The notes beneath the pieces were generated by a model. That model did no database searches. It was not told where the DNA came from and saw only the letters and a program-made list of their open reading frames with translations. Below, in pieces: positions 1-64,000 of a DNA stretch of 64,000 bases (positions are counted from its first letter, which is position 1; each line of letters opens with the position of its first letter). The DNA comes from Methanobrevibacter sp. YE315 (GTDB lineage Archaea > Methanobacteriota > Methanobacteria > Methanobacteriales > Methanobacteriaceae), in contig NZ_CP010834.1 in NCBI RefSeq assembly GCF_001548675.1, positions 1,089,501 through 1,153,500 of the forward strand. Reading direction: 5' to 3'. The translations under genes were made by a program, and so were the position numbers.

Positions 1-40
1 TTAAATCGGCACCGTCCAATTCATTAAAGTTTATTTTCAT
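1..40 (-). CDS. N-terminus of an unidentified protein, cut by window edge
   Basis: Reading leftward from the ATG at 40-38, thirteen codons stay open (MKINFNELDGADL) and run off the window. An AAGGT-like ribosome binding site lies upstream, in the complement of about 48-56. Too little is present to name a family. Confidence 0.4.
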   Translation of the reverse strand, partial: MKINFNELDGADL

Positions 41-405
41 AGTAATCTTACCTTATTAGAATATAATATTATAATAAAATTTATTGTAAATACCATAAAT
101 ATTTTCTCAAAGCAATTTTACAAGGTCAGAGCAATTTTTGATATGAAATCAATTTAAAAGATATTCATAAAAATATTGAAATAAGCCATCAATTTCAAAT
201 TATCTTTAACAATATTACTTATGGCTTATCTCTATTCTAAACTTTATTTTAGAATAATAAAAAAATATCATTAATCATTCTTTTTTTCATCTGTTAATGT
301 CGACTGTAAATGTTAGGTCAATTATGTTAAACTTTCAAAAAAGTAGCTATGATTAAATAATATATAAATAATTTTAACACAATATTGTTGTATAGAGGTA
401 TCATA
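41..405. other. intergenic region with two inverted repeats
   Basis: This is an AT-rich spacer between two divergent genes. It contains two perfect inverted repeats: ATAAGCCAT at 181-189 pairing with ATGGCTTAT at 221-229, and TATTCTAAA at 233-241 pairing with TTTAGAATA at 248-256. No open frame of note was seen. The hairpins could be operators for the divergent promoters or an RNA structure; the sequence does not decide. Confidence 0.4.
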
Positions 406-3400
406 ATGGAATTCAACAAAAATCAGGAAGATGTAATCAATTTTGGAAAAGGAACTCTTTTAGTAGAAGCCGGCCCAGGCTCAGGCAAAACTACAGTCAT
501 TGTAAGCAGAATCATTCATCTAATCGAAAGCGGCGTCAACCCAGAGGAATTTCTAGTAATCACATTTACAAGAAAAGCCGCCGAAAACCTAAAAAACAAA
601 CTCAAAACCTCTCTTTCAGACGAAACCATTTCAAAAATGCAAATCTCCACTATCCATTCATTCTGCCTGGAATACCTCAAGACCAAAAACCAATTTTTAA
701 ATCTAATTGACGATGACTCCTCAGAAAAGAAGGCATTGTTCATTCAAAAATTCAAAGACAAATTAGGATTTACAAAGGAATACACTCTACTAGATTACCA
801 AATCTCTTCAGTAATTAACAAATTTGGGGAGTACACATGTTTTAATGTCAACTCAAAAGAGCTAACAGATTACATTAAAGACACAAGACCAATTTCACAA
901 AACTACATAGATTTCATCAGCTCCTTAAATCACTTTTCCAAAAAGAGAGTCGAAGATGAAGATTTAAAGGATGACTGGTATAATGCAAGATACCTGCAGA
1001 TTGCAAAATCATACCCAATTTACCTCAAGCTTCTGGATGAATTTGACTATGTCGACTATGACACATTACAGCTTAAAACTCTAAAAGAACTCAAAAAGGA
1101 TCCGGAAACTCCATACAACTGCATTCTAATTGACGAGTTTCAGGACACTGATCCATTGCAATTTAAAATCTTCGAAATATTAAGAAAAAACTCAGACTAT
1201 TTCACTGCAGTCGGTGACGTTGACCAGCACATCTACGCCTTTAGAAGCTCCTACAGCGATTATTTTAAGGAATTATGTGAAAATGCACCTCATGAACTAA
1301 TCAGTCTTAACACCAATTACCGTTCAACTGAAGATATAGTCGAATTGACTGAAGAGTTCATTGAAGAGTACAGAAAGGACTATTCCCAGAAGCACATGGT
1401 CAGCTACAATCTAGGATATACCAATCCTTCATTATTCATAAAAGTCGAATCACCGCAAGATGAGGCAAATCAGATTTTCAACACAATCCAGTACCTAAAA
1501 CATAACAAAGATGTAAATTATGAAGACATTGCAGTACTTTACAGAAAGCATTACAACAAAACAATTCCGGAATTAATCAGACTGCTGGATGAAAACAGCA
1601 TCAATTTCACCATACGCGGCCAGGCAGACTTGAAAGATCAGGTTGAAGTCAAATCTGTCATTCTTTTGCTGTGGTATATTACTAGAAGAACAGATAACTT
1701 GTATGTTTCTTCACAGGATGAATTAAAAGAGCTGAACCTTAAAGGATTCTGCACAGATGATGAGGAGGATACAATCTGGTCACTTGCAGATGAAACTAAA
1801 CAGTACCTGACTGAGCTTCAGGATTCATACCATGATGAGCTTTTAAGAATTGAAAATCAAATCCGCCAAAAAGAAGGAAGAAACAAAGTTAGAGCAGTTC
1901 ACAACATCAGAAAAAACGAAGACCAGGATACATTATATGAAATCTTCAATCAAGTTGAAAAGCCAGTAGTGGATTTATCCAAAATCAGCAATGATAAAGA
2001 CAGAGAATTTTTCCAAAAATTAGAAGACTTAAGAGATAAAATACATTTGGAAGAATCACTGACATGTCTTGATGTATATTATGAATTGTTATCCTTAAGT
2101 GATTATTTCACCGATATTGATGAAAACACAACAAAAGTCAATAACCTAGCAGCATTGACCCAGACAATATACAACTATGAAGAAATCATATCACAAACGG
2201 ATGTTAAAGGGTTATTTTACTTTTTAAATAGGATGATTGGTGATTACAGTTCATATTATTCCAATGAGGGCGGAGTGCAGCTGATGACAATCCATGCATC
2301 AAAGGGTCTTGAATTTCCGGTAACTATCGTTGCAACACTCCAGAAGGATAAGTTTCCAATGAAAATCAAAGATCCGAACCGTGAAAAGAATTACATTAAC
2401 GGTAAAGAAACATTCTACACTCCTACAAGATTTTTAAAATATAAAGACATTCCAATCGATGATGAAGTCGAACTATCTATTGAAGAATATGACAATCGCC
2501 TGATTGAAGAGGAAAACAGGCTGGATGAAGCTGAAGAGGCACATATTCTTTATGTTGCAATGACACGTGCAGCCGATTTACTGATATTGTCATGCTGCGG
2601 AGAACTTCCTGATGAAATAAATAAAATCAAAGAATCCTTAAAACCATTAAATGAAGATGCATTGTCTGAAGTTATAATAAAAAAACACGCTCCAGTTCAG
2701 GAGGATGAAAAACTTAAACTGAACTATTCAAGCTATTCAACCTATAACCTATGCCCATTCATGTATAACCTGATTTACAACCTCGGATTTAGGGTTTCAA
2801 GCGAAAATGTAACAAATTTAGGAACGGTTTTCCACGAAATAATGGAAAAGGTCAATCTGAAACTGAAGGAAAATCACGAAGTCTCAGATGAGGAGCTGAA
2901 TAAGATTACCGAAGAGGTTTTCACATCACTGTTTGATTTAGAGGAAAATGAAGACAAATTTGATGAGATTAGAAAATCAGTTCAGGATTATTACAATACA
3001 TATTCAATAAACAGGGAAGTCCTGGAAACGGAGCTTCCATTTGAAATAGAGCGAGATAACTATATTCTAAATGGAGCAATCGACTTGATTTATAAGATTT
3101 CCGACACGGAAATCGGAATCCTGGACTATAAAAACGCAGAACATGACGTTAATAAAATTGCTCACTATGAAAAGCAGTTGTATATTTATGCATCAGCTTT
3201 AAAGGAACTTGCTGACTTTAAGGATTATGAAATTAATGAGGCAATAACTCATTTTGTAAAAACAGACTATCAGAATAAGGTTGAAGTTACAGATGAAAAA
3301 ATAAATACTCAATTAGATAAATTAAATGATGTAGCTTTAAAAATTAATTCAGAAGAATTTCCTAAAAAAGAAAGTAATTTCTGCAAGTATTGTAAATTTA

Positions 3401-3414
3401 GTATAATTTGTTAA
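406..3414 (+). CDS. UvrD/Rep-family helicase fused to FeS RecB-type nuclease
   Basis: A 1002-residue ATP-dependent DNA helicase-nuclease resembling a one-chain AddA/RecB enzyme. Superfamily 1 motifs appear in order: Walker A GPGSGKTT (23-30), DEFQD (from D243), GDVDQHIYAFR, NYRS, TIHASKGLEF (around H630) and YVAMTRA (716). The C-terminal third has a RecB-type nuclease core (D893, D907, K909 in LDYKN). Four cysteines (C783, C993, C996, C1002) match the C...CX2CX5C pattern that holds an FeS cluster in AddB and Cas4 nucleases. The ATG at 406 is chosen over the upstream TTG at 385 because AGAGGT sits at 394-399. It leads an operon with the next two genes (gaps of 9 and 4 bp), which points to DNA repair or defence against foreign DNA. 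Confidence 0.9.
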   Translation: MEFNKNQEDVINFGKGTLLVEAGPGSGKTTVIVSRIIHLIESGVNPEEFLVITFTRKAAENLKNKLKTSLSDETISKMQISTIHSFCLEYLKTKNQFLNLIDDDSSEKKALFIQKFKDKLGFTKEYTLLDYQISSVINKFGEYTCFNVNSKELTDYIKDTRPISQNYIDFISSLNHFSKKRVEDEDLKDDWYNARYLQIAKSYPIYLKLLDEFDYVDYDTLQLKTLKELKKDPETPYNCILIDEFQDTDPLQFKIFEILRKNSDYFTAVGDVDQHIYAFRSSYSDYFKELCENAPHELISLNTNYRSTEDIVELTEEFIEEYRKDYSQKHMVSYNLGYTNPSLFIKVESPQDEANQIFNTIQYLKHNKDVNYEDIAVLYRKHYNKTIPELIRLLDENSINFTIRGQADLKDQVEVKSVILLLWYITRRTDNLYVSSQDELKELNLKGFCTDDEEDTIWSLADETKQYLTELQDSYHDELLRIENQIRQKEGRNKVRAVHNIRKNEDQDTLYEIFNQVEKPVVDLSKISNDKDREFFQKLEDLRDKIHLEESLTCLDVYYELLSLSDYFTDIDENTTKVNNLAALTQTIYNYEEIISQTDVKGLFYFLNRMIGDYSSYYSNEGGVQLMTIHASKGLEFPVTIVATLQKDKFPMKIKDPNREKNYINGKETFYTPTRFLKYKDIPIDDEVELSIEEYDNRLIEEENRLDEAEEAHILYVAMTRAADLLILSCCGELPDEINKIKESLKPLNEDALSEVIIKKHAPVQEDEKLKLNYSSYSTYNLCPFMYNLIYNLGFRVSSENVTNLGTVFHEIMEKVNLKLKENHEVSDEELNKITEEVFTSLFDLEENEDKFDEIRKSVQDYYNTYSINREVLETELPFEIERDNYILNGAIDLIYKISDTEIGILDYKNAEHDVNKIAHYEKQLYIYASALKELADFKDYEINEAITHFVKTDYQNKVEVTDEKINTQLDKLNDVALKINSEEFPKKESNFCKYCKFSIIC

Positions 3415-3423
3415 GGTGAATCC

Positions 3424-4227
3424 ATGAAACTTAAAATAAATGATGTAGGTCCAATCAGCAATGCAGACATTGACATTTCCAAAATCAATGTGATTGGTGG
3501 TGTCAACTCAAGCGGCAAGTCAACAATATCCAAACTTTTATACTGCTATTTCAAATCGCAGAATGATGATGAATCTTTTGAGTATCTTATGGATAGTGAA
3601 GGTTTATCAGAAATTAATGATAATAACGTTACATTTGAAGGCAATTTAAGTCCTCAAGAGGTTTTCTACATTGACAACATCTCAATTTTAGATCTTAAAG
3701 ATTTGGATATCTTAAGAGTTGACCACATTATCCACATCAAAGAAGCTTTAGAAGAACCTGATGAAACAATTGAATCTGAAAATATTGCCAAAATCCAGAA
3801 TATCATTAATGATGATTGCTTAAAAACTACTTCGTCAGGAATCAAGGAAATAGGAATAATAGTGCTTCTCTTGAAAAACAATAGATTAAAGGAAAACTCT
3901 TTTTTAATCATTGACGAGCCGGAAGCCAGCCTTCATCCTGAGTGGCAAATCAAGTTTGCAGAAATCCTGGTTTTGCTTGTCAGAGATTTAAACATTCATA
4001 TATATTTAAACTCCAACAGTTCGATGTTTATTGAGGCAATTTCTCTTTATGCACACTATTATGATTTACTTAACGAGACCAATTTTTATCTAACTCATAA
4101 AACTGCAAACGGTAAATTCAGCTTCAAGAAAATCTACCCTAAAAACATGGGCGAAGTTTACGAAAATCTCACAAAAGCTTATGATGAACTTGACAAAATA
4201 AAAGCAAAAATACTGTTTAAGGGGTAA
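3424..4227 (+). CDS. short ABC/AAA-type ATPase (AAA_21/OLD-like)
   Basis: A 267-residue P-loop ATPase. The N-terminus has the FeS-assembly/SMC-like start of this group and Walker A GGVNSSGKST (about 25-34). A degenerate ABC signature (TTSSG) precedes Walker B and its following loop IDEPEASLHPEWQ. It ends soon after the ATPase core, with no TOPRIM nuclease domain, so it is not a full OLD or GajA protein. RBS AAGGTG lies just before ATG 3424. It starts 9 bp after the helicase-nuclease gene and is presumably co-expressed. ATPases of this kind commonly pair with nucleases in defence modules; the pairing here is inference. Confidence 0.85.
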   Translation: MKLKINDVGPISNADIDISKINVIGGVNSSGKSTISKLLYCYFKSQNDDESFEYLMDSEGLSEINDNNVTFEGNLSPQEVFYIDNISILDLKDLDILRVDHIIHIKEALEEPDETIESENIAKIQNIINDDCLKTTSSGIKEIGIIVLLLKNNRLKENSFLIIDEPEASLHPEWQIKFAEILVLLVRDLNIHIYLNSNSSMFIEAISLYAHYYDLLNETNFYLTHKTANGKFSFKKIYPKNMGEVYENLTKAYDELDKIKAKILFKG

Positions 4228-4231
4228 GAAA

Positions 4232-5053
4232 ATGCCATTAACAAAAGAGGAAGCTCAATTTGTTGAATTTCTTGGTTCTTTCCCGCAATTCTACAAAAAG
4301 GCCCATGAAATTGCCGAAAACTCAAAAGGCGTATCTATTCTTCCAATGGATAATGGGAAAAATGAGTTCAAGATGTATGCCTTAGATGATATTTGTCATT
4401 CATGCAGTATCTTTAAAGAAGGCAATTTGAGAATCACTCCAAAAACAACAGATGCTATATGGTATAAAAAGGAAGGCGATAACTTCTTCATTTTTCTCAT
4501 TGAGTTTAAAGGAGATTTTTTATGCAAGACTTCAAGTAAATGCACACTTGTTGAAGTTGTAGATAATCTTAAAATCAAAAACGAAAAGTTAAATGATGAA
4601 CTTGAACATGAACTGTTTCTGTTGGATAAAGTCCTATCCAAATATTCGGATAAAATGCTGAACGGTCTTGCGGCTAAACCCCTGGAAACAGTGATAATAG
4701 CTTTACCGTTAATATATGAAGAGTACTACCAGAAAAATAAAGATAATGTTGAGTTTTTAGATATTAGGGAATTTTTAAACAATTCAAGAATAGTCTACAG
4801 GGTAGTTTCAATATCTGATAAATATGAACCAAATCGTGAAAGGTCAAGAGGAAGATCCTACAGATGTTCCAATATGATTCCGTCAATATGCAAACGCCTG
4901 GCACATGAAAAACATGATAGGGAACTGGATGCATCATATGAATCAAGTCTTCAGACTCATCACAGAAGATATGAACGGGCAGGAATTGTCTATAGTGCGG
5001 GTTTTGTAGATAATATGGCGTTTAATAATTTCATTGAAAATTATTTGAAATGA
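4232..5053 (+). CDS. unknown protein with possible PD-(D/E)XK nuclease core
   Basis: 273 residues, family not recognised. D74 precedes two beta-strand-like stretches and then IEFKGD (E91, K93), the spacing expected of a PD-(D/E)XK nuclease core (D, then E-x-K). The C-terminal third is basic and His/Arg rich. It has an RBS-like GGGGT at 4221-4225 and lies 4 bp after the ATPase, as the last gene of the three-gene operon. A nuclease or DNA-binding effector role is inferred from this pattern and context. It could equally be a structural partner of the ATPase. Confidence 0.6.
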   Translation: MPLTKEEAQFVEFLGSFPQFYKKAHEIAENSKGVSILPMDNGKNEFKMYALDDICHSCSIFKEGNLRITPKTTDAIWYKKEGDNFFIFLIEFKGDFLCKTSSKCTLVEVVDNLKIKNEKLNDELEHELFLLDKVLSKYSDKMLNGLAAKPLETVIIALPLIYEEYYQKNKDNVEFLDIREFLNNSRIVYRVVSISDKYEPNRERSRGRSYRCSNMIPSICKRLAHEKHDRELDASYESSLQTHHRRYERAGIVYSAGFVDNMAFNNFIENYLK

Positions 5054-5229
5054 TTATTTTACTAATTTGAATGTAATTATGGTGAGATTACATTAAATAA
5101 TTAATTGAACTTTTTTTAAATTAGTTTATATAGGTTTACATCTATTTATTAACAACTTTTATATAATATTTATTACTTAAATAAATATTAATTAATACTT
5201 ATTTTTCTAGTAAGGAGGGGGAGTTATTA

Positions 5230-5784
5230 TTGAATAGTTTAGAAGAATTAAAATCAGAAATTACATATGAAAATAAGACAATTTTTGGTGTTGTTGGCAT
5301 TATAGTTGGATTTTTGTTCTGGGCAATTGGACATCCTGCCATAGGAATTGGGGATGTTTTGATATTGATTTTTCCTTGTATCTTTTTAATTATACCAAAT
5401 CAAACAATAAAAAACAGCAAAGCTCTTGCAATAATTTCAATTGTGATTCTTTTACTGTTTCTCCTTGTTGGAATAAGTTCATTATTTATTACAGTTACTG
5501 ATTATATGCCTAGTAGTTATATGTTTTATGATGGTTATGTTGAAACAATGCTATTAGCTGATATACTTCAATTAATTTTATGTATTTATGGTTTATTCTG
5601 CGCATTTTTATTAACAATACCGACTGAGCCTGAACAAGCTGTAATGAAATCTTTTAACAATAATACAATAAAAAATTCCGGAATAAAATATGATAAATAT
5701 TGCAGTGAATGTGGACATGGATTAATAAATAATCCTAGATTCTGTCCAGGTTGTGGAACAAAATTAATTGATTTTGAAGAATAA
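5230..5784 (+). CDS. membrane protein with C-terminal zinc ribbon
   Basis: 184 residues starting at TTG 5230, chosen because AAGGAGGGGGAG lies at 5212-5223. About four membrane segments occupy residues 20-140. A cytoplasmic-type zinc ribbon follows near the C-terminus (CSECG and CPGCG, four cysteines). Zinc-ribbon plus membrane proteins of this layout are common in Methanobrevibacter; no function is known to me. The next gene begins 17 bp later and is probably in the same transcript. Confidence 0.65.
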   Translation: MNSLEELKSEITYENKTIFGVVGIIVGFLFWAIGHPAIGIGDVLILIFPCIFLIIPNQTIKNSKALAIISIVILLLFLLVGISSLFITVTDYMPSSYMFYDGYVETMLLADILQLILCIYGLFCAFLLTIPTEPEQAVMKSFNNNTIKNSGIKYDKYCSECGHGLINNPRFCPGCGTKLIDFEE

Positions 5785-5801
5785 ATTAGAGGGTGTTTTT
5801 T

Positions 5802-6398
5802 ATGAAAAATCAAAAAATAATAATCGGAGTATTAATTGCAGCAGCAATAATAGTTATTGCGGGTGCAGTAATGCTAATGGATATGAACAAAACAGAAATA
5901 ATTATTCCTAATGAATATACTCTTGAGAGTAATGAATCTGGCGTCGAAACATATGTAAATAATCTTAGTAATGGTTATAAATTAGAAGTAAAAGAAGACT
6001 CAAATCCAAATGGAATTAAAAAAGAAGATATGTATGGAAGTATTATGAAATGTACCGTAAATGGCACAAATTATATTATAACATGTTATAATCCTGTTGA
6101 TAAATCAAGAGAAGTAGCACCGCATCAAACACCATTGTATGATGTTTCAGATATTAAAGCACATCCTGGTGTAAAACCTGTTGAATGTGTTTATATACCT
6201 GAAGTAAACCAATACCCAGATATTATGGTTCACAGTAGTAATCCTTATGATTTAAAAACATTGAAAAATATGAATAAAACTGGTAATTTAAATGCTTCAA
6301 GTATCCAACAATATTTCCCACCTACATACACAGATGCTTGTAAACAAATTAAAGAACGTGATGAGGCATATGTTTTACAAAGATATTATGGAATATAA
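5802..6398 (+). CDS. secreted or membrane-anchored protein, unknown
   Basis: 198 residues with one N-terminal membrane segment (about 6-27) followed by an extracytoplasmic domain. ATG 5802 is chosen because AGAGGG lies at 5788-5793; a GTG at 5793 would overlap that site. No family recognised. It sits between the zinc-ribbon membrane protein and the secreted paralogues. Confidence 0.6.
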   Translation: MKNQKIIIGVLIAAAIIVIAGAVMLMDMNKTEIIIPNEYTLESNESGVETYVNNLSNGYKLEVKEDSNPNGIKKEDMYGSIMKCTVNGTNYIITCYNPVDKSREVAPHQTPLYDVSDIKAHPGVKPVECVYIPEVNQYPDIMVHSSNPYDLKTLKNMNKTGNLNASSIQQYFPPTYTDACKQIKERDEAYVLQRYYGI

Positions 6399-6418
6399 AA
6401 ATAATGGAGATTTAAAAA

Positions 6419-6844
6419 ATGAAATTTATTAATAAAATATGCATTGTATTAATTATATTAATTTTTACAATGGGATTTGTAGCATCAGCTAATGTCCATG
6501 ATTTTAAGTATCCGGACAATTTTAAAAAAATGGATGATGGTGATGGTTATATTAATGATATGGGTCAGGGCATGATTGTTTATGAATATGATGAAGCTTC
6601 AAAACAACTTTTCCTAACAAATCATGGTCTTTACGCTTTTGAATACTACGAAAATAATTATTATGTTTTTTCAGATAATGAAAATAATTTATGTGGTCTT
6701 TTAGAAGTAGTTGACTATAAAGGAGATAAATACATTGTGATTTCAACAATTCTAATTGATAATCTTGAATCTGAAAGCGGATATATTCAGGATAATTTAG
6801 AAGATTTCAATAAACTAAATAATGTTAAACCATTAACTATTTAA
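6419..6844 (+). CDS. small secreted protein, paralogue 1 of 3
   Basis: 141 residues with a clear signal peptide (hydrophobic 7-24, ending near ASA). The mature part has the shared family outline: an F-K/T-x-P-x-x-F-K start, a central YENNYYVFSDNE stretch, a CG motif (LCGLLE), and the ending DNLEDFNKLNNVKP. No family known to me. It is the first of three tandem copies, 20 bp behind the previous gene. Confidence 0.65.
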   Translation: MKFINKICIVLIILIFTMGFVASANVHDFKYPDNFKKMDDGDGYINDMGQGMIVYEYDEASKQLFLTNHGLYAFEYYENNYYVFSDNENNLCGLLEVVDYKGDKYIVISTILIDNLESESGYIQDNLEDFNKLNNVKPLTI

Positions 6845-6864
6845 CTTATTAAAAAGGTGTGACA

Positions 6865-7287
6865 ATGAAAAAAATAATTATTATATTCCTATGTATGCTA
6901 ATTTTTTTAATTGGCAGTGTTTCAGCTGTAAACCCTGATGATTTTACTACCCCAGAAGGTTTTAAATCTATGGGTAAAGCTAATGATGGTAGTTATAACT
7001 TTCAAAACAATAACTCTCAAAACTTAAATATTTATAACTGGAATGGATTAAAAAACATTTGGTTTGGAAATTATGATATGCATACCTGTGAATATTATGA
7101 CAATAATATTTATGTGTATACTGATGCGGGTTATTGTGGATACCAGGAGCTTATAGAAAAAGATGGCAATACATATTTGATTGTTTCATTTTTAAGAACC
7201 AATGATGTAAGTTCTGTTCCTACAGAATTATATGATAACCTTATTGAATTTAATAAACTTAACAAGGTAGAACCAACTCCTGTTTAG
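6865..7287 (+). CDS. small secreted protein, paralogue 2 of 3
   Basis: 140 residues with a signal peptide (MKKIIIIFLCMLIFLIG). It shares with its neighbours the PEGFKSMG start, the YYDNNIYVYTD segment, CGYQELIEKDG and the end DNLIEFNKLNKVEP. ATG 6865 is used rather than GTG 6859 because AAAAAGGTG just upstream is the likely RBS. Divergence from paralogues 1 and 3 is large, so the duplication is not recent. Confidence 0.65.
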   Translation: MKKIIIIFLCMLIFLIGSVSAVNPDDFTTPEGFKSMGKANDGSYNFQNNNSQNLNIYNWNGLKNIWFGNYDMHTCEYYDNNIYVYTDAGYCGYQELIEKDGNTYLIVSFLRTNDVSSVPTELYDNLIEFNKLNKVEPTPV

Positions 7288-7311
7288 AGATTATATTAAA
7301 GGTGGTTTTAA

Positions 7312-7746
7312 TTGAAAAAAATTTTAATAATTTTAATTTTATTTATTTTAACAATTGGTGCCGTTTCTGCAGTTAATATAAATGATTTTAAAATTCCTGA
7401 TGGATTTATTCATTTAGAATACGAATTCAATCATGACCATAGTGAAGGCTTTATGAACGGTAAAGGCGAAGGGTTAATTATTTATGATTATTCAAAGGAA
7501 TATAAAGATATATTTTTTGTGGATAATGATAATTATATATCTGATCCTTTTGAAAATAATATTTATACGTTCGTAGATGGAGAAACTGAGCTTTGTGGTT
7601 ATATTGAATGTATTGAACATAATGGAAAACAATATGTTATTCAGACTACTTGCTCAATTGATGAAATAGATAATCATGGATATAATATTAGAGACAATTT
7701 ATTAGAATTTAATAAAATTAATAATGTTAAACCAATTCCAGTTTAA
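7312..7746 (+). CDS. small secreted protein, paralogue 3 of 3
   Basis: 144 residues starting at TTG 7312 behind AAAGGTGG. It has a signal peptide (MKKILIILILFILTIG), a family start (FKIPDGFIHLE), the segment ENNIYTFVDGE, CGYIECIEHNGK, and the end DNLLEFNKINNVKP. It is the last gene of the 5230-7746 run, followed by a terminator hairpin. Confidence 0.65.
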   Translation: MKKILIILILFILTIGAVSAVNINDFKIPDGFIHLEYEFNHDHSEGFMNGKGEGLIIYDYSKEYKDIFFVDNDNYISDPFENNIYTFVDGETELCGYIECIEHNGKQYVIQTTCSIDEIDNHGYNIRDNLLEFNKINNVKPIPV

Positions 7747-7773
7747 TATATTATTATATAAAATATTGAGTTG

Positions 7774-7818
7774 TAATGATGGATTTTTTATTTTTATCCG
7801 TCATCATTTTTTATTTTT
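7774..7818 (+). terminator. hairpin plus T-rich tract after the secreted paralogues
   Basis: AATGATG at 7774-7780 pairs with CATCATT ending about 7808, followed by a T-rich tract. It closes the run of small secreted-protein genes. Confidence 0.55.
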
Positions 7819-8000
7819 GAATAAATAATTTATTTATTATTATCATTACCATTATTATGCTATTTATTAATTTAATAATCAAAAACTTATTTAGTGGGAA
7901 TTTCAATTCTTTTTAATAGAAAAAAGACAATAGTGAAATCAATAAGTTTTTTATAGGATAAACACAACATATTATTAATTCAAGTAGGCTGGTGATAAAG

Positions 8001-8897
8001 ATGGATGAGTGGAAAGTGGGAGATCCTGCAGACTGGGGAGACAGCATCGGCGTTCCGGACATCCCCTATATGGGATACATCGACGGAGATGATGAGGATG
8101 ATGACTCACAGCCTCCAAGAAGACCAAAAAAGACACAAGCCCAAATCATTACCGACGAGGCATGGGAACTAAGGCAGCAGGGCAGATACTTGCAGGCATT
8201 TGAAACAATCAAGCGCGCTCTTGCAGCAGACGATACCGATTCTGAATGCTACAACGTCAGGGCAATCATCCACGAGGATTTGGGAAATTATGAGGATGCC
8301 CTGATATACTACAACAGGTCACTGGATATGCATCACTCACAGGTAGTTGTCAACAACAAGGCAAGGCTCCTTGAAAAGATTGCCAAATGCGAAAGGCAAC
8401 ACAGCCTCGACAAGGCCATCAAATACATAAATCAGGCTCTGAAGATTACTGATGACGATGAGGACCGCAAAGGATTTCTCATAACCAAAGGCGATATCCT
8501 GGAGTCCATGGGAAAGGAAAAGGAAGGATACATCTGCTATCTACTTGCAGCAAAACTCTACGATAAGGTGGAAATGGTCGAAAATCAAACAAAACTATTG
8601 GAAAACACCGATGACAACCTAATCTGCATTGCGGGAACCGGGTTCTACCATGACCACAAGCTTTTGAACGACGGTGAAATAGTGGATCTCATCAGGGAGC
8701 CGGATAATGTTAATGACCCCGATGCAATCAGGGTTGATATAGGCGGCAAAACTGCAGGATATGTTGCCAACTCAGCCAACACATTGACAGGCAAGGCCAA
8801 AAGCGCAAGCGAAATCAAGGACATTATTAAAGACAACCAGAAGGCAAGGATAATGTTCACATACATTGACAAATATGTCATAGCAAAGCTCATGTAG
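8001..8897 (+). CDS. TPR-repeat protein with C-terminal HIRAN domain
   Basis: 298 residues. An acidic N-terminus is followed by tetratricopeptide-like helical repeats (about 45-190). From about 206 to the end lies a HIRAN domain: IAGTGFYH, then a REPDNVNDPDAI stretch and GYVAN. HIRAN domains bind DNA ends or stalled forks in helicases such as HLTF, and in prokaryotes occur alone or beside nucleases. ATG 8001 follows GGTGAT at 7991-7996. The zinc-ribbon gene follows 11 bp later, suggesting an operon. The DNA is visibly richer in GC than the small-gene run before it. A DNA damage sensor or adaptor role is inferred. Confidence 0.75.
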   Translation: MDEWKVGDPADWGDSIGVPDIPYMGYIDGDDEDDDSQPPRRPKKTQAQIITDEAWELRQQGRYLQAFETIKRALAADDTDSECYNVRAIIHEDLGNYEDALIYYNRSLDMHHSQVVVNNKARLLEKIAKCERQHSLDKAIKYINQALKITDDDEDRKGFLITKGDILESMGKEKEGYICYLLAAKLYDKVEMVENQTKLLENTDDNLICIAGTGFYHDHKLLNDGEIVDLIREPDNVNDPDAIRVDIGGKTAGYVANSANTLTGKAKSASEIKDIIKDNQKARIMFTYIDKYVIAKLM

Positions 8898-8908
8898 GAG
8901 GTTTTATT

Positions 8909-9307
8909 ATGAAATGCCCACATTGCGGAGAGGAATTTGAATATGAATGGGGAAGTAACATATGCCCATATTGCTCAGCCACTTTTTATGAGGATGACAT
9001 CACCTATGAATGCCCGTTCTGCGGCGAGGAACTGGATATTGAGAACCGGTTCTATGAATGTCCCGAATGCGGCTCGGATACGGGCGAAGGAGTCTTCTAT
9101 TGCGAGTACTGCGAATCCTACATTGACTGGGAAGGCAACGAATGGGAATGCGAGGACTGTCCAAATGAGGAAAACATCATTGTTGAAACTGTTGAGGAAA
9201 GGGAAAGCCCACGCTGCCCGGAATGCGGTGCCGAAATGGATGACGACGGATACTGCGACGTGTGCGGATGGCCGAACAACCAGGGATGGATTGGCGAGAA
9301 CTATTAA
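8909..9307 (+). CDS. multi-zinc-ribbon acidic protein
   Basis: 132 residues with about six CxxC or CPxCG knuckles (CPHCG, CPYC, CPFCG, CPECG, CEYC, CPECG, CDVCG), enough for three or four zinc ribbons, with many Asp/Glu between them. No catalytic domain. RBS GGAGG lies upstream. It is co-directional with the TPR-HIRAN gene and probably acts with it as a protein- or nucleic-acid-binding adaptor. Confidence 0.7.
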   Translation: MKCPHCGEEFEYEWGSNICPYCSATFYEDDITYECPFCGEELDIENRFYECPECGSDTGEGVFYCEYCESYIDWEGNEWECEDCPNEENIIVETVEERESPRCPECGAEMDDDGYCDVCGWPNNQGWIGENY

Positions 9308-9309
9308 TC

Positions 9310-9337
9310 AGGGGTTTACCTAAACCCTTCTTTTTTT
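9310..9337 (+). terminator. stem-loop with T-run
   Basis: AGGGGTTTA pairs with TAAACCCTT and is followed by seven T residues at 9331-9337. It ends the TPR-HIRAN/zinc-ribbon operon. Confidence 0.75.
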
Positions 9338-9434
9338 GAATATTTTTATCACAATCAATGAATCCTTCAAGTCAAAGTTATAATGAAAAAACATTATATG
9401 TATTGAAATCATAACTTAAACTGGAGGAACAACA

Positions 9435-12400
9435 TTGAAATTTAATAAGATATCTTTATTGCTAATATTTCTATTGTTTGTCTCTGTCGGTTTTGTCAGT
9501 GCCGCCGATGCAAATCAGACAGGTGCTGACGATTCAATCATGCTTTCTGACGCGCAAGTCAAATCATATTCCGATTTGACTGATGCAATTTCACAGTCAG
9601 GAAGCATCCTGGATTTGACCGATGACTATGAGTTCATGGAAGGCGACGGACCCTATGTTCAGGTGAACATGGAAGACGGATTTGCCTTTACCATAAACGG
9701 GAACGGCCATGTGATTGACGGGAAGAATGCTGCGGGTGCCTTCAAGTTTACAAACGGAACGGTTTATATAACAAACCTTACGTTTACAAACTGCGTAGAC
9801 GCTCCGCTCATCCTTGCGAATTGTGAATTGGCCACAGAGCATGTAACCTTTGTAAACAATTCCAACAATGAATGCGCAGGTGCGGTATACGCATTCCGTA
9901 GCGACTATTATAGCGTCAATGACATGTTCATCAATAATTACGCCCCTGATGGCTCAGCAATCTTTTCAATGGAGAGCAAAGTCGCAGTTGACGATTCCCT
10001 CTTCATCAATGATGAGCCGATTCGCTGGTCCCTCATCAAGGGATCCGATTCCATAATCACTGTCGCGAACTGCGTTTTTGCCAATCTCACTTCAAGATAT
10101 GCAACTGCGGTCTATAACGACGGCGGTAGGAACCAAATCAAAAACACAAGATTCATCAACCTGCATGCGGATGCCACTGGCGGTGCCGTTGCATTCAAGG
10201 GTTGCCAATACACAGAAATTGAGAATTGCGTATTCATCAACGTCACCGCTTCCAGAAACGGCGGAGCGATATATGCCGACGTCAACAGCGTTGGATATTT
10301 TCCGGATGGCTTTACCTTCATCAACCAGACACTCTTTGAGGATTGCACATCCGAATTCGGAGGTGCCGTGCTGCAGCTTGGAGGCAATATCGCAATCGCT
10401 TATTCAACCTTCCTCAACTGCCTTGCAGATTATAGCGGAGGAGCTGTTTACGCATCAAATGCAAGCGTAGCTTTGGAGAATGTCAATTTCACAGGAAATC
10501 AGGCATTGTTCTTGGTTGGCGGAGCGATGCTTGTCGATAATTCTAATGTTGAAATCGCAACCTCCAATTTCGAGAACAACTCAGCGGATTATGGCGGGGC
10601 AATCTATGCCTATGACACCTATTTTGAAGTGGAAGATTCAGAATTCCTGAATAACGGCGAAGCCATCCATGGAGTCTTTTCAAAGGACGGCTCTTACTAC
10701 AAAAATGTCACTGTTGCCAAGGAAAATCCCGATACCTTCGATTTGGATGATGTCAACTACGTTTATGTTTCAGACCTTCCAGGAAATGAGATCATACTCA
10801 ATCCTATCGAAATCACAGGAAGCGTCACTGACCCTTACTTTGACTTGAGAGACTTCAATGCCGTAACCCCTGTCAAGGACCAGGGTTCCATGGGTGCCTG
10901 CTGGGCATTCGGCGCAAACGCCGCTGTAGAATCGGCGTTCCTCATTGCCACAAACATGACACTGGACCTTTCTGAAAACAATGTTCAAAATACTATGCTC
11001 ATGTATTCCATTTATGGAAATCCATATACGTCCGAAGCGGGAACCCTATCCATGGGCCTTTCCTACTATCTAAGCTGGCTTGGAATCGTTGATGCCGAAT
11101 ATGATACATATGACGAGTTGGGTAAGATTTCTCCAATACTCTTCACTCCAAACTGCTATCATATTCTCGATGCGGCATTGGTCGATACCAATAATACGGA
11201 TGCGGTCAAGGAGGCCCTGCTAAATTACGGCGCATTGACAATATATGTCAATGGGGCAGACCCAAGATCAGAGTACTTCAATCCGAAAACAAATGCGAGC
11301 TACTGCAATAACGCATCCAAGGGAAATCATTTTGTGGCTGTGGTCGGCTGGGACGATGCATTCCCAAAGGAATCTTTCCGCATAACCCCACCTGGTGACG
11401 GCGCATGGATATGCAAGAACAGCTGGGGCGAAAGCTGGGGAGATGATGGATATTTCTACCTTTCATACTATGATGATGTCATTAAAATAGAGAATGCAGT
11501 TGGATACATCATAAACAATACGGATGTCTACAACAAGGCATATGAGTATGACATTGCAGGCTTCGATGGCTTTTTAGCAAATTACACAAAGATTCTCAAC
11601 TATACCAATGAATATGAATCCATCGGCGATGACTGGATATCAGCCGTCGGAACATACTTCAATGAAGAATGCACAGACTATGCCATATATGTTGCAGTCA
11701 ACGGCAATGTGCTCTACTCCCAGAGCGGAAAATCATCATATATGGGATACCATACCACAGTCCTTGACAAGGCAATCAGCATCAAGGAAGGTGACATCTT
11801 TACAGTAACTGTAGAGGCGAATGGCGTGCCTTTCCTTCAGTTAACAAGGCTTCACTTGGAAAACGCAACATCATATGTAAGCATGGGCGGTAAGGTTGAC
11901 GATCTAGTCTCAAGAGGTATTGTGGCCTGCATAAAGGTATACACAATGAACGAGTCATTCATTACTGAGGATATCGAGAAATACTTCTCCGAAGACAAGC
12001 CGTTTGTCGTGGATGTTGGCGAAAGCGATGCAATCGTCACTGTCCTGGTCGGCGAATACATCCTGACCGCCAAAAGCGATGCCGATGGAATCGCAACATT
12101 CAAATTGCCGCTTCTTGAGCCTGGAGTTTATGCAATCGAAACGGTCTTCAACGGCAAATGCGTCATAAACACACTTACCGTACTAGCTGACAACGGCACA
12201 GATGATGATGATGACAATAAAGGTCATTATCCGGTTTCCTCAAAGAGCTGGAGAATGCCTGCAGGATACGGCCCAAAAGCCGCAGGACATGCATACTCAT
12301 TATATCGCGCATCCGACATGAAGCTTATCTGCCACTCAAGCTTTGTCTATCTGAAGGATTTGATTGATCTATTCGACTTCAATCTGACAAATGGGCATCT

Positions 12401-12572
12401 GAAGGTTTGGATTGATGGCATTCTTGTCTTTGAAGGTGATACAGGCGATGACATGTTGCAGGTAATCTTTGAAATCATCGAAAAGTTCCTTGGAAAACAT
12501 GAGATGACCGTAGAGTTCACAGACAGCAATGGAAAAACACAAACTTTAAACGAAACAATAATAATTGAATAG
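9435..12572 (+). CDS. surface beta-helix protein with papain-type (C1A) protease
   Basis: 1045 residues starting at TTG 9435 after GGAGGA (9423-9428). A signal peptide covers about 1-24. Residues 60-420 form pectate-lyase-like beta-helix repeats with recurring GGAIYA-type rungs, as in methanogen adhesin-like proteins. A full C1A peptidase follows: VKDQGSMGACWAF with nucleophile C489, NHFVAVVGW with H632, and CKNSWGESWGDDGYF with N662. After it comes a region resembling the lectin-like domain found behind C1A domains in some surface proteases (about 710-850), and then Ig-like segments. No C-terminal anchor is visible, so it is either released or held by the wall. It may cleave host, bacterial or its own surface proteins. 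Confidence 0.85.
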   Translation: MKFNKISLLLIFLLFVSVGFVSAADANQTGADDSIMLSDAQVKSYSDLTDAISQSGSILDLTDDYEFMEGDGPYVQVNMEDGFAFTINGNGHVIDGKNAAGAFKFTNGTVYITNLTFTNCVDAPLILANCELATEHVTFVNNSNNECAGAVYAFRSDYYSVNDMFINNYAPDGSAIFSMESKVAVDDSLFINDEPIRWSLIKGSDSIITVANCVFANLTSRYATAVYNDGGRNQIKNTRFINLHADATGGAVAFKGCQYTEIENCVFINVTASRNGGAIYADVNSVGYFPDGFTFINQTLFEDCTSEFGGAVLQLGGNIAIAYSTFLNCLADYSGGAVYASNASVALENVNFTGNQALFLVGGAMLVDNSNVEIATSNFENNSADYGGAIYAYDTYFEVEDSEFLNNGEAIHGVFSKDGSYYKNVTVAKENPDTFDLDDVNYVYVSDLPGNEIILNPIEITGSVTDPYFDLRDFNAVTPVKDQGSMGACWAFGANAAVESAFLIATNMTLDLSENNVQNTMLMYSIYGNPYTSEAGTLSMGLSYYLSWLGIVDAEYDTYDELGKISPILFTPNCYHILDAALVDTNNTDAVKEALLNYGALTIYVNGADPRSEYFNPKTNASYCNNASKGNHFVAVVGWDDAFPKESFRITPPGDGAWICKNSWGESWGDDGYFYLSYYDDVIKIENAVGYIINNTDVYNKAYEYDIAGFDGFLANYTKILNYTNEYESIGDDWISAVGTYFNEECTDYAIYVAVNGNVLYSQSGKSSYMGYHTTVLDKAISIKEGDIFTVTVEANGVPFLQLTRLHLENATSYVSMGGKVDDLVSRGIVACIKVYTMNESFITEDIEKYFSEDKPFVVDVGESDAIVTVLVGEYILTAKSDADGIATFKLPLLEPGVYAIETVFNGKCVINTLTVLADNGTDDDDDNKGHYPVSSKSWRMPAGYGPKAAGHAYSLYRASDMKLICHSSFVYLKDLIDLFDFNLTNGHLKVWIDGILVFEGDTGDDMLQVIFEIIEKFLGKHEMTVEFTDSNGKTQTLNETIIIE

Positions 12573-12602
12573 GCTTTCAATTATTATTTCTTACTTTTTT
12601 TA
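12557..12602 (+). terminator. 13-bp stem terminator at the end of the surface protease gene
   Basis: AATAATAATTGAA (12557-12569) pairs perfectly with TTCAATTATTATT (12576-12588), then a T-run at 12595-12602. The stop codon lies in the loop. Confidence 0.75.
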
Positions 12603-12761
12603 ATTCAGGTTTTGACACAATTTTGTGCACATCTTCAAATTGCTTTCATTTCACAAAATTGGCTTTAGAATGAAATATTGATGTAAACATGTTATTTTTA
12701 ATATTAAAGAATTTTTAAACATTAAATTTATATTTAAAGAAACTAAATATATAATTGTACT

Positions 12762-12778
12762 TTTTCCCATCGGGAAAA
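12762..12778. promoter_or_regulatory. inverted repeat upstream of the HEPN gene pair
   Basis: TTTTCCC (12762-12768) and GGGAAAA (12772-12778) form a perfect 7-bp inverted repeat with a 3-nt gap, about 40 bp before the first gene. It fits an operator for autoregulation, as in toxin-antitoxin pairs. No protein binding is proven. Confidence 0.4.
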
Positions 12779-12820
12779 TTTAGATTTTATATGAATTAGA
12801 GCGAACAAGGAGATAATTTG

Positions 12821-13105
12821 GTGACAAAATTGGATCTTTTTAGGAAAAGAATGGAACCTGCCGAAAAATTGTATACAAGCGAAATTTCCGATTTTGCTAA
12901 AGGGTATGATGTTTTGGGTGAGATGACCTTAAAAGAAATACCTGATATTGACACTCAGGAATATATCTATTGTTTTGAAAAGGTTAACGGGACCCCTCAA
13001 GAGGAATTGGACAAGATTCTTTTGGAAATATGTGACCATATGGATGAATTTTCAAAAGTCAACAATATTGAAAACTTTAACAGAACAGTAAATATTTGGT
13101 TATAG
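12821..13105 (+). CDS. small unknown protein, possible partner of HEPN protein
   Basis: 94 residues, mainly helical and charged, family not recognised. GTG 12821 is preferred over TTG 12818 for its distance from AAGGAGA (12807-12813). It is followed 11 bp later by the HEPN gene. The two-gene layout resembles HEPN toxin/antitoxin pairs, but this protein lacks the GSxxRG-type motif of the usual MNT partner. Confidence 0.55.
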   Translation: MTKLDLFRKRMEPAEKLYTSEISDFAKGYDVLGEMTLKEIPDIDTQEYIYCFEKVNGTPQEELDKILLEICDHMDEFSKVNNIENFNRTVNIWL

Positions 13106-13116
13106 GAGGAATATAT

Positions 13117-13534
13117 ATGGATATTAGAAAATGCCCTCAATTTCATTTATATTTGCTAACCTTAAAGCTTTTAAGCTTAAAAAGTCGGTTGATTCCAGAT
13201 GGTTGTGATGACAGAAGCATAAATTCTACAATAATCAATAGGGCTTATTTCAGTTCATACCTGTTTTGCGAATTATGGCTTGATGATGTTATGAATTTCA
13301 GACCCATCCCAATAAATGAATTTAAGCCAAAAGAAGAAAGAATTAGTGAACATGTTCAAGTTAGAAATGCTTTAAAGGATTTTGGCAAAAATATTATTGG
13401 GTATAAATTGTCAAAATTATCACAATTAAGAAAAAAAAGCTGATTATGAACCATACGCTGATTTAACACCAATCGATGTATTCGATGCCATAAACCACAT
13501 GGAACAAATCTTTAACCATCTAAAATTTGAATAA
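13117..13534 (+). pseudogene. HEPN-domain protein, frameshifted in a poly-A run
   Basis: ATG 13117 follows AGGAGGA. The frame reads the HEPN start (NRAYFSSYLFCEL) and stops at TGA 13441 just after eight A residues (13431-13438). With seven As the reading continues as LRKKADYEPYAD and then DAINHMEQIFNHLKFE to TAA 13532-13534. That is the normal second half of a HEPN domain, and the full protein would be 138 residues. The gene is thus truncated to 108 residues, rescued by slippage on the A-run, or carries a sequencing error. HEPN proteins are often RNases in toxin-antitoxin systems. Confidence 0.7.
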
Positions 13535-13654
13535 ACTATTTTTTTTTTAAAAAACTCTTATTTTCATGTTGCAGTCAGGATTTGCCTCAAAGATTACTTT
13601 TCAAATGCTCTCACTAAAATTGTATTTATATGCCAATTCATATATGATAATGTA

Positions 13655-15562
13655 ATGACAGGCTGGCAATATAGCGACTACTCTGGAATAAATCCAAAAG
13701 CACAAATGCATTTTCCCTTCACCAATCCTAGAGAGGGCCAGCTTGAAACAGTATCGGAAATTCTTGAAGCGATTGAAAGTGGCTATAAGTATATTGTCCT
13801 TGAAGCAGGAACAGGAACCGGCAAATCTGCGATAGCCGCAACGTTGGCTTCGATTTGCGAGTCTTCATACATTTTAACCATCACCAAGCAGCTCCAGGAC
13901 CAGTACCTGAGGGACTTCAACAATCTGCAGGTCGTCAAGGGCAGACAGAACTTCAACTGCCTTAAATATAAGAATGCACTTGTCCCAAAGCCGTGCAGCG
14001 AAGGCAAGTGCATAACCGAAGGCCATGACTGCAGGTATTCTCTTAAAAACAGGACAAATGAAATAACAAAAGACAACACCTGTCCTTACTATTACCAGAA
14101 ATATTTGGCATTGAATGCCAGATCCGTCATTTCAAACTATCCATACCTGTTTTTGGAGCTCAATTACGTCAAGGACTTTCAAAAAAGAGATCTATTAATC
14201 TGTGATGAGGCCCATAACCTGGAGTCAATGCTGATGGACCAGTTGACACTTGAATTTTCAAAAGAGGATTTGAAGGAGTATCTTGACTTTGATTTAACCG
14301 AAGAGATGATTGAAGAGCTTAACCTTCAAAACTACTCACATTGGATGAGATTCATAGACAAAATCCAAAACGAATACACTGAAGAGCTTGACAAGCTTGA
14401 ATCGCTTCAAAATGAGGAATTGGCAGAAAAGATTGCATTCATAAAGCATCAGATAAACGACTGCAAACGATTCACTGACCATATGGTTATTGACCCGAAA
14501 ACCTGGATTTTCGACTTTGACGATTCTTCTGAGATTGCCCAGTTCAAGCCATTGAAGGTAAACAGTTATGCCAAGGACACATTGTTTAAGTACGCTGATG
14601 TGGTCCTTTTCATGTCCGCGACAATTCTTGACTGTAATCTATTTGCCGAATGGCTTGGAATAAGCCATGATGAGATATATCAAATCAGGCGAAAAAGCCC
14701 ATTTGACATCCAGAGAAATCAGATATTTGCACATGAGGGCTATAATCTTTCAAGAAACTTCATAAGTGCCAATGCTCCAAAGACCATCGGGCCAATAGAT
14801 GAAATCCTCGAAAAGCACAAAAACGAAAAGGGAATAATACATACCGTCAGCAGCAAATGCATGAACTATCTCATTGACAAGCTGGACAATTCCAGACTGA
14901 TTGGCCATGACTCCAAAAACAGGGCTGAACAGCTGGAGACATTCATCAAATCAGAAGAACCATTGGTTCTTGTATCGCCGTCAATGGGAGAAGGAGTGGA
15001 CCTGCCCGATGACTTGTGCCGCTTCCAGATAATGTATAAGATTCCATATCCAGATTGGGGAGACAAGCAAGTCAACCAAAGGACAGTGATTGACCCCGAA
15101 TGGTATGACTACAAGACATGCCTCAATATGGTCCAGACCCATGGCCGGGGAATGAGGGATGAAAACGACTACTGCCGAACATATGTCATTGACAGCCGCT
15201 TCAAATCATATATCAGGACCAATCCTGCAAACAGGTTCCTTCCGGATACATTTAAAGAGGCAATAGAGGACTACTGCGCTGACAACACGGAAAAGCAGAG
15301 ACTCATAGAATTGGGAAACTCCTACCTTAATGACAGGGACTATGAAAAGGCATTCTATTTCTTCAGAAGACTTCTTAAAAACGATCTGTTCATAAATGAC
15401 GATTATCCCTATTTGAACCTATCGAAGGTGTATCATGAAGCTGAACTGTATGAGCAGGAAGTCCAGATCATCATGAGGTTTCTGAATTCGGGGATTGAAT
15501 CAAAACATCTCGATTACTTTAAAGAGAGATTAAATGAGCTTGCCGAAATGGGCTATCTATAA
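13655..15562 (+). CDS. DinG/XPD-like superfamily 2 helicase with FeS domain
   Basis: 635 residues. Walker A GTGTGK (52-57), a cysteine-rich insertion with C102, C114, C119, C126 and C143 that would hold a 4Fe-4S cluster, DEAH at 184-187, MSATI, and HGRGMRDENDY (motif VI). The last 100 residues look like TPR-type helical pairs. This is the Rad3/DinG family of 5'-3' DNA helicases, and the residues needed for activity appear present. No RBS precedes ATG 13655, but a TATA-like TTTATATG lies about 27 bp upstream, suggesting a leaderless message. It is the first gene of the long co-directional run to 21956. Confidence 0.85.
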   Translation: MTGWQYSDYSGINPKAQMHFPFTNPREGQLETVSEILEAIESGYKYIVLEAGTGTGKSAIAATLASICESSYILTITKQLQDQYLRDFNNLQVVKGRQNFNCLKYKNALVPKPCSEGKCITEGHDCRYSLKNRTNEITKDNTCPYYYQKYLALNARSVISNYPYLFLELNYVKDFQKRDLLICDEAHNLESMLMDQLTLEFSKEDLKEYLDFDLTEEMIEELNLQNYSHWMRFIDKIQNEYTEELDKLESLQNEELAEKIAFIKHQINDCKRFTDHMVIDPKTWIFDFDDSSEIAQFKPLKVNSYAKDTLFKYADVVLFMSATILDCNLFAEWLGISHDEIYQIRRKSPFDIQRNQIFAHEGYNLSRNFISANAPKTIGPIDEILEKHKNEKGIIHTVSSKCMNYLIDKLDNSRLIGHDSKNRAEQLETFIKSEEPLVLVSPSMGEGVDLPDDLCRFQIMYKIPYPDWGDKQVNQRTVIDPEWYDYKTCLNMVQTHGRGMRDENDYCRTYVIDSRFKSYIRTNPANRFLPDTFKEAIEDYCADNTEKQRLIELGNSYLNDRDYEKAFYFFRRLLKNDLFINDDYPYLNLSKVYHEAELYEQEVQIIMRFLNSGIESKHLDYFKERLNELAEMGYL

Positions 15563-15632
15563 AATCTTAAACACAACTTATTTATCCTAAATTAAAATTA
15601 TATATTATTAAAAAAAGTGTAAGGTATCATCT

Positions 15633-17087
15633 ATGTTAGAGTGGACTGTTTGTAACAATTGCGGTAGAATCCTGGATAGCTCTCAAAATACATGCTCAAA
15701 TTGCGGCGGCAAAGTCGAAAAGGTTCATATGGACTATCTGACCAATTACCTGTCAAATCTGAATTTTCTGGTAAAGACACTGAACATATTTTCAGCATAT
15801 TGCCCGTCAATTGCGGATCTGGACGTGACGCTTGAAAGCCTGATTCTGGATGACCTGTTCAAGTATTTTGCATATCTCGGTCTTGGTGACGGCAAAATCA
15901 CAGACAACGAACTGGAATTCATCAACACCCTATTGAACACCACCTACACAAAAGAGGACATATCAAACCTTGCAGACATAAAGGCGGACTGCGATTTGCC
16001 GTTGTCGTTCAAATGCCTTCATGAGCTTGACGAATACGGACAGAACTTTGACATGCATAATCTAAACAGCTGCAACGAGCTCTTTTCATGCTATAAGGTA
16101 TTCGGAAAGTTCTTCATTACAGTTGACAACGAGCTTAATGATGACGTTCTGGACCTGTATCAGAAGTTCATTGCCAACCTTGAGTCAAAGCTTGAAAAGT
16201 ACAACATTGACCTGAATCCGATTGAAAGGCCAATCTCAAAAGACGCACCGGAAAGTGAAGAGGAATCACATTCACTTGAGGAATACCTTGATGAACTAAA
16301 CAAGCTTGTAGGTCTTGAAAAGGTCAAAAAGGACGTGAACTCATTAATCAATCTCGTTCAAATCAGAAAGTTAAGACAGGAAAGGGGAATCAAGCAGCCT
16401 GCGATGAGCCTTCATCTGGTCTTCAGCGGAAATCCCGGAACAGGTAAGACCACAGTCGCAAGATTATTGTCCAAAATCTATCATGAGATGGGCTTATTGT
16501 CAAAAGGCCACCTTATAGAAACCGACCGTTCAGGCCTTGTTGGAGGATATGTGGGACAGACTGCTATCAAAACCCAGGAAGTCATAAAATCCGCACTTGG
16601 AGGAATACTTTTCATTGACGAGGCATACGCACTTGCATCAAAAAGCGAAAACGATTACGGCCAGGAGGCAATAGATACCTTACTTAAGGCAATGGAAGAT
16701 CATCGTGACGATTTGATCGTGATTGTTGCAGGCTATCCTGCACTGATGGAGAAATTCCTGTACTCAAATCCCGGTCTCGAGTCCAGATTCAACAAATTCA
16801 TCTATTTCGAGGACTATAATGATGAGGAGCTGTACAACATATTCTGGCTTATGTGTGAGGAGTCAAACCTCACTTTGGATGCCGGAGCCGATAAGTATAT
16901 AAAGGACTACTTTAAAAGATTATATGAAAATAGGTCACCGAACTTTGCTAATGGAAGAGCCGTTAGGAACCTATTTGAAGAAGTTATAACTAATCAAGCA
17001 AACAGATTAGCTCCAAAAGAGAATATTACGGATGAAGAATTAAATACGTTGACATACGAGGATTTTCTAGTGACTGAAAATGACTAA
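15633..17087 (+). CDS. zinc ribbon-TerB-like-AAA+ ATPase (CbbX/EccA type)
   Basis: 484 residues in three parts. A zinc ribbon comes first (C7, C10, C21, C24). A helical region (about 35-190) contains DGKITDNELEFI, typical of TerB-like domains of tellurite-resistance proteins. The C-terminal AAA+ domain (about 215-470) has Walker A GNPGTGKT (266-273), Walker B ILFIDEAYAL (325-334) and an arginine-finger candidate in ESRF. The AAA+ part resembles CbbX (rubisco activase) and EccA/SpoVK remodelling ATPases. No rubisco or ESX gene is near, so the client is unknown. It overlaps the next gene by 8 bp, so the two are translationally coupled. Confidence 0.85.
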   Translation: MLEWTVCNNCGRILDSSQNTCSNCGGKVEKVHMDYLTNYLSNLNFLVKTLNIFSAYCPSIADLDVTLESLILDDLFKYFAYLGLGDGKITDNELEFINTLLNTTYTKEDISNLADIKADCDLPLSFKCLHELDEYGQNFDMHNLNSCNELFSCYKVFGKFFITVDNELNDDVLDLYQKFIANLESKLEKYNIDLNPIERPISKDAPESEEESHSLEEYLDELNKLVGLEKVKKDVNSLINLVQIRKLRQERGIKQPAMSLHLVFSGNPGTGKTTVARLLSKIYHEMGLLSKGHLIETDRSGLVGGYVGQTAIKTQEVIKSALGGILFIDEAYALASKSENDYGQEAIDTLLKAMEDHRDDLIVIVAGYPALMEKFLYSNPGLESRFNKFIYFEDYNDEELYNIFWLMCEESNLTLDAGADKYIKDYFKRLYENRSPNFANGRAVRNLFEEVITNQANRLAPKENITDEELNTLTYEDFLVTEND

Positions 17088-18132
17088 TAAAATTTGTAAT
17101 AATTGTGGATCTAAAGTAAATGGCAGTGCAAATTTTTGCCCAAAGTGCAAATCAACTTCATTTAGAAACGTTTATGAGATTACCAAATCAAACAACACCC
17201 TAGTTCATAAGATATTCTATGATTATCAGGACAGCTACTATGTCCTGTCAAAATCAAAAGTGGCGGCGGTTCTGGTGTTTTTGCTGTTCATGACACTGGT
17301 TTTCAACTCACCATCAATAATAATATTTGCTGTTGTAATAGCCGCTCTGGTTTATGTGATAGGAACATCAGCAGGCAAATTGCTTGAATCAGACAGATTG
17401 CCAAGAGCTGTAGTTGAAAACAACAATTACGGTTTATTGACAGACTTAAAACACCTGTTCTTCTACTGGCAGGACAAGCAAACAGGGGAATACACATTAT
17501 CCAAAACAAAGACAATAACAGTTTTGGTATTCCTGCTTTTCGCATCATTAGGCGCTGTATTCAGCCTTCCTGGCGTTTTCGCCTTTGCCCTATTGGGTCT
17601 TTTGGTTGCAACCCCAACATTCTTTGCAGGATATGGAATACATAGGCTTACAACCGCAGAGCCTGTAAAGGAACTCATAGAAAAGACCCAGCCTGCAGGA
17701 CATAAGAAAGAGGTGAAGGTTGAAAAATCAGAATCCAATTTCCATGAGTTTGACCATTACAGGACAAAGCTCAATGAACTGAAGATAATGTATGAAATCA
17801 AAGAGAAAAACGCCCGCAAGCTGATTGAAAAGCGTTTCACACCTCCTCAATTGACTTACGACAGGTTCATGACATCAGTTGAAAACTCAAACAGGATGTT
17901 CTACCAGCATGCTGATGCGGTTTCAAACATCCTTGATCTGGCTTCCGAAGACAATGCAAAAATCGAAAACGAAATCAATTCCAGAATGGAGATTCTTGAA
18001 AATCTTGTAGAGAAAATGGACGAGCTGGTCAATGAACTAGTCTTGAGCCTTAATGAAGACGACAATAAGGAGAACGTTTCAGACTTCCTTCATGATTTCG
18101 ATTATGTGATTGATTCTGTAAAGGATTATTAG
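17080..18132 (+). CDS. zinc-ribbon membrane protein with long coiled coil
   Basis: 350 residues. N-terminal zinc ribbon (CNNCG and CPKC), two hydrophobic double-spanning regions (about 60-105 and 145-190), and a charged C-terminal coiled coil (215-350). The layout loosely recalls XpaC, the usual partner of TelA in bacteria, but I cannot confirm homology. Its start lies within the end of the AAA+ gene, so it is a likely partner or membrane anchor for that ATPase. Confidence 0.7.
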   Translation: MTNKICNNCGSKVNGSANFCPKCKSTSFRNVYEITKSNNTLVHKIFYDYQDSYYVLSKSKVAAVLVFLLFMTLVFNSPSIIIFAVVIAALVYVIGTSAGKLLESDRLPRAVVENNNYGLLTDLKHLFFYWQDKQTGEYTLSKTKTITVLVFLLFASLGAVFSLPGVFAFALLGLLVATPTFFAGYGIHRLTTAEPVKELIEKTQPAGHKKEVKVEKSESNFHEFDHYRTKLNELKIMYEIKEKNARKLIEKRFTPPQLTYDRFMTSVENSNRMFYQHADAVSNILDLASEDNAKIENEINSRMEILENLVEKMDELVNELVLSLNEDDNKENVSDFLHDFDYVIDSVKDY

Positions 18133-18141
18133 GTGGATAAA

Positions 18142-18750
18142 ATGAGCGATGAGATACCGGTCAGAAGAAAAACAAAAAGTTCCAAAAAAAAGCCCCTGAT
18201 TAGGGAAACAATCAAGTTTACCAAAGGCCTTGTTGAAGAAACAGCAAACACAATATTCGTCAAGGAGGAACCTAAACTGCCTCAAAAGCCGTACGGTTCA
18301 TCCCTTGAATATATCAGACAGCACAACAAGTCCAAAATTGAGTTTCCGGTTGACTCCACATCAAAGGAAAAGGTCTCCAAACTGCTTTCCCCTGAAGTTG
18401 TCGGAACTGCAGGAGGACTTATCGGCGCTGCGGCAACAGTGGGGCTTATCGGATCAACACTCGGCACAGGACTGGTGCTTGCAGGTGCCGGGGCATTGCT
18501 TACCGGAATATTTAAGGATGACGTATCATGGGTTGTAGCTGAACTGGTGATATTGGATGAGGAACTGGTCATTTCAGGAAAGTTCACACTTCATTTTGAT
18601 GAAATCAAATATGTGGGCACTCAGGAAACCGAATTCGGAGAATTTGTCGTATTGACCTTCAAGGATGATGCCCTGGCTTTCAGGACATATAACGCAAGGG
18701 CTTTAAGGTCTGTCATCAATGAGAAGATGGACAAGTATTATAACAAATAA
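18142..18750 (+). CDS. unknown protein with glycine-rich hydrophobic hairpin and PH-like end
   Basis: 202 residues. A basic N-terminus (RRKTKSSKKK) is followed by a glycine/alanine-rich hydrophobic stretch (about 90-125, TAGGLIGAAATVGLIG) that could insert in a membrane. The C-terminal part reads like a bacterial PH-type beta domain (ISGKFTLHFDEIKYVG and similar strands). ATG 18142 follows AGGTGG at 18131-18136, 9 bp after the previous stop. Probably the same operon; function unknown. Confidence 0.65.
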   Translation: MSDEIPVRRKTKSSKKKPLIRETIKFTKGLVEETANTIFVKEEPKLPQKPYGSSLEYIRQHNKSKIEFPVDSTSKEKVSKLLSPEVVGTAGGLIGAAATVGLIGSTLGTGLVLAGAGALLTGIFKDDVSWVVAELVILDEELVISGKFTLHFDEIKYVGTQETEFGEFVVLTFKDDALAFRTYNARALRSVINEKMDKYYNK

Positions 18751-18768
18751 TCTACATAATAATCATTG

Positions 18769-19662
18769 ATGACTAATCACAAACACCTAAGGACAGTAAT
18801 TGAGGACATATATTCAAATGACAATAGGCTGACCGAAGATTTGACTTTCAGGCTTATCAACGAATTCAGATATTCCAATCTCTACATTCCGGCTAAAAGA
18901 GAAAACAATACGTTGAATTTCATAATATATCATGACGAGGAAGCCGAAATCACACCATTATTTACCGATCTGGATGAGTTTCACAAATTCTACAAGTCAT
19001 CTGATGATATCCAGATTCTTAAAAACCCCTTTGAATTATATCAAAACATTTTAAAAACAACCGATATTGAAGGATATGTCCTGAATCCTGCTTCTGAAAA
19101 ATATTTATTCAAAAAGGAGTTCATATTGGCAATTACAAATATTCCGAAAACCAATTTTTTTACAAATAACCCATACTCAACAGAAGAGCTCATCGATTTG
19201 AAAAGGTCAATTGACAATGAGGACCTTGAAAGGTTCATTTCAAATCCCTCAAACATCGGAGATTATGAAAGCCTTTTTGAAAAGATGGCCAATTCCCGAT
19301 TGATGGCACTGATGCTTTCTGATTTGGATTTAAGCGGAGACATCATATCACTTAAGGATATAGGTCCGGTCGCTTCAATGTACACTGACAATGTGGGCGG
19401 TACCTATGCGACACTGTTTACGTCCGAAGAGAAGATGAAAAGCGTCAACACATCAAAACACATGTATTCACAGATTGTAAACCTTGCGACTTTGGTAAAT
19501 TTCCTTTTGACCGAGGACATGGACGGTCTGATTATCAATCCTGAATCCGATAATGTCCTGATTCCAAGATCAGTTCTTTTGAGATATTCCCTTGGCTTTG
19601 AAAGGTATGCCAATGACGACCGGTTATATGAATCAATCTTTTATATCTTCAAAATACCCTAG
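18769..19662 (+). CDS. SseB-like protein with two related domains
   Basis: 297 residues. Two regions share the SseB N-terminal domain outline: residues 40-115 (LFTDLDEFHKFY, EGYVLNPASEKYLF) and 210-285 (LFTSEEKMKSVN, DGLIINPESDNVLI). SseB domains occur widely in bacterial proteins of poorly known function, often near secretion or stress genes. ATG 18769 is used; TTG 18766 is possible. No strong RBS is seen. Confidence 0.7.
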   Translation: MTNHKHLRTVIEDIYSNDNRLTEDLTFRLINEFRYSNLYIPAKRENNTLNFIIYHDEEAEITPLFTDLDEFHKFYKSSDDIQILKNPFELYQNILKTTDIEGYVLNPASEKYLFKKEFILAITNIPKTNFFTNNPYSTEELIDLKRSIDNEDLERFISNPSNIGDYESLFEKMANSRLMALMLSDLDLSGDIISLKDIGPVASMYTDNVGGTYATLFTSEEKMKSVNTSKHMYSQIVNLATLVNFLLTEDMDGLIINPESDNVLIPRSVLLRYSLGFERYANDDRLYESIFYIFKIP

Positions 19663-19861
19663 GCACAAAATTATAATATGAAGATGATATATACTTATAA
19701 TCATAGTAAAATTAAACTGTCAAAATAATGAATTTAGGCATAATAATTCAATAGGTTTACTTGAATCAATTAATTTAAATAAAACGAAATATTCATTAAA
19801 TTGATTGGGTATTTGATTCATAATATATTGAATATGTTAATGTAGATGTATAGGTGATAAA

Positions 19862-20206
19862 ATGACAAAATATTGTCCTTCATGTGGAGAAGCATTGGTA
19901 GATGAAGCAAAATTCTGCAAAAGCTGCGGCAAAAGTTTGGATAATTTCGCCCAAAGCGGCCAGAATGGATTTACACAGACAACCCCTCAGACATACCCAG
20001 TACATCCAGTTGAAAAAAGCCATACGCTATCGATTGTATTGGGTTATATATGCGCAATCCTGATTCCCCTATTCGGATTGATTTTCGCAGTCTATCTGAT
20101 GACCAGAAATGATTCGCAAAAAGCAAAAAAGCACGGAAAATACATTTTGATATTAACCGTTGTGATATGGGTACTGTCTATTATGTATGTGTTTATGGGA
20201 TACTGA
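19862..20206 (+). CDS. zinc-ribbon protein with two membrane segments
   Basis: 114 residues: N-terminal zinc ribbon (CPSCG and CKSCG), a Gln/Thr/Pro-rich linker (45-62), and two membrane segments (about 65-87 and 98-113). AGGTGAT before ATG 19862 is a good RBS. It has its own upstream gap (19663-19861), so a separate promoter is likely. Function unknown. Confidence 0.7.
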   Translation: MTKYCPSCGEALVDEAKFCKSCGKSLDNFAQSGQNGFTQTTPQTYPVHPVEKSHTLSIVLGYICAILIPLFGLIFAVYLMTRNDSQKAKKHGKYILILTVVIWVLSIMYVFMGY

Positions 20207-20225
20207 AACATTAAGTGGGTATAAT

Positions 20226-21353
20226 ATGATCGGTCTTGAAACATTATCCAAATATTCCACACCGGATGTTGAAAAGCAGAGGATGATAGATGATTTACTT
20301 CATCCGCAGTTACATAGTCTGGTAAAAAGCCAATATGACTTTTGCGAATCCAAAGCATATTACATCGAGCCGACCAAATACTGTCCGAAATGCCTTAGGA
20401 AATACCATGAAGAGGAGAATTTCTGCCCGGAATGTCTGGTCAGTCTAAAGCATATTAAGGATGTTGACATTAAGCTTATAAAATCAGATCCACAGTTTAA
20501 ATTTATCAAATCAAATGAATTCAATAGCTTTGAAGAGATTTTCACACAGGAAAACAAAAACAGAATAGATGAGTTTGACTTCAGCACCAAGGATTATAAT
20601 AGGATTTTAAGAAACATCAAAAAGTCATCAATCACCACATTCGACAATCTGATTAGATCAAATGAGATTCTTTTGGATGATTTGAAGCTTTTCGATAAGA
20701 TATTGCTCTATGCCAAGTCATTTGTGGAAGTCGACTTCAAGTCCTACGGCCAGGAACTCGGATACTTCAGCTTCAACAGGATAACCCTTGATGACAGGCA
20801 AACCGTTTCTCTTCAGATTACCACGTTAATCCATGAACTCGCCCATTTCATATTGAAGGAAATAATGACTGAAATATTGTGCACTCTTCTTGACTGCTCC
20901 AAAAACAGCCTGATTGAATCAATAGCTGTATTCATACTTTCATATTCACCGTTTACACAACTGATAGATGAGTATTCTGCCCATAACTGTGAGGGAAGGT
21001 TTACATTATATGGATATCAGGACTATTCATCATTCATCCAGATTGAAAAGTCCCTTGACGGCGAGATGACTGCTGATGAGATTGAAATCACCAAATCAAT
21101 CGGAAACAACTTTTCAGTGTCAATAAAGGACATCCTTGAATCTTATATCGACTGGGATTTGCGCTCAGACATAAAAGACCAGTTCCTGAAGGATGTTATT
21201 GACGAACCGAATTATGAAATGCTTGCCCTTGAAAACTGCAATAAACTGACCGACATCGGGTTTTTAAAGGCAATCTGGCTTATCGTATCTGAAGGATTTT
21301 CTGCGGCCTCACAAAACAGGGACAAACTTGAAATGTATGAAACCAATTTTTAA
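20226..21353 (+). CDS. zinc-ribbon protein with HELAH metallopeptidase-like motif
   Basis: 375 residues. Near the N-terminus is a zinc ribbon (CPKCLRKY and CPECL). In the middle, LIHELAHF places H203, E204 and H207 as a zincin HExxH motif inside a hydrophobic helix. IDEYSAH follows (D248, E249), where E249 is a plausible third metal ligand. The gene could encode an intracellular metallopeptidase, or a fold that has kept the motif; no family is recognised. ATG 20226 is chosen over the ATG at 20187, which overlaps the previous gene. Confidence 0.7.
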   Translation: MIGLETLSKYSTPDVEKQRMIDDLLHPQLHSLVKSQYDFCESKAYYIEPTKYCPKCLRKYHEEENFCPECLVSLKHIKDVDIKLIKSDPQFKFIKSNEFNSFEEIFTQENKNRIDEFDFSTKDYNRILRNIKKSSITTFDNLIRSNEILLDDLKLFDKILLYAKSFVEVDFKSYGQELGYFSFNRITLDDRQTVSLQITTLIHELAHFILKEIMTEILCTLLDCSKNSLIESIAVFILSYSPFTQLIDEYSAHNCEGRFTLYGYQDYSSFIQIEKSLDGEMTADEIEITKSIGNNFSVSIKDILESYIDWDLRSDIKDQFLKDVIDEPNYEMLALENCNKLTDIGFLKAIWLIVSEGFSAASQNRDKLEMYETNF

Positions 21354-21378
21354 ATATATTGAAAACATAACTTAATCT

Positions 21379-21669
21379 ATGAATATTGAAGAAAGGATTT
21401 TACAATTGAACTTTGAGCATACCGGCAAAAAGGCCGATATCAACGACCTGCTTTTAACTCTCATTTCCAAATTCCAACTCTTTGAGCCATGCATCTATCT
21501 TTCCGAAGATGACGAATGGCTGAACGTCGCCATAATTTCAGTGGAAAACGAGGAAGTTTCACAGTCAATGTCCATTCTCAAAAAGGAACTCACAGCCTTT
21601 GGAGTCTTCAACAAGGAGGACATACAGATAGACTTGCCTCAAAAAGGTTCAGAGGACTTATATCAATGA
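21379..21669 (+). CDS. small unknown protein
   Basis: 96 residues, acidic, mixed alpha/beta, no motif recognised. It begins 25 bp after the HELAH gene and its stop overlaps the next start in an ATGA junction (21666-21669), so the two small genes are translationally coupled. Confidence 0.65.
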   Translation: MNIEERILQLNFEHTGKKADINDLLLTLISKFQLFEPCIYLSEDDEWLNVAIISVENEEVSQSMSILKKELTAFGVFNKEDIQIDLPQKGSEDLYQ

Positions 21670-21956
21670 AGGAAATAACTCTTGATTCAGATTTTAACGT
21701 GGAGGAAACTACGCTTAAAATCAATAATATCATGTCAAAATGGTCCGTTCAGCTTTTAGACATCAACGGACCGGACTGGATTATCTTCGACTATGACATG
21801 TACATAAAATACATCATTCATTTTGACGTTGACTTCAATGACCTGGAAACAAGAATCAAGCTGGAAGATTTGAAGCTGAACGTAATACACCACATAGAAT
21901 CCCTGAAGGATGAAACAACATACAGGGACAATCTAATCAGTGCGGTTTTCATTTAA
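21666..21956 (+). CDS. small unknown protein, coupled to the preceding gene
   Basis: 96 residues. ATG 21666 is chosen because it overlaps the preceding stop (ATGA); a longer upstream frame lies inside the preceding gene and is a shadow. Acidic with alternating hydrophobic strands (WIIFDYDMYIKYII). No family recognised. It ends the long co-directional run. Confidence 0.65.
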   Translation: MKEITLDSDFNVEETTLKINNIMSKWSVQLLDINGPDWIIFDYDMYIKYIIHFDVDFNDLETRIKLEDLKLNVIHHIESLKDETTYRDNLISAVFI

Positions 21957-21959
21957 AAA

Positions 21960-21992
21960 AAGAAAAAAACAAGAATTAGTGGTTAATTCTTG
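21960..21992 (-). terminator. stem-loop terminator for the leftward secreted-protein gene
   Basis: On the minus strand CAAGAATTA and TAATTCTTG (21970-21978 and 21984-21992 on plus) form a 9-bp stem followed by a T-run. The stop codon of the 21976-22347 gene lies in the loop. Confidence 0.7.
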
Positions 21993-22347
21993 TATTGTAA
22001 TATCTTACACCATCTTTATCGTAGGTATACCATCTGTGAACCTCATTATCATATTTTTCACCTATTACAGGCACATATGAATCTGTCTGTGGAACGTATA
22101 CCTTATAGACTGTTGTACCGTTTTCCTGTGAAACGTTGCGGGTTGAATTGTCGCCTACAACAGTAACATTAGTGGTATTGGTAGTATTGTTTCCATTTAT
22201 GGTGCCGATATTGATAAATTTGGTTGTATTGTTGTTGGAAACATTCAAATTGGGAGCATTCCCATCTGTAAAGCTGTAGATTCCAACAGCAACTAATGCA
22301 ATTACAAGAACAGCAATTGCAATCAATATAATATTTTGAGTTTTCAT
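21976..22347 (-). CDS. small membrane-anchored, Asn/Thr-rich extracellular protein
   Basis: 123 residues: N-terminal membrane segment (about 5-26), then a region dense in Asn and Thr, suited to N-glycosylation (NNTTKF, NTTNVTV), and a Tyr-rich end. AAGGTGTT precedes the start. Function unknown; it lies in the cell envelope. Confidence 0.6.
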   Translation of the reverse strand: MKTQNIILIAIAVLVIALVAVGIYSFTDGNAPNLNVSNNNTTKFINIGTINGNNTTNTTNVTVVGDNSTRNVSQENGTTVYKVYVPQTDSYVPVIGEKYDNEVHRWYTYDKDGVRYYNTRINH

Positions 22348-22386
22348 AATAACACCTTTAATTAATATTATTTATTAACTAGTATA

Positions 22387-23478
22387 TTAATCTGACACAT
22401 CATAGTCGTCAATTATAAAGTAGTCGAATTCAGGGTGTTTTGCCTTTATTTTAGAGATTATCTCCCCTTTTATTTTTTCACGGTCAGCATCGAAATCGAC
22501 AATGATGTCAAAGGTGGCCAACTTTTTTTCCTCTGAGACCAAAAATCCATGAATCTCAATGACTTCCTCATATTCATCGGCTATTTTTTCCAGATCCTCA
22601 CGGATATCCTTGTATTTATCGTTTCTGGAATATATTCCGAATGTTAGTATGATTGAGAATTCTTCATATATCTTATAGGCTAGGTTTCTTGTTAATGTAT
22701 GGATATCGAGTGCGGAAAGCGAATCGTCCACTTCAATGTGAACTGATCCCTGCATCTGTTCGGGCCCGTAATTATGAAGGGTCAGGTCATATGCACCATA
22801 AATGCCTGGAACTTCACATATTGAATCCTTGATTTTTTTGGATAATTCTGAATCGACCCTCTCACCAATCATGCTGTCTATTGTTTCTCTTAGCATGTCA
22901 ATACTTGCCTTGATGATTACAAGTGAAATTATCACCCCTAAAATGCCTTCAAGGGATATGTGGAAGAATATTGAAATGATTGCTGCAAGCAATGTGGAAA
23001 AAGACAGTATTGCATCAAAGAATGCATCACTTCCGGAAGCGACAAGCGCCTGTGAATTGATTGATTCGCCTACACCTTTCACATAACGTCCAAGAAGGAA
23101 TTTTACGACTACCGCAACTGCGATTATAATCAGTGAAACTGTCGTATAGGATGTTACGTCGGGATTGAATATCTTAGGCCATGATTCCATAAGCGCGGTA
23201 ATTCCCGCCCACAGGACAATGGCTGCAATGATTACAGATGAGAAGTATTCGATACGCCCGTATCCGTAGGGATGGCTCTTGTCAGGTGCTTTTCCCGCAA
23301 GCTTGGTTCCGATGATTGTGATTATTGATGAAAGCGCATCGGTTAGGTTATTGACTGCATCCAAAGTGATTGCGATTGAATTTACGAGTATCCCTATTGT
23401 TGCCTTGAATGCAACCAGTATGAGGTTGACGACGATTCCAATTATACTTGTTTTAACGATTTTATCCTGCCTAGTCAT
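22387..23478 (-). CDS. cation diffusion facilitator (CDF) family transporter
   Basis: 363 residues with about six membrane helices in the first 200. CDF features are present: DAVNNLTDAL in TM2, SHPYGYGRIEYFSS after it, and SDAFFDAIL in TM5, followed by a cytoplasmic domain (about 205-363). CDF proteins export divalent metals such as Zn, Mn or Fe by proton antiport. TM2 has Asn where Zn-specific members often have His, so the metal cannot be assigned. The C-terminal extension beyond the usual domain is longer than in short CDFs. Confidence 0.88.
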   Translation of the reverse strand: MTRQDKIVKTSIIGIVVNLILVAFKATIGILVNSIAITLDAVNNLTDALSSIITIIGTKLAGKAPDKSHPYGYGRIEYFSSVIIAAIVLWAGITALMESWPKIFNPDVTSYTTVSLIIIAVAVVVKFLLGRYVKGVGESINSQALVASGSDAFFDAILSFSTLLAAIISIFFHISLEGILGVIISLVIIKASIDMLRETIDSMIGERVDSELSKKIKDSICEVPGIYGAYDLTLHNYGPEQMQGSVHIEVDDSLSALDIHTLTRNLAYKIYEEFSIILTFGIYSRNDKYKDIREDLEKIADEYEEVIEIHGFLVSEEKKLATFDIIVDFDADREKIKGEIISKIKAKHPEFDYFIIDDYDVSD

Positions 23479-23580
23479 AATGTTATATTTATTCCTGATA
23501 AAATTAAAACGTTTGCATTATTTTTTTTACATAACTTTTAAATATGTACAATCTAAAATTAAATTCAAGGAGGATATCAC

Positions 23581-24120
23581 ATGTCCATATATGATTTTGA
23601 AGTAAAGGATGGCGAGGGAAACATGGTTTCCTTAAGCAAATATAAAGGCAAGGTACTTTTGATTGTAAATTCTGCGATAAAATGCGGCTTTACACCGCAA
23701 TACACTGAACTGAATGAAATCTATTCTGAATTCAACGGAATGGGTTTTGAGATTTTGGACTTTCCATGCAACCAGTTCGGCGGCCAGGCACCAGGAACAA
23801 CAGAAGAGATTACCGAAGTCTGCCGTCTTAAATGGATGGTTCCCTATGAAATATTCGACAAGATTGATGTAAACGGCGAAAACGCAGAACCATTATATGA
23901 ATATCTAAAAAAGGAACAGCCATTCAAGGACATTACAGGAAAGGGTGCAACAAAACTTAAGCTGGTTCTCAAGGCAGTCGACAGGCACTACAAGGACAAT
24001 GACGACATCAAATGGAATTTCACCAAGTTTCTCGTTGACCGCAAAGGAAATGTCGTTAGAAGGTTCGAGCCGACAGAAGATCTGGAGGATGTAAAAGAGG
24101 CCATAACTGAACTCTTGTAA
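23581..24120 (+). CDS. glutathione peroxidase-like thiol peroxidase
   Basis: 179 residues matching the GPx family: NSAIKCGFTPQY holds the peroxidatic residue as Cys (TGC codon), FPCNQFGGQ supplies the Gln and possible resolving Cys, and KWNFTKFLVDR the Trp-Asn pair. Cys-type GPx proteins reduce peroxides, usually with thioredoxin. For a strict anaerobe this is an oxidative-stress defence. AAGGAGG lies just before ATG 23581, and the gene stands alone. Confidence 0.9.
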   Translation: MSIYDFEVKDGEGNMVSLSKYKGKVLLIVNSAIKCGFTPQYTELNEIYSEFNGMGFEILDFPCNQFGGQAPGTTEEITEVCRLKWMVPYEIFDKIDVNGENAEPLYEYLKKEQPFKDITGKGATKLKLVLKAVDRHYKDNDDIKWNFTKFLVDRKGNVVRRFEPTEDLEDVKEAITELL

Positions 24121-24263
24121 TCCACTTTTTTTACCCCTTATTTTTTTTATATTGTTTAAATACTTTTGTTAGACTTTAAAACTGATTATATCGCTTTACT
24201 CTTTTTATTATAACATTATTGTTATTGCCAGCCATATTTAGTCGATAGGGTGTATTTTAAATT

Positions 24264-24297
24264 TTATGAAAATATTTATATATGATGATTTTCATAA
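24264..24297. promoter_or_regulatory. inverted repeat around a TATA-like box before tetR
   Basis: TTATGAAAAT (24264-24273) and ATTTTCATAA (24288-24297) are a perfect 10-bp inverted repeat, and between them lies a TATA-like TATTTATATA. This would let a dimeric repressor cover the promoter of the regulator gene at 24404. Confidence 0.5.
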
Positions 24298-24319
24298 TAG
24301 AATCTAAATCAATAAAAAC

Positions 24320-24332
24320 CGACTAACAGTCG
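24320..24332. promoter_or_regulatory. short palindrome, possible TetR-family operator
   Basis: CGACT-AAC-AGTCG is a perfect 5-bp inverted repeat with 3-nt spacing, downstream of the TATA-like box and inside the likely leader of the tetR gene. The GACTaacAGTC core resembles operators used by TetR-family repressors. Confidence 0.4.
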
Positions 24333-24403
24333 AAAAATTATTGACAATCAGAGAGGTCAATTATAATATAAAAATCAATCGATGGTCATTTTTGGAGGCA
24401 AAT

Positions 24404-25018
24404 ATGAAAAAAGGAGAAAAAAGGAAAAAAGAGCTTTTAAAGATAGCTTATGATATGTTTCTCACAAAGGGATATGAGAATACTACCGTTGACGAAATCA
24501 TAGAAAAAGCACAGATAGCTAAAGGCACATACTACTACTATTTCGAAAGCAAAGAGCAGATGCTTGAAGAAGTCATAGACATGATGATCGAAAGTGAGGC
24601 TGAAATGGCAAAGCAGATTATCGCGATGGATATTCCGGTACCTGAAAAAATAGTCGGAATAGTTGCATCAATAAAACCAACCCAAGCAGAACAGCCAATA
24701 AAAAACGCTCTTTTCCAGCCGGAAAACGTGTTAATGCACCATAAAGTCAGAAAAAAATTGATTGCCGTTGTCACTCCGCTTTTATCCGAAGTTGTAAATG
24801 AGGGAGTAAATGAAGGCATCTTTGAATGCGACAATATACCTGAGCGTGTTAGGATGCTTCTTGTCATCAGCGACGGTACCTTTAATGAAGGTGCATTCAG
24901 TGAAAGGGATATCTCTGTCTTTATAGACATGACAGAAAAACTTCTCGGGGCAGAGAAAGGAACAATGAGTTTCATTTACAATCTGATTGATAAGACTGAT
25001 ATGGAGGCGGTCAAATGA
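24404..25018 (+). CDS. TetR-family transcriptional regulator
   Basis: 204 residues. The N-terminal helix-turn-helix is typical (LLKIAYDMFLTKGYENT, then AKGTYYYYFESKEQM). The C-terminal 140 residues form the ligand-binding helices. ATG 24404 follows GGAGG. The TGA overlaps the ATG of the next gene (ATGA), so the regulator and CPBP protease form one operon, and the two upstream palindromes suggest autoregulation. The ligand is unknown. Confidence 0.88.
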   Translation: MKKGEKRKKELLKIAYDMFLTKGYENTTVDEIIEKAQIAKGTYYYYFESKEQMLEEVIDMMIESEAEMAKQIIAMDIPVPEKIVGIVASIKPTQAEQPIKNALFQPENVLMHHKVRKKLIAVVTPLLSEVVNEGVNEGIFECDNIPERVRMLLVISDGTFNEGAFSERDISVFIDMTEKLLGAEKGTMSFIYNLIDKTDMEAVK

Positions 25019-25857
25019 ACAGTACGCAAAACTACAAATATAAACCGGTTCTCTTTTTTGCTCTGGCCTATATCTTTACCTGGATATTCTGGATTCCAGC
25101 AATATATTTACCGGAAAGCATCAGTCCAGTACTCATGCTTATAGGCCTCATGGCTCCAGCAATTGTATCTACAGTTTTCATTATGGCCTCAGGCTCAGAT
25201 ATGCTTAAGAAAGACTTTAAAAATAAGATGGTAGGATTTTACAAAGTAAAATGGCTGAATGTAGTTTGGGCCGTAATAATATTTGCGATTGTAATAGTCT
25301 GTTCCATTCTCTTGTCACTGCTTTTTGGACAGCCACTCAGCCAGTTTTCATTCACTGAAAACTTTTCTTTTACAGGTGTTGGAATAGCAGGAGCATTCAT
25401 TACCATTACTATTGCTTCCATAATTGAGGAAGTCGGATGGAAAGGATACTGTGAAGATTCTATTGGAAACTATATGAACTGGTTTTGGGAATCCATGATT
25501 TTTGGAGTGCTATGGTCTTTATGGCATTTCCCTTTAATCTTCATTCAGGGAACCTATCAAGCAGGACTTATGGTTAATCCTCTTTATGTGATCAACTTTT
25601 TTGTAAGCGGAATCCCAATGGGATTTGTCATTACATGGGTCTATCTTGAAAGCGACCGTTCTATATTAGCTTGCATGATATTCCATTTCTTCGTCAATTT
25701 CATGCAGGAAAAAATAGCATTAACTCCAGAGACAAAATGCCTGGAGACAATAGTAATAACAGTGCTTACAATTATCATAATAATGGCTAAAAAAGACATG
25801 TTCTTCGAAACCCGTCATGTCGGAAGGCTACTTGAATACAGCTACAATCAGGAATAA
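25015..25857 (+). CDS. CPBP-family intramembrane protein (CAAX-protease-like)
   Basis: 280 residues with about eight membrane helices. The abortive-infection/CAAX motifs are recognisable: IIEEVGWKGY (EExxR-type, with Lys where Arg is usual), SLWHFPLIF (FxxxH-type), and a C-terminal FHFFVNF helix. Members cleave prenylated or peptide substrates in the membrane or act in bacteriocin immunity. It is under the TetR regulator. Confidence 0.82.
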   Translation: MNSTQNYKYKPVLFFALAYIFTWIFWIPAIYLPESISPVLMLIGLMAPAIVSTVFIMASGSDMLKKDFKNKMVGFYKVKWLNVVWAVIIFAIVIVCSILLSLLFGQPLSQFSFTENFSFTGVGIAGAFITITIASIIEEVGWKGYCEDSIGNYMNWFWESMIFGVLWSLWHFPLIFIQGTYQAGLMVNPLYVINFFVSGIPMGFVITWVYLESDRSILACMIFHFFVNFMQEKIALTPETKCLETIVITVLTIIIIMAKKDMFFETRHVGRLLEYSYNQE

Positions 25858-25891
25858 ATGGCCTTTTTTAATCCCATGAAAAGGATAAAAT

Positions 25892-25948
25892 CCAGTGGCA
25901 AGAAAAACCAAAGGCATCACGATAGATGCCGCTTACACTTGCCATTGG
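25892..25948. ncRNA. nested stem-loop, candidate structured RNA
   Basis: CCAGTGGCAAG (25892-25902) pairs with CTTGCCATTGG (25938-25948) over 11 bp with one G-U wobble, and inside it GGCATC (25913-25918) pairs with GATGCC (25925-25930). The nested, wobble-containing structure in the gap between two genes fits a folded RNA. It has no clear T-run and no recognised family. A degraded mobile-element end is the other option. Confidence 0.35.
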
Positions 25949-26039
25949 CACTATAAGCAAAAAAGCATTTCAATAAAAATAACCAAGAAATTAAAAAAAG
26001 AAAAAAATATAAAATTTTCAGGTTGTTAACAGGAAAATC

Positions 26040-26225
26040 TTATTTATTTTTTTGATGATAAACTAAACCGCAAATTCCAATAATCACCAAAATCAACAAT
26101 AATAACACCATAACATTATTGTTGCCGCCAACAGATTGAGGAATGCTCGCAGTTTTAGCAACAGAATTATTATGGAATTGTTGCGGTGAAGGGTTAAAAT
26201 GCAGTGCTGGTTGAAAAGAAAACAC
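26040..26225 (-). pseudogene. possible remnant of a membrane-anchored surface protein
   Basis: A 61-residue frame starting at a weak GTG. It has a Pro/Gln/Asn-rich stretch and a single hydrophobic segment near the end with lysines behind it (about 38-57), as in the anchor of a surface protein. There is no signal peptide or clear RBS, so it is more likely a C-terminal remnant than a gene. Confidence 0.3.
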
Positions 26226-26347
26226 GTATCGGGTAAAATTTTATATATTAATAAAAATAATACATTTTATTAAGCCTTATTTCAAGGATTTGATTTTTTA
26301 AAAGTTTTTTTTCATTACTTTTAGGATTATGGATTTTGGAGGAAATC

Positions 26348-27115
26348 ATGCCATTGGATATAATTAAAGATATATGGAGCTATACAACAAATAACATACC
26401 ATTTCTATTAATTATTTTGGCTTTATTCTACTTGTTTTGCATTTTAATGGAAATTTTTGAGGAAATGAGGATACCATATGCGCTTTATCTGTCAATGATA
26501 CCATATATTTTCATAGCAGGATATGGGATGGCTATCACTAAAGATGTAATAAAAAAGGGTAAACGATTGCCTAAAATATTAATCAAAGACGTCATTGTTT
26601 TGGGATTAAAATCAAGTGTTGTTTTTATTGTGTATCTTAGTGTTCAATCGTTGTTTTTTTGGTTCGTATCTTTACTATTCAATTTTCCAGTAGTTGATGT
26701 TGAAGATTTGTTGTTGGATTTTTTTGAAACAGTGACTTTATTATTTAATCATGATCTTGTAAATACAGCTATTTTTATTGTTTTTGATTTTGCAGTATTT
26801 TATTTCACCATGTTTTTCATGGAAATTGCATTGGCTAAATTAGCTGATACCGGCAGATTTAGGGATGCATTTAATCTAATCAATATTAAAAAAACTATTG
26901 ATGTAATTGGGTGGAGACAATATACAAAACATTATACCATAATTATACTTTTATTGACGTTTCTTTCATTGCTGATAGACATAGAAACTCCATTTTTCGT
27001 TATTGATTATATTTTTAAAGTATTTTTAGGTTTATTGTTGTTCACTACTCAATATTGGGGCATAGGTTCTGTTTATAGAATATTTAAAATGAAACAAACT
27101 GCTAATTTACATTAG
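26348..27115 (+). CDS. DUF4013-like membrane protein
   Basis: 255 residues with about six membrane helices. The middle motif GYGMAITKDVIKKGKRLP fits the DUF4013 family common in methanogens, which normally carries GY..R.......ELP. ATG 26348 follows GGAGGA. Function unknown. Confidence 0.7.
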   Translation: MPLDIIKDIWSYTTNNIPFLLIILALFYLFCILMEIFEEMRIPYALYLSMIPYIFIAGYGMAITKDVIKKGKRLPKILIKDVIVLGLKSSVVFIVYLSVQSLFFWFVSLLFNFPVVDVEDLLLDFFETVTLLFNHDLVNTAIFIVFDFAVFYFTMFFMEIALAKLADTGRFRDAFNLINIKKTIDVIGWRQYTKHYTIIILLLTFLSLLIDIETPFFVIDYIFKVFLGLLLFTTQYWGIGSVYRIFKMKQTANLH

Positions 27116-27240
27116 ATTGCAATTGTAATATTGTTCAAACCCGATATTTGTGAAATGTTCTATTGGTGATAAATTGTTTAAATAAACATTATTAACTATT
27201 AAAGACAAATATACTATCAACTTATATAAGGAGTATATAA

Positions 27241-27666
27241 ATGTACAAAAAGATTTTACTTCCAACCGATGGATCAGGATATGCAGACCAGGAAATTGAC
27301 AGAGTAACAAAATTGATTGCCGATGATGGGGAGATAATCATCTTGTCCGTTGCAGGCAAACTGACAACAAGCGCATTTCAAAGCAGAAAAAATATAGCAA
27401 AAGTTAACAAAGGAATGCTTGAAGAGGCAAAAGACAGCGTTGCGCTCATGAAAGAAAAATTCCCGGAAGGATATAATATCAAAACCATGGTAAAAACAGG
27501 TTTTCCTGCTGAAACAATAAATGAAGTTGCAAACGAGGAAGGCGTTGAATTGATAGTTATCTCAGCATCCGGAAAAAGCGGCCTTCACAAATTCATCATT
27601 GGAAGCGTGGCCGAAAAGGTTCTAAAGACAGCTGATATTGATGTTTTACTGGTTCATAACAGTTAA
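27241..27666 (+). CDS. universal stress protein (UspA family)
   Basis: 141 residues. N-terminal KKILLPTDGSGYAD and the C-terminal nucleotide-binding pattern ASGKSGLHKFIIGSVAEKV (G-x2-G-x9-G-S) show the ATP-binding Usp fold. AAGGAG precedes the ATG. Small soluble protein for stress response or binding of nucleotides. Confidence 0.9.
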   Translation: MYKKILLPTDGSGYADQEIDRVTKLIADDGEIIILSVAGKLTTSAFQSRKNIAKVNKGMLEEAKDSVALMKEKFPEGYNIKTMVKTGFPAETINEVANEEGVELIVISASGKSGLHKFIIGSVAEKVLKTADIDVLLVHNS

Positions 27667-27682
27667 TTGAGGAGTGTAATTT

Positions 27683-28075
27683 ATGGATATAAGACGAACA
27701 GCTTTGATAGCCATTATAGCAATAATGGTTGTATCCATTGTGGCATTTGCATATATCTCCATGAATACCACAGAAACCAAAGTCGAAATAGACTGCAATA
27801 CTACAATAATGAATGGAGATTATATAGGCGTAATACTTAAGGACAACTACAGAAACGTCATTCCAGGCCAGGTCGTTGACTTGAAAATCCTCGATGATTC
27901 AGGTTGGGCTCATAAGTTTAACGTCACAACCGACGAATTCGGAAGAGGATACATCCAGATTCAAGGCTTTGACAATGGAAACTACACCGTCCATGCAACA
28001 TTCAATGGAACTGTGTTCCTTAAGGAATCCCATTCCAACAAGGCTTTCAAAATCGACGACGGATATTCCTATTAG
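27683..28075 (+). CDS. membrane-anchored Ig-like domain protein
   Basis: 130 residues: N-terminal membrane segment (about 8-27), then an Ig-like (Big-type) beta domain with VTTDEFGRGYIQI and NYTVHATFNG, as in repeats of methanogen adhesin-like proteins. Found 16 bp after the stress protein and probably co-transcribed. Confidence 0.7.
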   Translation: MDIRRTALIAIIAIMVVSIVAFAYISMNTTETKVEIDCNTTIMNGDYIGVILKDNYRNVIPGQVVDLKILDDSGWAHKFNVTTDEFGRGYIQIQGFDNGNYTVHATFNGTVFLKESHSNKAFKIDDGYSY

Positions 28076-28107
28076 AAGTTTAAAATAAACTTTCAATTTT
28101 ATTTTTT
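28075..28107 (+). terminator. short stem with T-rich tract
   Basis: AAGTTTA (28076-28082) pairs with TAAACTT (28086-28092), then a T-rich tract. It separates the stress-protein pair from the surface-polymer cluster. Confidence 0.55.
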
Positions 28108-28135
28108 TATTTAATAAACTGATTGGTGAAAATAA

Positions 28136-29104
28136 ATGACTAATGTCGCAGTTATTGGTGCAGGTAGTCTAGGCACTGCCCTATCTCAGATAATCTCTCA
28201 AAATGTTGATAACGTTTATTTGTATGTAAGAAGAGTTGAACTTGCAGATTCAATCGAAAAGACAGGGTTCAACTCAGAATATTACCCGAACACTAAATTG
28301 AATGACAATATCATTCCAGTCAATAATTTCAATGATTTAAAGGATTGCGAAATAGTATTTCTGACAATACCTTCTTCAGCCTTCCGATCAACATTAAGTG
28401 TTTTGAAGCAAGCGGTCAAAGAGGATGCAATCATAGTTACAACCGCAAAGGGAATCGAATACCCCTCATTAAAGACAATGGGAAATCTGATATGCGAATA
28501 TTTTGATGAAAACTATGTTGCCCTTTCAGGACCCAACTTCGCATCAGAAATAATCCTGAATTTGCCGACCGTAACTAATGTAGCATCAAAAAATCCTGAA
28601 AATGCCAGAAAAGTAAAGGATGTCCTTGAAACAAAGCAGTTCAAGGTTAAGCTAATCGATGACATCAAGGGAATTGAGCTTTGCGGCGTGCTGAAAAACA
28701 TCAATGCAATAGCAAACGGAATTTGCGAAGGTATGAACGTCAATGAAAACGCAAGATTCGGCATTTTGACTAAGGGTTTCAACGATACAATCAGGATAAT
28801 TGAAGCTGTTGGCGGAAAGGCCGAAAGCGTTCATGAATACTGCGGATTCGGCGACCTGATTTTAACTTCAACATCAAGCGAAAGCAGAAACCATACCCTT
28901 GGAATACTCTATGGCCAAAGGCTGATTATAGATGAAAGCGCAAGCGGAATAGTATTTGAAGGCAAAAATTCAGTGAGAGCCGTAAAGGACATATGTAAAA
29001 ACAACAATATCGAAAGCCCGATTGTGGATTTTGTTTATGAAGTGATAATAGAAAATATATCTCCTATTCATGCTTTTAAGGGATTATGGGAGAAAATGGA
29101 ATAG
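28136..29104 (+). CDS. gpsA: NAD(P)-dependent sn-glycerol-3-phosphate dehydrogenase
   Basis: 322 residues. Rossmann start VIGAGSLGTAL, substrate-site stretch ALSGPNFASEI, catalytic Lys region LKNINAIANGI, and GFGDLILTSTSSESRN all fit bacterial-type GpsA, which makes sn-glycerol-3-phosphate from dihydroxyacetone phosphate. Archaeal lipids use sn-glycerol-1-phosphate, so this product probably feeds something else. A cytidylyltransferase and CDP-glycerol polymerase-like genes follow, so CDP-glycerol is the likely fate. It is the first gene of the surface-polymer cluster. Confidence 0.88.
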   Translation: MTNVAVIGAGSLGTALSQIISQNVDNVYLYVRRVELADSIEKTGFNSEYYPNTKLNDNIIPVNNFNDLKDCEIVFLTIPSSAFRSTLSVLKQAVKEDAIIVTTAKGIEYPSLKTMGNLICEYFDENYVALSGPNFASEIILNLPTVTNVASKNPENARKVKDVLETKQFKVKLIDDIKGIELCGVLKNINAIANGICEGMNVNENARFGILTKGFNDTIRIIEAVGGKAESVHEYCGFGDLILTSTSSESRNHTLGILYGQRLIIDESASGIVFEGKNSVRAVKDICKNNNIESPIVDFVYEVIIENISPIHAFKGLWEKME

Positions 29105-29117
29105 AAGGTGTTTATTA

Positions 29118-29885
29118 ATGATTGCTGTGATTTTATCTGCGGGAATGGGAACCAGGCTGATGCCGCTTACAAAGGATATTCCAAAACCGCTTCTTGAAAT
29201 AAATGGTGTTACCCTGCTTGAAAGGATGATTAAAAACTGCATGAACGCAGGAATAACTGATTTCATACTGATTGTCGGATATAACAAAAAGAAGGTTTAT
29301 GATATTGCACCGGAACTTGAAGAGAAACTGGGCGTCAACATCAAAATCATTGAAAATGAGGACTATGACGTTACAAACACCTCTGTTTCAACCTATCTTG
29401 CAAGCTCATATATAGAAAACGGGCCTTTGGATGATTTCATCCTGATAAACGGGGACAATGTAGTTGACCCTGAAATCATTACAAGAATAGCCGAAACAGA
29501 AAATACCAGCATGATAGTCGACAATTTCAAGGAACTGAACGAGGAATCCTTCAAACTTATCCTGGAAGACGTTAAGGTCAATGATGACAATAGCATCGCA
29601 AACGGCACTATTGCAGAAATCGGAAAGGGAATTGACATTCCATCATCAACAGGTGAATTCATTGGCGTTTCAAAGGTCGTAAAAGGCGATATCCCACGCT
29701 TCAACGAGATACTTCAGATTTTAATCGATGAAGACCCTCAAAACTATTATGACTTTGCATACAGGACCCTTTCAAATGACACAACAATAGATTACGTTCT
29801 GACCAATGGGCTCAAATGGACTGAAATCGATGACCACAACGATTGGAAGACAGCAAACAGTTTGGTTGATGAATTCGAAAACTGA
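29118..29885 (+). CDS. LicC-like cytidylyltransferase, likely makes CDP-glycerol
   Basis: 255 residues of the sugar-nucleotide transferase fold: AVILSAGMGTRLMPLTKDIPKP (the NTP loop) and a TNTSVSTYLA segment near residues 90-100. The pair TNTS..YLA and EIDDHNDWKTA at the end resemble LicC phosphocholine cytidylyltransferases rather than sugar-1-P enzymes. Lying between gpsA and glycerophosphotransferase genes, it probably activates glycerol-3-phosphate with CTP. This differs from the TagD type of enzyme used by bacteria. ATG 29118 follows AAGGTG, 13 bp after gpsA. Confidence 0.72.
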   Translation: MIAVILSAGMGTRLMPLTKDIPKPLLEINGVTLLERMIKNCMNAGITDFILIVGYNKKKVYDIAPELEEKLGVNIKIIENEDYDVTNTSVSTYLASSYIENGPLDDFILINGDNVVDPEIITRIAETENTSMIVDNFKELNEESFKLILEDVKVNDDNSIANGTIAEIGKGIDIPSSTGEFIGVSKVVKGDIPRFNEILQILIDEDPQNYYDFAYRTLSNDTTIDYVLTNGLKWTEIDDHNDWKTANSLVDEFEN

Positions 29886-29978
29886 TTCTTTTTAAAACGA
29901 TAACATAAAATGAAAAAATAAGGATTATTTTCCATTTTTTCATTAACTATTATTAATCATTACAACTAATATGATATT

Positions 29979-32366
29979 ATGGGCCTAATCGATAAACTTC
30001 ATAATTTTAAAGATTGTTATGAAAGTTCTAAAATTTATGATGCTTATTATAATCAATGTATTGACCAAAAAAGAGTATACTTAGAGTCAAGAAACGGTAA
30101 TGACTTTACCGGAAACATTTTTAGAATTGCTGAAGAGTTATCTAAAGGCGAATATGGCCACTATAAGATATATGTTTTTGCAAATGAAGAAGTAAAGGCC
30201 AAAATAATTGAATTCCAGAAAAACTATAATCTGAATATACGCAAAATCATCACCGATGAGTATGAAGCATGCAAGATTCTTGAAAGGGCAAAGTATATTG
30301 TCACCGATTCAGGCATAAGACCTAAATTCATCAAAAAGAAAGGTCAAATCATGGTCAACACCTGGCATGGAACCCCATTGAAACTGATGGGTTTCGAAAA
30401 TCCTCCGGAGCAGCCTAATATTGGAATAATACAAAGATCCCTTCTGAACAGTGATTATCTGATATATCCCAATGATTACATGAAAGAAGTAATGCTTAAT
30501 GCATATATGATTGAAAAGATCTATCCCGGCGAAATCCTGCTTGAAGGATATCCGAGAAACACAGTATTTTTAAATCCGGACCTGAAAGATGAATTCAAGA
30601 AAAGATTGTCCCTTGAAGATAAGGAGATATTCGTTTACATGCCCACCTTCAAAGGAACTGTAAGCGATAGAAAGGATGAAGAGCAAAAGGACGATGTGAC
30701 AGGTTTTCTAAAAGAAATTGACATGAAACTGAAAGAAAATCAAATCCTTTTTGTAAAGTTCCATCCCTATAACCAGTCAAAAATTGACTTTTCAGCATTT
30801 TCACATATCAGAGAATTTCCTAAAGGCTATGAAACATATGACATACTGAACATGGCTGATGTGTTGGTTACTGATTATTCAAGCGTATTTTTCGATTTTG
30901 CAAATACTGCTCGCAAGATTATTCTATTTAATTATGATGAAGAGGATTATATGTCCTATAGGGGAACATATATCCCACTTGATGAACTGCCGTTTCCTAA
31001 GGTGCAGACTGTCGATGATTTAATCAGTCAGCTGAACAGTCCTAAGGAATATGATGATGAGCAGTTCAAACGTGAATTCTGTAAATATGAACGCGTTGAT
31101 GCCTGCCAACGTCTCTGCAGGAAAATATTCAATGAACAGGACACATGCAATGTCGAAAGGATTGACAATGACAACCCGAACATTCTGATTTTTGGCGGAA
31201 GCCTTATGAAAAATGGTATCACATCTTCCCTGATGAATCTGCTTGAGAATGTGGACCGGAAAAACTATAACTATTTCATCACGTTCAAGTCCTGGGATAA
31301 ATATATAAAGGAAAACCATGAGGATATCTTTGAAAATATGGTTGAGGATGTTGAATTCCTTCCGATAAGCTATAATTATATGCCTACCGTATCTGAAAAG
31401 ATGGATTTGAACAAATTTGTTACTGCAACTGCAGATTTGGAGTGCAGCGATGATCTTAAAAGATTGTTCAAGAGAACCTTTGAGAATCAGTTTAAAGCTC
31501 TTGACTTTGAAGCGGTAATCGATTTTGACGGTTACAATAATGACGTTTCAACAATATTTGCCAATTGTGGCTTGAACAATTCAATATTCGTGCATAATGA
31601 TATGCTTCAGGAAATAGAGATGAGAAATAAGCACAGCATAAATATTTTGAAGTATATCTATAATCAATTTGGTCATGTGTGCGTCGTATCCCCGGATCTG
31701 GTTAAATCGACTGGCAAAATAAAGGGAAATGATGAAAACATCAAAATCGTCCACAACATATACAATTACAGGACAATACAGGACAGGGCCGCAGAGGATT
31801 TAAAACTGGACGAGACAACATCAGTCTATCCGGATGAGGATTCATTATATGATATCCTAAACAGCGATTGTAAAAAGTTCATCACAATTGGCCGTTTTTC
31901 ACCTGAAAAGGGTCATGAACGCCTTCTCAAGGCATTTGATGAATTTGCAGATGAGCATAGTGAAGTAAAACTGATAATTATCGGAGGTCATGGAGACCTG
32001 TATGAACATACATTGGACATAGTAAATGATATGAGGCACAGGCAAAACGTATGCATTGTTAAAAGCATTTCTAACCCAATGCCGATTTTGGCGAAATGCG
32101 ATTTGTTTATCGTTTCATCATTCTATGAAGGCTGGCCGATAGTAATAATGGAAGCGGATTCCCTAGATATTCCGATTGTTGCAACCGATATTGTCGGAAC
32201 CCAATGGATGAAGGAATATGGAGGACATATTGTTGAAGATTCACAGCAAGGAATTCTCAAAGGACTGAACGATTTCATGAATGAAAAAATTGACCTCCTC
32301 ACAATAGATGCTGAAGAATATAATGCTGATGCAGTAAATGAATTTTATTCACTTTTTAAGAGATGA
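29979..32366 (+). CDS. CDP-glycerol glycerophosphotransferase fused to GT4, copy 1
   Basis: 795 residues. Residues 1-390 match the TagB/TagF family: NTWHGTPLKLMG, LLEGYPRN, YMPTFKGT, VKFHPYN and ADVLVTDYSSVFFDFA. Residues 400-795 are a GT4 glycosyltransferase: GGSLMKNGITSSL, TIGRFSPEKGHERLLKAF, and EGWPIVIMEA (E of the EX7E pair). It would add glycerol phosphate and a sugar to a surface polymer on the cytoplasmic face. It is followed 9 bp later by a close paralogue. No good RBS is seen; a leaderless message is possible. Confidence 0.88.
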   Translation: MGLIDKLHNFKDCYESSKIYDAYYNQCIDQKRVYLESRNGNDFTGNIFRIAEELSKGEYGHYKIYVFANEEVKAKIIEFQKNYNLNIRKIITDEYEACKILERAKYIVTDSGIRPKFIKKKGQIMVNTWHGTPLKLMGFENPPEQPNIGIIQRSLLNSDYLIYPNDYMKEVMLNAYMIEKIYPGEILLEGYPRNTVFLNPDLKDEFKKRLSLEDKEIFVYMPTFKGTVSDRKDEEQKDDVTGFLKEIDMKLKENQILFVKFHPYNQSKIDFSAFSHIREFPKGYETYDILNMADVLVTDYSSVFFDFANTARKIILFNYDEEDYMSYRGTYIPLDELPFPKVQTVDDLISQLNSPKEYDDEQFKREFCKYERVDACQRLCRKIFNEQDTCNVERIDNDNPNILIFGGSLMKNGITSSLMNLLENVDRKNYNYFITFKSWDKYIKENHEDIFENMVEDVEFLPISYNYMPTVSEKMDLNKFVTATADLECSDDLKRLFKRTFENQFKALDFEAVIDFDGYNNDVSTIFANCGLNNSIFVHNDMLQEIEMRNKHSINILKYIYNQFGHVCVVSPDLVKSTGKIKGNDENIKIVHNIYNYRTIQDRAAEDLKLDETTSVYPDEDSLYDILNSDCKKFITIGRFSPEKGHERLLKAFDEFADEHSEVKLIIIGGHGDLYEHTLDIVNDMRHRQNVCIVKSISNPMPILAKCDLFIVSSFYEGWPIVIMEADSLDIPIVATDIVGTQWMKEYGGHIVEDSQQGILKGLNDFMNEKIDLLTIDAEEYNADAVNEFYSLFKR

Positions 32367-32375
32367 GATGGTAAT

Positions 32376-34760
32376 ATGGGATTAAAAAATAAAATCAAGC
32401 ATAAAAAGGAAGATTTGGTTAATTCATATATTTACCGTTCATACTATGATGATTCTATTGATGAAAATATTGTTTATTTGGAATCAAGAGACGGGCATGA
32501 CTTTACAGGAAATATCCTTCGAATAGCTGAGGAACTTTCAACCGGAGCATACGGAAATTTGAAGATTTATGTATATGCCGAAAAGGAAGTTTTCTCCAAA
32601 ATTGAAGAGCTTAAAGGCAATTACGATTTGAATATTCATAAAGTCATCACTAAGGAATCAACCGCAACAAGAATCCTTGAAAAGGCAAAATACATATTCA
32701 CCGATTCGGGCATCAGGCCAAAATATGTTAAAAAAGAAGGTCAGATATTCATTAATACATGGCATGGAACTCCATTAAAGGTCATGGGCTTTGACAACGT
32801 ATCCGAACAGCACAGAATAGCTAACATTCAGCATACTTTGCTTTCTTCTGATTATCTATTATATCCTAATGAGTATATGAAGGAAAAGATGATGAATTCC
32901 TATATGATTGAAAAGATATATCCTGGAAAGATTCTGATGGAGGGATATCCAAGAAACAGCGTCTTTTTCGATGATTCAAAACGCAAAGAGTTCAGGATGA
33001 AGTTCAACCTTGACGATTATCAAATATCTGTATATATGCCTACTTTCAAGGGTTTGTTTATCAATAGGGATTATGAAAAGCAAAGCGACATGACAGGATT
33101 TCTGGAAAAAATCGATAGCAGATTAAGTGATGACCAGATTATGTTTGTCAAGTTGCACGTTTATACGACTTCTAAAATTGATTTTGATAAATTCAAGCAT
33201 ATCAGGCCATTTCCCCAAGGTTATGAAACCTATGATATATTGAATATGGCGGATGTGCTGATTACCGATTATTCAAGCGTACTTTTTGATTTTGCAAATA
33301 CATCACGCAAGATTGTCCTGTTCAATTTTGATGAAAGCGACTATCAGGATTACAGGGGACTGTATTTTTCAATGGATAGGCTGCCTTTCCCGAAAGTTCA
33401 AACGATTGATGATTTGATAGACCAGTTGAATTCGCCTAAGGAATATGATGATGCTGAATTTAGAGCAGAATTCAGCAGATATGACCGGATTGACTCTGCC
33501 AAGTATATATGCAGGCACATATTCAACAATGAGAATGTCTGCCTGGAAAAGAGAATTGAAAATGTAAAGGAAAATATTCTCATTTATGCAGGAAGTCTAT
33601 TGAATAACGGCATCACCTCTTCACTAATCAATCTTTTGGAAAACATTGACCTGGAGAGATATAACTATTTCATATCATATCTGCCATGGGATGAAAACAT
33701 CATAGAAAACCATGAGGAGATCTTCAAAAGATTCCCAAAGGAAATTGAGTTTTTGCCTTTCAGGTTCCCGATTTCCCCAACAATATCTGAAAAAAATGAT
33801 TTTGACAAGTTCATGTCATCACAAAAAGATGCAAAACTAACAAAACCACTTCATAGGCTATTCAAAAGGTCATATGATAAGCAGTATGGCAATCTTAACA
33901 TTAAAGAAGTTATAAACTTTGACGGATACAACAAAAAGGAGCTTCTGATTTTTGCCCATGCAGACACCGAACGGACAGTATGGGTTCACAGTAATATGAT
34001 TCAGGAGAAAAGGACAAGGGACAATCAGAATTTGAATATCTTGAGGGAAGCTTACTCATCAGCGGATAATGTTGTAGTAGTTTCAAAGGATCTGATTGAA
34101 CCTACAGCTGAAATAAGCGGCCGAAAGGACAATATCCGAATAATCCATAACTTCAACAATTACGACCAGATAACAGCCAATTCCAAAATGGACCTTGTTC
34201 TTGATGAGGCAACTGAAGTTTATCCGAATAGCGAATCCATCTTCAATGCCCTGAATAGGCCGTGTGAAAAGTTCATAACAATAGGCAGGTTTTCACCTGA
34301 AAAGGGTCATGAACGCCTTTTAAAAGCATTTGACCGGTTTTGTAAGGACAATCCTGAAACCCAACTTATTATAATCGGAGGCCACGGTGAACTCTATGAG
34401 GATACAATAGAACTGGTAAACGGTTTGGATTACTCAGACAACGTTGTTCTTGTTAAAAACATTTCAAATCCGATGCCTATTCTTGCAAAATGCGATCTGT
34501 TTGTATTGCCTTCATATTATGAGGGTTGGGGTATTGTTGCAATGGAAGCGGATACATTAGGCGTTCCTGTGATAGCCTGTGACGTTCCGGGCCTTCAATG
34601 GTTAAGGGACTATAACGGAAACATCTTTGAAAACTCAGAAGACGGAATACTTGAGGGAATGCGTGAGTTTGAAAATGGAAATATAAAAACTCTGGAAATC
34701 GATTACGCAAAATACAATGAAGAGATACTCGACAGTTTCTACTTATTGGTTGATGGCTGA
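32376..34760 (+). CDS. CDP-glycerol glycerophosphotransferase fused to GT4, copy 2
   Basis: 794 residues with the same two-domain order as copy 1: WHGTPLKVMG, EGYPRN, VYMPTFKG, TDYSSVLFDFA; then LLNNGITSSLINLLENI, TIGRFSPEKGHERLLKAF, SYYEGWGIVAMEA. In the first domain HVYTTSK replaces the HPYNQSK of copy 1, so a usual Pro is changed. Copies 1 and 2 arose by tandem duplication and probably have different acceptors or sugar donors. Confidence 0.88.
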   Translation: MGLKNKIKHKKEDLVNSYIYRSYYDDSIDENIVYLESRDGHDFTGNILRIAEELSTGAYGNLKIYVYAEKEVFSKIEELKGNYDLNIHKVITKESTATRILEKAKYIFTDSGIRPKYVKKEGQIFINTWHGTPLKVMGFDNVSEQHRIANIQHTLLSSDYLLYPNEYMKEKMMNSYMIEKIYPGKILMEGYPRNSVFFDDSKRKEFRMKFNLDDYQISVYMPTFKGLFINRDYEKQSDMTGFLEKIDSRLSDDQIMFVKLHVYTTSKIDFDKFKHIRPFPQGYETYDILNMADVLITDYSSVLFDFANTSRKIVLFNFDESDYQDYRGLYFSMDRLPFPKVQTIDDLIDQLNSPKEYDDAEFRAEFSRYDRIDSAKYICRHIFNNENVCLEKRIENVKENILIYAGSLLNNGITSSLINLLENIDLERYNYFISYLPWDENIIENHEEIFKRFPKEIEFLPFRFPISPTISEKNDFDKFMSSQKDAKLTKPLHRLFKRSYDKQYGNLNIKEVINFDGYNKKELLIFAHADTERTVWVHSNMIQEKRTRDNQNLNILREAYSSADNVVVVSKDLIEPTAEISGRKDNIRIIHNFNNYDQITANSKMDLVLDEATEVYPNSESIFNALNRPCEKFITIGRFSPEKGHERLLKAFDRFCKDNPETQLIIIGGHGELYEDTIELVNGLDYSDNVVLVKNISNPMPILAKCDLFVLPSYYEGWGIVAMEADTLGVPVIACDVPGLQWLRDYNGNIFENSEDGILEGMREFENGNIKTLEIDYAKYNEEILDSFYLLVDG

Positions 34761-34860
34761 TGAACTGTCTTTCTAATAATATTATAAATATTATGATAAA
34801 CAAATAGTTAGACATAACATTTTAGTTTTATTTAAATATTACTTATCGGGTTGAAATTTG

Positions 34861-35790
34861 ATGAAAACAGTTATTATTATTCCTTGTTATAACGAATCTG
34901 CAACTATTGAGAAAGTTGTGACTGATTTTAAGAAATATATGCCTCATGCAGATGTTTATGTATATGACAACAATTCTACTGATGGAACTGATAGAATTGC
35001 AAAGGATGCCGGAGCAATCGTCAAATATGAATATAAGCAGGGCAAGGGAAATGTGGTTAAATCCATGTTCCGCGACATTCAGGCTGACTGCTATATCATG
35101 GTGGATGGAGACGATACATATCCTGCTGAAGCGGCACCTGAATTTGAGGAACTTGTACTAAGCGGTAAAGCAGATATGGTAATCGGAGACAGATTGTCAT
35201 CCACTTATTTTGAAGAAAATGACAGGCCTTTTCACAACACCGGAAACAAATTGGTCAGAAGATTCATCAATCTGTTTTTCAGAAGCGACCTGCATGACAT
35301 AATGACAGGAATGCGTGCTTTCAGCTACAATTTCGTCAAGTCATTTCCGATTTCATCAAGAGAATTTGAAATTGAAACCGAAATGAGCGTATTTGCATTG
35401 ATGAACAATTTTAAGATAATGGAAATTCCCGTTGAATATAAGGATCGTGTTGAAGGAAGCGAATCAAAACTGAATACCTATCGTGACGGATTTAAAGTAA
35501 TCATGATGATTTTTGCTTTGATTAGGGATGAAAGACCACTCATATTCTTTTCAGCTGTTTCATTAATACTTTTAATTATTGCAGGAATCTACTTTTTCCC
35601 AATACTTTTCAAATACTTCTCAACAGGATATGTGCTTAAGATACCTACATTGATTGTCATATCCACTGTTGTAATCATTGCATCATTAACATTCTTTACA
35701 GGCGTTATTCTGCATGTTCTTAAAAGGCAGCATTCTGAAAACCTTGAACATCACTTGATTTTATTGAATGAGATTAACAAAGAGGAATGA
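34861..35790 (+). CDS. GT2 glycosyltransferase (polyprenyl-phosphate sugar synthase type)
   Basis: 309 residues. IIPCYNESATIEKV and VDGDDTYP (the DxD-like metal site) mark a GT-A family 2 enzyme like dolichol-phosphate mannosyl/glucosyl synthases. Two membrane segments near the C-terminus (about 220-245 and 255-285) anchor it. The following GtrA gene supports a role in loading a lipid-linked sugar for flipping. Start taken at ATG 34861; the TTG at 34858 is possible. Confidence 0.85.
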   Translation: MKTVIIIPCYNESATIEKVVTDFKKYMPHADVYVYDNNSTDGTDRIAKDAGAIVKYEYKQGKGNVVKSMFRDIQADCYIMVDGDDTYPAEAAPEFEELVLSGKADMVIGDRLSSTYFEENDRPFHNTGNKLVRRFINLFFRSDLHDIMTGMRAFSYNFVKSFPISSREFEIETEMSVFALMNNFKIMEIPVEYKDRVEGSESKLNTYRDGFKVIMMIFALIRDERPLIFFSAVSLILLIIAGIYFFPILFKYFSTGYVLKIPTLIVISTVVIIASLTFFTGVILHVLKRQHSENLEHHLILLNEINKEE

Positions 35791-35793
35791 AAA

Positions 35794-36216
35794 TTGATTA
35801 ATAAACTATTTAAAGAACCGACAGATGACATTTTCCTGCAATTGTTCAGATATATCTTTGTTGGAGGAACTGCATTTGTTGTGGATTTCTTCTTCTTATA
35901 TTTCTTCAGTGACATATGCGGAATCTATTATCTGATTTCAGCAGTATTGTCATTCATCATTTCAGTGCTCGTAAACTATATCATGAGCACAAAATGGGTT
36001 TTCAACCAGGACAACATTGACAACAAGGTTTTGGAATTCAATCTGTTCATACTAATCAGCACAATCGGTTTGGTGTTTACAGAGATACTTTTATATTTCT
36101 TTACAGATATTGTAGGGCTTTACTATTTGGTTTCAAAGATTATTTCAGCAATTATAGTATTGTTCTGGAATTTCCTTGCAAGAAGAGTCATGTTTTATGG
36201 AAGGGATTTTATTTAG
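35794..36216 (+). CDS. GtrA-family membrane protein
   Basis: 140 residues with four membrane helices. F(R/K)YIFVGGTAFVVDFFFLY is the GtrA start. GtrA proteins are thought to flip polyprenyl-linked sugars. TTG 35794 follows GAGGA, 3 bp after the GT2 stop. With the GT2 enzyme it forms the usual pair for decorating surface polymers. Confidence 0.85.
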   Translation: MINKLFKEPTDDIFLQLFRYIFVGGTAFVVDFFFLYFFSDICGIYYLISAVLSFIISVLVNYIMSTKWVFNQDNIDNKVLEFNLFILISTIGLVFTEILLYFFTDIVGLYYLVSKIISAIIVLFWNFLARRVMFYGRDFI

Positions 36217-36226
36217 AGGAGTTGAC

Positions 36227-37822
36227 ATGAGCAGAAATATTTCAAGGGGAAATTTAACGGAAATTAAGGATATATTGCTTGAATCAAAAAAATACCTGTT
36301 GATATATCTGGTTTTAATAATAGTTGCCGGTATTTCAACCATTTCATCCGCAAATATCTCCCATCCGAAATTTGAATTGGTCACATTCGTTATAGTGGCA
36401 GTATTGGGATGCTTGTGCATACTCTTTTATCAGGCAAATAATGATGAAAAGGATTTATATAAGGTTGCTTTTGTTGTAATAGTTTGTTTTGGACTTGTAT
36501 GTTCATTGATTGTCCCTATTGCCTGCGTCAGTGACGAGCCTGAACATTTTGTCAGAGCCGAAATCACCTCTCAGGGGGTTCTGTTTCCTCACTGGACCGG
36601 AAGCGATGTGGGCTTGACAAGAACATATGATACTAATGGTCATTACATGAGTAATGAAACTCAAATAGGATTCAAGACAATTGAAAGCTCAAATTTCTTC
36701 TCAAATGACAGGGGACTGACGGTTTTTGAAACCACACACGATACGGATAAGATCAATTGGACAAGCATAATAACACCGTCCGCATTTGAGCAGAACATAT
36801 TCTATGGCTACTTCCCTCAGGCAATTGGAATTTTAATTGCAAAACTGCTTGATTTGAATGTAATCTGGATGCTGTGGCTTGGAAGAATAGCTAACCTTTT
36901 ATGTTATGCAGTATTGGTTTCATATGCAGTTAAAAAAACACCTTGTTTGAAGATTCCTCTTCTTGCCGTAGCATGCATACCTATTGCAATGTTTCAGGCG
37001 GCTTCGGTCAGCATCGATTCGATGCTCTTTGGATTGGGAATTTTGGCTACTGCCTACTTCATTTATATGTACAAATCCGAACCTGATAGTCTTGAAAATA
37101 AGGAGATAATCATATTTTCAGCCATATGTCTGCTGTTTGGACTCTGCAAACTGCCTTATCTTGCTTTCATATTCCTGTTATTCCTTGTTCCAAGGAAAAA
37201 CTTCAAGGATAAGAATGCTTTGATATATATCGTTTTATGTATTGCAGCCGTTTCAGCAATAGGCCTTTTATGGAGCAGATACAGTGCGCCTACAATAATG
37301 CATTCATGGAGATCTGTTCATAAGATGAATATGACCATGCAGACAGCATATATGACTAATCATCCAAGCCTATTCATGAATTTTTTAGCTAAAATCTTCA
37401 ACGATGAATTGCCTAATCTGGTCAATGGCTTGTTTAACTTTTTCACTCCGGGCCCATATCCTCAGTACAGGGACCAATATAATCTAATAACATTAGCGCT
37501 TCAGATATTTTTGGTTCTGGTGCTTATTGCAAATCCGAAGAATGCTAAATTCGATTTGAAGACAAGAGCGGGTGCTTTTGCAATATTCCTACTGGTCTAT
37601 TTCGGAACCTGTTTTGTTCAGCTGCTCAGCTGGTCATATGTTGGAAAAACCAATCTGGGAATTTCAATCAGATATTTCATTCCTATAATTGCATTAATAC
37701 CTATAATATGTGGAATAAATAGAAAATGCGATACCGACTTTGAGTTTGACAAATATGCAATGGTCTGCATTGTCGGATTTTTAGCAGCGATGGTAATATC
37801 CTTTGCAACCAAATATTATTAG
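36227..37822 (+). CDS. DUF2142 multi-spanning membrane protein
   Basis: 531 residues with around ten membrane helices. The external loop DEPEHFVRAEITSQG matches the DUF2142 signature (D/E-E-P-x-H-F). Such proteins are glycosyltransferase-like, with a GT-C fold, found in surface-glycan loci. ATG 36227 follows AGAGGA. It would transfer a lipid-linked sugar outside the membrane, which is an inference from fold and location. Confidence 0.8.
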   Translation: MSRNISRGNLTEIKDILLESKKYLLIYLVLIIVAGISTISSANISHPKFELVTFVIVAVLGCLCILFYQANNDEKDLYKVAFVVIVCFGLVCSLIVPIACVSDEPEHFVRAEITSQGVLFPHWTGSDVGLTRTYDTNGHYMSNETQIGFKTIESSNFFSNDRGLTVFETTHDTDKINWTSIITPSAFEQNIFYGYFPQAIGILIAKLLDLNVIWMLWLGRIANLLCYAVLVSYAVKKTPCLKIPLLAVACIPIAMFQAASVSIDSMLFGLGILATAYFIYMYKSEPDSLENKEIIIFSAICLLFGLCKLPYLAFIFLLFLVPRKNFKDKNALIYIVLCIAAVSAIGLLWSRYSAPTIMHSWRSVHKMNMTMQTAYMTNHPSLFMNFLAKIFNDELPNLVNGLFNFFTPGPYPQYRDQYNLITLALQIFLVLVLIANPKNAKFDLKTRAGAFAIFLLVYFGTCFVQLLSWSYVGKTNLGISIRYFIPIIALIPIICGINRKCDTDFEFDKYAMVCIVGFLAAMVISFATKYY

Positions 37823-37908
37823 CATTATTAACATTTTTTCATATTTAAAGAGGGATAATTAGTTATAAATATAATCAAAAATAAATTCATAGTCAGTGGA
37901 GAATTTTT

Positions 37909-39012
37909 ATGGGTGCTTACAGTTCAGGAAAACGGATTTTTTATTTGGATGTATTGAGGTCCATGGCAATCATTTGCGTAATATTGGCTCATGTATGCAG
38001 ACAGTTCTGTGAATATGCACCTGCAGCTTCATTCAGATGGTTTACAGCAGCATTCTACATTGACATCGGTGTGCTGGGAGTTCCACTTTTTTTAATGATA
38101 AGCGGAGCATTGCTTCTTAACAGGGATTATGACCTAAAGGATTTCATGAAAAGGAGATTCTCCAGAATCCTGATACCTTTCGTATTCTGGTCACTTCTGC
38201 TTCCATTGTGCAAAATGAAATTCTTAGGATTTCCATTCACATTCCATGAATACTGCAGACTGCTCTTTTATAATCAGTATTGGTTTGTCTGGATGCTGAT
38301 TGGTCTTTATCTTCTTTTACCGATTATAAACTCATTCGTTAAGGAATATGACATTCAGGGATTGGAATACATGCTTATAATATGGTTCATATTTATCATA
38401 TTCCTAAGGGAACAGCCTATTGACATTTTAGCAAACATCGATGCTACACATACCCTGGGCTGGAAAGAGACATTGGCAGGGTTTATAGGTTTTATTCCAT
38501 TGGGATATTACCTGTCAGCGAAAAAATTCAAACTGAGCGACAAGGCCATGTGCCTGATCGGTTTGGCAATATTTCTAATATTTACAATCATCAATTTGAG
38601 ATATACCTACATCGCAAGCTGTGAAACCCATAAGCTAATGTATTACGGCTATAAAAGGATAGTATCCACTTTACAGGTGGTCGGGTTATTCCTGTTCATA
38701 AAATACTTCAGCGACTATTGTGAAAATAACTCCTTTGACGACATTAAAAACAAAATCTATAACTTCTTTAAGCAAAACAAATACGTTTCATGGATCATAT
38801 TGTCCATTAGTACCTGCAGCTACGGAATGTTTTTAACACATTATTTCATATTATATCCGCTATTCTACATCAGCGACCATTATTTTGCGATATTTTCAAG
38901 AAATCCTATAATATTGCCTTTAGTTCTGCTGTTCATTTGTGCAACTTCATGGTTGATTACATTCATATTAAGTAAGCTGCCTCTTTTAAAACACATAAGC
39001 GGCGCACATTAA
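37909..39012 (+). CDS. membrane acyltransferase (acyltransferase 3 family)
   Basis: 367 residues with ten or so membrane helices. FYLDVLRSMAIICVILAHV carries the family H in the first helix. OafA/WecH-type enzymes O-acylate sugars in surface polymers. GGAGA lies upstream of ATG 37909. It has its own upstream gap of 86 bp but belongs to the polymer cluster. Confidence 0.85.
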   Translation: MGAYSSGKRIFYLDVLRSMAIICVILAHVCRQFCEYAPAASFRWFTAAFYIDIGVLGVPLFLMISGALLLNRDYDLKDFMKRRFSRILIPFVFWSLLLPLCKMKFLGFPFTFHEYCRLLFYNQYWFVWMLIGLYLLLPIINSFVKEYDIQGLEYMLIIWFIFIIFLREQPIDILANIDATHTLGWKETLAGFIGFIPLGYYLSAKKFKLSDKAMCLIGLAIFLIFTIINLRYTYIASCETHKLMYYGYKRIVSTLQVVGLFLFIKYFSDYCENNSFDDIKNKIYNFFKQNKYVSWIILSISTCSYGMFLTHYFILYPLFYISDHYFAIFSRNPIILPLVLLFICATSWLITFILSKLPLLKHISGAH

Positions 39013-39139
39013 CCGTGATTTTTCTAATCTTAACATTATTAAAATTCATCTTTAATTAACTGAATGTTTAAAATAAATAATCTATAAATATTATCAAAGT
39101 AATAAGTTAAAGTATTATATAACAGAGGGGGTATTTTTA

Positions 39140-41791
39140 ATTTCAATTCAAAATGAACATCAATCCTTTAGCATTATAATGTATACTCATAATGTTGAGG
39201 ATTATTTATCAGAAGCCATTGATTCATTGATTAGTCAAAGCCTCGATTTTAAAGATAATGTTCAATTGATTATTGTCGATGGGCAAAGTGAAGATGAGAC
39301 CAGAAATATTGCCCAAAAATATGCAAATGAATACCCTGAAAACATCATCATATTATCCAATGATGAGGATAACATTTATTCCGCTTATAATAATGCATTA
39401 AATCATGCTGATGGAGATTATATCAATTTCATGCTTCCTATTGATGTCATCTCCAAAAACGCATTGAAAAAGATAAACGAGACATTCCAAAAAGATGATG
39501 TTGAAATCATCACATTGCCTATTGAATATCTGGATACCGAAAAAGCATACCCATTAAAGTTCAAGTTTGAAGAGGACAGTGAAGAGTATGTGGACTTGAG
39601 GAAAAACGAACTGTTAATACAGACCGATGTTTTCAGCGCTTTTATCAGGAAAAGTACAATAGGCGGTTTAAGATTCACAGATATCGAAAGGGCAGATACA
39701 CTCTTTATCAACGAGATTCTCTTAAAGGAAAAAAGGTATAGGATTGTCCAGGATGAAACCTATTATGCCCGTGAAAGGTTCACCAATCCGGAGGATAACG
39801 ATACCATTAAAGAAAAGATATTTGACTCCTTCGAATTGTTCTACAATAAGCTGATAGACATTTCCATTGAAAAGGAGGATACAGTTCCATATTTCATTCA
39901 AAACACTATGCTCCATTATCTTGAAGATATCATAAGCATAAGCGACATTGAAGAGATTTTCACAAATCCCACCGAAAGGAGCCGATTCTGGGATGAGCTG
40001 TTGAATATTTTAAACCAATTGGATGAGAGAAACATTTCATTGAATACCACATTAAAGAAAACATCAAGGGATTTTCTGATTTATCTTAAAAATGACGAGT
40101 TTCACGTTGAAACACAAGGAAAGGAAATCTATCTGAAATCAGATTCATATATAATTGACTTGCTGCATAACCGCAGCATCTATTTTGATATTGTAAAACT
40201 TAGAGATGGATTTTTGCATATTTCAGGTACATTTTCCAGCACTTGCGATAAAAGATTCATTTCAGTTGAGGCAATCAAGTCCGGAAAAACAATCAAAGAG
40301 ATTTATGAGGCAAAAGAGGTTGAATATCCAAACACATATAGGCAAACCCAAAACATGCTCTCCATTCCATGGTATTACTATTACAGCTTTGATTTGAAGA
40401 TACCAGTAGAGCATGACGAATCATGCAGCATATCCCTTAGGGTAATATATCAGGAAAACGATGAAAGGATAGAAATGGACTGCAAAGTCAATTCAAGAAA
40501 ATACGTATTTTTATCAGAGCATGGAAATTACTTCAGAAAGAACGATCAGATAGTACTTTTGAAAAAATTCGTATTGTACATTAGGCCTCATTCCTATCTC
40601 AGGGCATCTTATTATGAGATAAAGGCATTAATCAAGATTATACTGTCCAATATCCCATTCAATCATAGGATTAGGGCATTGTTTTATAGGATTGTCTATT
40701 TCATTGCATATATATTTATGAAAAACCGCAAGATTTGGCTGTTTTCAGATAGGATTAATCTGTCCTGCGATAATGGCGAGCATTTCTTCAGGTATGCTGC
40801 CAACATCAAAGACGACGTTAAAAAATACTTTGTCATCGAAAAAAACTGTGAAGACTACAAAAGATTAAGAAAGTCCTACGGCAGTAAGATTGTTCCTTTC
40901 GGTTCAGTGAAACATAAATTCCTGTTCATGTTTACCGAAAAGTTCATGCAGTCCCAAATTTCACCGGTAACCAACAATCCATTTAAGGATTTTGATATGA
41001 GATTATACGCCGGTTTGTCAACCGGGGAAAACTATTTCCTGCAGCATGGAGTTGCAAGATACGACATGTCAAGCTGGATGACACAATTTGACAAGAATCT
41101 GGAGCTTGTTTTGGCCGTTTCAGAATATGACTGCAAGGAATTTACCAGTGAAAACTATAATTTCGATGAGGATATTGTTAAGATTCTTGGTTTTCCAAGA
41201 TACGACAATTTAACAAATGCCCATCTCAAAAAGCAGATTGTCATAATGCCAACCTGGAGGAATTATATTAAAAATAGCTATCAACTGATTAATTCTGAAT
41301 ATTATGCAAGATTCAACAGTTTAATCAATAATGAAAGGTTAATTGAGTATGCGAAGAAAAAAGGATATGAAATAATCCTGAAGCCTCATCCGTTAATGTA
41401 TGAGTTCATCGACAGTTTCGATAAAAATGACTATGTCAAAATAGACAATGTTACAAAGCATCATGAAATCCTATGTGATTCCTCATTGATGATTACTGAT
41501 TATTCCTCTGTTGCATTTGATTTTGCATATCTTAAAAAGCCAATTATATATTACCAGTACGAGCACGGAGGAGACCATCATTTTGATATTGAGGCTCCAT
41601 TGGCCGATGAATCAATAATGAACTTTGGTGATACAATCGGTGATGAGGACATGCTGATTGATAAGATTATAAAATATATTGATAATGATTGTGAGATGGA
41701 AGAGGAATACAAATTAAGAGTTGACAATTTCTTCAAATATACGGATAAGAACAATTCAAAAAGAGTTTATGAATGGGTTTATAAGCATTAA
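39140..41791 (+). CDS. GT2 fused to CDP-glycerol glycerophosphotransferase
   Basis: 883 residues if started at ATT 39140; the first ATG in frame is 39179 (870 residues). I prefer 39140 because AGAGGGGG lies at 39124-39130 and the first GT2 strand (SFSIIMYTHN) precedes the ATG. Residues 1-250: GT2 with DGQSEDETR and DGDYINFM. Middle: a beta-rich region (330-480). From about 510: TagF type with LQHGVARYD, LGFPRYDN, MPTWRNY, KPHPLMYEF and TDYSSVAFDFAY. It likely adds a sugar and then glycerol phosphate. Confidence 0.82.
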   Translation: MSIQNEHQSFSIIMYTHNVEDYLSEAIDSLISQSLDFKDNVQLIIVDGQSEDETRNIAQKYANEYPENIIILSNDEDNIYSAYNNALNHADGDYINFMLPIDVISKNALKKINETFQKDDVEIITLPIEYLDTEKAYPLKFKFEEDSEEYVDLRKNELLIQTDVFSAFIRKSTIGGLRFTDIERADTLFINEILLKEKRYRIVQDETYYARERFTNPEDNDTIKEKIFDSFELFYNKLIDISIEKEDTVPYFIQNTMLHYLEDIISISDIEEIFTNPTERSRFWDELLNILNQLDERNISLNTTLKKTSRDFLIYLKNDEFHVETQGKEIYLKSDSYIIDLLHNRSIYFDIVKLRDGFLHISGTFSSTCDKRFISVEAIKSGKTIKEIYEAKEVEYPNTYRQTQNMLSIPWYYYYSFDLKIPVEHDESCSISLRVIYQENDERIEMDCKVNSRKYVFLSEHGNYFRKNDQIVLLKKFVLYIRPHSYLRASYYEIKALIKIILSNIPFNHRIRALFYRIVYFIAYIFMKNRKIWLFSDRINLSCDNGEHFFRYAANIKDDVKKYFVIEKNCEDYKRLRKSYGSKIVPFGSVKHKFLFMFTEKFMQSQISPVTNNPFKDFDMRLYAGLSTGENYFLQHGVARYDMSSWMTQFDKNLELVLAVSEYDCKEFTSENYNFDEDIVKILGFPRYDNLTNAHLKKQIVIMPTWRNYIKNSYQLINSEYYARFNSLINNERLIEYAKKKGYEIILKPHPLMYEFIDSFDKNDYVKIDNVTKHHEILCDSSLMITDYSSVAFDFAYLKKPIIYYQYEHGGDHHFDIEAPLADESIMNFGDTIGDEDMLIDKIIKYIDNDCEMEEEYKLRVDNFFKYTDKNNSKRVYEWVYKH

Positions 41792-41811
41792 TTAGATTTA
41801 TAGTGAGATTT

Positions 41812-44037
41812 ATGGAAAATAATAAATATATTTGGATTTTTGGAGGAAAAAACGAAACTGTTGCCAACAGCAACATTTTCAGCTTTTGGAAATATTGCCT
41901 CCAAAAGGATGATGAAATAGACAAGTTTATCATATTAAAAAGCAATGGGGTTAACTTAAAGCTATATGATGGCCTTAAAGACAATGAAAAGGACCATGTC
42001 ATATGGTTTAACTCAAAAGAGCACATCGAATTATATGACCGTGCAGATTTGGTGTTCATATCCGATTCAACCGATGAGGTCGCCCCCAACAGGAATCATA
42101 AATGGGCTTATGATCCTGAGATTAACAAATCAATCATCATTATTCCAAATGAATCAGGTTCTCTAGTCAAATCAAAGATAACCGGAGAATCCTTTAACAA
42201 TTCAATATTCAGATATTGTGTATTCGATGAAAATGAGATGGATATTTTGAAAGAGGAAAATAATTTCAAGCAATATCAGTTGAAATACGTGAAATATCCT
42301 CTCAAATATGATAGCGAATTTTCAAGAAAGATGAAATCTGAAAGTGCCGGCCAGATACTGTGGTTTGTAGAATGGAGATACTACAACGATAATAGAAATG
42401 AAATGGCCGATGATTTAATCAATACCTTAAAATCAAATCAGCTGAAGGATTATCTAGATTCACGCAATCTAAACTTGAAAGTCTGTCTTCACAGGTATTA
42501 TAAAAAAGGAATGTTTAAAGACATCTATTCCTGTGAAAACGAAAAAATTCAAATATTCAACGAAAATGATGTTGAGGTTAATGATGAAATGTTTAAATCA
42601 GAACTGTTAATTACGGATTATTCTTCAATAGCCTTTGATTTTACATTTTTAGATAAACCTGTGCTGTTATACCAGCCTGATTTGGATCATGTTTATGAAA
42701 AAAGACAGTTCAATGTTGAATTTGGTGAACTTAACGAACATGCAATCAGGACCAGTGATGATTTAATCAAAGCATTAAAGGAAAAGGACTTCAAGATCAA
42801 TCCGATTTTTGATATATTTGACAAGAACAGCTTCAATAACGGCAATTCCCATATTGAAGAGTTATATGATTATCTTTATGATATTCAAATGAATAAGATT
42901 ACTTTTTTAGGATATAATTTTTATGGCTTTGGAGGAACCGTTAACGCAACAAAAGCCTTGGCTGAAGGTTTAGTGAATCATGGCTATCTTGTAGAGATGT
43001 TTTCATTATTCAAAAAGCCACCGATATCTGAATTGCCTAACGGTATCAATTTCAATCATGCTTTTGATGTTGATTCAAGAAAGGGTAGGGTGAAGACATT
43101 CCCATTTAAATTCATCCCGAAATATGGTTATTTAAGACATGAAGCCAATCTTGAAGCCATTAATCCATATTCATCATACAGATTGAAAAAGCTTCTCAAA
43201 AACATTAAATCACATACTGTCGTTTCAACCAGAGACACCCTGCATCTATACCTGGAGGAAGCGAAATCCGAATTCATCAAAAATAAACTATATTTCTTCC
43301 ATGCATCTGCTGATGTGGTTGATGTTATGTATCCTGGATTGATATCAAAACTTAAAAACAAAAGGTTATCCAAGGCGGTTTTTGTAACCGAGAACAACAG
43401 ATTGGAATTTGAACGCCTTCATGATTATGCAAATTATGATTCATATATTGTCACTGGAAATGCGCTGGAATCATCAAAAGTCATTGATAGAGATAAAATA
43501 AAGCCGGTGCCTGAAAAAGAGATATATAAAGGCATCTATCTTTTAAGAATCAGTACTGAAAGAAAAGAGGATATTGACAACCTATTTGAATTTGGAGAAT
43601 ACCTGAAGAAAAACAACATCAAGAACATCATCATTGATGTTTACGGTTCTGGAAATTGCGTCGACGAATTTTTGGATGAATTATATGAAAGGAATCTGCA
43701 GAATATTATCCATTATAAGAACAACACCAATTTCCCGATTGATGAAATCCGCAAGCATGATTTCGTATGTGATTTGACATTAGTTCAAAGTTTTGGAATG
43801 ACATATCTGGAAGGAATCCTAAACGGCAAAAAGGTATTCTGTATGGAAAATGCCGGATCTTTGGAAGTGATGGAAAATATTCCAAATTCATATGTCGAAT
43901 CATTTGAATGGTTATCTGAAGAGATTTCAGATATTCACAATATACCTGGCGAAGAGTTGAAATCAAATTATGATGCTATCTTAGACAAGTACTCTCAGGA
44001 TGTTGTATGTGAAAAATTCATTTCATTTTTGGATTGA
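41812..44037 (+). CDS. TagF-like domain fused to GT4 glycosyltransferase
   Basis: 741 residues. The N-terminal half resembles the glycerophosphotransferase fold: ITDYSSIAFDFTFLDKP and a glycerol-binding-like tail are present. The WHGTPLK motif of the neighbours is missing, and HRYYKKG stands where HPxx is usual, so this half may have changed acceptor or lost activity. The C-terminal half is GT4 (GYNFYGFGGTVNATKALAEGL, QSFGMTYLEG). ATG 41812, 20 bp after the preceding gene. Confidence 0.75.
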   Translation: MENNKYIWIFGGKNETVANSNIFSFWKYCLQKDDEIDKFIILKSNGVNLKLYDGLKDNEKDHVIWFNSKEHIELYDRADLVFISDSTDEVAPNRNHKWAYDPEINKSIIIIPNESGSLVKSKITGESFNNSIFRYCVFDENEMDILKEENNFKQYQLKYVKYPLKYDSEFSRKMKSESAGQILWFVEWRYYNDNRNEMADDLINTLKSNQLKDYLDSRNLNLKVCLHRYYKKGMFKDIYSCENEKIQIFNENDVEVNDEMFKSELLITDYSSIAFDFTFLDKPVLLYQPDLDHVYEKRQFNVEFGELNEHAIRTSDDLIKALKEKDFKINPIFDIFDKNSFNNGNSHIEELYDYLYDIQMNKITFLGYNFYGFGGTVNATKALAEGLVNHGYLVEMFSLFKKPPISELPNGINFNHAFDVDSRKGRVKTFPFKFIPKYGYLRHEANLEAINPYSSYRLKKLLKNIKSHTVVSTRDTLHLYLEEAKSEFIKNKLYFFHASADVVDVMYPGLISKLKNKRLSKAVFVTENNRLEFERLHDYANYDSYIVTGNALESSKVIDRDKIKPVPEKEIYKGIYLLRISTERKEDIDNLFEFGEYLKKNNIKNIIIDVYGSGNCVDEFLDELYERNLQNIIHYKNNTNFPIDEIRKHDFVCDLTLVQSFGMTYLEGILNGKKVFCMENAGSLEVMENIPNSYVESFEWLSEEISDIHNIPGEELKSNYDAILDKYSQDVVCEKFISFLD

Positions 44038-44120
44038 ATAACAACTATTTTTTTAAATTTTGTCTATATTTCTGAAATTAAATGAACATGATTTAAATAT
44101 ACCAAATTATATAATTTATA

Positions 44121-44140
44121 ATGTAGATTATATTCTACAT
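44121..44140. promoter_or_regulatory. perfect inverted repeat before the amino-acid ABC operon
   Basis: ATGTAGA (44121-44127) and TCTACAT (44134-44140) form a perfect 7-bp inverted repeat with a TTATAT centre, 28 bp before the start of the binding-protein gene. It overlaps the likely promoter and is a candidate operator for an amino-acid-sensing regulator. Confidence 0.5.
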
Positions 44141-44167
44141 GTAGTTATAACTATTTGGTGTTTTAAA

Positions 44168-44992
44168 ATGAATAAAAAGATAGGTTTTATTTTAGCTTTA
44201 GTAGTTATCTCTTTAATGATGTTAACTAGTGTAAGCGCAGGATTTTTAGACTTTTTAGGTGGTGACAATGCTACTGCAAACGATGAAAACACTTTCATTG
44301 TTGGTTTTGACGCAGAATTCCCACCTTACGGATACAAAGATGCTAATGGAAGCTATGTTGGTTTCGATTTAGACTTAGCAAAAGAAGTTTGTGAAAGAAA
44401 CAATTGGACATTCAAAGCGCAACCTATTGATTGGGATGCTAAAGACGCAGAATTAGATTCCGGTTCTATCGACTGTATTTGGAACGGATTTACCATTGAC
44501 GGCAGAGAAGACAACTACACTTGGTCTAATGCTTACTTCGACAACAAACAAATATTTGTTGTAAAATCTGATTCAAACATTTCATCTATCGATGACTTAA
44601 AATGCAAAACAGTAGAAGTACAAAAAGATTCATCTGCTTTAGCAGCTCTTCAAGGCGACAACAAAACCATTGCTGACACTTTCGGTACTTTAACTGAAGT
44701 AGCAGACTATAACACCGCATTCATGGATTTAGAATCCGGTGCATGTGACGCAATAGCTATGGATATTGGTGTTGCAGAATACGATATTAAAAACAAAAAC
44801 GAATCTGCTGATAATTTCAAAATCTTAAATGAATCAATCACCACCGAAAAATACGGTGTCGGATTCAAACTCGGAAACGATGATTTGAAAAACAAAGTAC
44901 AAACTACTTTAGACGAAATGTTTAAAGACGGTACTGTTGCTAAAATCGCAGAAAAATATGGTATTTCTCAAGACGCTTTGATCCAACCATAA
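44168..44992 (+). CDS. amino-acid ABC transporter, extracellular binding protein
   Basis: 274 residues, signal peptide (hydrophobic about 7-26), then the SBP-3 fold: FDAEFPPYGYKDANGSYVGFDLDLA and WNGFTIDGRED. It binds polar amino acids outside the cell and hands them to the permease. ATG 44168 is chosen over an upstream frame beginning at 44060 because GGTG and a proper signal peptide start here. Specificity is not decidable. Confidence 0.9.
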   Translation: MNKKIGFILALVVISLMMLTSVSAGFLDFLGGDNATANDENTFIVGFDAEFPPYGYKDANGSYVGFDLDLAKEVCERNNWTFKAQPIDWDAKDAELDSGSIDCIWNGFTIDGREDNYTWSNAYFDNKQIFVVKSDSNISSIDDLKCKTVEVQKDSSALAALQGDNKTIADTFGTLTEVADYNTAFMDLESGACDAIAMDIGVAEYDIKNKNESADNFKILNESITTEKYGVGFKLGNDDLKNKVQTTLDEMFKDGTVAKIAEKYGISQDALIQP

Positions 44993-45023
44993 ATTGATTA
45001 GTTAAGAAGGGAGAATTAGTTAT

Positions 45024-45674
45024 ATGATAATAGGTAATGTAATTTCACAATTACTTGGGGGTATGGTTACTTCCATTGAAATATTCCTGCTTACATTACT
45101 ATTCGCCCTTCCTCTCGGTTTACTTGTTGCCGCAGGAAGGATGAGTAGCTTCGCACCAATCAGATGGCTGATGAAGATTTATATTTCAATCATGAGGGGT
45201 ACACCATTGATGTTGCAGTTAATCGTAGTATTTTTCGCACCATATTATGTATTTGGAATGAGCCTATCTAGTGATTACAGGTTTATTGCAGTTATCATTG
45301 CATTTACCATTAATTATGCAGCTTATTTCGCTGAAATATATAGAGGGGGGATTGAAGCTATTCCTAAAGGACAATACGAAGCTGCACAGGTGTTAGGTTA
45401 TAGTAGGCTTGAAACATTCTTTATAATTATCCTACCTCAAGTATTTAAGATAATTCTTCCTTCAGTAACTAATGAAGTGATTACTCTTGTAAAAGATACT
45501 TCTCTTTCATTTGTAATTGCAATTCCGGAAATGTTTACAGTAGCTAAACAGATTGCAGCAGCCGACGCATCAATTGCGGCATTGCTCGTTGCAGGTTTAT
45601 TCTATTACGTTTTCAATGTCTTGGTTGCATTTGTAATGGAACACCTAGAAAACAGAATGAGTTATTATGATTAG
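45024..45674 (+). CDS. amino-acid ABC transporter permease
   Basis: 216 residues, about five membrane helices. RGTPLMLQL and the EAAQVLGYSRLETFFIIILPQ loop (EAA motif) identify the His/Glu/Gln permease family. It lies 31 bp after the binding protein. It works with the ATPase downstream. Confidence 0.9.
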   Translation: MIIGNVISQLLGGMVTSIEIFLLTLLFALPLGLLVAAGRMSSFAPIRWLMKIYISIMRGTPLMLQLIVVFFAPYYVFGMSLSSDYRFIAVIIAFTINYAAYFAEIYRGGIEAIPKGQYEAAQVLGYSRLETFFIIILPQVFKIILPSVTNEVITLVKDTSLSFVIAIPEMFTVAKQIAAADASIAALLVAGLFYYVFNVLVAFVMEHLENRMSYYD

Positions 45675-45683
45675 AGGGGTATT

Positions 45684-46367
45684 ATGAGTTTACTTGAAAT
45701 TAAAAATCTTAAAAAAAGCTTTGGCGACAATGTCGTTTTAAAAGACATTTCACTTAAAGTTGAAAGAGGTGAAGTATTGGCAATCATCGGCCCTTCAGGA
45801 TCAGGAAAATCCACTTTGCTCAGATGCATAACAGGACTTGATCATGAAGACAGCGGTGTAATCAACTTTGACGGAACTTTTGGATTGGTTTTCCAGAATT
45901 TCAACCTGTTTCCACATCATTCCGTAATGAAAAACATAACCAATGCTCCTTTAAAAGTTCAAAAAAGAAACAAAGAAGAAGTTTATGACCATGCCCGTGA
46001 TTTGCTTAAAAAGATGGGCTTGGAAGACAAGGAAAACGCCTATCCATGTGAGCTTTCAGGTGGTCAGCAACAAAGGGTTTCAATTGCAAGAGCACTGGCA
46101 ATGAATCCTGACATACTATTCTTTGATGAACCTACTTCAGCGCTTGACCCTGAACTTACAGGCGAGATTTTGACTGTAATCAAACAGTTGGCTGCTGAAA
46201 AAATGACTATGGTTATCGTTACCCACGAAATGAATTTTGCGCGCAATGTATCAGATACAATCATATTCATGGACGGGGGCGTAATTGTAGAAGAAGGTTC
46301 ACCTGAAGAGGTATTTTCATCTAACAACCAAAGAATGCAGGAATTCTTGGGTAAATTTAACGATTAA
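45684..46367 (+). CDS. amino-acid ABC transporter ATPase (GlnQ-like)
   Basis: 227 residues. Walker A GPSGSGKS (35-42), signature LSGGQQQR, Walker [15 protein letters not shown] and the H-loop VTHEM. It supplies energy to the transporter formed with the two genes upstream. AGAGGGG precedes ATG 45684; it ends at a terminator. Confidence 0.92.
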
Positions 46368-46402
46368 AGATAACTTTTTATCTTTAAATCAACTCTTTTT
46401 TT
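46364..46402 (+). terminator. terminator of the amino-acid ABC operon
   Basis: TTAAAGATAA (46364-46373) pairs with TTATCTTTAA (46378-46387), followed by a T-run at 46395-46402. The stop codon sits in the stem. Confidence 0.75.
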
Positions 46403-46465
46403 ATTAGAAAACATTTTAAATCATAAAGGAAATAAATCATAGTATAAATCTTTTTTAAGGGTAAT

Positions 46466-48265
46466 ATGTTTGTTAATGATTTAATATATGATTTAAATTT
46501 AAGAAAAAAGGATACAATTTATTTAATTGCTTTATTATTTTTCAGCATTATTGTAACCGTAATTTCAATAGATTATCATATGGTAGTAGATGTTAAATCT
46601 GATGTTTTGGTTTATCTGACAAACGCTTTATTCTACTCCGGTTTAAGTGAAAACATACATAACACTTCAACACTTTATTTATCGCCCGTAATCTGTTTTT
46701 TGACTGGAGTTCTATTTAAATTTGGGCTTGGAAAGGAATCAATTTTTATTGTGACAGGATTTTTCTCAATACTGGCTAATCTAAGTATGTATATTCTTTT
46801 AAAATACAGGTTCAATCAGATATTCTCATTATTTGGGGCTGTTCTTTTCGGCAGTTTTAATTTAATATTAACCTATTGGGCCGATGGGACACTTGATGTA
46901 TCTGTAATAAGCATTTCAATCTGGGTTATCATCTTTTTGATATTGGCGGTATATGAAAATCCTAAATATTATATGGTATGCTTCCCCTTGGCTGTGTTGA
47001 GCATATTTACACGATATTCAGCATTGTTTATACTTCCACTGCTTTTATTGTATTTTTTAAGTAAAAATGACTTTTTCAATGTTATCGACACTTTCCTGTA
47101 TGATAGGGAAGAATTCCGCAAAAACGCCCATAACTATCTAAATAGTTCCGAATTTAAATACATCATGATGGGATTGCTGATAGCTTTAGTTCTATTCATT
47201 TTAATATGCGTACTTATCAGCTCATTTGGATCCGGATTGACCTTCATTACACAGATTTCCGAATCTGTTGGAGGATTCAACGATGATTACAAGTATCAGA
47301 CAACCCCCGGTTACACAGATAACTCAACATTTTACATATTCAATTTCATACGCATGCTAAACTTCGGTTCACTGCAGATTTTAGGTGTTGATCTATCGAA
47401 ATTCATAATAATATTTGTTGTTCTGGCCGTTGCAATACGAATAATGAACTTTATAGCAAATAAGGATACTCTTAATGAAATCATATCAAGCAAAAAATCA
47501 TTTAAGGGCGAAAGTTTTGAAAAATACTTATTGATTTCTCTTATTCCATTGACTTTAATATTCATTTATTCATTGACATACAATCATCTGCTGGCAAATA
47601 TGGTAATGCTGGTCGAAATGGTTGTCGTATTTTCCATTCTGGATAAGCTGCCTATCAACAGGAAATTTTATTCAATGGATTTCCTATGCATTGCCTGGTT
47701 TTTAGTTTATTTCATATTCTTTAGCCTTATAAACATTAAGACATACAGATATCTGATTTCATGCATACCTCCGCTTGTCTATTTTACTGTTTGGGCGTTG
47801 GACTGCATATCACAAACCTTATTGAATGGTTTGGAAAACCGGGATTCATTTATTTATAGGCTTACAAGGAACCCTACATTCGAATTTTCAAACCAGAGAC
47901 GCAATAGATACCTGAAAATCATAATAATTTTAGGCATAGTTCTCCTGATGGCACATTCCATAACATTTGATAGGGGAACTAAAATGCCAATTCTTGATGA
48001 CGACTTGGATAATGTCTGCTATTATCTGAAAACACATGACCCTGATTACATCAACAAGAATATATCAACTGATAATGAATATTGTATGAGATACGGTACC
48101 TGGTATCTGCACAAGGATGTGAAACTGAACAGTTCGGTATTTTATGGAACGCCGAGTGATGATTATTTCCTTACAAAACATTACGTCAGACATAAGGATT
48201 TGGATAGGCTGCAGGTATCCGGAAGTGTGAGCTTATTTGAAAAGAAACCTGAATTAGAATATTAA
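46466..48265 (+). CDS. multi-spanning GT-C-like glycosyltransferase
   Basis: 599 residues with roughly ten to twelve membrane helices and a C-terminal extracellular tail of about 90 residues. DVKSDVLVYL in the first loop carries acidic residues like those of GT39/ArnT enzymes, which transfer sugars from polyprenyl-phosphate carriers. Short RBS GGGT before ATG 46466. The GT2 gene follows within 16 bp. Confidence 0.72.
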   Translation: MFVNDLIYDLNLRKKDTIYLIALLFFSIIVTVISIDYHMVVDVKSDVLVYLTNALFYSGLSENIHNTSTLYLSPVICFLTGVLFKFGLGKESIFIVTGFFSILANLSMYILLKYRFNQIFSLFGAVLFGSFNLILTYWADGTLDVSVISISIWVIIFLILAVYENPKYYMVCFPLAVLSIFTRYSALFILPLLLLYFLSKNDFFNVIDTFLYDREEFRKNAHNYLNSSEFKYIMMGLLIALVLFILICVLISSFGSGLTFITQISESVGGFNDDYKYQTTPGYTDNSTFYIFNFIRMLNFGSLQILGVDLSKFIIIFVVLAVAIRIMNFIANKDTLNEIISSKKSFKGESFEKYLLISLIPLTLIFIYSLTYNHLLANMVMLVEMVVVFSILDKLPINRKFYSMDFLCIAWFLVYFIFFSLINIKTYRYLISCIPPLVYFTVWALDCISQTLLNGLENRDSFIYRLTRNPTFEFSNQRRNRYLKIIIILGIVLLMAHSITFDRGTKMPILDDDLDNVCYYLKTHDPDYINKNISTDNEYCMRYGTWYLHKDVKLNSSVFYGTPSDDYFLTKHYVRHKDLDRLQVSGSVSLFEKKPELEY

Positions 48266-48281
48266 GGAGGATTATCAAACC

Positions 48282-49265
48282 ATGATCAGCCCTAAGATTT
48301 CCGTAATACTGCCAGTCTTCAACCAGGAAAACTATATTGGTAAAGCCATTGAAAGCGTTTTGAGCCAAAGTTTTGATGAATTTGAACTTATCATTGTAAA
48401 TGACGGCTCAACAGACAATACTTTAGATATTATCAATCAGTTTGACGATTCAAGAATAAAATTAATCAATCAGGAAAACCTGGGCCCAGGCGCTTCAAGA
48501 AACAATGCCCTAAGGATAGCCGAAGGAGAATATGTGATGTATCTTGACGGCGATGACTGGTATCATCCGAATGCTTTGGAAATCGCATACTGTGAAGCTT
48601 CATCAAAAGATACGGATTTGACATTCTATCAGATGATAAATTATGATGACAAAACCGGTGAAATCTATCCAAACGACTGGTTTGACATGTCCACCTTTGA
48701 TGAGAGTTTCGAAAACAGAGTATTCTCACCGGATGAAACTCCGGGATCCATTTTTGACTTGTCTGTTGGAGTGTGTCAAAAGATATACAAATCCTCATTT
48801 TTAAGGGATATCGATGCACGATTTCCCGAAGGAATATTTTTTGAAGATATGCCTTTCTTTTATTATGTATATCTTAAGGCAGAAAGGATTTCCATCATAA
48901 AAAGGCATCTATATTATAGAAGAAAGCATGACGCTTCCATCACTCATGTCGTTGACTGTAAGTTTCTGGATACCGTCCCTGCAGGCCAGGAATTAATGAG
49001 AATTTTCATTGAAAATGAATGGTATGAGATGTATAAGTTCGATTTGCTTGCCTATAAAATCAATGGTCCTCGTTTTGCTTTAAGAGACATTGAAGAAAAA
49101 TGCAAGATCCCGCTTTACAACTTGATTAAAATGGACTACTGTGAAATTAAATCAAGTCAGTATTATGACGACTTTTTGAATACATTGGGTCCGGTAAAGA
49201 AAAAGTTTTTCGAAGACATAATAGTATCTAAAGACTATGAAGACTTCAAAACATTGAACCACTGA
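48282..49265 (+). CDS. GT2 glycosyltransferase
   Basis: 327 residues. VILPVFNQENYIGKAIESVL and YLDGDDW (DxD site) are typical of GT2. GGAGG lies upstream. Its last 31 bp overlap the end of the opposite-strand gene 49235-50107. It probably acts with the GT-C protein upstream on a surface glycan or glycolipid. Confidence 0.87.
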   Translation: MISPKISVILPVFNQENYIGKAIESVLSQSFDEFELIIVNDGSTDNTLDIINQFDDSRIKLINQENLGPGASRNNALRIAEGEYVMYLDGDDWYHPNALEIAYCEASSKDTDLTFYQMINYDDKTGEIYPNDWFDMSTFDESFENRVFSPDETPGSIFDLSVGVCQKIYKSSFLRDIDARFPEGIFFEDMPFFYYVYLKAERISIIKRHLYYRRKHDASITHVVDCKFLDTVPAGQELMRIFIENEWYEMYKFDLLAYKINGPRFALRDIEEKCKIPLYNLIKMDYCEIKSSQYYDDFLNTLGPVKKKFFEDIIVSKDYEDFKTLNH

Positions 49266-50107
49266 AAATCGCTTCCGGCATAAATGCTTATTAAAACGCT
49301 TGCAATAGAAACAAGCATAAATACAACGAATGCGCTTAAAGGTGCAAACGCCAAAAATATGACCATTGCTATTATTACAAATATGTAAAACATCCTGTTG
49401 TTAATGTCTGTGTAGCTTAGGATTCCTAAAATGACTGGTGTGGCCACTATCGCCAGCATATACCAGATGCAGTCCATAAGTGGAGTTAACGGTACTGTTT
49501 TAAGTCCAAAGACTATGAAAAACAGATACATTTCAACGATTGTGAGGAAAAATCCCTGTACTCCGCCGGCAATGGCCTGTGCCAATGTATGTTTTTCAAG
49601 GGTTACACGTGACCAGATTAGAAGTGGATAGAGCAATCCGAACAATGCTCCTATAGGTCCAAGCAATAATATCAAAGCGCCGACAGGACCGCTCAAACCT
49701 GTTGTGTGAACGCTTATTTTCCATTTGGTTGTAATCAAAAGTACAACACCTGTATTTATTGAATAGCATAAAAGCAGGACTGTAAGGAAATTGTCAAGAT
49801 GTAAAATAAGACAAAGCAAAAACCCGATAAAATAAGATACTATGCCAACAATCAATGGTGTGAATCTGTCTTCTCGATTGGAAATGTCACTGTCGGTATT
49901 GAGCTTTTTTGCCCAATATACAATAATTGCCATAGGCAAAACTGAAGCGAATATCAATGAAATAAGCTCCAAAACAATAAATTTTGAAAAGTCAAATGCT
50001 CCGTTTTCAAATGATAAGACTAGACAAATGATAAAGAATAGCGGTATGCAGATTATTGGGGGATTTGTGAATGTTGAGATTACTTTTGCTATTTTCAGTT
50101 TTTCCAT
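49235..50107 (-). CDS. PAP2-like membrane phosphatase
   Basis: 290 residues, seven or so membrane helices. Charged motifs fit a PAP2-superfamily lipid phosphatase: ISNREDRFTP, ISVHTTGLSGP, and SRVTLEKHTLAQ (SRx5H). These enzymes dephosphorylate polyprenyl diphosphates or similar lipids. The usual Asp after the last His is absent (AQAIAG), so activity is uncertain. The gene is convergent with the GT2 gene. Confidence 0.65.
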   Translation of the reverse strand: MEKLKIAKVISTFTNPPIICIPLFFIICLVLSFENGAFDFSKFIVLELISLIFASVLPMAIIVYWAKKLNTDSDISNREDRFTPLIVGIVSYFIGFLLCLILHLDNFLTVLLLCYSINTGVVLLITTKWKISVHTTGLSGPVGALILLLGPIGALFGLLYPLLIWSRVTLEKHTLAQAIAGGVQGFFLTIVEMYLFFIVFGLKTVPLTPLMDCIWYMLAIVATPVILGILSYTDINNRMFYIFVIIAMVIFLAFAPLSAFVVFMLVSIASVLISIYAGSDFQWFNVLKSS

Positions 50108-50142
50108 AATTATTAGTTTATTGCTTTTTGAATATATAATTT

Positions 50143-50186
50143 AATTGTTGCATAAACAATTGTTGTCAAAGCAACATTTATATATG
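50143..50186. promoter_or_regulatory. two operator-like palindromes and a TATA box
   Basis: AATTGTT-GCATA-AACAATT (50143-50161) and TGTTG-TCAAAG-CAACA (50161-50176) are adjacent inverted repeats, directly followed by TATA-like TTTATATATG (50177-50186). The gene start at 50209 is 23 bp farther, so the message may be leaderless. The MarR-family product of the second gene is the obvious candidate to bind here. Confidence 0.55.
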
Positions 50187-50208
50187 ATGAGCCCTTAATA
50201 ATAAAAGT

Positions 50209-50658
50209 ATGAAATCATTAGTAGCTTATTATTCAAGAACAAACATTACTAAAAAATTGGCCGAAGACATTGCCAAAAACGTAGACGCAGACATTGAAGA
50301 AATTAAACCAAAAGTAAACTACCAGGGAAAAATAGGTTATGCACGTGGTGGAAAAGATGCAATATCCGAAAAAATCATTGATATTGAAGCGCTTGAATTC
50401 GACCCTGATGATTATGATGTGGTTTATATCGGATCTCCGGTATGGGCTGGCAAAGCTTCCACACCGGTAATATCCTATTTGAAGCAAAATGAAGGAAAAT
50501 TCAAAAACGTCAAATTCTTCATGACTGCAGGAGGAAGAGGTTTTGAAACAGGTTTAAAACAAATGGAAGAATACTCAATCAAGCCTCAAAATACCTTGGC
50601 TTTGCTTACAAAAGAAGTCAAAAAGAACGAATATTCATTAGACGGATTCATAGATTAA
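50209..50658 (+). CDS. flavodoxin
   Basis: 149 residues. YYSRTNITKKLAEDIA is the FMN phosphate loop, and GSPVWAGKASTPV the later flavin-contact loop. It carries electrons as a small FMN protein. First gene of a three-gene operon with MarR and MATE (gaps of 1 bp each). Confidence 0.88.
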   Translation: MKSLVAYYSRTNITKKLAEDIAKNVDADIEEIKPKVNYQGKIGYARGGKDAISEKIIDIEALEFDPDDYDVVYIGSPVWAGKASTPVISYLKQNEGKFKNVKFFMTAGGRGFETGLKQMEEYSIKPQNTLALLTKEVKKNEYSLDGFID

Positions 50659-50659
50659 A

Positions 50660-51124
50660 ATGTCACTTGAAGTGTTAAACTCAATTGATGATTCACAGAT
50701 TCCTGTGGGAAAGCTAATATCAATAATTGCAAGAGGCCAATCCATCTATTTAAATCATCATCTCGAAGAGTTCGGAATTAATTCAACACAACTATACCTC
50801 TTGTTTGAGATTTCAAACAGGTGCAACTGCAACCAGGAGGAAATATCCAAAAGATTCAACATCAATAAGGGTTCTGTTGCAAGGTCAGTCAGAAAGCTGG
50901 AGGAAATGGGATTGATTACCCGAGAAATTGATGAGAACAACAGACGCCAAAACAAACTATCATTGACTGATGCGGGTGAAGACACACTGGATAAAACAAT
51001 TAAGATATTGAAAACCTGGGAAGATGAGGTCATTAAGGAAAAAGGTTACGTTGATAAGGAACTGTTGAAAAAAGTATTGAAGGAAATAGCAATAAAAACA
51101 ATAGAATTGAATCAAGGGGAGTAA
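50660..51124 (+). CDS. MarR-family transcriptional regulator
   Basis: 154 residues. Winged-helix region with NQEEISKRFNINKGSVARSVRKLEEMGLI and the wing EIDENNRRQNKLSLTDAG. It is likely a repressor responding to a small molecule, controlling its own operon through the palindromes at 50143-50176. It starts 1 bp after the flavodoxin stop. Confidence 0.9.
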   Translation: MSLEVLNSIDDSQIPVGKLISIIARGQSIYLNHHLEEFGINSTQLYLLFEISNRCNCNQEEISKRFNINKGSVARSVRKLEEMGLITREIDENNRRQNKLSLTDAGEDTLDKTIKILKTWEDEVIKEKGYVDKELLKKVLKEIAIKTIELNQGE

Positions 51125-51125
51125 G

Positions 51126-52514
51126 ATGGCTAAGAAAAGCAAGAATATCGAAATGATTACAGGAGATCCTAAAAAAGCAATAGTAAAACTAGCCCTTCCT
51201 ATGATGCTTTCCATGCTGCTGATTATGCTTTACAATCTTGCAGACAGCATTTGGGTAGCCGGCCTTGGAGCCGACGCGCTTGCGGCAATCGGGTTCATCA
51301 CACCGCTCTTTATGGTATTAATTGGGCTTGGAAACGGAATCGGAGCAGGTGCAAACTCATTGATAGCCAGGTATATCGGCGCTCAAAACTATAGTCAGGC
51401 AAATAATGCAGGTCTGCACGGTATCCTTTTGTCAGTGATAGTATCCGCAATATTCACCATTCTTATAGAAGGATTCATGGTTCCGATTTTGCAGTTTATG
51501 GGTGCTGGACACACTATACAGTACGCTATGGACTACAGCTATATAATATTCGGATTCCTGTTCATTTTCGTATTCTCAGGTGTGGCATCCGCAATATTCA
51601 GGTCCGAAGGGGATATGAGAAGAGCAACAATAGCAATTGCAGTTACTGCAATCATGAATATCATTCTGGACCCAATATTCATATATGTTTTAAACATGGG
51701 AATATCAGGCGCCGCATGGGCAACAGTAATATCAGCATCACTTTCATGTTTGGTAATGAGCTACTGGATTTGGGGAAAAAAGGACCTCTATTTGGATTTG
51801 TCACCTAAAAACTTCAATTATTCAACCAGCCTGATGCTTGATACATTGCAGGTTGCAATCCCTTCAACATTGGAAAACATAGTATTTTCAGCCCTTGCGA
51901 TTATCATTAACTCAATGCTTGTTATTGCGGCAGGAACAACCGCCGTAGCCGTATATACTGCATCCATGAGAATAGTTCAGATGTCAATGATTCCATTGAT
52001 AGGTCTTGGAACTGCCGTTCTGACTGTTTCCGGTGTTGCATACGGTGCCCACAATTACGAAAACCTGCAGACAGCACATTCCTACTCTATCAAATTGGGA
52101 TTCCTTATATCAATCATACTTGGAGCGTTAATGTTCATATTTTCAGCCCAAATTGCCACCATGTTCTCGTATACTCAGGCCAGCGCAACCCTGTCTCCTC
52201 AAATTGCAACTGCAATATCTGTCCTGAGCCTATTTGTTCTGGCTGTTCCCCAAGGTATGATGTCTTCAATGATGTTTCAGGGAGTTGGAAAAGGAATATA
52301 TTCCCTTCTGATTACCCTTTTAAGATCATTAATCCTTGAAAGCGTATTTGCATACATATTCTGTTTCATGTTCGGATGGGGAGTGACAGGAATTTATGCA
52401 GGTATCGTATTCGGATGTTTCGTTGGAGGAACCGCAGGATATATCTGGGCAAAGATATTCATCAAAAGATTCAAGGAAATATCAATCAGAAAATACGCAC
52501 CACATGAAAACTAG
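51126..52514 (+). CDS. MATE-family efflux transporter
   Basis: 462 residues, twelve membrane helices. The paired halves show PMMLSMLLIMLYNLADSIWV near the start and repeated IPSTLENIVFSALAII in the second half. MATE proteins export drugs or cations by Na+ or H+ antiport. RBS AAGGGGAG lies just before ATG 51126. With the MarR regulator and flavodoxin it forms a drug- or redox-stress operon. Confidence 0.92.
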   Translation: MAKKSKNIEMITGDPKKAIVKLALPMMLSMLLIMLYNLADSIWVAGLGADALAAIGFITPLFMVLIGLGNGIGAGANSLIARYIGAQNYSQANNAGLHGILLSVIVSAIFTILIEGFMVPILQFMGAGHTIQYAMDYSYIIFGFLFIFVFSGVASAIFRSEGDMRRATIAIAVTAIMNIILDPIFIYVLNMGISGAAWATVISASLSCLVMSYWIWGKKDLYLDLSPKNFNYSTSLMLDTLQVAIPSTLENIVFSALAIIINSMLVIAAGTTAVAVYTASMRIVQMSMIPLIGLGTAVLTVSGVAYGAHNYENLQTAHSYSIKLGFLISIILGALMFIFSAQIATMFSYTQASATLSPQIATAISVLSLFVLAVPQGMMSSMMFQGVGKGIYSLLITLLRSLILESVFAYIFCFMFGWGVTGIYAGIVFGCFVGGTAGYIWAKIFIKRFKEISIRKYAPHEN

Positions 52515-52534
52515 TTCCAATGAACTAGTTTTTT
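52509..52534 (+). terminator. terminator of the flavodoxin-MarR-MATE operon
   Basis: AACTAGTTC (52509-52517), a CAAT loop, GAACTAGTT (52522-52530), then T residues to 52534. The MATE stop codon lies in the stem. Confidence 0.8.
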
Positions 52535-52561
52535 ATACTATTTTTAACTTAATATTTAAAC

Positions 52562-53002
52562 ATGGAATTCATTCTAAACAACAAGAAGTATTCAATCAAA
52601 AACCATGAACTCTTCATTAATTATCTTATGGTTGACAATTACTTTAGAAACAATTTTTCCAAATATGAATATGATATCCGCTTTGATTTTGTAGAACCCC
52701 TTTTGAATAAGGATAAAATAGAATTTGAGGATATTCTAAAAGGCACGGAGGTTTTGGAAGAGCTGATTGAAAAAGAGCAAATCAACTTCATACCACAAGG
52801 CCTAAAACTGGACCAGCACCGGAACGGAAACTTCAGGGTAACCTATCAGGATTTGGAATTCTCAAATCTGAATATAGGCGAAACCATACCCTTCCTGATT
52901 GCCTTAAATTCGCTTCTAACATACAAGCCAATCATTCCATTGTTTCAGATTGAAGAGGAACTTGAAAATTTCATAGGGCAATTTCGAAAATACAATGAAT
53001 AA
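52562..53002 (+). CDS. unknown soluble protein
   Basis: 146 residues, acidic, no motif recognised. No RBS precedes ATG 52562, so it may be leaderless. It sits alone between the MATE operon and a zinc-ribbon protein. Confidence 0.6.
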   Translation: MEFILNNKKYSIKNHELFINYLMVDNYFRNNFSKYEYDIRFDFVEPLLNKDKIEFEDILKGTEVLEELIEKEQINFIPQGLKLDQHRNGNFRVTYQDLEFSNLNIGETIPFLIALNSLLTYKPIIPLFQIEEELENFIGQFRKYNE

Positions 53003-53063
53003 TTTTTAATATTGTGAATAACATATTAATAATCAACTGTAATTAGTAAAAGGTGTAATTGAA

Positions 53064-53708
53064 ATGAATTGCCCAAACTGTAATACTGAAAACAATGATT
53101 CTGCAAAATTTTGTAAAAAATGCGGAACACCATTGAAAAACAAGACAATTAGTCATGAAAGCATGATTAATTCAATGAGTGGAGAAAAGGCTAATAATGA
53201 AAAGAATACCAAAATCATCATTATTGCTTTAGTCATAATTGCAGTTGTACTTGCAGGAGTATTTGCATACATAGGACTGGCCAATCATGACACTTCCAGC
53301 CAAGGTTCAAACAATGCAAATTCACAGACAACAAGTTCTTCAGTTAGTCCTGGTTCATCTTCACAATCCAGTTCTAGTCAAGCTGCACCAATGACCATTA
53401 GAGGGGGAAGCTTCTCTACAGGAAGTGAATTGTCTGATAAAACTTATGCACACATACTTATTGGACCGGAGCATGCCGGTAAAAGTGTTCAAGTTCAAAT
53501 ATTTTACTCAAGAGATGGGTCTGCTTTAAATAACGGCAATATGGTTCCTGTAACTATTGATTCTTCTGGATATGTTGATGTTGCAAGTGCAGATGCTTAT
53601 AGATATTATCCTGATCATGCAAAAATCAATTTATATGATTCATCAGGACATCTTTTAGACACTCAGGAAGTTTCTTTATCCATAACAAGCGGTACTCAAA
53701 CATTCTAA
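53064..53708 (+). CDS. zinc-ribbon, single-span, Ser-rich membrane protein
   Basis: 214 residues: N-terminal zinc ribbon (CPNC and CKKCG), membrane segment (about 50-72), a Ser/Asn/Gln-rich linker (75-110), and an outer beta domain (115-214). AAAGGTG precedes ATG 53064. The zinc ribbon would lie in the cytoplasm and the beta domain outside. Function unknown. Confidence 0.65.
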   Translation: MNCPNCNTENNDSAKFCKKCGTPLKNKTISHESMINSMSGEKANNEKNTKIIIIALVIIAVVLAGVFAYIGLANHDTSSQGSNNANSQTTSSSVSPGSSSQSSSSQAAPMTIRGGSFSTGSELSDKTYAHILIGPEHAGKSVQVQIFYSRDGSALNNGNMVPVTIDSSGYVDVASADAYRYYPDHAKINLYDSSGHLLDTQEVSLSITSGTQTF

Positions 53709-53732
53709 TTGAGTACTTTTTATTCTTTTTTT
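53692..53732 (+). terminator. stem-loop terminator between convergent genes
   Basis: GTACTCAA (53692-53699) pairs with TTGAGTAC (53709-53716), followed by T-rich sequence reaching the end of the convergent gene. Confidence 0.65.
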
Positions 53733-54762
53733 AATATCCGATGTTCAATTGAGCTTTTTTGTAAATGTGACATGTTGATGTTTTTTTCCAATAGCAGTTA
53801 TTGCAGGTTTTGCATATGCTTTTTCCATTGCCTTCTACTGCCCAATCAACCAAAAAGCTTGGATCTGCAACAAAAGGCCTCTGCATTGAAATGAAATCTA
53901 TATTTGTCTTATTCAATATGTCATTGATTTGATTCTGGCTGTTGGAACCTCCGCCCAATATAACGGGAATATCCACATTGTCAATAATCTTTTCAGTTGC
54001 TTCAATGAGCGGATTTTTCTGCTTGTTTTCCTGAGTAAAGAACTGAGGTGAACGCGGACGGGTAATTTGAAGTGAATCTACGCCATGCTCTTCAAGCAAT
54101 TGTGCGATTTTAATGGTTTCATCAATACTCATTCCCATATTGGTGCCGTCAAAGGCGTTCAATCTGCAGTTGATATGGAGTTTTGTATTTTCCTTAATGA
54201 CTTTAACCATCTCCAAAACGATTCTTAAGCGATTGAAGGTGTTTCCACCATATTTGTCACTGCGTGTGTTGAAGTTTGGGTTGATGAAACGTGCTAAAAA
54301 ATAATAGTTTCCAAGACCTATCTGAATTCCGTCAAAGCCCGCATAATCGATTTTTTGAGCTGCGATTATAAAATCTGTCTGAATCTTTCTAATGTCTTCC
54401 AGGGAAATATCACTGACATTTATATTGTGCTCGGCATGCTTGTGATATTGGACAAATCCGACCTGGGCAAATATAGGCACGCCATATACATGCACAAGGT
54501 CAGTCAAGTCCCGTGCTTCACGAACAAACTGCTTATAGTTCAAGGTCAGAGAATATTTGCTGAAGACATCTCTTGAATATAATGAAATAACCTCGGAAAT
54601 GATTAGTCCAACCCCACTTGCAGCTATATTTTCATATCTGTCATACATCTCTGGGGTAAAGTTGCCGTAGGATTCCCTTTCGGATTCCCATAGGCCGGTT
54701 CTTACGATTCGACTGTTGAGCCTCAAATCGCCAAACTTGCAAAAATCAAATAAGTCCTTCAT
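53731..54762 (-). CDS. Old Yellow Enzyme-family NADH:flavin oxidoreductase
   Basis: 343 residues: TIM-barrel flavoenzyme of the OYE family, with SDKYGGN in the middle and GGGSNS near the FMN phosphate site. The last 25 residues hold CKTCNNCYWKKTSTC, cysteines that fit the 4Fe-4S site of 2,4-dienoyl-CoA-reductase-type members, but the C-terminal NAD(P) domain of those enzymes is missing. Thus an electron partner is needed. The substrate is unknown. Confidence 0.82.
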   Translation of the reverse strand: MKDLFDFCKFGDLRLNSRIVRTGLWESERESYGNFTPEMYDRYENIAASGVGLIISEVISLYSRDVFSKYSLTLNYKQFVREARDLTDLVHVYGVPIFAQVGFVQYHKHAEHNINVSDISLEDIRKIQTDFIIAAQKIDYAGFDGIQIGLGNYYFLARFINPNFNTRSDKYGGNTFNRLRIVLEMVKVIKENTKLHINCRLNAFDGTNMGMSIDETIKIAQLLEEHGVDSLQITRPRSPQFFTQENKQKNPLIEATEKIIDNVDIPVILGGGSNSQNQINDILNKTNIDFISMQRPFVADPSFLVDWAVEGNGKSICKTCNNCYWKKTSTCHIYKKAQLNIGY

Positions 54763-54848
54763 GGTAATAATTTAGTAAAAAAAGTATTAAAAAGTTTATT
54801 GTTTAAATAATATTGAAAAAAATAAAAAAAGTTAGGAAATAATATTTC

Positions 54849-56096
54849 CTAATTAAACTTCTTATATGCTGCAAAAATACAGACAATTGCAATCAGTATC
54901 AGTCCAATAATTCCATAATTGATTAGTGAAGAATTATCTTCTGCAGCTTTTTCTTCACTATCTTTTAGATTATTGTCAGTGCTATTGGCATCATCTGCAC
55001 CAGCGCTTTCATTTACGCTTTGAGATACAACATTGATAACGGATGCCGGAGCATTGCTCCTTGAAACGGATTTGACAGCATCATTTATTGTTGGATCTGA
55101 TGAAATCATATTACTGCTTTTAGAATCTGATGATATTTGACTATCAATTTGATTAGTGTTATTGATGAGCTCTTCAACAAATCCTGATGCCTCTTTTGGA
55201 ATGCTATTCGGCAAAATGTTTACAGATTGATTTTTAATTAAATCAATGATTGTCTGATCGAAAGCCATCTGTGGAGTTTCACACTGATTTGCATCTTCAC
55301 CTGTATATTTTATATAGTCTTGTGTAACTTTATTGTAATAATCATAGTTTTTATATGCGTCAAGAGTTTTACCATCTACAATAACAGTTCCCGCATTAGA
55401 ATTGCTGCCATAATTTTCTTTAAGATCTTTTATAAGGCGTGTGAAGTTTTCATCTCTTTCAGATATCCATTTTTTGAAATTATCTATTAATTCTTTAAGG
55501 TAAATAGGAATATCTTCAGAATCATCTAAATCCTCATCAGAATCATCATCCCAATCATCTTCAGAATCATCTAAATCCTCATCAGAATCATCTAAATCAT
55601 CTTCAGAATCATCTAAATCATCTTCAGAATCATCTAAATCCTCATCAGAATCATCATCCCAATCATCTTCAGAATCATCTAAATCCTCATCAGAATCATC
55701 ATCCCAATCATCTTCAGAATCATCTAAATCCTCATCAGAATCATCTAAATCATCTTCAGAATCATCTAAATCCTCATCAGAATCATCTAAATCATCTTCA
55801 GAATCATCTAAATCCTCATCAGAGTCATCATCCCAATCATCTTCAGAATCATCTAAATCCTCATCAGAATCATCTAAATCATCTTCAGAATCATCTAAAT
55901 CATCTTCAGAGTCATCATCCCAATCATCAGAATCATCTAAATCATCAGGACCTGCAATATCAGCAATATCATCATCAAATATGATATTGGATTCATCATC
56001 AACGATATCTGCATCTCCGGATGCAAAAGCAACACTGGTTGTTGCTATAAGAAGTGCGAAAAGAATTAAAAACATTGATATTCTTTTATAATCCAT
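54849..56096 (-). CDS. membrane-anchored Asp/Ser/Glu-repeat surface protein
   Basis: 415 residues: signal peptide (about 1-26), a repeat block (51-195) made only of D, S, E, L and W in units such as DLDDSED and DDWDDDSDE, a helical region (about 196-370), and a C-terminal membrane anchor (about 389-410, SLINYGIIGLILI) with a short KK tail. The strongly acidic block could bind Ca2+ or other cations, like Sdr-type repeats of bacteria, but no family is recognised. GAGGTGAG precedes the start. Confidence 0.75.
   Translation of the reverse strand: MDYKRISMFLILFALLIATTSVAFASGDADIVDDESNIIFDDDIADIAGPDDLDDSDDWDDDSEDDLDDSEDDLDDSDEDLDDSEDDWDDDSDEDLDDSEDDLDDSDEDLDDSEDDLDDSDEDLDDSEDDWDDDSDEDLDDSEDDWDDDSDEDLDDSEDDLDDSEDDLDDSDEDLDDSEDDWDDDSDEDLDDSEDIPIYLKELIDNFKKWISERDENFTRLIKDLKENYGSNSNAGTVIVDGKTLDAYKNYDYYNKVTQDYIKYTGEDANQCETPQMAFDQTIIDLIKNQSVNILPNSIPKEASGFVEELINNTNQIDSQISSDSKSSNMISSDPTINDAVKSVSRSNAPASVINVVSQSVNESAGADDANSTDNNLKDSEEKAAEDNSSLINYGIIGLILIAIVCIFAAYKKFN
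55512..55946 (-). repeat. in-gene tandem repeat encoding the acidic DSE block
   Basis: The plus strand reads as repeated ATCATCTTCAGA / ATCATCTAAATC units with small changes. The period is about 21 or 42 nt, in frame with 7- and 14-residue protein units. The length probably varies between strains. Confidence 0.8.
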
Positions 56097-56262
56097 TGAA
56101 TCTCACCTCTATATGAAATATCTGTAAAAATATATTCCATTTATAAAATTTATATTACAAATTATATAAACATTTAGAGTTATTAAATAATAGTTGATTT
56201 TATTACCTGAGAAAATTTTACAAATTAAATTATAAATAAAATAATTTACATATTTTAATGCA

Positions 56263-56817
56263 ATGTCCCTAAATCTTATTTCAATTACATTAGTTGCTGT
56301 TGCTCTTGCAATGGATGCGTTTAGCGTATCAATGACTAAGGGTTTTACTCAAAAAAATCTTACAAAACAGCAAATCCTATATTACGGCATATTTTTTGGT
56401 GGATTTCAAGCATTAATGCCTATTTTAGGATACTTCTGTGGAAATGTTATTTCATCCATTGTTGAATCATTAGCATCCATAATAGGATTTATTTTGCTTC
56501 TCCTCATTGGAATAAATATGATTAGGGAAAGCCTATCCCATGATGAGGACGAGATTACTGATCAGTTTTCATTTAAGGAAGTGACTTTGCTTGCAATCGC
56601 AACAAGTATTGATGCATTTGCAGTTGGAATTACCATTGCTCTTCTAAAAGATTCTATTTTGATTTCATCATTTATTATTGGTATTGTTGCATTCCTATTC
56701 AGTATAGTGGGCGTTTATATCGGAAAAAGAATCGGACACTTTGTTGGTGACAAATTCCAGATTGTCGGTGGTGTAATCCTTATATTAATCGGCATTAAGA
56801 TTCTTTTAGGATTCTGA
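56263..56817 (+). CDS. mntP: manganese efflux pump MntP
   Basis: 184 residues with six membrane helices and the paired MntP motifs DAFSVSMTKG (near 19) and SIDAFAVGI (in the second half). It exports Mn2+. It is divergent from the acidic-repeat gene. No RBS is seen, and TATA-like TTATAAATAA lies about 30 bp before ATG 56263, so a leaderless message is likely. Confidence 0.88.
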   Translation: MSLNLISITLVAVALAMDAFSVSMTKGFTQKNLTKQQILYYGIFFGGFQALMPILGYFCGNVISSIVESLASIIGFILLLLIGINMIRESLSHDEDEITDQFSFKEVTLLAIATSIDAFAVGITIALLKDSILISSFIIGIVAFLFSIVGVYIGKRIGHFVGDKFQIVGGVILILIGIKILLGF

Positions 56818-56940
56818 TTTTCACCAAAAATTATTAAAATTTTCACAAATCATTGAATTTCAACCAACAAATATAGATGGCATGACTAATTTAGGTATGT
56901 TTTGAAATTTTTTATATTTCCCAGAATTTCGGAAATTATT

Positions 56941-56967
56941 AAAATTCATGAATTTTATTAAATTTTA
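56941..56967 (+). repeat. 27-bp direct repeat, left copy
   Basis: Matches the copy at 57491-57517 at 25 of 27 positions. It begins with the perfect palindrome AAAATTCATGAATTTT. The pair flanks 523 bp with no gene. Confidence 0.6.
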
Positions 56968-57423
56968 TAAATTTCATTAAAACAACCCATTCCTTGCACT
57001 TTATTTATCTTGATTTAATCGTTCTAAGATAGTTAAGTCATTATAATCTAATATAATGGTAAATATGATAAATAAAGGTCATTTAGATAATATGATTAAA
57101 AACAAAGCTCATATAAGCTTTATTTTTACTGCAAATACTGTTAGTGTGATATTACATTAGTCGGCATAGTATTTCCGTATATTATACCTTAAATACTATT
57201 AATAGATTAATATATAAAAATAGTTATTATGGGAAAATATGTATTATATCTATCACTATATATTATAGTAATTTACAGATAATTATTATAATACTATTAA
57301 TAGATATATCCTTATTTACAGATAACTAAATAATATATATAATATATAAATCTGTAAATATGGAAATACTTAATGTACATATTATGCTACTAATACTCAA
57401 GTAATATTTAGAAAGTACCATAA

Positions 57424-57470
57424 ATCAATAGCTCCATATATATCAAGCTATTGATATATGACTTTTTCTT
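57424..57470 (+). terminator. 10-bp hairpin with T-rich tract and no upstream gene
   Basis: ATCAATAGCT (57424-57433) pairs with AGCTATTGAT (57446-57455), then a T-rich stretch. The nearest plus-strand gene ends 600 bp earlier, so it may end an unannotated RNA. Confidence 0.4.
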
Positions 57471-57490
57471 CAAATTTAGTGAATTTTAAT

Positions 57491-57517
57491 AAAATTCATG
57501 AAATTTAATAAATTTTA
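57491..57517 (+). repeat. 27-bp direct repeat, right copy
   Basis: Matches 56941-56967 at 25 of 27 positions and abuts the stop codon of the 57518-58546 gene. Low sequence complexity makes chance possible. Confidence 0.55.
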
Positions 57518-58546
57518 CTAACGACGATGACGATTATTTTTAATAAATCTGACAATAGTTAATGAAATTTTAGTGGCAAGCAAAACTGCTACAAAAATTG
57601 CCAGAATTCCAAAAATCATTGTACACCAGTAATACATTTGAACCCTATTAGGAATATCCTTTTCGAAAGTAATGTTTCCAATATCCTTATATTCAGGAGC
57701 AATAGGAATATCTGAAGCATTTATGACTTTTCCATTGATATAAACATTATCAACCATGTTTCTACATGCCATATTGAATCTGGAACCGTCATCATTGGAA
57801 ATATAAATGTCAGTTATATTTCTATAGGTTGTAAAATTATCATTTGAATAGAAATGAAAAGTGCTTATATCTCTTCTGGTGAGTCCAAACATGTCAGAAG
57901 CTGCCAAATCGGTCATTTCCTTGACTTTATCACCGTTATTTAATGTAAGATTACCATATCTTATGTAACCTTCCCTATTCGGAATAGAAACATATTCTCC
58001 AGGTTTCAATTTTCCTGTATAAAAACTATTTGCGGTTGCAACACCATAATTACCGTCAGGATCTTTAATTACAACATGACCAATCTTGTATAATGCTTTG
58101 ATTTGCTGAATTTCCTGTAAATGGCCTTCAGAGATATTATTCTCTTCAGTAATCATCTGAGCGGTGATATTTTCAATTATTTCATTATAAACACCATCAT
58201 CTTTACCGCCACATCCAACTACCCAACCGTCATCGGTAATGATTACTTGGCAGAAATACTCTCCATCGGTTTTATATTGCTTGATAGCGGGTGTTCCGTG
58301 CCAATCTACCTTTTCAATGAAAATATCTGCATATGTTTTGGCATCACGCCTAAAGGAAATCATACTCTCATTTCCATCCATCTGCAGAACTACAGAACAG
58401 CACCCAATCAAGTCTGATTCATCAGTATTATCCAAAAGCAGCTGAATATCTGAATTGTTTTCAGCAATATCCGATGCATAAACAGCAAATAGCGAAATTA
58501 ATATTAATATAAAGCTTATCAATAATATTTCCTTTTTAAAATTCAT
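57518..58546 (-). CDS. membrane-anchored surface protein, possible Cys-type acylase-like
   Basis: 342 residues: N-terminal signal/membrane segment, an outer domain, and a C-terminal membrane segment (about 305-330) before basic residues. After the signal region comes GCCSVVLQMDGNES...FRRDA, then QVIITDDGWVVGCGG and VIKDPDGNYGVA. This Cys-then-strand pattern recalls N-terminal-nucleophile acylases (C45/AAT group), but no precursor cleavage is proven. GAGGGA precedes the start. It lies in the cell envelope; function unknown. Confidence 0.65.
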   Translation of the reverse strand: MNFKKEILLISFILILISLFAVYASDIAENNSDIQLLLDNTDESDLIGCCSVVLQMDGNESMISFRRDAKTYADIFIEKVDWHGTPAIKQYKTDGEYFCQVIITDDGWVVGCGGKDDGVYNEIIENITAQMITEENNISEGHLQEIQQIKALYKIGHVVIKDPDGNYGVATANSFYTGKLKPGEYVSIPNREGYIRYGNLTLNNGDKVKEMTDLAASDMFGLTRRDISTFHFYSNDNFTTYRNITDIYISNDDGSRFNMACRNMVDNVYINGKVINASDIPIAPEYKDIGNITFEKDIPNRVQMYYWCTMIFGILAIFVAVLLATKISLTIVRFIKNNRHRR

Positions 58547-58663
58547 AATCCCTCAATGTAATTAACTTTAAAATAGTTTATTATCAATATTATATTAAAC
58601 TAAATACTATTTAAATTAATCTAATCAGGATATGGAGTGTTAAAAAAAAGTGATATATGAAAT

Positions 58664-59746
58664 TTAAATAGTAAATTTCATATTATTTAATTTCAATTTT
58701 TGTTTCATTTGTTCTCTGTCAACATGAATATATTTATCAGTTGTTTGACTGTTGGAATGTCCTGCAATTGTTTGAACCTCAGCAACGGTCAAAATCTCTG
58801 CATAATGGCTTAAAGCGGTGTGTCTGAGGATATGCACGCTAACATTTCTCCCATAATTTACAGGACAATCAATTCCTTCGGCATCAATCCTTTCATCACA
58901 TTCACGAGCATGCTTTTTAATGATATCTTGAACTCCACGTTTTCCAATACGATTGCCTTTGATGTTGGTAAATAGTTCTTCACGTGTTGCCTCTTGTGCT
59001 GCTTTGTTGCGTTGAATTACTGGCCTATAGAGGTCATTTGTATTTTTTCTAAGTTTTGTGATGCGATCCATCATCATATCATTTAAGCTGACAAGAGTGT
59101 CATAGGTAATGAAAGTTGTACGATCCTTCAATTCACCTTTTGTGGTTTCTGCACGCAAGTATACATCAATAAACTCATTTGAATCCTCAGGCAAGATATA
59201 AAATCCTTTTTCATCTAAAGGGACCTGAATATCACTTTTATTTAAGAGAACCAGTTCTTTCAGCCTCATTCCTGAATCTATGAAAGTCCTGCAGATGGCG
59301 TAATCCCTTATATTGCCGCTCTGTTCTATTGTATCTAGGAAAAAGGCGGCCTGTGGCCTTGTCAAACTGATTTTTTCTATTCTTTTTTTAGCGGTTTCCG
59401 GATCTTCGGCTTTGACTTCAATGATATCCTTCATTTTAATGGTTTCATGGTTGATTTCTTCCTGAACATCTTCAGAGTTGATGAATTCCAGAATGTTCAT
59501 CATATATGTTTTGACTGTGGTTCTCTTATTTCCACGCTGTTTTAAACAGTATCTACGATAATGCCTCAGTTGCTTTTTAACGTTGGTGCTGTTTAATTCA
59601 TCCACTCCCTCATTTTCCAGGTATTCTATGAATTTGGATATGTTGAATGTTTGTTTGCGTATTGTTTCATCAGTTAAGTTTTTTACCTCTTGCTTTTCTT
59701 CCAAGTATTCATCTAGGTAGTCCGTTAGCTCATCAACTTCAATCAT
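58664..59746 (-). CDS. tyrosine recombinase (phage-integrase family)
   Basis: 360 residues. N-terminal SAM-like helices (about 20-100), then the catalytic domain with all active residues: R161 (SGMRLKEL), K203, H305 and R308 (HILRH), H330 (AGHSNSQTTDKY) and nucleophile Y339. The domain is intact, so the enzyme is probably active. It could be a chromosomal recombinase (Xer-like) or the integrase of a mobile element. The ATPase and cas genes nearby and the missing obvious att site leave this open. AGGGGGC precedes the start. Confidence 0.87.
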   Translation of the reverse strand: MIEVDELTDYLDEYLEEKQEVKNLTDETIRKQTFNISKFIEYLENEGVDELNSTNVKKQLRHYRRYCLKQRGNKRTTVKTYMMNILEFINSEDVQEEINHETIKMKDIIEVKAEDPETAKKRIEKISLTRPQAAFFLDTIEQSGNIRDYAICRTFIDSGMRLKELVLLNKSDIQVPLDEKGFYILPEDSNEFIDVYLRAETTKGELKDRTTFITYDTLVSLNDMMMDRITKLRKNTNDLYRPVIQRNKAAQEATREELFTNIKGNRIGKRGVQDIIKKHARECDERIDAEGIDCPVNYGRNVSVHILRHTALSHYAEILTVAEVQTIAGHSNSQTTDKYIHVDREQMKQKLKLNNMKFTI

Positions 59747-60284
59747 AAGCTTTTTGCCCCCTAAATTTTTAATACCTAACCCTTGTTTTACTATTGATTT
59801 TTTTAGTATATAAAGACTTCGTATCTTTTCTCTATTAATGTATATTATTACATAAAATATACGTTTACTTTATATATAAAATTTCGATAATTTGGGAGTT
59901 TGTTGGGAAGTGTAGAAAGTGTAGTAGAACATATACATCAGTTGGTTGAAATATGGTGATTTCGCCAATTTTTGAATTTGTAATATTAATATATGTTAAA
60001 AGTAATAAAAATTTTGGATTTGAAACTTAATGACAATTTACTTCATAAAAAAAATATACAAAAAAATTAGTAATCCTCAATTATAAAAAAATATAGGTAT
60101 ATGATGACAGATGAAAAATATTTTAAAAAAATATCTTTCATCTGCGTGATAAATTATATTGCATTACTTTAAGTGTTCTTACACTGATCTTATGCATTAT
60201 AGATTTATCAATGTAACCCATGAAAATTAAATCAAAGTTGACATTTAAAAGTACATCATCATGAGTTGACACAATGCCTTTAAT
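59747..60284. other. intergenic region with a hairpin and a short open frame
   Basis: AT-rich spacer between integrase and ATPase. CAGATGAAA (60108-60116) and TTTCATCTG (60136-60144) form a perfect 9-bp inverted repeat. On the minus strand a 44-codon frame (60272-60138) lies in the same frame as the ATPase just beyond its TAG stop; it may be chance. No attachment site recognised. Confidence 0.4.
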
Positions 60285-61739
60285 CTACATGAAAGCAAAT
60301 ATTTCAGGAGGAATGCATATAATATTATCAGTTTTGACAATATTTGACGTAGTGTTTGAGATGATTATTCCATGAGAGGAGTTATATGCATTAATTGCAC
60401 GCTTAATTTGACTTTTATCCTTATCACCGCAGCTTACCTCAATCGGAATAGGCTTTTCTAATCCCCTTTGAACAATAAAATCAACGTTTTTATCACTGCT
60501 TTTCCTCTTGCTGTCATCATAATATGTTTTATACGAGATGGTGCTCTTATTGTCTAAATCATGGAAACTTGAAGCTACATAATTTTCCAGTAGCTTTCCG
60601 AAATATGCCGGTTCATCTTCAAGTAGGGCATTGCCTACATCTAAAGCAAGATTGTGTTTCAAACTGGGTGTAGCAAAAAAATATTCATTAGGCTTTGTTG
60701 TTCTCTTTACTGATGAAGTAAATGGTCCAATATGAAATATCAGCTGTGTTTTTTCAAGAATATTCAATACTTTAGTGACTAATTGCTTTTTTGCATCAAA
60801 GAGATTTGACAGGGAACCTATTGAGACTTCACCAGGATTTTGAAAAGCCAAATAATTCAAAATTTGAAAAGCAAGATTATGTGTATTGCCGTTAATGCCT
60901 TCAATATTGTTCATATCAGTCATTACAACTTTTTCTACCATATTAACAATTTTTTTATTTATATCATTGGTATTTTGATAGAATGATGAAGGAAAGCCTC
61001 CAAATTGTAGGAAATTCTTCCATTCAGATACATCAAAGTTTTGGAAATTTGAATAGATATTAATCATTCTTCTCTCTATTTCTGCACTGTTTTGTGTTTC
61101 ACCATCAAAAATCATCTGAATTATTGAATCAGAAATGTCATTTTTAAAATTTCCATATTTCAGTTTTAAATGTTGTGAATATGTTAAGGTGTAAATTGGA
61201 ATATTTAATAATCTTCTTGCAGCATCCGGATTATTGGAAAGCTTTAATGCAGATGAACCGCTGAAAATCATGAAAATATTTTTAGATCCATCAAATATCA
61301 ATTTCCCATTTAAAGCCCATTCCTTGTCATACTGCGCTTCATCAATGAGAATAAAAACTGGTTCCGATAATGTTTCAAAGATTGAGTTATGGAATGTTTT
61401 ACAATAATAATTAACTACATCAAAAATATTTGCCTCTCCAGTTCTTTTTAACCGATCACAAGAAAGATACAGAATATTCTGTTGGTTAATGTTTTTTTCC
61501 ATTAGAAGATATTCATATGCCTGAAATAGTATTGTCGTTTTTCCAACATCACGCAATCCCGGCAAAACAAGAAATCTGTTCATGCCTTCTCCATCTAGAA
61601 AATTATCAATATACCTAATAATATTATCATAATCTGAACGTTGATTGAATTTTTTGTTCTTATGTGTTAACTCTTGATTTACTTTCATTGGCATTGTTAA
61701 GATTTGATTTCTGATATATCTCTTTTGTAAATCGTTCAT
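60285..61739 (-). CDS. AAA ATPase with DUF4143-type C-terminal region
   Basis: 484 residues. Walker A LRDVGKTT (about 60-70, with L..GLRDVGKTT), Walker B VFILIDEAQYD, and a C-terminal DUF4143-like part with a nuclease-type core (VDFIVQRGLEKPIPIEVSCGDK). This archaeal ATP-binding family is common, often near mobile elements, and its role is unknown. GAGGAGG lies before the start. It lies between the integrase and the cas genes. Confidence 0.85.
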   Translation of the reverse strand: MNDLQKRYIRNQILTMPMKVNQELTHKNKKFNQRSDYDNIIRYIDNFLDGEGMNRFLVLPGLRDVGKTTILFQAYEYLLMEKNINQQNILYLSCDRLKRTGEANIFDVVNYYCKTFHNSIFETLSEPVFILIDEAQYDKEWALNGKLIFDGSKNIFMIFSGSSALKLSNNPDAARRLLNIPIYTLTYSQHLKLKYGNFKNDISDSIIQMIFDGETQNSAEIERRMINIYSNFQNFDVSEWKNFLQFGGFPSSFYQNTNDINKKIVNMVEKVVMTDMNNIEGINGNTHNLAFQILNYLAFQNPGEVSIGSLSNLFDAKKQLVTKVLNILEKTQLIFHIGPFTSSVKRTTKPNEYFFATPSLKHNLALDVGNALLEDEPAYFGKLLENYVASSFHDLDNKSTISYKTYYDDSKRKSSDKNVDFIVQRGLEKPIPIEVSCGDKDKSQIKRAINAYNSSHGIIISNTTSNIVKTDNIICIPPEIFAFM

Positions 61740-61830
61740 TACCTGTCCTCCTCAAATAATAACTATATTTATTTATATTTCTAGTTATATATAAATACTA
61801 TTATGATTAATCATACTAGTTCATACCATT

Positions 61831-61992
61831 TCATGTTTTTTCCTTAATTCTTTTTGCATATTCCTCAAAATTATCCTTGTTTACTTCTATGAACTCTTCA
61901 ACAACGTCCCCATTTCCCATCAATGCAATTTGAAAAGTATGACCCTGTTCTACAAAAAATCTCATGAATTCCATTGTATTTATTCCGCTCAT
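61831..61992 (-). CDS. small unknown protein upstream of the ATPase
   Basis: 53 residues (MSGINTMEFMRFF... ending RIKEKT). ATG 61992 overlaps the stop of the next gene upstream in an ATGA junction, and GAGGTG lies just before it. Family not recognised. It is translationally coupled to the disrupted gene upstream of it. Confidence 0.55.
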   Translation of the reverse strand: MSGINTMEFMRFFVEQGHTFQIALMGNGDVVEEFIEVNKDNFEEYAKRIKEKT

Positions 61993-62434
61993 TTTTTCAC
62001 CTCAAATAATTTTTTAATGTTCAAGCATCGTGTGATGTCTAAAATATAATAACCATCCTTTTTAAGTGTTATAACATCATATTCCTTAACTAGCCTATCC
62101 ATTAATGATTTATAGCAGAAATATTCTCTTGATGACTTATTCACTGTCCTCGGTATATTGAATTTGAATTCATAGTTGATAAATGAGGGAATTAGTGAAA
62201 ATGAAGTTATCTTGAGTTTTCTGTTAATGAGATTCTGGTTTATGTTGAAAAATTCATTGACTGATTTTTCCAAGGATTCCATCAATTCCTTTTTCTCGTC
62301 ACTTAACTCATTTAATGTATTCACAGTATTTTCCCAGTCACTGCAAAGCAGCTTTGAGTCAAATTCGTTACTAACGTTTCATTAATTCTAACCAAATCCC
62401 TAATTATCAATTCAATATCATCTATACTGGCCAT
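61989..62434 (-). pseudogene. unknown gene split by an apparent frameshift
   Basis: Two frames abut. A 37-residue frame starts at ATG 62434 behind GGTGAATCA and stops at 62321. A 111-residue frame starts at GTG 62324 and ends at 61989. The second frame stays open upstream of its GTG and reads sensibly (SNEFDSKLLCSDWENTV), and it would join the first near 62375 if one base were added. A single gene of about 148 residues that lost a base (or a sequencing error) explains both. The family is not recognised. It is divergent from cas2. Confidence 0.5.
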
Positions 62435-62489
62435 TTGATTCACCACAGGACTGCTTGAATTTTAATTGTTTCTATTGTATTCATCTTAT

Positions 62490-62504
62490 TTAAGTTTAAC
62501 TTAA
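62490..62504. promoter_or_regulatory. 15-bp palindrome between divergent genes
   Basis: TTAAGTT-T-AACTTAA is a perfect inverted repeat in the 190-bp gap between the leftward small genes and cas2. It may be an operator for one or both. Confidence 0.35.
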
Positions 62505-62623
62505 TTGTAATAGCTTTAAAAAATTGTTGTAGCTATGAATAATTGTTTTGAAAAAAACATAGTATTTATAGTTATCTTTTTAAGAAATAAAACTTAATCT
62601 GAAAGAATAATATAAATAAGTTC

Positions 62624-62899
62624 ATGTATATGATAGCCAGCTTTGATTGCAAATTCAAAACAAACCAAGAAAAGATTGAAAGAATCCTTCAGCATTTTGG
62701 ACTTAGAAAGATTCAAGGTTCATTATATGCAGGAGAACTGGAGAATAGTGAACGTGAGACGTTAGTGAAAAGTATTGATGAAATCATCAAGGAAAAAGAT
62801 AGTGTTCTGGTAATTCCAATTTGCCAAAATTGCTATTTGAAAAAAGAGAATTGCGGAAGGGAAATAAAATTCAAAAGCGATTTATACAGGGTGTATTGA
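62624..62899 (+). CDS. cas2: CRISPR-associated Cas2
   Basis: 91 residues with the ferredoxin-like Cas2 outline: MYMIASFDCKF at the start, YAGELENSERETL in the middle and VLVIPICQNCYLKKENCG near the end. The Asp in the first strand is the usual metal ligand. It dimerises and supports Cas1 in spacer integration. The CxxC pair near the C-terminus is typical of some archaeal members. It ends 1 bp before cas1. No clear RBS. Confidence 0.85.
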   Translation: MYMIASFDCKFKTNQEKIERILQHFGLRKIQGSLYAGELENSERETLVKSIDEIIKEKDSVLVIPICQNCYLKKENCGREIKFKSDLYRVY

Positions 62900-62900
62900 G

Positions 62901-63896
62901 ATGAAACTAATAATTGACGGATACAACAAGTCCATACATAAGAAAGACAATCAGATTGTCATACATGAAAAGGATGAAATCCTTGATTCCATCAAGGCAA
63001 GCACAGTAACGGACATTACAGTTATAGGAAAAGGATATGTGACCTTTGATGCGCTGAATCTGATAGCAGAAAACAACATTAAACTGATTGCTATCAGTCC
63101 ACGAGGCCAACTTACCTATACATTGGAATCTCCCGATTGGCGAAATGTAGCCCTTAAAAAGGAGCAATACAAATTAAGCGAAAACAAGTTAGGCCTTAGG
63201 ATTTCAAAGGAACTGATCATTTCAAAAATGAAAAATCAGAAAGCGACATTAACAACATTGAACAAAAACAAACAGCTGAAAAGAGTATTCAATCACAGGT
63301 CAAAAATCGATGAATGCATCAGCCAACTTTCAGAACTGAATTTTAAGGGAAACAATGAAGACATCAGAATGAGAATAATGGGTCTGGAAGGAAAGGCATC
63401 AAATGAATACTGGTCTGGAGTCAAATATTTCATTCCTTGTGAAATCGGATTTGATTCCCGCACAAAAAAGCCGACAGATTTAATGAATTCAATGCTGAAT
63501 TACGGTTATGCAATACTTGCAAGTGAAATAACAAAAAGCATTCTTGTAAACGGCTTGGATCCATACTGCGGCTTTCTGCACTTTGATATGTATGGTAGAA
63601 CCAGTCTGACATTTGATTTAATAGAGCCGTTCAGACAGCAGATTGTAGATAAAACTGTGATTGGCTTACTAAATAAAAAAAGAATTACGGTTGATGATAT
63701 GGATAGGCGAAACAATACAATTAAACTGGAAGCCAGAAAACTAATCGTTGAAAAGATATTGGGCAAAATCTACTCAACAATAACATATGAAGATGAAGCT
63801 GTCAGCTATTCGGATTTGATTCAAAAGCAAAGTGAGGATTTGGTTCATGTGTTGCTGAAGGGTAAAAAATTCAATGGATTTTACCTTCGATGGTGA
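62901..63896 (+). CDS. cas1: CRISPR-associated endonuclease/integrase Cas1
   Basis: 331 residues. Beta-rich N-terminal domain (1-85) then helical catalytic domain with E163 (MGLEGKAS), H227 (GFLHFDMYGRTS) and E242 (DLIEPFR), the expected metal ligands. It cuts and joins new spacers at the leader end of a CRISPR array. It is coupled to cas2 by a 1-bp gap. No effector gene is in the window, so the subtype cannot be named. Confidence 0.93.
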   Translation: MKLIIDGYNKSIHKKDNQIVIHEKDEILDSIKASTVTDITVIGKGYVTFDALNLIAENNIKLIAISPRGQLTYTLESPDWRNVALKKEQYKLSENKLGLRISKELIISKMKNQKATLTTLNKNKQLKRVFNHRSKIDECISQLSELNFKGNNEDIRMRIMGLEGKASNEYWSGVKYFIPCEIGFDSRTKKPTDLMNSMLNYGYAILASEITKSILVNGLDPYCGFLHFDMYGRTSLTFDLIEPFRQQIVDKTVIGLLNKKRITVDDMDRRNNTIKLEARKLIVEKILGKIYSTITYEDEAVSYSDLIQKQSEDLVHVLLKGKKFNGFYLRW

Positions 63897-64000
63897 GGAA
63901 AACTAGGGGGTTTTTGGCTTGAAAATTCATGTCCTCAAAATTGGTGAAAATAACCCTTGAAGTTGGCCTTGGATTCTTAGATTTTGAGGAAAACACCCTC
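63897..64000 (+). other. region after cas1, possible start of leader or array
   Basis: It is less AT-rich than the DNA before cas2. TCCTCAAAAT (63932-63941) and ATTTTGAGGA (63981-63990) form a perfect 10-bp inverted repeat. A CRISPR repeat would need a second copy, which the window does not show. Confidence 0.3.

Follow-up and report, generated by a model that had tools for sequence, protein, structure and literature searches.

A conserved noncoding element paired with a tyrosine recombinase at the replication terminus of Methanobrevibacter, a probable dif-like resolution locus

Related recombination systems and the locus in Methanobrevibacter sp. YE315

The closest described systems are XerS/difSL of streptococci and lactococci and XerH/difH of Helicobacter and Campylobacter, in which a single recombinase of 354-362 amino acids is encoded beside its site (excerpt of PMC5357621). 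As in these systems, where the usual Xer pair is replaced at the terminus, the locus analyzed here combines one recombinase of about 360 amino acids, hereafter INT, with a dif-like site beside it in the terminus region. INT carries the R-K-H-R-H-Y residues of single-recombinase Xer proteins, and the arms and spacer of its candidate crossover site, C1, fit their plan of 10-12 bp and 6-11 bp, respectively. Unlike XerS and XerH, the INT locus is archaeal and contains about 400 bp of conserved accessory sequence as well as three related sites; moreover, INT reached 42.3 bits against the XerS model PRK05084, under its cut-off of 267.

Archaeal XerA/dif, which is also predicted in Methanosphaera stadtmanae, shares with the INT locus a tyrosine recombinase, 11-bp arms with a 6-bp spacer and a position in the terminus region (Pyrococcus, Thermoplasma). 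However, INT was only 23-30% identical to XerA of relatives over about 274 columns and scored 94.6 bits against the XerA model NF040815, under the cut-off of 220, and the arms of C1 are presumably unlike those of archaeal dif. In the plasmid systems cer and psi, a core site is accompanied by about 200 bp of bound accessory DNA that acts as a topological filter; since the INT locus is chromosomal and archaeal, this likeness is only an analogy. Finally, in invertible elements of the fim type, inverted recombination sites are separated by some hundreds of bases and a recombinase gene lies nearby, as is the case for C1 and its inverted relative C2, but the INT locus differs in its terminus position and in keeping one orientation in 44 of 46 genomes.

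Given the position at the terminus, the intact paired recombinase, the dif-like core, an inversion that appears to have split this core and the missing gene for the usual resolvase, we consider the segment to be probably the recombination locus of an Xer/dif-like module for chromosome resolution, which relies on a single recombinase and has displaced XerA.

The genome of Methanobrevibacter sp. YE315 (G000 in the comparisons) consists of a single contig of 2,273,296 bases, and the window, i.e., the whole stretch of 64,000 nucleotides that was analyzed, corresponds to positions 1,089,501-1,153,500. Scans within this genome covered 464 kb of 2.27 Mb (the window and 20 samples). The gene-free segment, 56941-57517, lies between two convergent genes, an mntP-like gene (56263-56817, plus strand) and a gene for a protein of 342 amino acids (57518-58546, minus strand). 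A sequence-only reading of this DNA had described 27-bp direct repeats around 523 bp. Both repeats (56941-56967 and 57491-57517) were found at these places with 25 of 27 positions matching, but the inverted match is even better (26 of 27); as the AT-rich end repeats are palindromic, a direct repeat is only one of two possible readings. Other details of that description were reproduced exactly, namely the doubled 16-mer AATACTATTAATAGAT (57192-57207 and 57290-57305, plus strand), three copies of ATTTACAGAT (57271 and 57314 on the plus strand, 57350 on the minus strand) with no others in the 464 kb scanned, and an integrase gene 1.1 kb away, since the INT gene starts 1147 bp to the right of the segment.

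Alignment of 30 loci, all turned to one orientation, showed that the stretch to the left of about 57110 is not conserved, and that the remaining part, about 57112-57517, forms a single-copy noncoding element. A profile of this element gave 270 bits at the locus and nothing above 5 bits elsewhere in the 464 kb scanned. Its blocks follow in the order module A, module B, a long palindrome around CATATATATC that contains C1, and the end repeat. Module A (GTTAGTGTGATATTAC..TAGTCGGCATAGTATTTCCGTATAT, 57140-57184, plus strand) was strongly conserved both in the 30 loci, where the block reads TAGTCGG..TATTTCCG, and in a pattern search; in many relatives it is palindromic (CGGAAA..TTTCCG). Module B (57264-57370) holds the ATTTACAGAT iterons, which are halves of the palindrome TTTCTGTAAATACAGAAA found at this place in many relatives. 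A search of the window for tRNA genes found none. By eye, an open reading frame of 34 codons was read at about 57056-57160.

INT (58664-59746, minus strand) is a tyrosine recombinase of 360 amino acids (PF00589, E 7.5e-15), whose catalytic residues R161, K203, H305, R308, H330 and Y339 align with those of XerA. These six residues were invariant in 16 INT sequences, with a mean column identity of 88%. A Foldseek search with a structure model of INT gave as best matches the Tn1549 integrase and XerH-difH (E 3.7e-6, TM below 0.45), which we take as a hint only because the model is poor (mean pLDDT of 66). The 342-amino-acid protein encoded between the element and INT had no match in Pfam or PHROGs and no confident match in NCBIfam. 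Its gene is probably not part of the module; in some genomes its relatives occupy other places or orientations around the locus. Elsewhere in the window, a protein of 415 amino acids (54849-56096) contains near-identical units that make up a long, acidic D/S/E repeat, and has no Pfam match.

Conservation of the element and its pairing with INT

DNA searches were performed on 67 genomes of the genus, with the best eight candidates per genome scored. The element was matched in 44 of the 67, its own genome included, with E values of at most 4.8e-28 and 68-79% identity outside its own genome. A tally of 54 of 67 obtained at E 0.001 includes weak AT-rich matches, which were not counted. A diverged element was found by profile in two further genomes, G002 (E 1e-7) and G007 (E 3.5e-10), which we take to be genomes of the M. 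smithii group. The INT protein was matched once per genome, at 79-92% identity, and the 46 genomes (of 67) with such a match are the same 46 that contain the element. In the 21 INT-negative genomes, neither a whole INT nor the element was found by BLAST-type search, the best DNA match having an E value of 7.3e-6. Outside the genus, INT was not detected at E 1e-25 in 83 genomes from 18 other genera of the order. Several of the relatives come from the gut of goat, buffalo or roe deer, according to the record titles.

The recombinase gene adjoins the site in all 46 genomes. Of the 44 genomes detected by BLAST, 8 have a gap of 30-60 bp between gene and element, and in the other 36 the gap measures about 1.0-1.8 kb. 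The orientation of the element relative to INT is identical in 44 of the 46, the exceptions being G002 and G007. Neighboring genes (mntP, cas1/cas2 and others) appear, vanish or flip, while the element and INT remain together. A cas2 and cas1 pair also lies near the locus in the window (62624-63896), and its distance and orientation vary in several relatives. A chance origin of the segment is thus refuted by its conservation and by its profile score, and the suspected link to the nearby integrase is borne out by their co-occurrence. The proposal of a recent integration scar is contradicted by conservation throughout the genus, where the element at the terminus is paired with a single recombinase.

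In a cdc6-2 tree, INT-negative genomes are interspersed with INT genomes (277 of 500 shuffles of this label scored as low). This tree represents one gene with a midpoint root and was used only for this scatter and for the clade of XerA genomes described below. The locus was often found near contig ends: INT lies at base 47 in G037, at base 141 in G057 and at base 198 in G050, and the element of G027 is three bases from the end of its contig. In G017, counted as INT-negative, a fragment of INT is cut by the contig end. In the same genome (locus L127), a transposase-like gene was read by eye directly after the INT fragment, at the position expected for the element.

The replication terminus and the distribution of XerA

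GC skew was determined from 20-kb samples of four single-contig genomes (G000, G002, G004 and G007), and its change of sign at the locus in the four identifies the locus as the replication terminus. In G000, the values between 57 kb and the locus are positive or close to zero, and those beyond it are negative. In G002, it flips at the locus, from +0.082 just to the left to -0.089 across it and to the right, and in G007 between the samples nearest to the locus (+0.058 at 1.78-1.80 Mb, -0.070 at 1-20 kb). The flip in G004 is placed coarsely, in the interval from 1.10 to 1.40 Mb that includes the locus (1.26 Mb), and the samples near the origin of this genome show noise (-0.027 at 0.2 Mb and +0.010 at 2.3 Mb). 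Cumulative skew within the window peaks at about 52-53 kb, some 4-5 kb from the element. The locus lies about 175 degrees from orc1/cdc6-1 in G000 (gene at 39.8 kb), about 178 degrees in G004, where this gene stands at the start, and about 180 degrees in G002 (gene at 1,061 kb). In G007, whose arms differ in length (about 1266 and 587 kb), the locus goes with the skew switch, not with the antipode. A location at the skew switch opposite orc1/cdc6 contradicts the earlier idea of a replication origin; the partition site proposed along with it comes close to our preferred reading in so far as a role in chromosome segregation is concerned.

The XerA model NF040815 was run on the 67 genomes of the genus and the 83 of other genera, with the curated cut-off of 220 bits and with scores of at least 330 bits taken as canonical. 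Outside the genus, canonical XerA was found in 70 of the 83 genomes. Within it, 4 of the 21 INT-negative genomes have one (G026, G029, G061 and G066), and none of the 46 INT genomes does. Three XerA genomes share a single clade in the cdc6-2 tree. The xerA gene lies directly downstream of dnaG in G066, G029, G026, G061, G089, G126, G002 and G007; a different gene follows dnaG in G147. INT lies at the terminus and not at this orthologous position of XerA. Among 14 INT genomes examined at dnaG, bioY follows directly in 10 and another gene, without xerA, in G015 and G048; xerA is therefore missing from the place between dnaG and bioY in 12 of the 14, and is retained in G002 and G007. Eleven further INT-negative genomes were examined: bioY follows dnaG in G010, G020, G023 and G049, another gene in G016, G022 and G035, and in G033 and G052 the edge of the contig is close by. 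The remaining two carry partial xerA at dnaG, in pieces in G008 and cut by the contig end in G024.

Matches above 220 bits were present in 22 of the 46 INT genomes, those of G002 and G007 at the ancestral place (302-304 bits) and 20 others with 220-275 bits. Lower-scoring XerA-like copies also accompany canonical XerA, for example in G029, G077, G079 and G088. The lower copy of G002, the only one compared in this way, is 28-32% identical to 20 canonical XerA proteins, which are at least 57% identical to one another, and thus belongs to another family; the other copies with 220-275 bits could be resolvases. The XerA encoded at dnaG in G002 shares 46-60% identity with the canonical proteins and terminates shortly after the catalytic Tyr. 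Both M. smithii-group copies at dnaG (L223 and L228, from G002 and G007) are diverged, and XerA was possibly relaxed in this group while INT was present.

Fourteen of the 67 genomes contain neither INT nor canonical XerA. The scatter of INT-negative genomes in the tree, the frequent location of the locus near contig ends and the truncated INT of G017 lead us to read most of the fourteen as probable assembly gaps. From the absence of xerA we infer that INT would be needed for dimer resolution. A broader proposal, which we regard as tentative and somewhat short of an even chance, is that most of the genus has exchanged its resolution system. XerA would have given way to an integrase of another family acting on a composite, three-site terminus locus with about 400 bp of accessory DNA, the whole being self-contained, FtsK-independent and topologically gated, and M. 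smithii would be transitional, with both enzymes, a XerA with a shortened tail and an inverted locus.

Candidate crossover sites, the inverted locus and competing explanations

The candidate dif-like crossover site C1, CAATAGCTCCA-TATATA-TCAAGCTATTG (57426-57453, plus strand), has the 11-6-11 organization given for dif in section 20 of PMC8371274. In its own genome, 9 of 11 positions agree when the arms are compared as inverted repeats, and 41 of 43 distinct sequences share the spacer TATATA. The paired fraction about the center of C1 was 0.67 versus 0.24-0.43 at slid centers. Alternative pairs were few (38, compared with 29.6 and a standard deviation of 3.7 in shuffles, 11 of 500 shuffles being as high), and C1 is therefore called a DNA palindrome and not a proven RNA stem. 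An outer palindrome surrounds it (57404-57472), with an AAGAAA-type box on the left and a TTTCTTCAAA-type box on the right, and the C1 profile matches both strands there (57396-57474 plus, 57472-57410 minus).

Two C1-like sites were found at fixed distances. C2 (56842-56907, minus strand; core AAATATAGATGG at 56869-56880) is inverted relative to C1, 565 bp away from center to center. It is weak in its own genome, where 8 of 10 core positions match and the site is called by position. In a 60-bp window at the C2 position, 28 of 43 loci scored at least 8 of 10 and 23 at least 9, versus 0-7 and 0-2, respectively, of 39-44 loci in 14 control windows of equal size, and C1-type profile matches occur there in several relatives. 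C3 (59902-59967, plus strand; core ACATATACATCA at 59929-59940) lies 188 bp upstream of the INT start codon. Its core was present in 38 of 46 rows, in which three genomes occur twice; in 37 it lies 187-189 bp upstream of the INT start, and in one (L049, whose INT match begins at residue 7) elsewhere. Eight rows had no match to the C3 core there, three of them being cut by contig ends. With a C1 profile built without C3, C3 was the second-best distinct place in the 464 kb scanned of its own genome (E 0.17). It is not symmetric (0.30, like slid centers).

Other sequences were considered as the site of exchange. We take the TAGTCGG of module A to resemble the center of archaeal dif, and module A was examined as the core for this reason; C1 was preferred for its 11-6-11 symmetry and for the separation of its half-sites in the inverted locus, and module A may act as an additional site. 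The end repeats are not preferred as attachment sites because they are palindromic and because the inverted locus of G002 and G007 ends in C-type half-sites.

In these two genomes, where the element is reversed relative to INT, the half-sites are 510 bp apart. One of them, located 576 bp from the INT end and facing the A/B segment, fits the left half of C1 (25.0 in G007 and 22.1 in G002, the lowest true score being 19.0), and its outer partner no longer fits the right half. The half-site beside INT fits the right half of C1 with 19.6 in G007 and 13.6 in G002, below the lowest true score of 24.4, and fits the left half of C2 as well or better (19.7 versus 19.6 in G007, 15.5 versus 13.6 in G002). 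In our reading, the segment was inverted with one of the crossovers in C1, which appears split at its center; that the partner crossover site was C2 is less sure. Since G002 and G007 are sister genomes in the cdc6-2 tree, the inversion counts as one event. A circle from M. smithii vesicles (excerpt of PMC12134362) was also considered as the same locus and rejected, as it maps to another place, 76.6-79.6 kb.

The mutually inverted arrangement of C1 and C2 at a fixed spacing, together with the inversion in G002 and G007, could suggest an invertible switch, in which INT would flip the 565-bp segment from C2 to C1 and thereby change the transcription of neighboring genes (phase variation). We judge this unlikely, given that 44 of 46 genomes share one orientation and both exceptions are sisters, that the segment lies here between convergent genes and its neighbors vary, and that a switch would leave the terminus position and the absence of xerA unexplained.

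In the resolution module that we favor, INT would bind both arms of C1 and exchange strands across the TATATA spacer. When sister chromosomes have been fused by homologous recombination, recombination between two direct copies of C1 at the terminus would restore monomers. Accessory sequences that shape the synapse may be provided by modules A and B, the end repeats, C2 and C3, so that the reaction would take place only in the right topology, and C3 may let INT control its own promoter. The conservation of the accessory DNA suggests, by analogy, a topological filter. Such gating would work without FtsK, much like cer and psi on plasmids. The module would have replaced XerA; most genomes examined no longer carry the xerA gene between dnaG and bioY.

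The locus bears on the question of how archaea, which are described as being without FtsK (excerpt of PMC2958812), limit Xer-type recombination to resolution. The answer offered by a topological filter can be tested directly here, given the several hundred extra conserved bases that accompany the site. If the proposal is correct, the locus would define the replication terminus of important gut and rumen methanogens and identify a recombinase that is likely key to them, and it would be an archaeal case of the enzyme swap known from streptococci and Helicobacter. Among the open-access papers listed in literature searches, no title pointed to this locus, and Methanobrevibacter is absent from the main text of PMC2958812 (Cortez et al.).

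INT also matches phage integrase families (PHROG 1, E 1e-30), is confined to one genus in the scan of the order and has C sites on both sides. These features would fit a domesticated or decaying integrated element, with INT and C1-C3 as attachment-site remnants of a mobile element at the terminus, kept for reasons related to integration. However, no close relative of INT was found in phage and plasmid records, where identities reached about 31% among the matches listed. Two peptide patterns were run on viral contigs, where 192 stretches fitted one or the other and none was confirmed as INT; the C1 core, searched there as an exact pattern of 20 fixed bases, was not present. No cargo is obvious, the active site is intact and the 16 INT sequences are highly similar, and INT stays beside the same element in 46 species-level genomes. 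This explanation is accordingly improbable in our view.

Still less probable is a site that organizes the terminus, such as a fork barrier or a centromere-like loading site, with its binding protein encoded elsewhere and INT merely nearby. The terminus position and the many palindromic iterons would fit such a site, but not the co-occurrence with INT in 46 genomes, nor the location of C3 at the INT promoter and the separation of the half-sites in the inverted locus.

Folding of 57396-57475 exceeded shuffles on both strands (z -4.6 on plus, -4.9 on minus); the hairpin previously described as terminator-like (57430-57475) is indeed strong, but we identify it as the dif-like palindrome. An ncRNA locus was also among the earlier proposals. 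A noncoding RNA that ends in this hairpin, although a T-rich stretch follows it, is very improbable, because the hairpin is equally good on the opposite strand, its loop ATATATAT is the most conserved part, compensatory changes are only slightly above those in shuffles and the window has no Rfam match at gathering scores.

Matches to the module A pattern with at most one mismatch were also seen at 33 places outside the element, among the matches listed from 150 genomes, for example at G100:C42:10409-10428 and G048:C90:4656-4675, versus one for the reversed control. Several of those listed consist of the palindrome CGGAAGTATACTTCCG, and such matches perhaps represent sites of a separate regulator.
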